This document shows, piece by piece, positions 1-36,922 of a stretch of 36,922 bases of DNA. Within the stretch, counting starts at the first letter, position 1; each line of letters begins with the position of its first letter. The position numbers and the translations under genes are program-made. This DNA comes from Burkholderiaceae bacterium (GTDB lineage Bacteria; Pseudomonadota; Gammaproteobacteria; Burkholderiales; Burkholderiaceae_F): assembly GCA_025055385.1 (NCBI GenBank), contig JANWXE010000197.1, positions 1-36,922 on the forward strand, written 5' to 3'. The notes beneath the pieces are model-generated. The model was not told the origin of the DNA, did no database searches, and saw only the letters and a program-made list of their open reading frames with translations.

Positions 1-735
1 CCCATCATCGTGTTCGAGAAGGTCAACAAGTGGTACGGCAACCACTTCCACGTGCTGCGCGACATCGACCTGACGGTGCGGCGCGGCGAGCGCATCGTGA
101 TCTGCGGACCGTCGGGCTCCGGCAAGTCCACGCTGATCCGCTGCATCAACCGCCTGGAGGAGCACCAAGAGGGCCGCATCGTGGTCGATGGCATCGAACT
201 GACCGACGACGTGCGCGCGGTCGAGCGGGTGCGGCGCCAGGTCGGCATGGTGTTCCAGCAGTTCAACCTGTTTCCGCACCTGACGGTACTGGAGAACCTG
301 ACGCTCGCCCCGATGTGGGTGGCCAAGCTGCCGAAAAAGGAGGCCGAGGAGCGCGCGCTGCAGCAACTGGCGCGCGTGCGCATCGCCGAGCAGGCGCACA
401 AGTATCCGCTGCAATTATCGGGCGGGCAGCAGCAGCGGGTGGCGATTGCGCGCGCGCTGTGCATGAAGCCGAAAATTTTGCTGTTCGACGAGCCGACCTC
501 CGCGCTCGACCCGGAGATGATCAAGGAGGTGCTGGACGTGATGATGGAACTTGCCGGGCAGGGCATCACGATGCTGGTGGTCACGCACGAGATGGGCTTC
601 GCCCGCGCGGTGGCGGATCGCGTGATCTTCATGGACCAGGGCCAGATCGTGGAAGAAAACACGCCGGCGGAGTTTTTCGCCAACCCGAAGAGCGAGCGCA
701 CGCGCGATTTCCTGTCGAAGATCCTTGGGCACTGA
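1..735 (+). CDS. aapP: amino-acid ABC transporter ATP-binding protein (AapP/GlnQ type), 5' end cut by window
   Basis: ATPase subunit of a polar or general L-amino-acid importer, which powers uptake at the inner membrane together with two permeases and a periplasmic binding protein that must lie left of the window. The frame is open from base 1 (P-I-I-V-F-E-K-V), so the true start is probably just upstream and the GTG at 10 is internal. Counting from that GTG, the P-loop GPSGSGKST is at 33-41, the Q-loop at Gln83, the signature LSGGQQQ at 136-142, Walker B ILLFDE at 156-161 and the H-loop His193. The [19 protein letters not shown] and LTLAP stretches and the ILGH C-terminus resemble AapP/YhdZ more than GltL, by memory of the family. 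Specificity is inferred only; the symbol is tentative. Confidence 0.88.
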
Positions 736-832
736 TGCGCTGAGGCGGTGCCGTCCTCGGCGATAATCCGCGCCTTCTGGAGCGCAGCGCAACCTGCTGC
801 GACCGCAACCGTCCAGCGCCACCCACAACAAA

Positions 833-2902
833 ATGTCCGTTGCCGCCGTGCCTGCTGCCACGCCTGTGACCCGCGCTTCAATCTTGCCCTATGCCGGCAC
901 GATCTTTCTGTCGGCCTTCCTACTCTTTTTAGTGCAACCGATCATCGCCAAGCAGATCTTGCCGTGGTTCGGTGGCTCGGCCGCCGTGTGGACCACCTGC
1001 TTGGTGTTTTTCCAAAGCGTGCTGCTGGCCGGCTACGCCTATGCGGATCTGACGCAGCGGCTTGGTCTGAAGCGGCAGACGTGGCTGCATCTGGCGCTGC
1101 TGGCTGTCTCGCTTGCCGCATTACCGATCTTGGCGGCGGACAGCTGGAAGCCGGCCGGCGATGAGGAACCGGTCGTGCGTATCTTGCTGCTGCTGGCCGC
1201 GACGATCGGTCTGCCGTACTTCTTGCTCTCTACCACGACGCCGCTGCTGCAAGCATGGTTCGTGCGTCGCTTCCACGCGGCAGTGCCGTACCGGCTGTTT
1301 GCGCTGTCGAACTTCGCCTCGCTGCTGGCGCTGCTTGGCTTTCCGGTGCTGTTCGAGCCGTGGTTGACGGTGCCGCAACTGGGCTGGGGCTGGTCGGCGC
1401 TGTACGTCGGCTTCGTCGCGCTGTGCGCGGTCACTGGCTGGCTGTCGCTGCGGGCCGCTGACCATGCAGAGTCCACGCGCACCAGCGCCGCAGCGCAGCC
1501 AGCCGCGCCCCTGTCATGGAGCACACAACTGCTGTGGCTGCTGCTGTCCGCCATGGGTTCGGTGATGCTGTTGGCGGTCACGAACCACGTGACGCAGAAC
1601 ATCGCCAGCGTTCCGTTCCTGTGGGTGATCCCGCTGTCGCTGTATCTGATCACCTTTATCCTCGCCTTTGATCACCCGCGCTGGTATGTGCGGCCGCTGT
1701 TCGTAGCGCTGCTGCTGCCGGGTGTGCCGTGGCTGGCGTACCTGATTCCTTCGCTGGAGTTGAAGCTGGCAGTCGGCGCGTATTTCGCCGGGCTGTTCAT
1801 CGCCTGCATGTTCTGCCACGGCGAGCTGGCGCGCTTAAAACCCGATCCGCGTCATCTGACGCGCTTTTATTTGATGCTGTCGCTGGGCGGTGCGCTCGGC
1901 GCGGTGCTGGTGGCGATCGTCGCCCCGGCGACGCTGTCCGGCTATTTTGAGCTGAACATCGCGCTGGTGGCGCTGGCGGCGCTGCTGGCGCTGCGCATGG
2001 AAGGCGCCTGGCGGCTGCTGGGACTCGTCGCGGTAGCTGCAACGGCCTATTTTGCCGTCGACGGCGCACGCGAATACCTGCGCGATGTGCGCGCGATCGG
2101 CCGTGATTTTTTCGGCGTCGTGCGCACGCGCGATCGTACCGTGGACGGCGTCACCTACCGCGCGATGTACCACGGCGGCATCGTGCACGGGGGACAACTG
2201 CTCGGTGAGCGCTTCCGGCTCGTACCATCTGATTACTTCGGACCCACCTCTGGGTACGGGCGGCTATTCGCTGCGCTGAACGAACTGAAGCCGGCGCCGC
2301 GCAAGGTCGGAGTGATCGGGCTCGGCGCCGGCGTGGTCGCCGCGTACGGACGCGCCGGTGATGTGTTCACGTTCTATGAGATCAGCCCGCAGGTCATCGA
2401 GATCGAGCGGCGCGAGTTCACGTTCCTGCGCGACACGCCGGCGAAGACCGAGGTCATCCTCGGCGACGGGCGCTTGAGCCTAGAGCGGGAGCTCAAGAAA
2501 GGCGGGCCGCGCCGCTACGACGTGCTGGGTATCGACGCCTTCTCCGGCGATTCGATCCCGATGCACCTGATCACGCGCGAGGCGATGGCGCTGTACATCA
2601 GCCACCTGGCGCCGGATGGCGTCATCGTCTTTCAGGCCACCAATCGCTACGTGAACCTGATGCCGGTGATCCGGCGCCTCGCGGACGAGTTCGGGCTGCA
2701 GGCGGTGCTGGTGTCCGATTATCCGCGCAGCAACGAAGGGGCCGACTACTGGCTGTCCGCGACCGACCAGGTGCTGGTCACGCGCGACCGCGCGCTGCTC
2801 GCGCATCCGCGCATCGCCGAGGCGGCCGAGCCGATCGCCGGCCGCCCTGATCTGCCGATTTTCACCGACGCTCATCACAATCTGGTGCGAATCCTCAAGT
2901 AA
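833..2902 (+). CDS. fused multi-spanning membrane protein / spermidine-synthase-like protein
   Basis: A 689-residue protein with two parts. Residues about 15-430 are a string of hydrophobic segments (for example FLSAFLLFLVQPIIA near the start), i.e. a polytopic inner-membrane domain often labelled MFS-like. Residues about 440-689 are a Rossmann-type aminopropyltransferase domain: TYRAMYHGGIVHGGQLL corresponds to the substrate-loop region, GVIGLGAGVVAAYG (around 491-504) to the nucleotide-binding glycine loop, and DAFSGDSIPMHLITREA to the conserved acidic region. Family members fused this way are common and mostly uncharacterised; polyamine synthesis is inferred and some relatives may have other substrates. 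The ATG at 833 is the first plausible start and lacks a strong ribosome-binding site. It is a lone gene, 97 bp after the ABC ATPase. Confidence 0.85.
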   Translation: MSVAAVPAATPVTRASILPYAGTIFLSAFLLFLVQPIIAKQILPWFGGSAAVWTTCLVFFQSVLLAGYAYADLTQRLGLKRQTWLHLALLAVSLAALPILAADSWKPAGDEEPVVRILLLLAATIGLPYFLLSTTTPLLQAWFVRRFHAAVPYRLFALSNFASLLALLGFPVLFEPWLTVPQLGWGWSALYVGFVALCAVTGWLSLRAADHAESTRTSAAAQPAAPLSWSTQLLWLLLSAMGSVMLLAVTNHVTQNIASVPFLWVIPLSLYLITFILAFDHPRWYVRPLFVALLLPGVPWLAYLIPSLELKLAVGAYFAGLFIACMFCHGELARLKPDPRHLTRFYLMLSLGGALGAVLVAIVAPATLSGYFELNIALVALAALLALRMEGAWRLLGLVAVAATAYFAVDGAREYLRDVRAIGRDFFGVVRTRDRTVDGVTYRAMYHGGIVHGGQLLGERFRLVPSDYFGPTSGYGRLFAALNELKPAPRKVGVIGLGAGVVAAYGRAGDVFTFYEISPQVIEIERREFTFLRDTPAKTEVILGDGRLSLERELKKGGPRRYDVLGIDAFSGDSIPMHLITREAMALYISHLAPDGVIVFQATNRYVNLMPVIRRLADEFGLQAVLVSDYPRSNEGADYWLSATDQVLVTRDRALLAHPRIAEAAEPIAGRPDLPIFTDAHHNLVRILK

Positions 2903-3004
2903 GGCGCTGCGTCAGCGGCTCCAGCAATCAAGGGCGCTAACTCGTTTAGTTGCGCGTAAACACCGCGGCCTGGCAGCGCCCCCCGGTCAAGCCATCCCTA
3001 GGCC

Positions 3005-3032
3005 TTGTGCTTTGCTCGCTCACGCTTATAAA
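3005..3032 (+). promoter_or_regulatory. sigma-70-like promoter of the outer-membrane protein gene
   Basis: TTGTGC (3005-3010), a 16-bp spacer and TATAAA (3027-3032), followed by an A/G-rich leader. The -35 matches 4/6 and the -10 matches 5/6 of the consensus. The predicted start near 3039 leaves a leader of about 43 nt before the ATG at 3082. This is inferred from sequence only. Confidence 0.5.
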
Positions 3033-3081
3033 ATCGTAAAAAGGGGGGTGCTTGTACTTCTTTCAAAGGGGGAGGGGAACG

Positions 3082-3750
3082 ATGAAAAAAACCTTGCAAG
3101 GCGTGGCCTTTTCGGCGGCATTGTTAGGGGCGTCTGCGGCCGCTGCGCAAGCGCTGGCGCTGCGGGCGGGCTTGACAACAGGGTTCGGTGCCGAACTCGG
3201 CTATGGCGTAAACGACTATCTTGCGGTGCGTGCTTCTTACGGTGCCGGCTCGCTTAGCTACGATACGACCGAATCGGACATCCGTTACGACTTCAAATGG
3301 AAACCGCAACTGGCGCTGCTGACGGCAGATATTCACCCGTTTGCGGGCTGGTTTCGCGTCAGCGTTGGTTTCGGCAACCACGGCACGAAGCTGACAGGAC
3401 GGGCGGTAGCGACCAGCGGCACCCTGGAGATCGGTAACCAGACTTTCAATGCTGCCGATGTCGGCAGCGTCGATGCCCGTGTGTCGTTCAAACGCGCCAG
3501 CCCCTACCTTGGCATCGGCTGGGGGGCAGCCGCCCGTGGCAATGCGGGTTTTTATTTCACCTCCGACATCGGCGTTGTCTTCAGCCGCGCGACCGGCTCC
3601 GTCACGGGCACGTGCGCTGCCGGCGTGCCGCCTGCAACTTGCACTCAGCTGCAGCAAGAATTGCAAAACGAATCGCAGTCGTTCCGGCAAGAAGTGGAGC
3701 GCATCAAGTACTACCCGGTAATCACGGTCGGCGTCGGATACCGGTTCTGA
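3082..3750 (+). CDS. outer-membrane beta-barrel protein
   Basis: A 222-residue exported protein. The start at 3082 is chosen because a very strong purine tract (GGGGGAGGGG) sits just upstream; the frame is open further back to 3052 but that would place the signal peptide internally. The N-terminus MKKTLQG followed by a hydrophobic stretch and an AAAAQALA cleavage region is a typical Sec signal. The mature part alternates polar and hydrophobic residues, with many Gly/aromatic positions, and ends in GVGYRF. A terminal phenylalanine is the usual BAM-recognition signature of barrels. A Cys-containing loop (TCAAGVPPATCTQ) may carry a disulfide. The size fits a small 8-stranded OmpW/OmpA-like barrel, but I cannot place it in a named family. 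It is monocistronic, with its own promoter. Confidence 0.75.
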   Translation: MKKTLQGVAFSAALLGASAAAAQALALRAGLTTGFGAELGYGVNDYLAVRASYGAGSLSYDTTESDIRYDFKWKPQLALLTADIHPFAGWFRVSVGFGNHGTKLTGRAVATSGTLEIGNQTFNAADVGSVDARVSFKRASPYLGIGWGAAARGNAGFYFTSDIGVVFSRATGSVTGTCAAGVPPATCTQLQQELQNESQSFRQEVERIKYYPVITVGVGYRF

Positions 3751-4018
3751 GGACGGCGGGCGCTTAAACAGAATTGGGCAAAGCCTCTTGCGCGGCCGTA
3801 CGCAAGCACAGGGGGCAAGGGGCGCGTGGCCAGGAGAGCCCGATCTAACGCTTGCGCGGCAGCGTTGCTCTTTGCGACGGTCTCGTCGCCGACTGCGAAG
3901 GCAGCCGTGCGCGGTGCAAGCGCTGCCGCAGGTGCATGTGTTGTGCAGAATTCAGCGCCGACGCCTGCGCGCCTACGGGTGGCCTCGTTCAGGTGCGGCG
4001 CTGACCGATAATGAGCGG

Positions 4019-5077
4019 ATGGCTGCACCATTGACCCTGACGATCACTCGCCCCGACGACTGGCATCTGCACCTGCGCGACGGCGCACAGATGACGGCGG
4101 TGCTGCCCTACACCGCGCGTCAATTTGCGCGCGCGATCGTCATGCCCAATTTAAAGCCGCCGGTGACCACCGTCGCGCAGGCTGATGCTTACCGGCAGCG
4201 CATCTTAAAGGCGCTGCCCGCCGGGCTGCGCTTCGAGCCGTTGATGACGCTGTACCTGACCGACAACACAGCACCGGAGGAAATTCGGCGCGCCAAGGAA
4301 AGCGGCTTCGTGCACGGCGTCAAGCTGTATCCGGCTGGGGCGACGACGAATGCCGATTGCGGTGTTACGGACTTGCGGCGTTGCACACGTGCTCTGCAGA
4401 TGATGGAAGCGGTCGATCTGCCGCTGCTGATCCACGGCGAGGTCACGCATGCGGAGGTGGACGTCTTCGACCGCGAGGCACGTTTCATCGAGGACGTGCT
4501 GATCCCATTGCGGCGCGATTTTCCGGCGTTGCGCGTGGTGCTCGAGCATGTCACGACGCGCGAGGCGGTGCAGTACGTCGAGCAGGCGGACGGCCGCATA
4601 GGCGCGACGATCACCGCGCATCATCTATTGTTTAACCGCAATGCGTTGTTTGTTACACCGCAGGGCCGCTTAGGCTTGCGGCCGCACTACTACTGCCTGC
4701 CGGTGCTGAAGCGCGAGCCGCATCGGCAGGCGCTGCTGGCGGCCGCAACCTCCGGCAATCCGCGCTTCTTCCTTGGCACCGATAGCGCGCCGCATCCGAA
4801 AGGGGAGAAGGAGAGTGCCTGTGGCTGCGCGGGCTGCTTCACCGCCGCCAGCGCCCTGGAACTGTACGCGATGGCCTTTGAGGCGGCCGGCGCATTGCAC
4901 CGTCTGGAAGCATTTGCCAGTTTCCACGGCGCCGATTTTTACGGACTGCCACGCAATCGGGACACGGTGACACTTGAGCGGCGCACTTGGACTGTGCCAC
5001 AGGAGCTTGCTTTCGGCGACGCAACTGTCGTGCCGCTGGCTGCCGGGGAGACGCTGCCGTGGAAGCTTGCGCTGTAA
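4019..5077 (+). CDS. pyrC: dihydroorotase
   Basis: Catalyses reversible cyclisation of N-carbamoyl-L-aspartate to dihydroorotate in pyrimidine biosynthesis; cytosolic, binuclear zinc. It has 352 residues, close to the E. coli class II enzyme (348). Visible ligands are the His16/His18 pair in HLHLRD, the carboxylated Lys101 in GVKLYP, His138 in LLIHGE, His176 in LEHVTT and the catalytic Asp254 in GTDSAPH. The frame is open upstream to 3788, but that stretch is Arg/Ala-rich and unlike any PyrC, so I take the ATG at 4019. Its stop overlaps the next gene by 19 bp, implying translational coupling. Confidence 0.96.
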   Translation: MAAPLTLTITRPDDWHLHLRDGAQMTAVLPYTARQFARAIVMPNLKPPVTTVAQADAYRQRILKALPAGLRFEPLMTLYLTDNTAPEEIRRAKESGFVHGVKLYPAGATTNADCGVTDLRRCTRALQMMEAVDLPLLIHGEVTHAEVDVFDREARFIEDVLIPLRRDFPALRVVLEHVTTREAVQYVEQADGRIGATITAHHLLFNRNALFVTPQGRLGLRPHYYCLPVLKREPHRQALLAAATSGNPRFFLGTDSAPHPKGEKESACGCAGCFTAASALELYAMAFEAAGALHRLEAFASFHGADFYGLPRNRDTVTLERRTWTVPQELAFGDATVVPLAAGETLPWKLAL

Positions 5078-5850
5078 ACGCGGGAGCAATCGACTGGTCA
5101 GCGCCCTGGCTGGCCCCGCTGGTGCGCTGGCGCGAGGTGCTGCAAGCGCCGGATTGGCGGGTTGCCGCAAGCGGGGCTGCACGGGCGCACGGCGTCACCT
5201 CCGGCCGCGGGCGGCCGATTGTGTTTGTTGCCGCGGACGATGCTGGCAACACTCCTTATGAACTGCATATCGCGAATACCGGCCGCGTGCCGGCGCGGGA
5301 CAACTGGCACGACGCGTTCAACGCGTTGATGTGGCTAGCCTTTCCGCGCACGAAGGCGGCCCTCAACGCCCGCCAGGCTGATGAGATCGAGCGGCTTGGC
5401 ATCGGGCCGCGTCGCGGCGCGGTGCGCGACGCAGCCACGCTGATCGACGAAAGTGGGCTGCTGCTGGCCAGTGACGACGACTCGATTTTCGATGCGCTCG
5501 CGCAGCATGACTGGTCGCAACTGCTGATCAATGGCCGCGCGCGCTGGGGCCAGGATATTCGCGCGTTTGTGTTTGGCCACGCGCTGCTTGAGAAGCTGTG
5601 CAGCCCTTTTAAGGCGATCACGGCCTGCGTAGTGCCTGTGCCGCTGTCGAGCGAGCCCGATGAGGCGGCTGCGCGTTTCGTGATGCGTGCGGATCTGGCG
5701 CCGGCGCGGCTTGCGCATCTGCCGGTGCTGGGTATTCCAGGCTGGTGGCCGCCCAATGAGGATCCGCGCTTCTACGAGGACCCAACGGTGTTCAGGCTGC
5801 GGCGGTCTGGGTGCCGTCGCCAGCCGGCCCGTTTGCTGCCGGAAGGCTAG
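5059..5850 (+). CDS. DUF3025 domain protein
   Basis: A 263-residue protein of unknown function. The diagnostic block DNWHDAFNALMWLAFPRTKA (about residues 77-96) is the core of DUF3025, which in beta- and gammaproteobacteria is often found next to metabolic genes. Later conserved pieces include WSQLLINGRARWGQD and FGHALLEKL. The GTG at 5059 is favoured because GGGGAG lies about 8 nt upstream inside the end of pyrC; the frame is open further back but is only a pyrC shadow. The last 20 residues are Arg-rich and look less conserved. The overlap with pyrC suggests one transcript. No catalytic function can be assigned. Confidence 0.85.
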   Translation: MEACAVNAGAIDWSAPWLAPLVRWREVLQAPDWRVAASGAARAHGVTSGRGRPIVFVAADDAGNTPYELHIANTGRVPARDNWHDAFNALMWLAFPRTKAALNARQADEIERLGIGPRRGAVRDAATLIDESGLLLASDDDSIFDALAQHDWSQLLINGRARWGQDIRAFVFGHALLEKLCSPFKAITACVVPVPLSSEPDEAAARFVMRADLAPARLAHLPVLGIPGWWPPNEDPRFYEDPTVFRLRRSGCRRQPARLLPEG

Positions 5851-6109
5851 CCGATGTCGCTGCGCGCTATCAGAGGCGGGCGCACCGGGGCCATACTATG
5901 GCGGGTGCAACAGGCGATGACAACGGAGATAGGCGAGGGCTCTTCCCGTTCGATGACTGCCGGCAGTCAACGGCGTGACCGTCAAGGCACCGCTGTCGGC
6001 GCGTGGGAAACCGTGCACAGGCGCGTCGGAGTAGTCATTGAGCCGCAGCGCGGCCTTTGCACACGCCTGGCGGACGATGCAAGCCAATGACAGGGCGAAA
6101 GGAACGGAA

Positions 6110-7096
6110 ATGAAAGTTATCGTCACCGGCGGCGCCGGCTTTCTGGGACAACTGCTCATTCGCGCGCTATGCGAACGCGGCCGGTTGTCGCGTACCGACG
6201 GTGGACAATACGAGATCCAGCAGATCGTCTCAATCGACCAAGCACAAGCCGGCCCCCTGTTCGTGGACGAGCGCGTCAGCTACGTGGTCGGCGATATCGC
6301 CAATCCAACGTTTCTCAGTCACGTCCTTGGTCGCGACACCGACAGCGTGTTCCATTTGGCCGCCGTGGTCAGCGGCGGCGCAGAGGCTGATTTTGATCTT
6401 GGCATGCGCGTAAACCTGGATGGCACGCGTGCGCTGTTGGAGATCTGCCGCGCGCAGACTGCCCGCCCGCGCGTGGTGTTCGCCAGCAGTGTGGCGGTGT
6501 TTGGCGCGCCGCTGCCGGATGTGGTGAGCGACGACACTGCGCCGCGGCCGCAGACCAGTTACGGCACGCAGAAGTTGATCGGCGAATGCTTGCTCAACGA
6601 CTACGCACGCAAGGGCTTCCTCGATGGCCGTGCGCTGCGGCTGCCCACGATCGTCGTGCGGCCGGGCAAGGCCAATGCCGCTGCCTCTGGTTTTGCAAGT
6701 GCCATTATTCGCGAGCCGCTGGCTGGCTGCGAGGTCACGATCCCGGTGCCGCGCGAAACCGCGATGTGGGTGTCGTCGCCGCAGTCGGCCGTGGCCGCTT
6801 TCATCCATGCGCATGAACTCCCCGAGGCCGCTTGGGGCAGCTACCGAGCGTTGAATCTGCCTGGCTTAACCGTCACGATGGCGCAGGCCCTGGAAGCCCT
6901 GCGCGAGGTCGGCGGCGAGGCGGCTGCGGCGCGCGTGCGGTTTGCGCCCGATGACGGCATCATGCGCATCGTGCGTACTTGGCCGACGCGCTTTGAAACC
7001 CCGCGCGCCGATGCGATGGGTTTTCCGCGCGACGCCGATTTGGTCGGCATCGTGCGAGCGTACGCGCGGCAGTACGCGCCGGCCGTTGGCCGCTGA
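6110..7096 (+). CDS. denD: D-erythronate dehydrogenase-like NAD-dependent epimerase/dehydratase
   Basis: A 328-residue extended short-chain dehydrogenase. The NAD(P) glycine motif GGAGFLG is at 7-13, an acidic adenosine-binding position (SID) at about 41-43, the active-site SS at 126-127 and YxxxK at Tyr151-Lys155. The overall sequence, including FHLAAVVSGGAEADFD and RLPTIVVRPGKANAAASGF, matches what I know of DenD, which oxidises D-erythronate at C2 in four-carbon sugar acid catabolism. The partner genes (OtnK-, OtnC- and OtnI-type) are not adjacent, so the pathway assignment is moderate. The ATG at 6110 has GAAAGGAACGG upstream, while the frame continues back to 6038 without a good site. 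It converges on the ThDP enzyme gene. Confidence 0.82.
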   Translation: MKVIVTGGAGFLGQLLIRALCERGRLSRTDGGQYEIQQIVSIDQAQAGPLFVDERVSYVVGDIANPTFLSHVLGRDTDSVFHLAAVVSGGAEADFDLGMRVNLDGTRALLEICRAQTARPRVVFASSVAVFGAPLPDVVSDDTAPRPQTSYGTQKLIGECLLNDYARKGFLDGRALRLPTIVVRPGKANAAASGFASAIIREPLAGCEVTIPVPRETAMWVSSPQSAVAAFIHAHELPEAAWGSYRALNLPGLTVTMAQALEALREVGGEAAAARVRFAPDDGIMRIVRTWPTRFETPRADAMGFPRDADLVGIVRAYARQYAPAVGR

Positions 7097-7104
7097 GCTG
7101 CAGA

Positions 7105-7128
7105 GTGACCGCCGGCAAGCGCGGTTAC
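7105..7128. terminator. hairpin between convergent genes
   Basis: GTGACCGC (7105-7112) and GCGGTTAC (7121-7128) form an 8-bp stem with one G:U pair and an 8-nt loop, between the stop codons of the DenD-like gene and the convergent ThDP enzyme. No T-run follows on either strand, so termination is uncertain. Confidence 0.28.
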
Positions 7129-8807
7129 TGCGCCGCTTGGGCGCGCAGCGATTCGATCGTTGCGTTTGGTGTGATCACATCCGGATCACAAGCGAGTTCG
7201 ATCAGTGCCGGCAGCCGCTGCTCACGCGCGAAGGCCGCCGCCTCGCGCAGCGCCGGCGCAAACTGATCCGTAGTCTCAACCAAGGTTCCAAAACCGCCGA
7301 ACGCTTGCGCGAGCTGATCAAAACGCGGGTTCGCAAGCGCCGTCGCATACACGCGCCCCGGAAACGCGCGCTCCTGATGCATGCGGATTGTGCCGTACAT
7401 GCCGTTGTTGAACACGATCGCGATTACGCCGGTGCGGTACTGCACGGCGGTGGCCAGCTCCTGCACCGTCATCATCAACTCGCCGTCTCCAGCCACCGTC
7501 ACGACCGTGCGCTCCGGGGCGGCTAGCTTGGCGGCGATTGCCGCCGGCAGCCCGTAGCCCATGCTGCCTGCGGTGGGCGCAAGCTGCGTGCGCAATCCGG
7601 TATATCGATAAAAACGGTGGACCCAAGTGGCGAAGTTGCCGGCGCCATTGGTGATGATGGTGTCTGCCGGCAACTGCTCGCCTAACGTGCGAATGACTTG
7701 CCAGAGGTCAAGCCGCGGTGTGCGCCCGGCATAAACGGCGGGGCGCTGCTGCCACGCTTCGTATTCGGCGCGCGCCTGGGCGGTGGCGTCGCGCCAGGGC
7801 GAAGACTCGATCGGCGGCAGCATGGCCAGACGAGCGGCGATTTGCGGCATGCCGGAGGCGATGGCCAACACCGGCTGATAGACGCGCCCGAGCTCCTCAA
7901 TGCCTGGATGCACGTGCACCAGGCGCTGGTGCGGTCGCGGCACCGTCAGCAGCGTATAGCCGCCCGTGGTCATCTCGCCTAGCCGCGGCCCGATCGCAAT
8001 AAGCAGGTCCGTCTCCCGCACCCGCTGCGCCAATTTCGGATTGACGCCAATGCCGACGTCACCGATGTAATTCGGGTGCCGGTTGTCAAACAGATCCTGA
8101 AAGCGAAACGCGCAGGCCACTGGCAGGTGATTGGCTTCCACCCAGCGGCGCAGGTTCTCGCAGGCCGCCGGCGTCCAGCCGAAACCACCGAGCAGCACCA
8201 GCGGCCGCCGGGCGTCACCGAGCAGTCGCCGCAGCGTGGCCAACTGCGTGTCCGAAGGCGCCGCTTGCACCGGCGCGTGACAGGCGGCGTCGGCAACGTC
8301 GGCTGTCTGCATCAGCATGTCTTCCGGCAAGGCCAGCACCACGGGCCCGCAGCGGCCGCTGGTGGCTACCTGAAAGGCACGGGCGACGAATTCCGGAATG
8401 CGGTCGGCACGGTCGATTTGCGCCACCCACTTGGTCAGTGGCCCGAACATGCGGCGGTAGTCGATTTCTTGGAACGCCTCGCGCTCGGCGCAGTCGCTGC
8501 CGACCTGACCGACAAACACCACGATCGGCGTGGAGTCCTGGAACGCGGTGTGAATGCCAATAGACGCGTTCGTTGCGCCCGGCCCGCGCGTGACGAACGC
8601 CACGCCGGGCTGGCCGGTCAGCTTTGCATAGGCTTCGGCCATGAAAGTCGAGCCGGACTCGTGCCGGTTAACCACCGTCCGAATCGACGGCGCATCGGCC
8701 AGCGCATCCAGCACCGGCAGATAACTCTCGCCTGGGACACAGAAAACGTAGTTGACGCCCTGGATTTGCAACTGGTCGACGAGGATACGGGCAGCGGTGC
8801 GGTTCAT
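7125..8807 (-). CDS. thiamine diphosphate-dependent acetolactate-synthase-like enzyme
   Basis: A 560-residue ThDP enzyme with the full three-domain fold: an N-terminal Pyr domain with the cofactor-activating Glu50 (NRHESG), a central domain, and a C-terminal PP domain with the GDGE...NN motif (about residues 438-467) that binds Mg-diphosphate. The length fits acetolactate synthase catalytic subunits and relatives such as benzoylformate decarboxylase or sulfoacetaldehyde acetyltransferase. No regulatory subunit (ilvN type) or ilvC lies nearby, so a biosynthetic IlvB role is unlikely. I name it by fold and leave the substrate open. It lies 61 bp after the COG3235 gene on the same strand and may be read from the flagellar operon tail. 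Confidence 0.85.
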   Translation of the reverse strand: MNRTAARILVDQLQIQGVNYVFCVPGESYLPVLDALADAPSIRTVVNRHESGSTFMAEAYAKLTGQPGVAFVTRGPGATNASIGIHTAFQDSTPIVVFVGQVGSDCAEREAFQEIDYRRMFGPLTKWVAQIDRADRIPEFVARAFQVATSGRCGPVVLALPEDMLMQTADVADAACHAPVQAAPSDTQLATLRRLLGDARRPLVLLGGFGWTPAACENLRRWVEANHLPVACAFRFQDLFDNRHPNYIGDVGIGVNPKLAQRVRETDLLIAIGPRLGEMTTGGYTLLTVPRPHQRLVHVHPGIEELGRVYQPVLAIASGMPQIAARLAMLPPIESSPWRDATAQARAEYEAWQQRPAVYAGRTPRLDLWQVIRTLGEQLPADTIITNGAGNFATWVHRFYRYTGLRTQLAPTAGSMGYGLPAAIAAKLAAPERTVVTVAGDGELMMTVQELATAVQYRTGVIAIVFNNGMYGTIRMHQERAFPGRVYATALANPRFDQLAQAFGGFGTLVETTDQFAPALREAAAFAREQRLPALIELACDPDVITPNATIESLRAQAAQ

Positions 8808-8868
8808 AGATAGTCGGCGCTGGTCTCAGTCACTGCGTCATGTCGGCGGGAAGCGGACGCGTACGAAG

Positions 8869-9531
8869 TCAGTGGCCGCCGCGCGGCAGATAAACATCCT
8901 GCCGGTACGTGACGACCACGTCGGGGATGAAGATGACGAGAGAAGAAAAAATCATGCCGCTGACTAGCGCCTCGGCCCACGACAGCAGCAGCGCGTAGGC
9001 CAGCGTGTCGTCCTGCAGCGCCGGCGCTATTGTCAGCGCGGCCAAACCCCGCAGCGCCAGCGTCATGCAGGCCAGCGTGGCGAGCGTGGCAGCCAGGCCG
9101 TTGCCGATGATGAACACAAAGAGGTTCGGCGGCAGCCTGCGCTCAATCTGCCGCTGCAGGAAGGGCATTAGCCAGGCGGGCACAGCTGCCAGCAGCAGAC
9201 CGAGGACGCCGACGTTCGTCCAGGCGCCGCCGGCAAGTGCCAGATGACCGGTGAGTGCCGCAAGCAGCGCTAGCAACGCGCGGTCTCGTCCAAGCAGCAG
9301 CGCCGCCAGCGGCGCGCCCAGCATCGAGAAGCGAGCGCCGCTTGCTTCGATTTGCAGCGACCAGAGGAATCCGCAACCGATTGCGACCGCCAGGAAGGCG
9401 TGCTGCTGCAGCGCCGGTGCGCGCAGCAGCGACGGCAGTGCGCGCAAAGCTGCCAGCAGGGTCAACGGCAACAGCCCGATGAAACCAGCGATTGCCAGCG
9501 GCATTGGCAGCGGTCGGTATAGCAACTCCAT
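8869..9531 (-). CDS. COG3235 / CbiM-like integral membrane protein
   Basis: A 220-residue, highly hydrophobic protein with about six membrane segments. The C-terminal block LLLSWAEALVSGMIFSSLVI followed by FIPDVV and YRQDVYL matches the pattern I recall for the COG3235 family, described as an energy-coupling-factor permease or CbiM-type (Co/Ni) S-component relative. The charged ERRLPPNLFVFIIGN loop is also typical. No ATPase or EcfT partner is adjacent. The metal substrate is therefore an inference from the family name only. It starts 28 bp after fliR on the same strand, probably by read-through, and has no evident flagellar function. Confidence 0.65.
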   Translation of the reverse strand: MELLYRPLPMPLAIAGFIGLLPLTLLAALRALPSLLRAPALQQHAFLAVAIGCGFLWSLQIEASGARFSMLGAPLAALLLGRDRALLALLAALTGHLALAGGAWTNVGVLGLLLAAVPAWLMPFLQRQIERRLPPNLFVFIIGNGLAATLATLACMTLALRGLAALTIAPALQDDTLAYALLLSWAEALVSGMIFSSLVIFIPDVVVTYRQDVYLPRGGH

Positions 9532-9559
9532 GGCGGGCGCGCGCGTGCGTCTTACAAAT

Positions 9560-10318
9560 TTACCGCCACGGCAGTAGCGCGCGCTCTAGCGTCGCCAGCA
9601 GCGGTGCCTGCAAGTACGGTAAAAGCACCAGCAGCAGCGTCATGCCTGCCAGCAGGGTCAGCGGAAAGCCCACCGCGAAGACGTTCAGCTGCGGGGCAAT
9701 GCGGGCTAGCACGCCAAGCACGACGTTGATCAGCAGCAGCACGGCCACGAACGGTAACGCGATCGACAGCGCCAGCGCGAACAGGTCGGCACCCAGCCGT
9801 AGCAATGCCGGCAGATCAAGCGGCGCCAACCGGCCGGTGAGCGGAAAGGCCTCGAAGCTGGCCAGCAGCGCGTGCAGCAGCATCAGATGCCCGTCGATGG
9901 CCACAAATGTGAGCAGCGCCAGCAGAGCGAGGAAGCCGCCGACCGGATTCTGGCTGCTGCCGCTGGCGGGATTAAAGAAGCCGGCAAAGGAAAGACCCAT
10001 CTGCAGGCCGATCAGCTCGCCGGCCAGGTCGAAAGCGGCCAGCACGATGCGCACTGCGAAGCCGATCGTCAGCCCAACTAGCACATTGTAGGCGAGCAGC
10101 GCCAGCCCCTCGCCGGTGAGGACGGCCGGCAGCGGCGGCACTGACAGCGTCGGGGCGAGCACGGCGGTGATGGCCAACGCGAGCGCCACCTTCATGCGTG
10201 TTGGAATCGCGCGGTGCGACAGCAAGGGCGCGGCGGCAAATAGCGCTAACACGCGCGTCAGCGGCCAGAACACGGCGCCGAGCCAGGCGGCGAGCTGCGC
10301 GTCGGTGACGGTGATCAT
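9560..10318 (-). CDS. fliR: flagellar type III export gate protein FliR
   Basis: A 252-residue inner-membrane protein that, with FliP and FliQ, forms the export-gate core through which rod, hook and filament subunits pass. It has several long hydrophobic segments. AAPLLSHRAIPTRMKVALAL and FVAIDGHLMLLHALLASF are family hallmarks, and the C-terminal NVVLGVLARIAPQLNVFAVG is strongly diagnostic. The frame is open to 10414, but the extra 32 residues overlap fliQ and are unlike FliR, so I start at the ATG at 10318. It is the last flagellar gene of the minus-strand operon, 26 bp after fliQ. Confidence 0.95.
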   Translation of the reverse strand: MITVTDAQLAAWLGAVFWPLTRVLALFAAAPLLSHRAIPTRMKVALALAITAVLAPTLSVPPLPAVLTGEGLALLAYNVLVGLTIGFAVRIVLAAFDLAGELIGLQMGLSFAGFFNPASGSSQNPVGGFLALLALLTFVAIDGHLMLLHALLASFEAFPLTGRLAPLDLPALLRLGADLFALALSIALPFVAVLLLINVVLGVLARIAPQLNVFAVGFPLTLLAGMTLLLVLLPYLQAPLLATLERALLPWR

Positions 10319-10344
10319 CGCTGCGGCTTGGCAGACGCCGGGCG

Positions 10345-10614
10345 TTAACCGATTGCGCTCGGAATGCTTTCGAACAAACGCCGTACGTAGTCGACGAAGA
10401 ATGTCAGCATCCACGGACCGGCGATCACCAGCGCGGCGACGATGGCCAGCAGCTTCGGGATGAAGGACAGCGTCATCTCGTTGATTTGGGTGGCGGCCTG
10501 CAGGATCGACACCACGAGCCCGACCACCAGCGCCGTCAGCAGCAGCGGCGCGGCGAGCGCCACCATCACGTACAGGGCCTGCTGGCCGAGTGTCAGCACC
10601 GCCTGGGCATCCAT
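10345..10614 (-). CDS. fliQ: flagellar export gate protein FliQ
   Basis: An 89-residue protein with two membrane hairpin helices, the standard FliQ size. LVVGLVVSILQAATQINEMT followed by LSFIPKLLAI is the signature FliQ stretch containing the conserved TQI. It forms the peripheral subunits of the FliPQR gate. It lies between fliP (36 bp gap) and fliR. The start is supported by AGGAGGTAA upstream of the ATG at 10614. Confidence 0.96.
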   Translation of the reverse strand: MDAQAVLTLGQQALYVMVALAAPLLLTALVVGLVVSILQAATQINEMTLSFIPKLLAIVAALVIAGPWMLTFFVDYVRRLFESIPSAIG

Positions 10615-10650
10615 CGTCTGCTTACCTCCTGCGCGGGCGCGTGGCCGCCG

Positions 10651-11403
10651 TCAAATCTGGAAGCTCGCCACCAGCGAGCCGATCAGCAGGTTCCAGCCGT
10701 CGGCGAGCACGAACAGCATTAGCTTGAACGGCAGCGCGATTAGCACCGGCGACAGCATCATCATGCCCATCGACATCAGCACGCTTGCGACCACCATGTC
10801 GATGATCAAAAACGGGATGAACACCATGAACCCGATCTGGAAGGCCGTCTTCAGCTCGCTGGTCACAAAGGCCGGGATCACCACCCGCAACGGCAGCTGG
10901 GCGGGCTGCTGCGCCGCCTGACCTTTTTCCTCTAGACGCGCCAGGCGGGCGAACAGCTCTAGGTCCGCGCTGCGCGTCTGCTTCAGCATGAATTCCTTCA
11001 GCGGCGTGCTGCCCGCGGCCAGCGCCTGTTCGAAGCTGATTTTGTTATCGCGGTAAGGCACGTAGGCGGTGTCATGGATGCGGTCAAATGTCGGGCCCAT
11101 TACGAACAACGTCAAAAACAGGGCCAGTCCAATAAGCACTTGATTGGGTGGCGTTGTCTGCGTGCCGAGCGCCATGCGCAGCAGCGCCAGCACGATCACG
11201 ATGCGTGTGAAGCTGGTCATCATCAGCAGCACCGCCGGCAGGAAGGTCAGCAGCGTGAAAAACACCAACGTCTGCACCGGCACCGAATACACGGTGCCGC
11301 CGCCGGCGGCTGGTGCCGCGGTGATCTGCAGCGGGCTTGTCTGCGCCGAGGCCGCGGTGGCGGCGAGCAGCAGCAACAGGGTCAACAGCGCGCGCAGCCG
11401 CAT
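10651..11403 (-). CDS. fliP: flagellar export gate protein FliP
   Basis: A 250-residue export-gate protein. The ATG at 11403 ([20 protein letters not shown]) gives a cleavable signal peptide, a known FliP trait. The frame continues to 11484 but that extension only shadows fliO. Conserved pieces are [35 protein letters not shown] and [17 protein letters not shown], plus the C-terminal [20 protein letters not shown] (each a well-known block). It follows fliO with a 4-nt gap, consistent with coupled translation. Confidence 0.97.
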
Positions 11404-11407
11404 CGTC

Positions 11408-11731
11408 TCAGTGCCGTCGCAGCGCACCGCCGCTCGGGGTGCCGTCAGCTTCGGAGCCAAATGTCGCACCGGGCAGGGCGCCAACCCGCGTAATCGCGCT
11501 GGCGGTTACGCCTAGCAGCAGCAGCCGCCCGCCGACCTGCACGACGACCAGGCGCTCGCGAGCGCCGAGCGGCAGTTGCGCCACGACGCGTAGCGTCGCA
11601 CCGGCTGTGCTGGAGGCCGTGCCCAGGCGCTTTAGCAACCACACCGCGGCGGGGATCAACGCAAGCACAAAGGCAAATGCCAGCAGCATTGACAGCAGCG
11701 AGGGACCGGAGGCGGGTGTCATGGGTGTCAT
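11408..11731 (-). CDS. fliO: flagellar protein FliO
   Basis: A 107-residue single-span membrane protein that assists assembly or stability of FliP. There is one hydrophobic helix ([21 protein letters not shown], about 14-34) followed by the typical FliO beta domain ([33 protein letters not shown]). Its ATG overlaps the fliN stop by 4 nt (ATGA); a second ATG lies 9 nt downstream. Sequence conservation in FliO is low, but position and topology are decisive. Confidence 0.9.
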
Positions 11732-12165
11732 TTGTGCAGGCGGCGCATGCGCTCGCTCGGCGTGACGATGTCGGTTAACCGGATGCCGAACTTCTCGTTG
11801 ACGACCACGACCTCGCCTTGCGCGATCAGGCAGCCGTTGACGAGCACGTCCATCGGCTCACCGGCCAATGCATCCAGCTCGATCACCGAGCCCTGCGCAA
11901 GCTGCAGAATGTGCTTGATCGGAATCTTGGTCCGACCTAGCTCCACCGTCAGCGTGACCGGGATATCCAAGATCAGATCGAGATCCTGCACGCTGTCGGC
12001 GGCGGGCGCACCAGGTGTTAGACGGTTAAAGATATTGGCGGGCTGCGCGGGGGTCTGCAGTGCCGTCTCCGACGCCCCAGCGCTGGCGGCGGCACGCTGC
12101 TCGGCGAGCGCCGCTGCCCAGTCGTCGGCAGGCTCGGTCGAATGCGTTTGCGTCGGATCGCTCAT
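11728..12165 (-). CDS. fliN: flagellar motor switch protein FliN
   Basis: A 145-residue C-ring protein. The variable acidic and Ala-rich N-terminus (1-60) is followed by the SpoA/CheC-like domain: LDIPVTLTVELGRTKIPIKH, LAQGSVIELDALAGEPMDVL and VNGCLIAQGEVVVVNEKFGI. It forms the lower C-ring with FliM, takes part in switching of rotation and docks FliH for export. It starts 2 nt after the fliM stop and overlaps fliO by 4 nt. Confidence 0.97.
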   Translation of the reverse strand: MSDPTQTHSTEPADDWAAALAEQRAAASAGASETALQTPAQPANIFNRLTPGAPAADSVQDLDLILDIPVTLTVELGRTKIPIKHILQLAQGSVIELDALAGEPMDVLVNGCLIAQGEVVVVNEKFGIRLTDIVTPSERMRRLHK

Positions 12166-12167
12166 CG

Positions 12168-13169
12168 TTATTTCCTATCCACGCCGAGCGCCTCGCTGGC
12201 GCGCGAGTACTTAAGGAGCCGTTCGACCCGGATCGCGGTATGGCCGTTGGCGCTGCCGAAGCGGCACTCCATGACCGGAACACCATCGACTTTGGCCGGC
12301 ACGATTTCTTTCAGCGGCAGCGGAATGAAGTCGCCGACCCGCAGGCGCAGCAGCTCGCCAATGGTGATCTGCGTCTGGGCCAGCTCCGCCACCAGCTCGA
12401 CTTCGGCGGCCTGCACCTGCTGGGTGAGTTGCGTAATCCAGCGCCGATCCGGTTCTTGGCCGTCACCGTAAACGCTCGAATACAGCAGATCGCGGATCGG
12501 CTCCAGCGAGGCATATGGAAAGCAAATGTGAATTTCGCCGCCAGCTTCGCCGATCTCGACATTGAACGTGGTGGCAACCACGATCTCGGACGGAGAGGCG
12601 ATGTTGGCAAACTGCGTATGCATTTCCGAGCGCTGGTACTGGAAGTGAAAGCGGAATAGCGTGCCCCAGGCGCGCGTGTATTCCTGCAGCGTGACGTCCA
12701 GCAGCCGCTGGATGATGCGTGTCTCGGTGGGGGAAAAATCGCGTCCCTCGATGCGCACGTGCAGCTTGCCGTTGCCGCCGAACAGGTTGTCGATCACGCA
12801 GAAGACCAGCTTCGGGTCGAAAATAAACAACGCTGAGCCGCGCAGCGGCGTCACCGACACGATGTTGATGTTGGTCGGCACCACGATGTCGCGCAGGAAT
12901 TGCGAGTATTTGATCACCCGCACCGGCCCGACCGCCATCTCCGGGGTGCGACGGATGAAATTAAACAGCCCCAACCGCAAGTTGCGCGCAAAGCGCTCAT
13001 TGACGATTTCCAGCGTGGGCATGCGCCCGCGCACGATGCGTTCTTGGCTGGCAAGATCGTAGGGGCGGATGCCGCCTTTTTCTTCCAGCGGCTGCACTTT
13101 CTGGCTCTCGCCGGTGACGCCTTCTAGCAATTCGTCGACTTCGTCCTGAGACAGATATTGCTCCGGCAT
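12168..13169 (-). CDS. fliM: flagellar motor switch protein FliM
   Basis: A 333-residue C-ring protein. The N-terminal LSQDEVDELL (6-15) is the CheY-P-binding peptide. The middle CheC-like domain (ERIVRGRMPTLEIVNERFAR, then RRTPEMAVGPVRVIKYSQFL) binds FliG, and the C-terminal SpoA domain (residues about 255-325) binds FliN. With CheY and CheZ encoded in this window, it is the switch target of chemotaxis. It lies between fliL (27 bp) and fliN (2 bp). Confidence 0.97.
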   Translation of the reverse strand: MPEQYLSQDEVDELLEGVTGESQKVQPLEEKGGIRPYDLASQERIVRGRMPTLEIVNERFARNLRLGLFNFIRRTPEMAVGPVRVIKYSQFLRDIVVPTNINIVSVTPLRGSALFIFDPKLVFCVIDNLFGGNGKLHVRIEGRDFSPTETRIIQRLLDVTLQEYTRAWGTLFRFHFQYQRSEMHTQFANIASPSEIVVATTFNVEIGEAGGEIHICFPYASLEPIRDLLYSSVYGDGQEPDRRWITQLTQQVQAAEVELVAELAQTQITIGELLRLRVGDFIPLPLKEIVPAKVDGVPVMECRFGSANGHTAIRVERLLKYSRASEALGVDRK

Positions 13170-13196
13170 CGCCTCGCTCCGTTCTGGTTGCGCCGT

Positions 13197-13739
13197 CTAC
13201 TGCACGATGATGTGCGTGAAGTTCACCGCCTCCACACCGCCAGCGGCTGGCGTGCCTTCCAGCGTCTTATTGGCAGCGGCGACGATCTCGCTGGCTAGCC
13301 GCTCTTTGCCCTCGCGCGTGGCCACCTCCTTGGCCTCTTTGGAGCCGAGCAGCAGCAGCACCTCGTTGCGCACGGCCGGCATCATGGCCTTGAGGGCCTC
13401 GCCGGTGGCGGCATCTTTGACCTCGGCCACCAGCTTCACTTGGATGTAGCGGTCGCCGTCGGCGTCGCGCAAATTGGCGGTGAACATGTCCAGCTCCACG
13501 AACACCGGCAAGCCGGCCTTTTTCTTTTTTTTCTTCGCTTTCGTGGACTTCTCCGCCGGCGCGTCGTCCTCTTCCTCGGAGGCTGCGACTTGCTTATCTG
13601 CCTTGCCGAGCATGAAGTAGGCAGCCGCGCCGCCGCCGAGCAGCAGCAGCAAAGCCGCCGCTGCGATGACGAGCAGCTTGGTCTTATTGCGCTTCGATGT
13701 CGCAGCGGCGGCGTCCGTTTTCGCTTCGCTTCCCGCCAT
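13197..13739 (-). CDS. fliL: flagellar basal-body-associated protein FliL
   Basis: A 180-residue single-pass inner-membrane protein that rings the stator and supports motor torque. There is one transmembrane helix (LLVIAAAALLLLLGGGAAAY, about 22-41), then a periplasmic linker that is first acidic (SEEEDDAPAE) and then Lys-rich (six consecutive Lys), then the conserved FliL domain (LPVFVELDMFTANLRD, DRYIQVKLVAEV, ending NFTHIIVQ). The ribosome-binding site AGAGGA is clear. The Lys run contains an A8 tract (see findings). A sigma-28-like promoter lies upstream, so fliLMNOPQR may have its own late transcription. Confidence 0.95.
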   Translation of the reverse strand: MAGSEAKTDAAAATSKRNKTKLLVIAAAALLLLLGGGAAAYFMLGKADKQVAASEEEDDAPAEKSTKAKKKKKKAGLPVFVELDMFTANLRDADGDRYIQVKLVAEVKDAATGEALKAMMPAVRNEVLLLLGSKEAKEVATREGKERLASEIVAAANKTLEGTPAAGGVEAVNFTHIIVQ

Positions 13740-13762
13740 ACGTTTCCTCTGACGTTATGCCG

Positions 13763-13784
13763 GCGCCCCACCGCGACGGGGCGC
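13763..13784 (-). other. hairpin in the fliL leader
   Basis: GCGCCCC (13763-13769) and GGGGCGC (13778-13784) pair over 7 bp with an 8-nt loop, between the predicted fliL transcription start and its ATG. No U-run follows in the minus direction. It could weakly attenuate read-through or stabilise the 5' end; no function is shown. Confidence 0.3.
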
Positions 13785-13787
13785 GCG

Positions 13788-13815
13788 TAATCGGTTCAAT
13801 GATCGAAAAACTTGA
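13788..13815 (-). promoter_or_regulatory. sigma-28 (FliA)-like promoter of fliL
   Basis: Minus-strand TCAAGTTT (13815-13808), a 12-nt spacer and ACCGATTA (13795-13788). Against TAAAGTTT-N11-GCCGATAA, the -35 matches 7/8 and the -10 matches 6/8. The predicted start near 13781 gives a leader of about 40 nt to fliL. The same N12 spacing recurs at motA, fliC and the GGDEF gene here. Confidence 0.5.
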
Positions 13816-13872
13816 GGGCAGACGAACGCGCAATAAGCGGGTAAAAGCGGTTGACCTTGTGCGCAGGCGCGT

Positions 13873-14967
13873 TTAGACGATGATGTCGATGAGTCCAAGC
13901 GGCCGCCGCGACAGCGGCGCTGCAGCCTCGATGGCGAATGTGCCTGGCGCGACTCGCTCGCTGCGCGCGCGGCTGCCCGCAGGTGTGCCGCTGCGTGCTG
14001 CTTCGCGGCGTGGGTGGTCGTTGACTTCGCAGCCTGCCAGCTGCAGCCCCTGCGCGGCAAACATCTCGCGCAGCCGGGGCAGCGCCTCCTCGATAGCCTG
14101 CCGGGTGATCTGGCTGGTTGCGCTAAAGGCTAGCGTCGCTTCCTGGCCGCGCACTTCGATCTGCACCGCGATCGGGCCGAGATCCGGGGGCGACACCGAC
14201 AATTCGGCTTGTTGCACTTTGCGAGCAGCGAACAGCACGACGCGCTGGGCCAGCGCCTCGCCAAAAGTCGCGCTGCCGACGGCGGCGGGCAGCGTGGCGT
14301 GCGCGAATGAAAACGCCGGGCTCGGCGGTGTGGCCGGCGCGGGCCCCGCTAGCGGCAGGGCCGACAGTTGTACTGGGGCGGCCGACTTGACGGCAGCCGC
14401 GGCTTCAGACGGCGCGCCGCTGCGCTGCGGCCCGCTCGCCGCCGCGGGCCTATCGGGCAGCTGGGCCGGCTCAGCGGCAGAGGGCCGCGGTGGGATCGCG
14501 GCAAGAGCGATTGCGTCCGCAGGCGGCGGTGCGGCGCGACGGTCTTCGCCGCAGGCAGCGACGAGCGGCAGACCCCGTGCCGGGGATCGTGGCGGGGCCG
14601 ATATGGCCGTTTTGCCTGCCGGCGGCTGTGCATCGTTGTCGGGCTGCAGGGGCACCGCCGACTGACATGCTGTCGCCGTGACGAGCTGAGCGGCGGCGGA
14701 AAGATCGTGCAGCATCGCGCTGGCCAGCGCCGCGTTGGCGTCAGCGGCGACAGCAGCCCGCTGCTGCCCGTCGTTTTCGTCATCTGATGCGGTGTGCTCG
14801 CTGGGAAATTGCGTGTCGGCGACATGCGCGGCGTCGACGCGCAACGCCTGCGCGTGACGAGCGATCACCGCCGCAAACGCTTCCCCTTCGACAACAACGT
14901 CGGCGGCGGCTGCTGAGGGGGCTGGCGACGCGCCGGCGGCTTGGGCGGGCAGCAGGATTCCATTCAT
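13873..14967 (-). CDS. fliK: flagellar hook-length control protein FliK
   Basis: A 364-residue export substrate that measures hook length and triggers the switch from hook to filament export. Residues 1-250 are low-complexity Ala/Pro-rich sequence typical of the FliK ruler. The C-terminal Flg_hook domain (about 255-335) is recognisable: QQAELSVSPPDLGPIAVQIE, ATLAFSATSQITRQAIEEAL and PRLREMFAAQGLQLAGCEVN. The tail is Arg/Ser-rich. It is short for FliK (often about 400) but complete. It starts 4 nt after the fliJ stop; 133 bp separate it from fliL. Confidence 0.92.
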   Translation of the reverse strand: MNGILLPAQAAGASPAPSAAAADVVVEGEAFAAVIARHAQALRVDAAHVADTQFPSEHTASDDENDGQQRAAVAADANAALASAMLHDLSAAAQLVTATACQSAVPLQPDNDAQPPAGKTAISAPPRSPARGLPLVAACGEDRRAAPPPADAIALAAIPPRPSAAEPAQLPDRPAAASGPQRSGAPSEAAAAVKSAAPVQLSALPLAGPAPATPPSPAFSFAHATLPAAVGSATFGEALAQRVVLFAARKVQQAELSVSPPDLGPIAVQIEVRGQEATLAFSATSQITRQAIEEALPRLREMFAAQGLQLAGCEVNDHPRREAARSGTPAGSRARSERVAPGTFAIEAAAPLSRRPLGLIDIIV

Positions 14968-14971
14968 CGCG

Positions 14972-15439
14972 TCACCATCCTTTCAGCGCAAGCCCATGGG
15001 GGCCGAAACGGCTGTCGAGGCCGCGGCGCGCCAGCTCGTCAAGCTGGCGCTGCTCGCGGCGCGCCTGTCGCTGCTGGGCGGCACGCGCCTGCCGCTGCGC
15101 GAGCTTCTCCAAGCTCGCCAGCCGTGCCCGCGCCTGCGCCAGCTCGGCAGCGGCGGCTTGCCGCTGCTGCTGGCGCCGTGCCACTTCCTTGGTCTGTTCT
15201 GCGACTGCCGTCTGCAGCCGTTGGAGGAAAACACGCCAATTGTCCTGCGCCGCGGCATCAAGGCCGCGCGAGCGTGTGTCGAGCGCGCGGCGCTCGTACT
15301 CGCGCTGGTAGCCGCGCAGCACGTCAAGTTGGCGCTGTGCCTGCGTGTACGCCTCGGCGCACTGGGCATGGCGCGCGGCGGCGGCATCATGGGCAGCACG
15401 CGCCAACTCAATCAACATGCTCAGGTTGGTGGGGTCCAT
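14972..15439 (-). CDS. fliJ: flagellar export chaperone FliJ
   Basis: A 155-residue, almost wholly alpha-helical coiled-coil protein rich in Ala, Arg, Gln and Glu. FliJ is the central stalk of the FliI ATPase ring and links it to FlhA. Family conservation is weak, but the size, heptad-like composition and position directly between fliI and fliK settle it. It starts 4 nt after the fliI stop. Confidence 0.9.
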   Translation of the reverse strand: MDPTNLSMLIELARAAHDAAAARHAQCAEAYTQAQRQLDVLRGYQREYERRALDTRSRGLDAAAQDNWRVFLQRLQTAVAEQTKEVARRQQQRQAAAAELAQARARLASLEKLAQRQARAAQQRQARREQRQLDELARRGLDSRFGPHGLALKGW

Positions 15440-15443
15440 CGCG

Positions 15444-16865
15444 TTAGGTCAGCGGGATCGTGTCCAGCAGCGCCGCCAGGCGCCCGTGCGCTTCGGCAAG
15501 CGTCGAGGGTTCGTCCATGCGTTGCTGCAAAAAGGCTTCCATGCGCGGATAGGCCTCAATGGCCGCATCCAACAACCGGTCGGAGCCGGCGACATAGGCG
15601 CCTACCGATAACAGGTCGCGGTTGCGCATGTAGCGCGAATAAAGCGCCTTGAAGCGCCGCGCCATCTCGATTTGGTCCGGCCCGACCACCGCGTTCATCA
15701 CGCGCGAGATCGAAGCCTCGATGTCGATTGCGGGATAGTGGCCAGCGTCGGCCAGCGCGCGCGACAGCACGATGTGACCATCCAGAATCGCGCGGGCCGC
15801 ATCCGCCACCGGGTCGTGCGGATCGTCGCCCTCGATTAGCACGGTATAAAAAGCGGTGATCGAGCCGTGTCTGCCGTCAGAGGCGGGCGCGTTGCCGGCG
15901 CGCTCCACCAGTTGTGGCAGACGAGCAAACACCGAAGGTGGATAGCCTTTTGTAGCGGGCGGCTCGCCGATGGCCAGCGCGATCTCGCGCGCCGCCATCG
16001 CATACCGCGTCAGTGAGTCAAGCAGCAGCAAAACCTGCTTGCCCTGGTCGCGGAAATGCTCTGCGATGGCGGTGGCGTAGGCTGCGCCCTGCATGCGCAA
16101 CAGCGGGGGTGTGTCAGCGGGTGCGGCCACCACGACCGCGCGCGCTAGCCCCGCCTCACCGAGGATGTCTTCAATGAATTCCTTGACCTCTCGACCGCGC
16201 TCGCCGATTAATCCCACCACGGTCACATCGGCGGCGGTATAGCGCGCCATCATCCCCAGCAGCACGCTCTTGCCTACGCCGGCGCCCGCGAACAGCCCCA
16301 TGCGTTGGCCGCGGCCGACCGTCAGCAGGGCGTTGATTGCTCGCACGCCAACGTCCAGTGGCTCGGCGATGCGCTCGCGCTCCATCGCGTTGATCGGTCG
16401 TCGGGCCAGCGGCCGCAGCGGCACGCCCACCAGCGGCCCGCGCTTATCGAGCGGACGGCCGTTCGGATCCAGTACGCGGCCAAGCAGTGCATCGCCCAGC
16501 GGCAAGTGCCGCGTACGGTCTTCGGCGCGCCGCCAGGGGTGGTTGTCGCGGTCCAGGCGGGGGCGCTCGGCGACCGCCTCGTACGGCAAAACGGTGGCGC
16601 CGGGCTTTAGCCCGATGGGCTCTGCCGTCGGCATCAGAAACAGCCGATCGCCGGCGAAGCCGACCACTTCAGCATCAACGCGCAGCCCGCCTTCTTGCAC
16701 GACTACGACTTGTGCACCAAGCGGCAGCTTCAGACCCACGGCTTCCATCACGAGCCCGGCCACGCGAGTTAAGCGCCCGCGCACCTCCAACGGCTGCGCA
16801 GCCGCGGCAATCGCTGCGGCCTGTGCCAGAAAGCGGCAGAAGCTGGCGGGCGGATTAGTCGGCAT
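15444..16865 (-). CDS. fliI: flagellum-specific export ATPase FliI
   Basis: A 473-residue F1-beta-like ATPase that hexamerises with FliH and FliJ at the export gate. The N-terminal beta-barrel domain (about 25-95) is followed by the P-loop [11 protein letters not shown] (190-200), [16 protein letters not shown], Walker [13 protein letters not shown], and the type III ATPase signature [21 protein letters not shown] roughly 20-residue charged linker (about 100-120) before the ATPase domain is somewhat longer than in E. coli. The ATG overlaps the fliH end by 11 bp. Confidence 0.97.
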
Positions 16866-17496
16866 GGCTCGCAGCAGAGCCCTCGCCGCCGGTGAGGTCT
16901 ATGCCCAGCGCTGCCAGCACGCGGCGCCAGCGCGTAGAGACCGTTGCGTCAACCTCCGAGAGGGCGGTTTCGACACGGCAGCCGCCGCGCTCGATGCGTG
17001 AATCGGCGATGAACTGGCAGCCTTTCAGCAGACCGTCGCTGTGCAGTTCGGCAGCCAGCAGCGCGTAATCATCCGGGTGTACGTAGATGCGCGGTTGCGC
17101 CTGGCTGTCGATTACCCGCGCCACCGCCTCCCGCGCCACTGGCAGCAGCGCGTCGCGGCGCGTGGCGAGCTCTTGCCGCAGGACGTGCTGCGCGATGGCC
17201 AGCGCGCAGTCAAGCAGCGCATCGGCGCCCGCACGCTCCAGTTCGGCAAAGCGCGCGCGCAGGCTGCCGCAGAGGGCTTCCAATTGGTCGGCCTGCTGCA
17301 GGCGCCGTTGCCGCTCTTGCGCCGCGCCCTCGGCGCGGCCCTGCGCGAGCCCGCGTTCGTAGGCCTGCTGTTCTCGCTCAGCAGCCTGTGACTCCTCGGC
17401 GGCCGGGGTCAGTGGCTGCAGCGACCAAGTGGCGGCGCTGCCAACGCGCTCCTTCGGAATGAAGCCACGTAGCGGTTTGGACTCTGGGGCGCCCAT
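16855..17496 (-). CDS. fliH: flagellar export ATPase regulator FliH
   Basis: A 213-residue FliI-binding stator protein. The N-terminal peptide (about 8-30) contains the FlhA/FliN-docking type Trp region (FIPKE, then TWSLQPL). A long coiled coil of Ala/Gln/Glu/Arg follows, including [13 protein letters not shown], which carries GxxxG spacing typical of FliH. The C-terminal domain ([30 protein letters not shown]) resembles the V-ATPase E subunit. It lies between fliG (12 bp gap) and fliI (overlapping). Confidence 0.94.
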
Positions 17497-17508
17497 TGGG
17501 ATCGGGTA

Positions 17509-18510
17509 TCAGATGAACTGGTCGTCGCCGCCGCTGGTAAGCTGGATTTGACCTTCGTCGGCAAGGCGGCGGACGATCTTGAGGATCTCTCGCTGCTCGG
17601 CTTCCACCTCGGAGACGCGCACCGGCCCCTTCGCCTCCAGGTCTTCGCGCAGCATCTCAGCCGCACGGCTGGACATGTTCTTAAAGATTTTCTCGCGCAG
17701 TGCCTGATCAGCGCCCTTCAGCGCCACAATCAAGCTCTCGCTTTGCACCTCGCGCAACAAGATCTGGATGGCGCGGTCGTCTAGCTGCAGCAGGTTCTCA
17801 AACGTAAACATTTGGTCGAGGATCTTCTGCGCTAGGTCCGGGTCGTGCTCGCGAATCGCTTCCACCGCCGCCGTCTCCATCTGCGAACCGAGAAAGTTCA
17901 GAATCTCCGCTGCTGCCTTCGTGCCGCCCAGCGTGGCCTTGCGCAGCTTTTCGCTGCCAGCCAAGACTTTGGATAACACTTCGTTGAGCTCCGCTAACGC
18001 CTGCGGCTGGATACCATCGAGAGTTGCAATGCGCAGCAGCACATCGTTGCGCATCCGCTCGGGAAACTGACGCAGCACCTCCGAGGCGTGATCGCGCTCG
18101 AGGTGCACCAAAATGGAGGCGACGATTTGTGGATGCTCGTTGCGGAACAGCTCAGCGATGGTGCCGGCATCCATCCACTTCAGCGCCTCGATGCCGGAGA
18201 CATCGCGGCCCTGCAGGATGCGGTCCAGCAGCATGTTGGCTTTTTCCTCGCCTAGCGCACGCTTCAGCACCTGCGCGATATAGGCGTCGGTATCGGCCAC
18301 CAGCGAAAACTGTTCTGCGCGCGTCTTATGGAAGGCGTCAATCACCTCGTCGACTTTTTCGCGCGGCACGGTCTTAATGCGCGCCATCGTCTCGCCGAGC
18401 TTCTGGACTTCCTTCGGCGACAGAAACTTCAGCACTTCGGCAGCCTGCTCCTCACCGACGGCCAGCAGCAGGATCGCAGCGCGCTCCAGTCCGGCTTCGT
18501 CCAGTGCCAT
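17509..18510 (-). CDS. fliG: flagellar motor switch protein FliG
   Basis: A 333-residue rotor protein that couples the C-ring to the MS ring and meets MotA. The N-terminal domain (MALDEAGLERAAILLLAVGE, LSPKEVQKLGETMA), the middle domain with NEHPQIVASILVHLERDHAS near 125-150, and the C-terminal torque domain (MFTFENLLQLDDRAIQILLR, ALKGADQALREKIFKNMS) are all intact. The C-terminal tail EVEAEQREILKIVRRLADEG is normal. Its ATG shares one base with the fliF stop, showing tight coupling. Confidence 0.97.
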   Translation of the reverse strand: MALDEAGLERAAILLLAVGEEQAAEVLKFLSPKEVQKLGETMARIKTVPREKVDEVIDAFHKTRAEQFSLVADTDAYIAQVLKRALGEEKANMLLDRILQGRDVSGIEALKWMDAGTIAELFRNEHPQIVASILVHLERDHASEVLRQFPERMRNDVLLRIATLDGIQPQALAELNEVLSKVLAGSEKLRKATLGGTKAAAEILNFLGSQMETAAVEAIREHDPDLAQKILDQMFTFENLLQLDDRAIQILLREVQSESLIVALKGADQALREKIFKNMSSRAAEMLREDLEAKGPVRVSEVEAEQREILKIVRRLADEGQIQLTSGGDDQFI

Positions 18511-20144
18511 TACGTGCCCTTCGTGTCTGGCCCGACCCAGGCTTTCACGACGTTGGCCACGGCCGCGGGGTCGTTTTTCGCTAGCTGCCGCACTTGCTCC
18601 AGCGGTGATATGGCATCGGCGTTATCGCTCGTGGTCTGCGGCTGCGGCAGCGCGGGTGGGGCACTGTCTGGTGGTGCCGCCGGCAACGCCGAGGCGGGCT
18701 GCGCGCGCCCAGTCAGCTGGCGCAGCGCAGGCCGCACGACGCCGAAGACCACGATCAGCGCCAGCAGCAGCAACAGCAGCGCCTTGCCGGCTTCTTTGGC
18801 GAGCGCAATCACCTCTGGCCGCTGCCATAACGGCAGCGGCTCCACCGGCGCCAGCTCCGGCATGCTGAACTGGGCGTTGACGACGTTGAGCGAATCACCG
18901 CGCTGCTCGTTAAAACCCATCGCCTCGCGCGCGAGCGCTGTCAGGCTGGCCAATTCTTCTTTAGACAGCGGCACCGGCTTGCCGTCGCTGCCGATCCGAT
19001 AGTTGACGACCACCGCCGCGGTCAAGCGCCGGATCTGGCCGCTTGCTTGGCGTACGTGGCGCACGGTTTTGTCGACCTCAAAGTTGGTGACCGCCTCGCG
19101 GCGCATGCTGTTGCCACCCACGGTGCCCGGCGAATTCGGGTTCAGTGGCGCTGCGGTGCCGTTGATCGGTGCCGTGGGCGGCACCGGCGGCTGATTGGAC
19201 AGGGCGCCCGGCACCCCTTGCGGCGTCGCCGGGCCGGGTGTTGAGCTTTCCTGCGTGGACTGCGAGCGGACCGCTGCCCTCTCCGGGCTCTGGTTTGGGC
19301 CGTAGGTCTCGGCGACGTTTTCCACTTGCGAGAAATCGACGTCGGCGGTTACCTGCGCGCGCACATTGCCGCGGCCAACGACTGGGGTGAGGATCTCTTC
19401 GATGCGTTTGATCGTGTCGGCCTCGATGCGGGCGACGTAGTCGAGCTGAGCGGCGTCCAGACCGGCGGCCTGGCTGCGCTCAGCCGCCAGCAAGTTGCCA
19501 TGTTGGTCGATCACCGACACATGCTTCGGCTGCAGCTCTGGCACGGAGGATGACACCAGATGCACGATACCGGCGACCTGGGCGCGGTCCAGCGTACGGC
19601 CCGGGTGCAACTGCACCAGTACCGACGCCGTGGGCGGCTGCTTCTCGCGCAGGAAGCCGGTTTGTTTCGGCAGCGCCAAGTGCACGCGCGCAGCAGCCAC
19701 GGGTGCTAACGACTGCACCGAGCGCGCCAGCTCCCCTTCGAGCGCACGCTGATAATTGACTTGTTCCTGGAACTGGGTGAGGCCGAACTTGGGCGTTTCC
19801 AAGATTTCGAAGCCGACCACCGAGCCTTTCGGCAGGCCTTGGGCGGCGAGCTTCAGTCGCGCCTCATGCACCTTATCGTGAGGCACCAGGATCGTGCCGC
19901 CATCGGCGGTTCGGTACGGCACATTCATCTGCGCCAATTGCGCAATGATGGCGCCGCCATCGCGGTCCGACAGGTTGGTAAACAGCACGCGGTAGGTAGG
20001 ATGGGCGCTCCATAGCCAGGTGGCCACGACGATGGCCGTCAGGGCGGCGACGCCCAGCGCCAGCAGTGCCCAGCCACGCGCCGACAGGCGTGCAAACGGG
20101 CTCCTGCCAGGCGGCACAGGCGAGGGAACGACGGCGTTTTCCAT
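18510..20144 (-). CDS. fliF: flagellar MS-ring protein FliF
   Basis: A 544-residue inner-membrane ring protein. The first transmembrane helix is at about 26-48 (ALLALGVAALTAIVVATWLW), followed by ring-building motif domains (YRVLFTNLSDRDGGAIIAQL, KFGLTQFQEQVNYQRALEGE, ARVHLALPKQTGFLREKQPP), a Pro/Asn-rich insert at about 295-345, the second helix at about 445-465 (GKALLLLLLALIVVFGVVRP) and a C-terminal FliG-binding tail (EQVRQLAKNDPAAVANVVKA, WV). It is the first gene of the minus-strand fliF-fliR run. The upstream 228-bp gap separates it from the broken GGDEF gene. Confidence 0.97.
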   Translation of the reverse strand: MENAVVPSPVPPGRSPFARLSARGWALLALGVAALTAIVVATWLWSAHPTYRVLFTNLSDRDGGAIIAQLAQMNVPYRTADGGTILVPHDKVHEARLKLAAQGLPKGSVVGFEILETPKFGLTQFQEQVNYQRALEGELARSVQSLAPVAAARVHLALPKQTGFLREKQPPTASVLVQLHPGRTLDRAQVAGIVHLVSSSVPELQPKHVSVIDQHGNLLAAERSQAAGLDAAQLDYVARIEADTIKRIEEILTPVVGRGNVRAQVTADVDFSQVENVAETYGPNQSPERAAVRSQSTQESSTPGPATPQGVPGALSNQPPVPPTAPINGTAAPLNPNSPGTVGGNSMRREAVTNFEVDKTVRHVRQASGQIRRLTAAVVVNYRIGSDGKPVPLSKEELASLTALAREAMGFNEQRGDSLNVVNAQFSMPELAPVEPLPLWQRPEVIALAKEAGKALLLLLLALIVVFGVVRPALRQLTGRAQPASALPAAPPDSAPPALPQPQTTSDNADAISPLEQVRQLAKNDPAAVANVVKAWVGPDTKGT

Positions 20145-20202
20145 CGATGTCTTGAATGCGGTGGCAGCCGCGCGCCGTGCAGAGCGGGCGCCGATTGCCG
20201 GG

Positions 20203-20222
20203 CGATTATTTGGAAACCTTGA
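20203..20222 (-). promoter_or_regulatory. possible FlhDC-box-like half site upstream of fliF
   Basis: On the minus strand this reads TCAAGGTTTCCAAATAATCG, about 60-80 bp before the fliF start. It resembles the published FlhDC half-site pattern TNAAYGSN3AAATARCG but needs one or two inserted bases. No clear inverted partner was found. Treat as a hint only. Confidence 0.2.
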
Positions 20223-20281
20223 GCGCGTGTAACAGCAGATAAGGGCGGGGAAACGGGCGATGGCGATGCTTGCTTGCGGCT

Positions 20282-20319
20282 GCGCGAGAAAAGCGGCCGC
20301 GCTGCGGCGCTTCTCGCGC
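20282..20319. repeat. strong inverted repeat between the GGDEF gene and fliF
   Basis: GCGCGAGAAAAGCG (from 20282) faces CGCTTCTCGCGC (to 20319), giving a 12-bp stem with a two-base bulge and a GC-rich loop. No T-run follows on either strand, so it is not a classical intrinsic terminator. It may be a processing site, a Rho-independent pause or a REP-like element; no second copy was noticed in the window. Confidence 0.45.
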
Positions 20320-20372
20320 GACAGGTTAGCGCTTAGCCGTGGCAGGAGGGCGCTACCGTTACCTCAACTGCG

Positions 20373-21643
20373 TCAACTCGCTCCGGGAGCCGTCTTGTTG
20401 GTCGTTACAAACCGCGCAGCGCATACGCGCCCGCGGCCGGCGCGCTTGGCTTCGTAACAGGCCGCATCGGCGGCCGCTAGCGCGGCCTGGCACCGCTCGA
20501 TGTCTCCAGAGGCCACGAAATCGGCGACGCCGATGCTGGCCCCGATCCGGTACAGGTGTCCTTCCCAGGGCAGCGAGAAGGAAGCCACCGCATCGGCCAG
20601 CCGCTGAGCGACGCCGAGCGCGGTAGAGACATCCATTTCCTGCAGCAGGATCACGAACTCGTCGCCACCGATGCGGGCGATGCGGTCGGCATTGCTTTCA
20701 TCAGCGCGACTAACCGACGCAGCAGTTCATCGCCAGCGGCATGGCCAGCCTCGTCGTTGACCGCCTTGAAATAGTCCAAATCGATCGCAAGCACGCTGTG
20801 GCGGCGTAACGGCCCGCGCCCGGCATTGCACCAACGGGTAAGTTCGAACTCCAGACCGCGGCGATTCAGCGCACCGGTCAGCGGGTCCAGCATGGCCGTA
20901 GCTTCCGCTTGTTCGCGCTGCAACTCGAGAGCAGCAGTCGCGCGCATGGCCAGTCGCGTGACGCCCGCCCCGATACCCACGCCGAGCACCAGCAGCAACG
21001 TCGCCAGCACCACGACACGTTGCTGGATTTCGCGTTCGACTTCGTGCGACTGTGCTAGCGCCTGCTGCAACACCGACTGCTGCTGTTGCACGAAACGCTG
21101 CAGGGATTCCTGCGTGGCGCGCTGCCGCTCAAACAGGTTCCCACCGTCGAGCAGCGAGCGCGCGTGTGCGTCGTCACCAGCACGCAGCGCAGCGGCGGCC
21201 GGCACCTGCAGCGCGCTCAGCCGCTCAATGTCCCGCAGGGCATGCTGCAACAGGGCTTGGGCCTCCGGTTCAGTCGGCAGGGCGCGTAGACGCTGCATGA
21301 CCGTGTCAAAGCGCGGGCGCTCGGCTTCAAAGGCGCGCGCGTTAGCTTCGCGCTCTAGCGGGTCCGGCTGCGCAAGCATGTGCAGCAGCAGTACTATGCG
21401 CCGCTGCGCGATTTCTTGTAGCTCGTACGCTGCCAGAGCTGCGGGCGCAGCCGTTTCCGCGGCCTGGCGCGCGGCGGCAACTGCGCGACGGGTGGTCTCA
21501 ACACTGGTCCATACCAACAGGACCTGCGCTGCCAGCATTACGGCGAACGCGCTTGCGAGCAGCACGGTGATGAGCCGCGCCGACGCACGTCGCCCCTGCT
21601 GCAACAGACGTTTAGGCCACTGAGGCAATCGGATCGCAGCCAT
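20373..21643 (-). pseudogene. membrane-anchored GGDEF diguanylate cyclase, split by a frameshift
   Basis: The first frame (21643 to 20651) encodes an N-terminal membrane helix (about 22-45), a helical periplasmic sensor resembling a four-helix bundle, a second helix (about 211-230) and the start of a GGDEF domain (AMLDPLTGALNRRGLEFELT, SVLAIDLDYFKAVNDEAGHA, AGDELLRRLVAL). Homology then jumps to another frame that supplies ESNADRIARIGGDEFVILLQ and the rest of the domain (YRIGASIGVADF, AADAACYEAKRAGRGRV) to 20373. One missing base near 20695-20706 would restore it. The catalytic GGDEF is intact; the RxxD inhibitory site reads SNAD. Either a real inactivation or a sequencing error. It lies between fliF and fliE. 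Confidence 0.8.
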
Positions 21644-21711
21644 CCTTCAAACGGAGTGCGCGACGAGGAAAAAAGGCAGGCGCCGGCGAGCCAGGCTTAC
21701 CTCGTTCGTTG

Positions 21712-21739
21712 GCAACGGCAGCCAGACACCATAACTTTA
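21712..21739 (-). promoter_or_regulatory. sigma-28 (FliA)-like promoter of the GGDEF gene
   Basis: Minus-strand TAAAGTTA (21739-21732), a 12-nt spacer and GCCGTTGC (21719-21712). The -35 matches 7/8 and the -10 5/8 of the FliA consensus. The predicted start near 21705 leaves a 62-nt leader. This suggests the split cyclase was a late flagellar gene. Confidence 0.4.
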
Positions 21740-21916
21740 GGCATGCCAAGCGGAAAAATGCGCTGTTAGGCGCAGTTCCGCGGCCGCAATCGGACCGGTG
21801 GCGGAGGAAAAATTGGGCCCCTTGGAGCCTCCTAATCGGGAGAAGGCTGCGGCAGCGCTGAAAGTAACTTGCAAGCAACGGCGCGCGTATGGCGCGCCTT
21901 GCGTATGCGGGGGACT

Positions 21917-22228
21917 ATGGAAGCAATGCCGATTAACAACGCGCTCGCGCAGGCCGTGGCACGCCTGCGCCAAGCCACACCCGGGGCGGCATCTGCCGCA
22001 GGCGGTGGCGATTTTCTGGCCTCGCTGCAGTCGGCCCTAGCCAGTGTTAGTCGCGCCCAAAGCGTGGCCAGCGAACTGCAGCGACAGTTCCAGCTTGAGA
22101 ACCCGCACGTCAGCCTGGAGGAGACGATGATCGCGATGAACAAAGCGCAGATCGCGTTTGCCGCCGCGCTGCAGGTGCGCAACCGGCTCGTGCAGGCCTA
22201 CGAACAAATTATGAATATGCCGGTGTGA
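21917..22228 (+). CDS. fliE: flagellar hook-basal body protein FliE
   Basis: A 103-residue rod/MS-ring junction protein, the usual FliE length. It is one of the first substrates of the export gate. The conserved C-terminal half is clear: FLASLQSALASVSRAQSVAS, then NPHVSLEETMIAMNKAQIAF and LVQAYEQIMNMPV. The ATG at 21917 is chosen for length; the ATG at 21926 is nearly as good, and upstream GGGGGA is a modest ribosome-binding site. It is divergent from fliF as in E. coli, but here a cyclase gene separates them. Its stop overlaps the next gene by a GTGA. Confidence 0.93.
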   Translation: MEAMPINNALAQAVARLRQATPGAASAAGGGDFLASLQSALASVSRAQSVASELQRQFQLENPHVSLEETMIAMNKAQIAFAAALQVRNRLVQAYEQIMNMPV

Positions 22229-24642
22229 GCCGCGTGAGGCTACGCCTACTGGCTCTGATGACCCCGGCGTTGATCGGCGCGCGTCACTTGTGGGATTCGC
22301 TTGCGGCGCGCCTGGCGCTTACGGTGGGCGTTGGCGCGCTGGCAGTATGCTCGGCTGCCGGCGGACTGTATTTGCACTTAATGGAGGAGCGGCTGCTCGC
22401 GCAGGTCGGCTCACAGGTGCACGCTGCTGTACTGCGGGCCGCCGACGATCTTGACCAGCGCGTGCTGCTGCGCCGGCGCGCACTGGAAGCGGCCGCCTTC
22501 GAGCTGACCAGCAGCGGTCGCGCGCTGACTGCCGAACAAGCGCAAGCCTTTTTGGCCGAGTCAGGCCCGCTTGGAACGCTGTTTGACCGGCTGGTGATCG
22601 CAGACGCACAGGGCCGGCCGCTGGCGGCGCGGCCGCGCACCGGCGCGTGGCGCTCGATTCAGGTTGCCGACCGCGAGTACTTTCAGCAGGCGCGCGACAG
22701 CGGCCGATTGGTCGTATCAGAGCCGGTTTTTGGCAAGGTTTCACAGGCGCCAATCGTGACCTTCGCCGCCCCGCTTACGGATGCCGGCGGCGAATTTGGC
22801 GGCGTCCTGATCGGCGCAGTGGTGCTCGAGCAGGGTGGGCTGCTTGACCAGATTCGGGAAGCAACGGTGGGCACCAGTGGCCGCTTCGTCGTGGTCACGC
22901 GCGCCGGCCGCTATCTGTTGCATCCGGACCCCTCGCGTCTGATGCAGGCCATCGACGCCGAGGCCGAGCCGGCCCTGGCGCAGGCCCTGCAGGGCCGCAC
23001 CGGCTGGATGCACGTGGCGTGGCCGCTCCCGGCCGCCGGCGTGTACGCGTTTAAAGCGCTACATCACGCTCCTTGGCTTGTCGGGGCGCGCATCGACCAG
23101 CAGGAGGCGCTGGCACCGTTGCGCGACGCGCGCGTCAGCGCGCTGCTGGTCGGACTGTTCTGTGTGCTGTTGCTTAGCGCGCTGATCGCGCTGGTGACGA
23201 TCCGTGCGGTACGGCCGCTGCGCCGGTTGCAGCGCCAGGTGGAGGAAATCGAGGCGGGCCGCCACCGCGGCGCGGTAGACGTGTGGGGCACCGCCGAGAT
23301 CCGCCGCGTCGCCGAGGCCTTCAACCGCCTGCAGGAGGCACAGACCCGACTGCAGGAGGCGGTTAACGCACGCGAGGCTTTCCACCGTTCGCTTAGCGAG
23401 AACTCGCCGCTGGCGATCTTCGTTGCCGATGAAAGTGGCGCGTGGACTTACGTGAACCGCCGCCTCGAGCAGTTGTTCGGTCGCCGCTTCGAGTCGCTCG
23501 CCGGCGACGGTTGGCTGCAATCGATCGACTCCGAGCTACGGCGCGCCGTCGCTGAGCAGTGGGCTGCTGCGGTGCGCGGCAACCGGCTGCTGTCGGCGCG
23601 TTGGCGCCTGACGGTCGACGGGCAAGCGGTGTGGGTGCAGGTGCAGGCGGCCCCGCTGCCTGAGCACGCCCAGGCTCGCGGTTTTGTCGGCGGCCTGGCC
23701 GACGTGACCGCTGAGCACGAGGCGCTGCAGCGCGCCGAGCGCGAACGGCGCCGCAGCGAGAAGATCGTCGAGGCCATGTCGGATGCGATCGTCGTCATCG
23801 ACGAAGGCGGGGCGATTGCACATTTCAATGCAGCGGCCGAAGCGCTCAGCGGGCTCGCGCGCACCGATGTGGTGGGCCGCAAAGCGGATGCAGTTTTGCG
23901 TTTCGCCCACGAAACGGGGGCGGCCGTTGAGCTTGCCTGCCTGTGGCAGCAGGCGCGCTGGCAGGCCGATGACTGGTGCTGGGAAACTGCCACCGGTCGG
24001 CGCGTGCCGGTAGACGTCACCTGGGCGCGCGGCAGTGCGGGCCATGCGGTAGGGTTCGGGGGCGTGTTGACACTGCGAGAGGCGAGCCAGCGGCGCAATG
24101 AGGCACGCCGGCTAGTCTGGCAGGCACGCCACGACAGCTTGACCGGGCTGCTGAACCGACGCGCGTTCGAACAGATCATCGCGCAGCGCTACGAGGCCTT
24201 TGCATTCGAGGGTGTGAACAGCGCGCTCGTGTTGCTCGATCTGGACCGTTTCAAGGTGGTCAACGACGAAGGCGGCCACGACGCTGGCGATGAGATGCTG
24301 CAGAAGGTCGCTGAGGTGCTGCGTGCCAGCATCCGCGAATCCGACTACGCGGTGCGGCTTGGCGGTGACGAGTTTGCGCTGCTGCTGCCCGGCTGCCCGG
24401 AGGCACGTGCGCAGGCGATCGCGCTGGGCATCCGCGCCGAGATCGGCGCCTTGCGGGTGGTGCGTGGCGGGCGCAGTTTTGCAATCGGCGTGTCGGCCGG
24501 TATTAGCTGTTTTGCGCTCGGCGATGAGGATTCGCAGGCGATCGTGAAGCGGGCGGATGCCGCCTGCTACCGCGCCAAGGCAGCCGGCCGCAACGCGGTG
24601 GAGGTCGACAGTGTCAGCGCCTCGGAAGTGGAGCTCTTTTGA
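22225..24642 (+). CDS. membrane-bound Cache-HAMP-PAS-PAS-GGDEF diguanylate cyclase
   Basis: An 805-residue c-di-GMP synthase. Order: transmembrane helix (about 28-50), double-Cache-type periplasmic sensor (about 55-300; DREYFQQARDSGRLVVSEPV, APIVTFAAPL), second helix (about 308-330), HAMP (about 332-380), PAS (about 390-500; NSPLAIFVADESGAWTYVNR), a second PAS (about 515-620; SDAIVVIDEGGAIAHFNAAA), then GGDEF (about 630-795). The active site GGDEF is at about 712-716, with the inhibitory I-site RESD (703-706) intact, so product feedback is expected. No EAL domain. The start is a GTG overlapping the fliE stop (GTGA); GTG 22234 or ATG 22258 are alternatives. Location suggests motility control by c-di-GMP (inference). 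Confidence 0.93.
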   Translation: MSRVRLRLLALMTPALIGARHLWDSLAARLALTVGVGALAVCSAAGGLYLHLMEERLLAQVGSQVHAAVLRAADDLDQRVLLRRRALEAAAFELTSSGRALTAEQAQAFLAESGPLGTLFDRLVIADAQGRPLAARPRTGAWRSIQVADREYFQQARDSGRLVVSEPVFGKVSQAPIVTFAAPLTDAGGEFGGVLIGAVVLEQGGLLDQIREATVGTSGRFVVVTRAGRYLLHPDPSRLMQAIDAEAEPALAQALQGRTGWMHVAWPLPAAGVYAFKALHHAPWLVGARIDQQEALAPLRDARVSALLVGLFCVLLLSALIALVTIRAVRPLRRLQRQVEEIEAGRHRGAVDVWGTAEIRRVAEAFNRLQEAQTRLQEAVNAREAFHRSLSENSPLAIFVADESGAWTYVNRRLEQLFGRRFESLAGDGWLQSIDSELRRAVAEQWAAAVRGNRLLSARWRLTVDGQAVWVQVQAAPLPEHAQARGFVGGLADVTAEHEALQRAERERRRSEKIVEAMSDAIVVIDEGGAIAHFNAAAEALSGLARTDVVGRKADAVLRFAHETGAAVELACLWQQARWQADDWCWETATGRRVPVDVTWARGSAGHAVGFGGVLTLREASQRRNEARRLVWQARHDSLTGLLNRRAFEQIIAQRYEAFAFEGVNSALVLLDLDRFKVVNDEGGHDAGDEMLQKVAEVLRASIRESDYAVRLGGDEFALLLPGCPEARAQAIALGIRAEIGALRVVRGGRSFAIGVSAGISCFALGDEDSQAIVKRADAACYRAKAAGRNAVEVDSVSASEVELF

Positions 24643-24701
24643 AGCGCCTGCGCTGCGCCTAAACTGCGGCGTATCCCAAATGGGGCAGAGGCGCGACGGC
24701 G

Positions 24702-24995
24702 ATGACGGCCCAGAAAGGTAAACCGGTCCTCGATCTGGAGGCGGCCGCGCGGCTGGTGGAGCGGCTGGAGCAGGATCTGGCGCAGGCGCGAACCGGTAGC
24801 GGCGACCTTGCGCGCGTGCGTGACGAAGTGGAGCAGCTGCGCGCACTGCTGGCCGCGCAGCCGGCACAGGAACAAGTGCATGCCGGCTTCAGCCGGCTGC
24901 GCGAGACGCTGCATGCGCTGCGCGACGAACTGGCGCGCGACGCGTTTGAAGTCGGAGATTATCTCGCGCGTATCGGCCGGCTACTCGGGCTCTGA
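24702..24995 (+). CDS. small coiled-coil protein of unknown function
   Basis: A 97-residue protein I do not recognise. It is almost entirely helical, with heptad-like Leu/Val/Ala spacing (LEAAARLVERLEQDLAQART, LRALLAAQ, FSRLRETLHALRDEL), and has no Cys and no membrane helix. The C-terminus EVGDYLARIGRLLGL is amphipathic. It sits 59 bp after the cyclase in the same direction and ahead of the terminator at 25251, so it probably belongs to the fliE-cyclase transcript. Composition and codon use match the neighbours. It could be a chaperone-like or regulatory adaptor; no function is claimed. Confidence 0.6.
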   Translation: MTAQKGKPVLDLEAAARLVERLEQDLAQARTGSGDLARVRDEVEQLRALLAAQPAQEQVHAGFSRLRETLHALRDELARDAFEVGDYLARIGRLLGL

Positions 24996-25320
24996 GAGGA
25001 CCGCCAGCGGCTACTTGACATAGCCGGCGGCGTTCGGGCCAAACGCCAACTTGGCCTTAGATGCCGCGCCTGCCTTTGCCCCTTCTGCGCCTGCGGCCCG
25101 CCTTTTCGGGGCTGCGCTTGCCTGCCTTGACCGGGATCGTGGGGCCGCACGGTGGCATGGCAGCGGTACCCTGTTTCTCATCAGCTGCTGCCCGCGCCCC
25201 ACGCAAGCGGGATGCTGGGATCGATGGGTGCGAGGTAGTTTTTGATTTTGAAGACGCGATCGCATGCGTCTTTTTTTGCGATCCCACGCGGCGCCGTCGT
25301 CACAGGGGCGCAGTGCCCTT
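24996..25320. other. 325-bp gap between convergent transcripts, no assigned gene
   Basis: This holds two plus-strand terminator-like hairpins (25251-25277, 25304-25322). Before them is about 250 bp without a recognisable gene. On the minus strand the last codons before a TAG at 25011 read KAKLAFGPNAAGYVK, which looks protein-like, but the frame upstream is Arg-rich and out of register with other plausible pieces, so a decayed gene is possible but unproven. Confidence 0.35.
25251..25277 (+). terminator. intrinsic terminator of the fliE-cyclase transcript
   Basis: AAGACGC (25251-25257), loop GATCGCAT, GCGTCTT (25266-25272), running into seven T (25271-25277). A classical plus-strand Rho-independent terminator. 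Confidence 0.8.
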
Positions 25321-25322
25321 TT
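25304..25322 (+). terminator. second, short terminator-like hairpin
   Basis: AGGGGC, loop GCAGT, GCCCTT followed by TT; four strong pairs plus one G:U and one A:U. It may back up the terminator at 25251, just before the end of the convergent chemoreceptor gene. Confidence 0.35.
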
Positions 25323-27354
25323 AATCCCGAAGCTCGCGCTGCGCCCGCTGGATCGCTGCCACCGTGCTATTGGAGGCTTCGGCGAAGCGCGAGCCGCCGC
25401 CGAGCAGCCGCTGAGCCTGCTCATAGGCGCCGCGGTTGATCGTCTCCGCCACCTCGCCAGCAGCGAGGTGGAACTCGCGGTGCTTGGTCACCAGATCGAC
25501 GAATGCTGGCCGCGTACGCCAACGGCGGCCGCCCTCGCCATGTAGCCACTGGCCCAGCGGGCAGCAGTCGTCGCGCCGGATCGTCGCCACATCCAGTTTC
25601 TCGCGCTTGGCAATCGCCGAGCGCAGCTTCACCTTCCAGGCGCGGTGCGCCTCCACCGCCTTGGGGAAGTCAAAAACCGCCGGCAATGCTTCCGCCGCCG
25701 GCATACCCACCGCATCCGACGGCAGCCGAAAGCGCGCCACCCGCTCGGACAGCCGCCGTGCTTGCTGCTTGAGCGTGTCCGCCGCCGAGGCGGTTTCCTC
25801 CACCAGGGCGGCGTTGGCCTGTGTGGTGCGGTCTAGCTCCTGCACGGCCGTGCCGATCTGCGCAATACCTTGGCTCTGCTCCCGCGCGCCGTTGGCGATT
25901 TCGCCAATTAGCATCCGCACGCGCTGTGCGTTCTGCACCACGCGCTCAATCGCAGCGCCCGCCTCCCGCGCGATGCGCGTGCCGGCTTCTGTCTTACGCT
26001 GGCTGGCTTCGATCAGCTCCTTGATCTCGCGTGCGGCTTGCGCCGAGCGCTGCGCCAGCTGGCGCACCTCGGCCGCCACCACCGCGAAACCGCGCCCGGC
26101 CTCGCCGGCGCGCGCTGCCTCGACCGCGGCATTAAGCGCCAGGATGTTGGTCTGGAAGGCGATGCCGTCGATCACACCGATGATCTCGCCGATCTTGCCG
26201 GAAGAGGCGCCGATGTCGTCCATCGTCGCCACCATCTGCGCCATGATGCGGCCGCCTTCCTCAGCGCTGCGGGCGTTGGCTTCGGCCAGCTCGGCTGCCT
26301 GCGCCGCATTGTCGGCGGCGTGCTTAACCGTGCCGGAGATCTCCTCCATCGAGGCGGCGGTCTGCTCCAGGCTGGCGGCGGCCTGCTCGGTGCGGCGCGA
26401 TAGGTCCATCGTGCCAGCGGCGATCTCATCGCTCGAATGCACGATCTCGTCGGCCGCGGCCCGCACGTCGCGCACGATCGCGCGCAGCGCGTCCTGCATC
26501 TGGCGTAGCGACAGCATCAGCTTGGCCGGTTCGTCGGCACCCCAGGGGGTCGGGGAGGTGGTCAGATCACCGTCGGTCATCGCTTGTAAGTGACGCGCGG
26601 TCTCGTCTAATCCCCCCTGCATGACTTTGTAGAAGCTAAACGCGAAGTACAGTCCCAGCAGCGCGCACATGGTCATCACCAGGCCAGCGATACGCCACCG
26701 GGCAAGTGAGCGGTCGCGCAGGTCATCGACGTCTACAGCGGTGCCAACGATCCAGCCCCAGGGCTCGAAGCCAGCCACGTACGACAGCTTCGCCACCGGC
26801 TGGCTGCTACCCGGCCGCGGCCACAGGTAGCTGACGAAACCGGCTTTTTCCTGCCGCACTTTCTCGACGAAGGCGTTAAACAGCGGAAAGCCGCTCGGGT
26901 CCTTGAAGCTGGACAGGTCCTGGCCGTTTAACTCCGGCTTGATTGGGAGCATGACCATGCGCGGGGTCATGTCGTTGATCCAGAAATAACCGTCGCCGCC
27001 GTAACGCATCTTCGCCACCGCTTCGCGCGCGATCTTCTGTGCTTCCTCGCGCGACCGCAGGCCGGAGGTCTCCAGCCCGTGCGCCCACTGCAGCGTGCTG
27101 TGGGCCACCGCCACCAGGTCGCGCAGATCGCGCTGCGCTAGCTCCTGCTCCGTCCTGTCCCACTGCCACAGCAGCGCTGGCAGTAGCACCCAGATTGGAA
27201 CAAAAATGGCGGTTAGCAAAACCGCCTTGGCGCGAAAACCCAGCCTACGCAACAAGCGAATGCCAGGCGCCCACAGGCCGTGGTATGCGAAGAAACCGTC
27301 GTCAGCCACCGTGCGCCTGGCCGGCAGCGCAAGATGTTCGAAGACTGCACTCAT
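25321..27354 (-). CDS. methyl-accepting chemotaxis protein with single Cache sensor and CZB domain
   Basis: A 677-residue chemoreceptor. Order: cytoplasmic N-terminus, transmembrane helix (about 44-65), periplasmic single-Cache domain (about 70-215; [39 protein letters not shown]), second helix (about 222-245), HAMP, then the signalling hairpin with the highly conserved tip [20 protein letters not shown] followed by VEAARAGE. The C-terminus (about 565-677) is a chemoreceptor zinc-binding (CZB) domain: [26 protein letters not shown] and [10 protein letters not shown] carry the expected three His and one Cys. CZB domains are known to sense zinc or hypochlorous acid; the ligand of the Cache part is unknown. 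It lies 30 bp after cheZ, last in the motA operon. Confidence 0.95.
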
Positions 27355-27383
27355 CTGCGTCCCTGCGGTGGGTGCTGTTGCTG

Positions 27384-28160
27384 TCAGAAACCAAGCGAGG
27401 CAAGTAGCGCGTCGACGTCAGCTTGGCTCCTGACGACGTCGGAGCGACCCTCGCTATTCACCACGGGCCCCTCTAGCGCCCTGCCCTCCGCGGCGGGGCG
27501 CTGAGCCTGCGGGGTTGTGTCCAGCAGCAGCTTCACAAGCTGCGCCTCCACCTCCTGTGCCAGAGCGACCACCTTGCGGATCACCTGGCCGGTGAGGTCA
27601 TGGAAGTCCTGCGCCAGCATGATGTCGGTCAAGATCGCTTGTGTGCGTTCGGCCTGGCTGCTGACGCCGGAGAAAAACGCGCACGTTTCCTCGATCAGCG
27701 CACGGCCAGCCGGCGTGGCGCGCTGCTCGCCGCCGTTGGCGTAGGCGGCCACGGCCTGCCAGCGGCGGCGCAGCCGCTCGGCCTGTTGCGTCAACTCCTC
27801 TTGCACCGCGCGTGCATGATCGACGGCATTAAGCACCTTCTCGGCTGCTTCGCCAGTGACGCGCGCGATGTAGGCCAGACGGTCGCGCGCATCGGGCAGG
27901 TTTTCGCGCGTGGCGGCGAGCTCGCGGTCGTAGCCGAGCTCGCGCAGTGCATCGTGCAGCGTGCGCGTCAGCTGGCCGATGCGTTGACGCACCTCGTCCT
28001 GGGCAATGCAGCCGTCGGCAAGGGGGGCGGCAGTCGTGTCACCGATGACAGCCACCTCGGCGCCGGCCGGCGGTAGCGCGGCTGGTCGGCTGGCAGGCAT
28101 AGGCACGGCTGCCGTCGCGGTCTCGCTGCTGGCCACGGGGAGAGAAGCGGTGGAATCCAT
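27384..28160 (-). CDS. cheZ: chemotaxis phosphatase CheZ
   Basis: A 258-residue CheY-P phosphatase. After a low-complexity N-terminal tail (1-55) comes the long helical hairpin. [20 protein letters not shown] carries the catalytic Gln and flanking Asp of CheZ. The C-terminal peptide [13 protein letters not shown] is the CheY-binding tail. E. coli CheZ is 214 residues; the excess is the N-terminal tail. It lies 12 bp after cheY. Presence of CheZ indicates signal termination by phosphatase rather than by CheC/CheX. Confidence 0.95.
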
Positions 28161-28172
28161 CTGAGGGCTGCG

Positions 28173-28559
28173 TTAAGCGGCGAGCTTTTGCAAGATCTTC
28201 TGCACCTTTTCTTCCAGCGTCGCCTTGGTGAAAGGCTTGACGATGTAACCGCTCGCGCCGCTCTGAGCGGCGGCGATGATGTCCTCTTTCTTTGCCTCGG
28301 CAGTCACCATCAGCACCGGGATGTGCTTGAGGTTCTCGTCAGCGCGGATTTGCTTTAGCAGCTCGAAGCCGTTCATATTTGGCATATTGATGTCCGAGAC
28401 CACGAAATCGAACTTCGAGCTACGCAGCATCTGCAAGGCTGCAGCGCCATCCTCAGCCTCCTCGGCGTTGGGATAACCGATTTCCTTCAGCAGGTTGCGC
28501 ACGATGCGGCGCATCGTTGAGAAATCGTCCACGATCAAGAAGCGGAGTCCCGCGCTCAT
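28173..28559 (-). CDS. cheY: chemotaxis response regulator CheY
   Basis: A 128-residue single receiver domain. Acidic pocket Asp11-Asp12, phosphorylation site Asp56, Thr86 and Lys108 are all present, one residue offset from E. coli numbering. When phosphorylated by CheA (not in this window) it binds FliM to reverse rotation. GAGGG is a good ribosome-binding site. Its ATG overlaps (ATGA) the stop of the small ORF that begins at the motB stop. Confidence 0.97.
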
Positions 28560-28648
28560 CGGGTGCCCTCATGTAAGGATGTGCAGATCGCCTTGCAGTG
28601 TGCCGATGCCGATGCCATCAGGAAACGCGAAATAACGGCGCGATTCAT
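28556..28648 (-). CDS. candidate 30-codon linking ORF between motB and cheY
   Basis: An ORF of 30 codons plus stop that starts with an ATGA overlapping the motB stop and ends with an ATGA overlapping the cheY start. The peptide begins [17 protein letters not shown] and contains two Cys. There is no clear ribosome-binding site of its own, so translation would depend on ribosomes finishing motB. I recognise no homologue. It may act only as a coupling leader that delivers ribosomes to cheY, or be a chance ORF. Confidence 0.35.
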
Positions 28649-29583
28649 CGCTTAGCCGCATAATCGGCGGTGGAGCCTACGGCGACCGCATCTTTCACGT
28701 CCTCGCCCGTGCCGGCCTCGATCTCGCCGCCGGCCTGCGCCAGGCGCTCCTCAGCCAGCTTATTCAGCACAATGATCGAGATGCGGCGGTTTAGCGGATG
28801 GCGTGGATCGTCTTTCACCAGCAGATTGGAGTCTGCCAGCCCGACCACGCGGACGATCTTGCCAGGCTCCATGCCGCCGGCGATCAGCTCGCGCCGCGAG
28901 GCGTTGGCGCGGTCTGCCGACAACTCCCAGTTCGAGTAGCCACGCTCGCCACTGGCATATGGCGCGGCGTCGGTATGGCCGGAGAGCGCGATTTTGTTGT
29001 CGACTTGGTTAAGCACCGCGCCGATCTCACGCAGCAGGTCGCGCATATACGGCTGCACCTGCGCGCTGCCGAGCGCAAACATCGGCCGCTCGAAATCATC
29101 GACGATCTGAATACGCAGGCCATCGGGTGTAATTTCGATGCGGATTTGTTTACGCAGCTCGGCTAGCTTCGGGTTCGCAAACAACGCCGCTTCGACCTTA
29201 GCTTTTAGCGCCTCCATGCGGGCCCGCTCTTCCTGGGCTCTCTGCTGGCGGCGCTTGCGCTGCTCCTCCTCGGTGTCGCCGCGTTTGACCTGGCCGGGCT
29301 GGTCGGTGAGGCTGACGCCGCCGCCCTGGATCACGGAAGTGGCGTCGCCGGCGCCGGAGCCGCCCATCAAGGCGATCTGCAGCGGCGACGCAAAGTACTC
29401 GGCGATGCCCTTGAGGTCGCCTTTGGTGGTGGAGCCAAGCAGCCACATCAGCAAGAAAAACGCCATCATCGCGGTCACGAAATCCGCATAGGCGATTTTC
29501 CACACGCCGCCGTGGTGGCCGTGGCCCCCCTTTTTAATGCGCTTGATGACGATCGTCGATTTGGCCTTTTCAGAGGCTGGCAT
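28645..29583 (-). CDS. motB: flagellar stator protein MotB
   Basis: A 312-residue peptidoglycan-anchored stator subunit. The cytoplasmic Lys-rich N-terminus is followed by a single helix carrying the proton-channel aspartate Asp34 (KIAYADFVTAMMAFFLLMWL). A charged coil (EEEQRKRRQQRAQEERAR) follows, then the OmpA-like peptidoglycan-binding domain (about 150-285; IALSGHTDAAPYASGERGYS, LSADRANASRRELI, LNRRISIIVL). It starts 3 nt after the motA stop. The residues favour a proton-type rather than sodium-type stator, by family similarity. Confidence 0.96.
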   Translation of the reverse strand: MPASEKAKSTIVIKRIKKGGHGHHGGVWKIAYADFVTAMMAFFLLMWLLGSTTKGDLKGIAEYFASPLQIALMGGSGAGDATSVIQGGGVSLTDQPGQVKRGDTEEEQRKRRQQRAQEERARMEALKAKVEAALFANPKLAELRKQIRIEITPDGLRIQIVDDFERPMFALGSAQVQPYMRDLLREIGAVLNQVDNKIALSGHTDAAPYASGERGYSNWELSADRANASRRELIAGGMEPGKIVRVVGLADSNLLVKDDPRHPLNRRISIIVLNKLAEERLAQAGGEIEAGTGEDVKDAVAVGSTADYAAKR

Positions 29584-29586
29584 CGC

Positions 29587-30447
29587 TCACCGCTTCTGTT
29601 TGACGTGTTTCTCCAGCTCGGCAAAACTGGGCCGATCGCTTGAGTACAGCACCTTGCGACCGAACTCGACAGCGACCGCCGGTGCATAACCCTGCAAGCT
29701 GGCCAGCAGCGTGGCCTTCACGCATTGCAACTCCTTGGTGGACTCATCGCACTTAGCCTCTAGCAGCTTGGCCAGTGGGCTGACGAACCCGTATGCGAGC
29801 AGGATGCCAAGGAAAGTGCCGACCAGCGCCGATGCAATCATTGCGCCCAGTTCCGCCGGCGGTTTGCCCACCGAGGCCATGGTCTTCACAACCCCCAGCA
29901 CCGCTGCCACGATGCCGAAGGCAGGCAAGCCGTCGCCCATAGTTTGCAGCGCATGCGCTGGCACCATGCCTTCGTGGTGATGGGTCTCGATCTCTTGATC
30001 CATCAGGCTCTCAATCTCCAGCGGGTTCATGTTGCCGGAGACCATCATGCGCAAGTAATCGCAGATGAACTCCACCAAGTGGTGGTCGCTCGCCACGGTT
30101 GGGTGCTTCTGAAACAAGGGGCTCTTGGCCGGGTCCTCGATGTCGGATTCGATCGCCATCATCCCTTCCTTGCGCACCTTGGTCAGAATGTCGTAAAGCA
30201 GGGCCATCAGCGCCATATAACGCGCCTTGGTGTGCTTGGAGCCTTGAAACAGTTTGGGCAGCGCGGCCAGCACCGCTTTCAACGTCTTGGCCGGATTGGC
30301 GACTAAGAAAGCGCCGATCGCGGCGCCTAAGATGATTGCCAGCTCGTGCGGGGCGGCGTGCGCGACCACCGCCATGTTGCCACCGGTGGCGGCATAGACG
30401 CCGAACACGAAGGCGATGACCACCACATAGCCGATGATGACGAACAT
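29587..30447 (-). CDS. motA: flagellar stator protein MotA
   Basis: A 286-residue, four-helix inner-membrane stator subunit. The cytoplasmic loop has the charged residues that engage FliG (LLYDILTKVRKEGMMAIESD, matching E. coli Arg90/Glu98), and the conserved prolines lie in GDGLPAFGIVAAVLGVVKTM. MotA and MotB form a proton-driven torque unit. The gene begins a minus-strand operon motA-motB-cheY-cheZ-chemoreceptor, downstream of a terminator for flhDC and with its own FliA-like promoter. The ribosome-binding site is weak. Confidence 0.97.
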   Translation of the reverse strand: MFVIIGYVVVIAFVFGVYAATGGNMAVVAHAAPHELAIILGAAIGAFLVANPAKTLKAVLAALPKLFQGSKHTKARYMALMALLYDILTKVRKEGMMAIESDIEDPAKSPLFQKHPTVASDHHLVEFICDYLRMMVSGNMNPLEIESLMDQEIETHHHEGMVPAHALQTMGDGLPAFGIVAAVLGVVKTMASVGKPPAELGAMIASALVGTFLGILLAYGFVSPLAKLLEAKCDESTKELQCVKATLLASLQGYAPAVAVEFGRKVLYSSDRPSFAELEKHVKQKR

Positions 30448-30519
30448 GTGCCCAACTGCCCCCGCGAGCTGTTCCGCAATGTGCCCCCGCCTGTTGACGG
30501 CGACCGCTACGCAGCTGGG

Positions 30520-30547
30520 GTTTCGGCAGGCGGGCCGCGTAACTTAA
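30520..30547 (-). promoter_or_regulatory. sigma-28 (FliA)-like promoter of motA
   Basis: Minus-strand TTAAGTTA (30547-30540), a 12-nt spacer and GCCGAAAC (30527-30520). Each box matches 6/8 of the consensus. The predicted start near 30513 gives a 66-nt leader to motA. The 303-bp flhC-motA gap holds only this and the upstream terminator. Confidence 0.5.
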
Positions 30548-30642
30548 AGGGTTAATGTGGCAGCTAGCGGCGCGAAAATGCAGCAATTCCGCCTGCGGTG
30601 TGCAGTCCCGCCGCGAGCGGGCTACGCCGCCGGGGCGCTAAT

Positions 30643-30669
30643 AAAAAAAGCCCGGCGCGGTAGCCGGGC
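30643..30669 (-). terminator. intrinsic terminator of the flhDC operon
   Basis: Read on the minus strand: GCCCGGC (30669-30663), loop TACCGC, GCCGGGC (30656-30650) and seven T (30649-30643). A perfect 7-bp GC stem 82 nt after the flhC stop. It insulates flhDC from motA. Confidence 0.88.
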
Positions 30670-30750
30670 AAAGGTCGGAGGAGGAAAGGAGGAAATGCCG
30701 CAAGCCAGAGCCGCCCGCCGTTGCGGCGCACAGCGGGCGCATCGAATCGG

Positions 30751-31296
30751 TCAATGCACAGCGACCTCGTCTTGGCGGACGCTGCCTTTGCCTTTGCCGG
30801 CACGCGCCGGCGGCTCGCACAGCCCGCACACGTAATTCTTGGTCAGCTCATAGGTGTGCGTGACGAATTTGCCGCCGCACTTGCAACAAGGGGTGAGCGT
30901 CACCATGCCGGCGTCGACGAACTTGACTAGTCGCCAGGCACGCGTGATTGATAGCAGTGGCTCTAGGTTCTGCACCTTAATCTGCTCTATATAGAGCTCG
31001 TAGGCCTTGATAATGGCGTCGATCTCTTCTAGCTCGGTCGTTTTGTTTAGATATTCGTAAATGTTCAGGAACAGCGACGAATGAATGTTCGGCTGCCACG
31101 TCATGAACCAGTCGGTCGAAAAAGGCAGCATGCCACGCGCCGGTGACTGGCCCTGTACTTCCTTGTACAAACGCAACAGGCGCTCGTAGGAAAGATCGGT
31201 CTCCGATTCCAGCACCTGCAGGCGTGCGCCCAGCTTAATCAGCGCAATTGCGCGCTGGATCTGCTTGCTCTCGCTAACAATGCTTTTGATGCGCAT
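30751..31296 (-). CDS. flhC: flagellar master transcription activator subunit FlhC
   Basis: A 181-residue zinc-containing activator that binds DNA as FlhD4C2 and switches on early flagellar genes with sigma-70. The four zinc-binding cysteines are at 137, 140, 157 and 160, identical to E. coli numbering, in CCKCGGKFVTHTYELTKNYV followed by CGLC; an extra Cys138 is present. The conserved middle GMLPFSTDWFMTWQPNIHSS is intact, and the C-terminal tail is basic. It is 11 bp after flhD. Confidence 0.97.
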   Translation of the reverse strand: MRIKSIVSESKQIQRAIALIKLGARLQVLESETDLSYERLLRLYKEVQGQSPARGMLPFSTDWFMTWQPNIHSSLFLNIYEYLNKTTELEEIDAIIKAYELYIEQIKVQNLEPLLSITRAWRLVKFVDAGMVTLTPCCKCGGKFVTHTYELTKNYVCGLCEPPARAGKGKGSVRQDEVAVH

Positions 31297-31307
31297 GGCA
31301 GCCCCTG

Positions 31308-31652
31308 TCAGGCTACGTCGGCGATTTGACCAGCCATCACGATATGGGCGTGCAGACTCGCCACGGCGCCCGTGCCGGTGGCGCGGCTCTTGCTGTGGCT
31401 GGTCAACAATTGCCAGACCATGTCGTCGTCAAAGCGGAAGCGGCAGATCAGTTGGTTGGCGCTCGCGATCTTCAGCAGCTGCGAAGGCGTCAACTGGTCA
31501 ATGATGCCCGCCACTTCCTCCGAAATGCCGAGCCGGTACATTGCCTGGGCTTTGTCGGCACGGATCATGTGCTGGGCGAGCACGAGGTAAGCGAGGTTAA
31601 CCTCGCGCACTTCTGCGAGCAGCTGCTCGTTCGGGAAAGCGACGGTGCTCAT
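31308..31652 (-). CDS. flhD: flagellar master transcription activator subunit FlhD
   Basis: A 114-residue helical partner of FlhC, the usual size. VREVNLAYLVLAQHMIRADK, MYRLGISEEVAGIIDQLTP and NQLICRFRFDD are classic FlhD blocks. The ATG at 31652 is chosen because AAGGAGGTCC, a near-perfect ribosome-binding site, stands just before it; the open frame to 31748 lacks FlhD similarity. An 18-bp inverted repeat sits directly upstream of that site and may control expression. Confidence 0.97.
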   Translation of the reverse strand: MSTVAFPNEQLLAEVREVNLAYLVLAQHMIRADKAQAMYRLGISEEVAGIIDQLTPSQLLKIASANQLICRFRFDDDMVWQLLTSHSKSRATGTGAVASLHAHIVMAGQIADVA

Positions 31653-31670
31653 TGCGGACCTCCTTGTCAG

Positions 31671-31688
31671 GGGCGATTCCAATCGCCC
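31671..31688. repeat. 18-bp inverted repeat in the flhD leader
   Basis: GGGCGATTCCAATCGCCC: two perfect 8-bp arms around CC, ending 6 nt before the AAGGAGGTCC ribosome-binding site of flhD. It could be a dyad operator or, as RNA, a 7-bp hairpin with a UGGA loop on the flhD strand that limits ribosome access. Confidence 0.6.
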
Positions 31689-31850
31689 GCCTTGCGTTGC
31701 GAAGTGGATCCCATTGTGAGCAGGGGTCCTGCGCGCTTGAAGCGGCATAGATCCAATCTGCGTGTCGGCGCGTCGGCCGGCGTGCTGTAGGCGTTTTTCT
31801 GACAGGCGAACACAGCCGCTGGCGCACGCCCTTGCGCATCGACTAGCTCC

Positions 31851-31877
31851 TTAAGTCGGCGCGGTTTGTGCCGATAA
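31851..31877 (+). promoter_or_regulatory. sigma-28 (FliA)-like promoter ahead of a candidate small RNA
   Basis: TTAAGTCG (31851-31858), an 11-nt spacer and GCCGATAA (31870-31877). The -10 is a perfect FliA match and the spacing is the E. coli N11; the -35 keeps T.AAGT. The predicted start is near 31884, only about 26 nt before a terminator hairpin. Confidence 0.5.
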
Positions 31878-31883
31878 CGCAGT

Positions 31884-31948
31884 CAGCATTTTGTCTTTCC
31901 CCCCGCCCTGCGCGCCGCAGCGACTTCGGTCCTCGGCGCGCTTTTTTT
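31884..31948 (+). ncRNA. candidate FliA-dependent small RNA between flhD and fliC
   Basis: The predicted transcript runs from the FliA-like promoter to the terminator T-run, about 65 nt. Its 5' part (about 26 nt) is unpaired in outline and C/U-rich (TTTGTCTTTCCCCCCGCCCT), a composition able to pair with purine-rich ribosome-binding sites. Its 3' part is a GC-rich hairpin with an inner GAC-UUCG-GUC tetraloop and a 7-T tail, a layout typical of Hfq-type sRNAs. No ORF fits. The 5' end is predicted, not measured. Alternatively the unit is an attenuated long leader of fliC. Confidence 0.4.
31910..31948 (+). terminator. orphan plus-strand intrinsic terminator upstream of fliC
   Basis: GCGCGCCG (31910-31917) pairs perfectly with CGGCGCGC (31934-31941); the loop region holds GACTTCGGTC, itself a small UUCG hairpin. 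Seven T follow (31942-31948). No plus-strand protein gene lies upstream, since flhD and flhC run the other way. Confidence 0.8.
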
Positions 31949-32111
31949 GTCGCCACCGCACGCATCCAGGCACCCGGGCGCATGTGGGCGATGCCGCCGC
32001 CGCAGCGCGCCGTCAGGGGCTTGGCGTAGTGGGCCGAAAAGTCGGCTTACACGCGGTGTTTGTCGTCGCATTTCTGCGGTTGAGCGCCGCCTCCTTTGCG
32101 GGGGCGCTGCC

Positions 32112-32139
32112 TAAAGTTCAGCGTGCGCCTCACCGATAT
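32112..32139 (+). promoter_or_regulatory. sigma-28 (FliA)-like promoter of fliC
   Basis: TAAAGTTC (32112-32119), a 12-nt spacer and ACCGATAT (32132-32139). The boxes match 7/8 and 6/8 of the FliA consensus. The predicted start near 32146 gives a leader of about 125 nt to fliC. Confidence 0.6.
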
Positions 32140-32269
32140 GCCAGCCAACGCGGACGTACCGCGTGGCCGCGGAGGCCAGTCGGCAAAGGACCGGCAGCCG
32201 CTCGGGCAAAGGTCAGCCAGCCGAACGCAAGCGGCTGCTTCACGAGAGTGGATGGAAAGGAGTTAGGAA

Positions 32270-33079
32270 ATGCCGCAAGTGATTAACACTAACCTGATGT
32301 CGCTGAATGCCCAGCGCAATTTGAATGCGTCGCAGTCGGCGATGGCCACGGCCGTGCAGCGTCTGTCTTCAGGCCTGCGCGTCAACAGCGCTAAGGACGA
32401 CGCCGCCGGCTTGGCGATTGCCGAGCGCATGACCGCACAAGTGCGCGGCATGAATGTGGCAATCCGCAACGCGGCCGATGGCATTTCGCTTGCGCAGACC
32501 GCCGAGGGGGCGCTGGCTGCAATCGGCAACAACCTGCAACGGATGCGCGAGCTGGCGGTGCAGGCCGCGAACGCAACCTCGAGCGCGGACCTCGCTGCGC
32601 TGAATGCGGAATACCAGGAGTTGGTGGCTGAAAATACGCGGCTGATCGCGGTTACGTCGTTCAACGGCACGGCGCTGTTGTCGGGCTCGATCAGCCTCAC
32701 TTTCCAGGTGGGCGCGGATAACAATGCGAATAACCGCATCGTCGTCTCGACGACAAGCGGCCTGTCGATTACTTCCGGCAACTTGACATCGCAGGCCAAT
32801 GCGCAAACGGCAATTTCTAATATGGACACTGCGCTGAACACGGTCAACACGCTACGCGCCACCTTTGGGGCGACGCAGTCCCGTTTCGAGTCTGTGATCA
32901 ACGGCCTGCAGATCGCCGCCGAGAACGTGGCCGCCTCGCGCAGCCGTATCTTGGACGCCGACTATGCGGCAGAGACTGCGGCGCTTACCCGCGCGCAGAT
33001 CCTGCAACAAGCGGGCGTGGCAATGCTTGCGCAAGCAAACGCGATGCCGCAAAACGTGCTGTCGCTGTTGCGCGGCTAA
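32270..33079 (+). CDS. fliC: flagellin
   Basis: A 269-residue filament protein, short for a flagellin (E. coli about 500). It keeps the conserved N-terminal D0/D1 helices ([53 protein letters not shown]) and C-terminal D1/D0 ([40 protein letters not shown], ending VLSLLRG), with only a small central domain (about 140-180) rich in Ser/Thr/Asn. There is no large D2/D3. AAAGGAG is an excellent ribosome-binding site. Its Ser/Thr-rich centre could be a glycosylation target, given the neighbours downstream (inference). It has its own FliA promoter and terminator. Confidence 0.97.
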
Positions 33080-33097
33080 GCCGCAGCGGCAAGCCTC

Positions 33098-33124
33098 AAA
33101 AAGGGGCCGAAAGGCCCCTTTTTT
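33098..33124 (+). terminator. intrinsic terminator of fliC
   Basis: GGGGCC (33103-33108), tetraloop GAAA, GGCCCC (33113-33118), flanked by A5 on the left and T6 on the right (33119-33124). A textbook terminator 20 nt after the fliC stop. The A/T symmetry could also work on the minus strand. Confidence 0.93.
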
Positions 33125-33238
33125 GTGGGTGCCCCGCGCCTGCGCAGCCAAACGTGGCGGGCATCGTCCCGGAAAGCCGTGCGCTTTACCCGTTCGGCCG
33201 CCATCGCGTACCCCTAGCATGTCGGCGGCGAGGGAAAA

Positions 33239-35641
33239 ATGAGCGAGACCATCGAAGCTGCGCAGCTAGGTCAGGCGTGGGAAAAGTACGGAAAAGAGGC
33301 GAGCGTTTTATCGCTGGATTGCTTTGATACGTTAATTTGGCGCACCGTCGCGGAACCTGCCGACGTGTTCTGTGAGCTACCGGCTCCGCTGACGCGCACG
33401 CGAAGAATGGTAGCTGAGCGCACGGCGCGCGCGCGCGCGCGGGCGAGCGGCCGACAGGAGGTGACGCTAGAAGAGATTTACCGCATCGCGCTGCCGGCGG
33501 CATCGGAAGATGAACGCAACGCTGCGGTCGCAGCCGAATTAGCCGCCGAAAAACGCGTCTGCCGTGCCTTTGCGCCAGCGGTCGCGCTGATCCGCGCCGC
33601 GAAGGCGAACGGAGCACGCGTGATCGTCGTCAGCGATACCTACCTGACTGCCACGCAGCTGGCAGCGCTGATTGACGCAGCCGCCGGCGAACCGCTTGCG
33701 GGCCTGCTCGACGCGATTTTCTGCTCTTGTGACTACGGCGTTTCCAAATGCGACGGATTGTTTCGTCATGCGCTGCGGCATCTGAAGGTGGCGCCACAGC
33801 GGGTTCTGCACATTGGGGATAACACGCAGGCAGACCTGCGCGCACCGCGTGCATTGGGTATTCGTGCTTATCAGCTGCTGGCCGGCGATGCGAGCTGGCA
33901 GCAGCAATGGCGCATGGAAGCCGCCGCATTAGTGCTCGCTGATCCTGCCTTGCGTGCGCAGCGTGCTCCGCATCTGCCCTACCGGCTGTTGCTGGCCGCC
34001 CAGCCGCCACCAGCAGCGCGAGCTGAACGCCTCGGTTTCGGCACGCTTGGCCCGGTGATGTACGCATTCGCAGATTGGGTCCGCAACGAGGCACGTACGC
34101 TTGCGGCTGAAGGCCGGCCCGTGAAAGTTGGGTTTCTGATGCGCGACGGCTACCTAGCCTGGCAGGTCTATCAGCTGCTTAAGCAAGCGGAGGACCCTCC
34201 TGCCGCGGCCGTCGAGATGAGCCGTTTTACAGCATTTGCCGCCTCGCTGCGGACAATCGATGACATCCTGGACTATTTTGCTCTGGTGGAAGATGGACTT
34301 GCGCCCGCCGCGCTTGGCAAGCAACTGTTGCTTACACCGGAGGAGGTGGCGCGTGTATCGCCCGATGGCCGCTGCGAGCGTTTTCAAGCCGCGGTGCTGC
34401 AGCCTGCGTGGGCCAGGCGGATTTTTGAACGCTCAGCACAGTTCCGGCGACGGTTGCTGGCACACGTTCGACAGGTATTGGAGCTGCAGCCAGGGCAGAT
34501 TTTGCTACTGGTAGACCTCGGTTACGCGGGGACTGTTCAGAACCGCATCCAGCATCTATTCGCAGAAGAGCTTAGGGTAGAGGTCGCGGGGCGCTATCTG
34601 CTGCTGCGCGATGTGCCGCGCAGTGACGATGCGCGGCGAGCTTTTTTTGGTCCCGACCGGCTGGACGCCCGCCTGCTCGAATGCCTGCAAACGTATGTGG
34701 CAGCGCTTGAACAGCTGAGTGGGGTCTCTGCAGGTTCGGTTGTCGATTATTCGCCAATCGGCGAACCGGTGCGCAAATCCGTCGTGCAAAACGCGCAGGC
34801 AGAGGCCTTCCGCGTCGCGGCGCAACGCGCCTGCCTGCGGTTTGTGGCGGAGGCGGTGCAGTTCGATCGGGTGCAGCGCATCGACGCGGAGGCGCGCTGG
34901 CAGGGCGCGCTCGCCTGCCTGGCGCGGCTGCTCCTACTGCCCGCGAAGGCCGAGGCGGAGCAGTGGGCGGCGTCAACGCACGATGTCAATCTGGGCGTCG
35001 CCGACGTGCTACCGCTTGTAAATCTACACGCCGCGCGCGAAGACTTGCGCCGGTTGGGGGCGGTTTATGCGCGCAGCGCGCCGCGCGTGCTTGCCAGCGC
35101 CGAGCTGAGCTGGGCAGGGCATGAAATCGCGCTCGCGCATCTGACGCGAGCGCGCCTGGGAATCGATCTGCGGGTGACTGACCTGCAGGATCATGCGCTG
35201 CAGCTGCCGGCCATGGTTGCGCGCAACGGTGCCGTCACGCGCATCACGGTGCACGCGCTGCCGACATTCGAGGGTTTCTACGCGGCTTTGATTCCGGTTG
35301 GCCGCGGGGAATACGCTGTCGGCGCGCAGTTCGGCGCCATTTGCGAATGGCTGCAGCTGGAGTCGGCGCGCTTGGTGCCGCAGCGGCGGCAATTCGAAGC
35401 GTTCTATCGCGCAGGCGAGGTGGATTTAACCGCTGCGGCCGTGCATGAGGGCATTGCGGCGTATGACGGCGGCTTGCTGCATTGCCTTCATGAGCATGCT
35501 TTCTCGTATTTCGAGCCGACCGCGCCAGCGGGCAACGAGCCGCTGGTGCTGCGCATTGTGTTCCGCCCGCTCGTGGAGAGGCGGCGCGGCGATGTGAACA
35601 CGGCCGCTGCCGTACCGCACGCCGCGGGGCGCGAGGCTTAG
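33239..35641 (+). CDS. large HAD-domain protein, possible flagellin/glycan modification
   Basis: An 800-residue protein. The N-terminal HAD fold (about 22-230) has motif I LDCFDTLIWR with nucleophile Asp27 but Phe at +2 where phosphatases have the second Asp, motif II VVSDTYL (about 129-135), a motif III Lys in GVSKCDG (about 170) and motif IV HIGDNTQAD (about 191). Residues 240-800 are of no family I can name; VKVGFLMRDGYLAWQVYQLL followed by SRFTAFAASL recalls the second part of HAD proteins found in polysaccharide and glycosylation loci. The start has GCGAGGG upstream. A (GC)8 tract lies at codons 63-68. It follows the fliC terminator and precedes a methyltransferase; function inferred from context only. 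Confidence 0.75.
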   Translation: MSETIEAAQLGQAWEKYGKEASVLSLDCFDTLIWRTVAEPADVFCELPAPLTRTRRMVAERTARARARASGRQEVTLEEIYRIALPAASEDERNAAVAAELAAEKRVCRAFAPAVALIRAAKANGARVIVVSDTYLTATQLAALIDAAAGEPLAGLLDAIFCSCDYGVSKCDGLFRHALRHLKVAPQRVLHIGDNTQADLRAPRALGIRAYQLLAGDASWQQQWRMEAAALVLADPALRAQRAPHLPYRLLLAAQPPPAARAERLGFGTLGPVMYAFADWVRNEARTLAAEGRPVKVGFLMRDGYLAWQVYQLLKQAEDPPAAAVEMSRFTAFAASLRTIDDILDYFALVEDGLAPAALGKQLLLTPEEVARVSPDGRCERFQAAVLQPAWARRIFERSAQFRRRLLAHVRQVLELQPGQILLLVDLGYAGTVQNRIQHLFAEELRVEVAGRYLLLRDVPRSDDARRAFFGPDRLDARLLECLQTYVAALEQLSGVSAGSVVDYSPIGEPVRKSVVQNAQAEAFRVAAQRACLRFVAEAVQFDRVQRIDAEARWQGALACLARLLLLPAKAEAEQWAASTHDVNLGVADVLPLVNLHAAREDLRRLGAVYARSAPRVLASAELSWAGHEIALAHLTRARLGIDLRVTDLQDHALQLPAMVARNGAVTRITVHALPTFEGFYAALIPVGRGEYAVGAQFGAICEWLQLESARLVPQRRQFEAFYRAGEVDLTAAAVHEGIAAYDGGLLHCLHEHAFSYFEPTAPAGNEPLVLRIVFRPLVERRRGDVNTAAAVPHAAGREA
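33425..33441. repeat. alternating GC dinucleotide tract
   Basis: (GC)8G, 17 nt of strict purine-pyrimidine alternation inside the HAD gene, encoding Ala-Arg repeats. It is a possible slippage or Z-DNA site. A change by one unit would shift the frame at about codon 65. Confidence 0.8.
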
Positions 35642-35677
35642 CGGCTTCGGCGCAGACTGACGTCACCGGGGGGTCGG

Positions 35678-36922
35678 ATGGCTGCACTGCAGATCGCACA
35701 GGACCTGTTGCGCACCGTCGGGCCGGGGCGCATCGCGCTAACCGACGCCGAGCCCAGCCTGGAAACTGCACTGCGCATGGCCGGGTGCGTGGTCGCGCCG
35801 TTTGACGTGCGAGCGCCGATGTCACAGCGCGTGGATACTGTGGTGGTGGGGGCGGCAACCCTGACTGCCTTTGCGGATCGGCCGGCGGAACTGTTTGCGG
35901 GGCTGTGGCTAGCCGGCAGTCGTTTCGTCGCCCTGCTGGCGAACACGGCGCGGGCGGCGCTAGCGGCGCTCGGCACAGCGGCCTTCACCGACCATTGGTT
36001 GGCTGCCGCCATCGAGTCGGGCTTCCGCCGCGCGGTGGCCGGCTTTCGGGTAGCTGACTACGCAGCTGCGAATGACCCGCTGCTGCCGCCACTGCTTGTG
36101 CTGGAGCGGGTGGAGGAGCTCGACGCGGGCACAAGCTCGCTGCAGTGGCTGCGCGTGATTCGCGACCTACACACGGACATGACACGCGAGGCCGGCGCGC
36201 GGGCGGAGGCGCACCTCGTGCGCTATGCGCTCGCCGCGCAGTGGGTGCGGGAGGGCGATACAGTGCTCGACTGTGCGTGCGGACTCGGCTGCGGCACCGC
36301 GCTGTTGGCGGCGCAGTCGCGTGGCAGGCGTTTTATAGGCATTGACGTTGACGCTGACGCGATCGGCTACGCGCGGGCGCATTTTGGCGCGCGCTACGCA
36401 GTGCAGTTCGAGGTTGCCGATGGCGCGCAGCTTGCGCTGCTGCCGGCGGGCTCGGTGGATTTGATTGTCTCGTTTGAGACGCTGCAGCACGTGCCTGACG
36501 ATGAAGCTTTAATGGCGGAATTCGCGCGCGTGCTGAAGCCGGATGGCCGCCTCATCGTCAGCGTACCGAATCAATGGGTCGGCGACAGCGGGCGGGATTC
36601 GAACCCACACCACCTGCACGTGTTCGACTGGCCGCGGCTGGCGGCGGTCTTGCAGCGTCGCTTCTTGATCGAAAAGCGCTTCCGGCAGGAGGCGCCGGGT
36701 GGCTTCAAGCTGACCGCTGCTGCCCGCTGCCTGCAAGAGTGGCCGCTCGACTATCCGGAGGTTGAAACCGAATGGTGGGTAGCCGTGGCCGCGGCCGATC
36801 CGCGCCGCGGCGCAGGCCAGCCATACGAACATCCCGCCTTCGGTGCATCAGTGCGGGCCGGTGCGGCCGTTGCTGACTTCGGCCGACATTACGACAACCC
36901 GTGGCTGTATCGGCCCCTCGTG
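35678..36922 (+). CDS. SAM-dependent methyltransferase, 3' end cut by window
   Basis: At least 415 residues, open to the window edge. The N-terminal part (1-165) is an unassigned domain. Then a class I Rossmann methyltransferase domain: motif I VLDCACGLGCGTALL (about 197-211), the acidic FIGIDVDADAIGYA that binds the SAM ribose, motif IV DLIVSFETLQHV, and KPDGRLIVSVPNQW. After that a tail ends HYDNPWLYRPLV, a phrase I associate with methyltransferases in polysaccharide or glycosylation clusters. It starts 36 nt after the HAD gene in the same direction, with GGGGGG upstream of the ATG at 35678. It likely modifies a sugar or lipid-linked glycan, perhaps on flagellin; the substrate is unknown. 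Confidence 0.82.
   Translation, partial: MAALQIAQDLLRTVGPGRIALTDAEPSLETALRMAGCVVAPFDVRAPMSQRVDTVVVGAATLTAFADRPAELFAGLWLAGSRFVALLANTARAALAALGTAAFTDHWLAAAIESGFRRAVAGFRVADYAAANDPLLPPLLVLERVEELDAGTSSLQWLRVIRDLHTDMTREAGARAEAHLVRYALAAQWVREGDTVLDCACGLGCGTALLAAQSRGRRFIGIDVDADAIGYARAHFGARYAVQFEVADGAQLALLPAGSVDLIVSFETLQHVPDDEALMAEFARVLKPDGRLIVSVPNQWVGDSGRDSNPHHLHVFDWPRLAAVLQRRFLIEKRFRQEAPGGFKLTAAARCLQEWPLDYPEVETEWWVAVAAADPRRGAGQPYEHPAFGASVRAGAAVADFGRHYDNPWLYRPLV

Follow-up and report, generated by a model that had tools for sequence, protein, structure and literature searches.

The stretch of DNA analysed here (the window) is a 36.9-kb contig from an incomplete MAG of 2.2 Mb (82% complete), whose relatives from the same family carry Burkholderiales/Burkholderiaceae in their deposited records. 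It carries a flagellar gene cluster with fliR to fliE, cheY/cheZ, motAB, flhDC and fliC. Within this cluster flhD and flhC are read leftward and fliC rightward, and the plus strand of the gap between them holds a candidate small RNA (sRNA) unit with a sigma-28-type promoter, a C/U-rich stretch, a GC hairpin and a U-tract (Table 1).

Table 1. Features of the flhC-fliC region of the window, in window coordinates.
Feature	Coordinates	Strand	Remarks
Sister element behind flhC, UUUCCUCCUCCGACCUU + GC hairpin + U7	30643..30690	-	R2 match, E 1.1e-5
flhC	30751..31296	-	
flhD	31308..31655	-	
Sigma-28-type promoter, TTAAGTCG-N11-GCCGATAA	31851..31877	+	Sequence match, recurs in relatives
Predicted sRNA, ~65 nt	31884..31948	+	Inferred from promoter and terminator
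C/U-rich seed, UUUCCCCCCGCC (TTTCCCCCCGCC)	31896..31907	+	Predicted single-stranded
Terminator hairpin, 8-bp GC stem, inner GAC-UUCG-GUC	31910..31941	+	
Terminator U-tract, seven T	31942..31948	+	
Second sigma-28-type promoter, likely that of fliC, TAAAGTT-N13-ACCGATAT	32112..32139	+	~125 nt before fliC start
fliC (flagellin)	32270..33079	+	N-terminus INTN...AQRN

Several other features were noted in this region. An additional sigma-28-type match precedes motA (30547-30520, minus strand). The fliC 5' UTR (about 32146-32269, plus strand) contains GCAGCCGCY-(C/U)GGGCAAAGGUGA...AGCGGCUGC, kept in eight genomes; this leader is structured, with conserved loop letters, and has no Rfam match at gathering threshold. 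Many relatives (L005-L011) have an inverted repeat resembling TGTAGGAA-N-TTCCTACA upstream of flhD; it is degenerate in the window (about 31775-31797) and could be a response-regulator site for flhDC. Other Betaproteobacteria (L061, L062, L063, L065) keep the motif TCAAGAA-N12-GTCGATAA at a distance of 380-490 nt upstream of flhD.

A sequence-only reading of this DNA had proposed a FliA-dependent sRNA between flhDC and fliC on the basis of a plus-strand promoter match, a perfect 8-bp GC stem with an inner UUCG loop and seven T, and the lack of a protein gene in the same direction that could need such a terminator. All three observations were borne out. The promoter agrees with the E. coli sigma-28 consensus at 13 of 15 positions and has the canonical spacing. 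It is the only match in the window at three or fewer mismatches, where 0.13 were expected from shuffles, and dinucleotide shuffles of the same gap gave p = 0.0005-0.001. The start of the predicted RNA was placed about 7 nt after the -10 element. In the terminator (31910-31948), the arms GCGCGCCG/CGGCGCGC pair perfectly (31910-31917 with 31934-31941), with the inner GAC-UUCG-GUC at 31922-31931. A simple terminator scan of the window did not list this hairpin, probably because the interior of the 8-bp stem exceeds the loop limit of the scan. No plus-strand gene lies 5' of the hairpin, and the one long plus-strand ORF in the vicinity (31326-31790) runs antisense to flhD.

Relatives of the locus were reached via FlhD, and the order promoter, C/U-rich stretch, hairpin, U-tract was found upstream of flhD in ten intact gaps: those of the window, L025, L030 (=L005), L031 (=L007), L032 (=L006), L033, L034 (=L009), L035 (=L008), L036 and L037. 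An eleventh carrier, G001, from the genus of the window, has the core (C/U-rich stretch, hairpin and U-tract) and the fliC promoter on a contig that ends just before the sRNA promoter. The core thus recurs in 10 other genomes, and the promoter-terminator pair, whose lack of conservation in relatives the sequence-only reading had named as an outcome that would speak against it, is conserved. Core identity is 96% between the window and L025 and 90% between the window and L034, while the 60 nt on either side are about 52% identical, which is the random level. The C/U-rich stretch has the consensus UUUCCUCCCCCGCCYU, with UUUCCUCCCCCGCC in most relatives, and is kept in front of both types of hairpin, type A (GCGCGCCG...GAC-loop-GUC...CGGCGCGC) and type B (GCGCCGGUC-loop-GACCGGCGC); the U-tract ranges from U7 to U9. 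As the stem sequence is invariant in the six type-A members, covariation is unusable as evidence in this type.

MAFFT could not register the two hairpin types, and two covariance models (R1 and R2) were therefore built. They recovered one strong copy per carrier genome (R1, E 1e-15 to 1e-20; R2, E 1e-13 to 1e-17) and no other strong copy in the 67 genomes of the family. A scan of 399 genomes of the order revealed no convincing further case, and the unit, restricted to some genera of one family, is absent near flhD in four sister genomes. The only other hit among the 399 genomes (G255, 35.8 bits) was taken as chance because its locus has no TCCCCC motif in the orientation of the match, and the weak matches of both models outside these genera have the look of ordinary terminators.

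The promoter also recurs. A sigma-28-like match of at least 11/15 to the E. coli consensus lies between flhD and the C/U-rich stretch in nine of the ten intact gaps, and the spacing of 12 between the -35 and -10 elements (7-mer/8-mer) is found again in relatives. Fisher's combined p against shuffles is about 1e-10 to 1e-11 for these gaps, a value that overstates the case because the genomes are related and not independent. The -10 element GCCGTTAA and the TxAAG of the -35 element are invariant in L030-L033 and the spacer between them varies, a pattern resembling that of a selected promoter. L036 has a weak promoter (9/15), and that of L025 lies 119 nt ahead of the C/U-rich stretch. A FliA family protein scoring over the TIGR02479 cut-off is encoded by nine of the eleven carriers; fliA was not found in the MAG of the window (82% complete) or in G001 (61%), the two least complete. 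Judged from these promoter sequences, the candidate sRNA is very probably sigma-28-dependent.

The predicted RNA is 65-69 nt long in the window, L036 and L037, 84-88 nt in L034 and L035, 125-127 nt in L030-L033 and perhaps 173 nt in L025; the length of about 65 nt and the C/U-rich 5' segment first proposed from the window therefore fit the short variants. The longer RNAs fold an extra 5' hairpin (L030-L035), absent from the short forms. The fold z-scores of the carrier RNAs range from -2.0 to -4.9, that of the window RNA being -2.65 with an MFE of -23 kcal/mol. The C/U-rich stretch is predicted to be unpaired (mean 0.47-0.97), in ten of ten cases to a greater extent than the remainder of the 5' part, and ranges from about half open in L031-L033 to 97% unpaired at the seed of the window.

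The reading we favour, to which we assign a probability of roughly 0.7, is that of a conserved small-RNA gene encoding a FliA-dependent, trans-acting sRNA of about 65-127 nt whose unpaired UUUCCUCCCCCGCC would cover ribosome-binding sites; transcription, FliA dependence, pairing, Hfq involvement, sign of the effect and targets are what we infer. RNA polymerase with FliA (sigma-28) would start near 31884 and stop at the intrinsic terminator at 31948, releasing an RNA of about 65 nt in which the C/U-rich stretch before the terminator should stay single-stranded. This stretch may then base-pair to mRNAs at their purine-rich ribosome-binding sites, probably with the help of Hfq, and the pairing would mostly lower translation of the targets once FliA is active. 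Such a mode of action is likely by analogy, and the U-tract and open seed are compatible with a trans-acting sRNA of the Hfq type. The probable role of the candidate sRNA is to adjust other genes during flagellar construction.

The search for targets singled out no conserved one. The sequence-only reading had pointed to the leader of a barrel-protein gene (3068-3082) as a loosely matching candidate, and among 33 starts of the window this leader indeed pairs best, at -26.7 kcal/mol (z = -2.6). Homologues of the barrel protein in other carriers have no such leader and the pairing is not kept, which leaves it without support as a conserved target. Among the leaders of the flagellar cluster in ten genomes, no gene pairs consistently better than background. 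Genome-wide, G-rich starts of the form GGGGNRGRAA..ATG are commoner than in a reversed control. Shine-Dalgarno sites would lead one to expect this, and inspection by eye showed no recurring gene family among the starts.

That no conserved mRNA target was found would agree with a sponge or decoy whose C/U-rich stretch sequesters either a G-rich regulatory RNA or a protein instead of covering ribosome-binding sites. In Caulobacter, the G/A-rich sponge CrfA is a pairing partner of the alpha-R8 RNAs, whose stretch is similar (PMC12559287). No G-rich partner RNA was identified for the candidate sRNA, however, and nothing specific favours this role, which we consider unlikely.

Because the unit lies upstream of fliC and points to it in the window, L025, L034, L035 and G001, it might also be a fliC attenuator, in which a 5' leader starts at the first sigma-28 promoter and its terminator is sometimes read through into fliC. 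In all five, however, a separate sigma-28-type fliC promoter stands between the hairpin and the gene, at the same place in the four relatives as in the window, and the sequence from the hairpin to this promoter is not conserved. The unit is moreover present in four carriers (L030-L033) with no flagellin start within 1.2 kb 3' of it; in the three that were read (L030-L032), the plus-strand ORF that follows looks fliT-like by eye. An attenuator is improbable, given the separate fliC promoter 3' of the hairpin and the occurrence of the unit where no fliC follows. A strong intrinsic terminator in a divergent gap might instead act as an insulator that only blocks stray transcription from the flhD promoter region into fliC, the promoter match being incidental, and chance matches do arise at a low rate. 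Such a role, in our view a poor candidate, does not account for an unpaired C/U-rich stretch conserved to the same degree as the stem, for the sigma-28-like promoter 5' of it in nine of ten gaps or for the persistence of the unit where fliC is not behind it. Finally, a short mRNA for a micro-peptide is very improbable: MDExM..xLR-like codons were seen by eye in three of the four long (type B) RNAs, but the frame is broken in L032, and the window RNA lacks an ATG, none of its possible start codons having an in-frame stop ahead of the hairpin.

Comparison with Rfam at gathering and relaxed thresholds attributed no family to the window sRNA. Among the closest known systems are the alpha-R8 sRNAs (MmgR of Sinorhizobium, SisA-D of Caulobacter; RF00519 suhB), which consist of a 5' hairpin, an open UUUCCUCCCU 10-mer and a terminator (PMC12559287). 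Like them, the candidate is a short RNA that ends in an intrinsic terminator preceded by a UUUCCUCCC-like stretch, predicted to be single-stranded. A UUUCCUCCCC-type stretch with terminator is present in most carriers, and the 5' hairpin in L030-L035 and not in the short forms. Unlike the candidate sRNA, the alpha-R8 RNAs are alphaproteobacterial, and the available part of PMC12559287 describes neither a sigma-28 promoter nor a flagellar linkage for them. The sRNA had no match to RF00519 at E up to 5, and neither it nor the sister element behind flhC reached the gathering score of 41 bits; the latter aligned end to end with suhB/MmgR at sub-threshold scores of 21.7 bits (window) and 26.7 bits (L140).

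The E. coli sRNAs UhpU, MotR, FliX and FlgO are sigma-28-dependent, UTR-derived and conserved only among some Enterobacteriaceae (PMC10578931). The candidate resembles them in being, from its promoter sequence, a small RNA under the flagellar sigma factor, and differs in that it looks free-standing, lies in a divergent gap and has a C/U-rich seed. In Campylobacter, FlmR/CJnc170 is FliA-dependent and 47 nt long and FlmE/CJnc230 is RpoN-dependent, the latter having in C. jejuni a 12-nt open stretch with an anti-SD motif (PMC11187230). Here the likeness would extend to a short FliA-dependent sRNA in the flagellar cascade, an anti-SD stretch and two sRNAs at different tiers; phylum and position are different, and no sequence relationship is evident. 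The Burkholderia double-hairpin sRNAs / Betaproteobacteria toxic small RNAs (RF02278) and Bordetella S17 are short terminated RNAs of Burkholderiales with CU-rich anti-ribosome-binding-site stretches (PMC5688073; PMC11722255). In contrast to these, the window sRNA has a single hairpin after the stretch, and loci and promoters are different. It has no match in the window to the Betaproteobacteria toxic small RNAs (RF02278, gathering score 50 bits), and the sister element scores 17.3 bits.

This sister element was reached through a match of the type-B model in the window, which led to the 3' end of flhC. Behind flhC, UUUCUCCUCCGACYU followed by a GC hairpin and a U-tract is found in eleven genomes (window, L025-L030 and L034-L037), the stems being different. 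L031 and L033 have plain terminators at this place, and L038 and L039 a vague likeness to the element only. Each genome has few instances of the pattern CTCCNCCG..T6. The sister element is possibly a 3' UTR-derived sRNA. Since nearly the same stretch lies in the flhDC 3' UTR, the same targets may already be reached when flhDC is transcribed.

In one genome, G003, the seeds of both elements are changed to the same UUUCCUCCGCAUUU. Before a T-tract this sequence occurs at just those two places in the 3.0 Mb of G003 and nowhere in the other flagellate genomes of the family; the exact anti-seed has five further sites in G003, none at a start codon or ribosome-binding site. Over the seven genomes with both elements, the two resemble each other somewhat more inside one genome than across genomes (permutation 0.04; the best of 24 by-clade arrangements). 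Numerically weak, this signal speaks for targets in common or for conversion of one element by the other. We tentatively propose, as a doubtful extension of the favoured reading, that two RNAs sharing one anti-Shine-Dalgarno seed flank flhDC, one cut out of the class I flhDC mRNA at its 3' UTR and one of class III made by sigma-28, and that they jointly hold down one target set throughout flagellar assembly, from first step to last, their seeds co-evolving, as in G003 and by the CCUCG ending common to L036 and L037.

Few bacteria are known to have free-standing sigma-28-dependent sRNAs, and the papers retrieved on them concern Enterobacteriaceae and Campylobacter. If the favoured reading is true, it would add a conserved betaproteobacterial case beside the master regulator, accompanied by an element of similar seed in the flhDC 3' UTR, and coupling of sRNAs to the flagellar cascade would have arisen repeatedly. 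The seed changes offer a direct route to the shared targets through genome comparison.

Further stretches followed by a terminator were also noted elsewhere in the family. CUCCUCCGAAGAGGCGGA then a terminator recurs in G000 (C123:9200-9247), G007, G010, G012, G017, G028, G034 and G078, directly behind a sigma-factor gene, probably rpoH, in those checked (G000, G012, G017, G028, G078). UUCCUCCGCGUUUUU and a terminator occur in two flhD-lacking or distant members (G082:C1:913997-914048 and G084:C24:2133-2183), and the G082 copy lies behind a carbamate-kinase-like gene, an instance of the same type of stretch outside flagellar genes.
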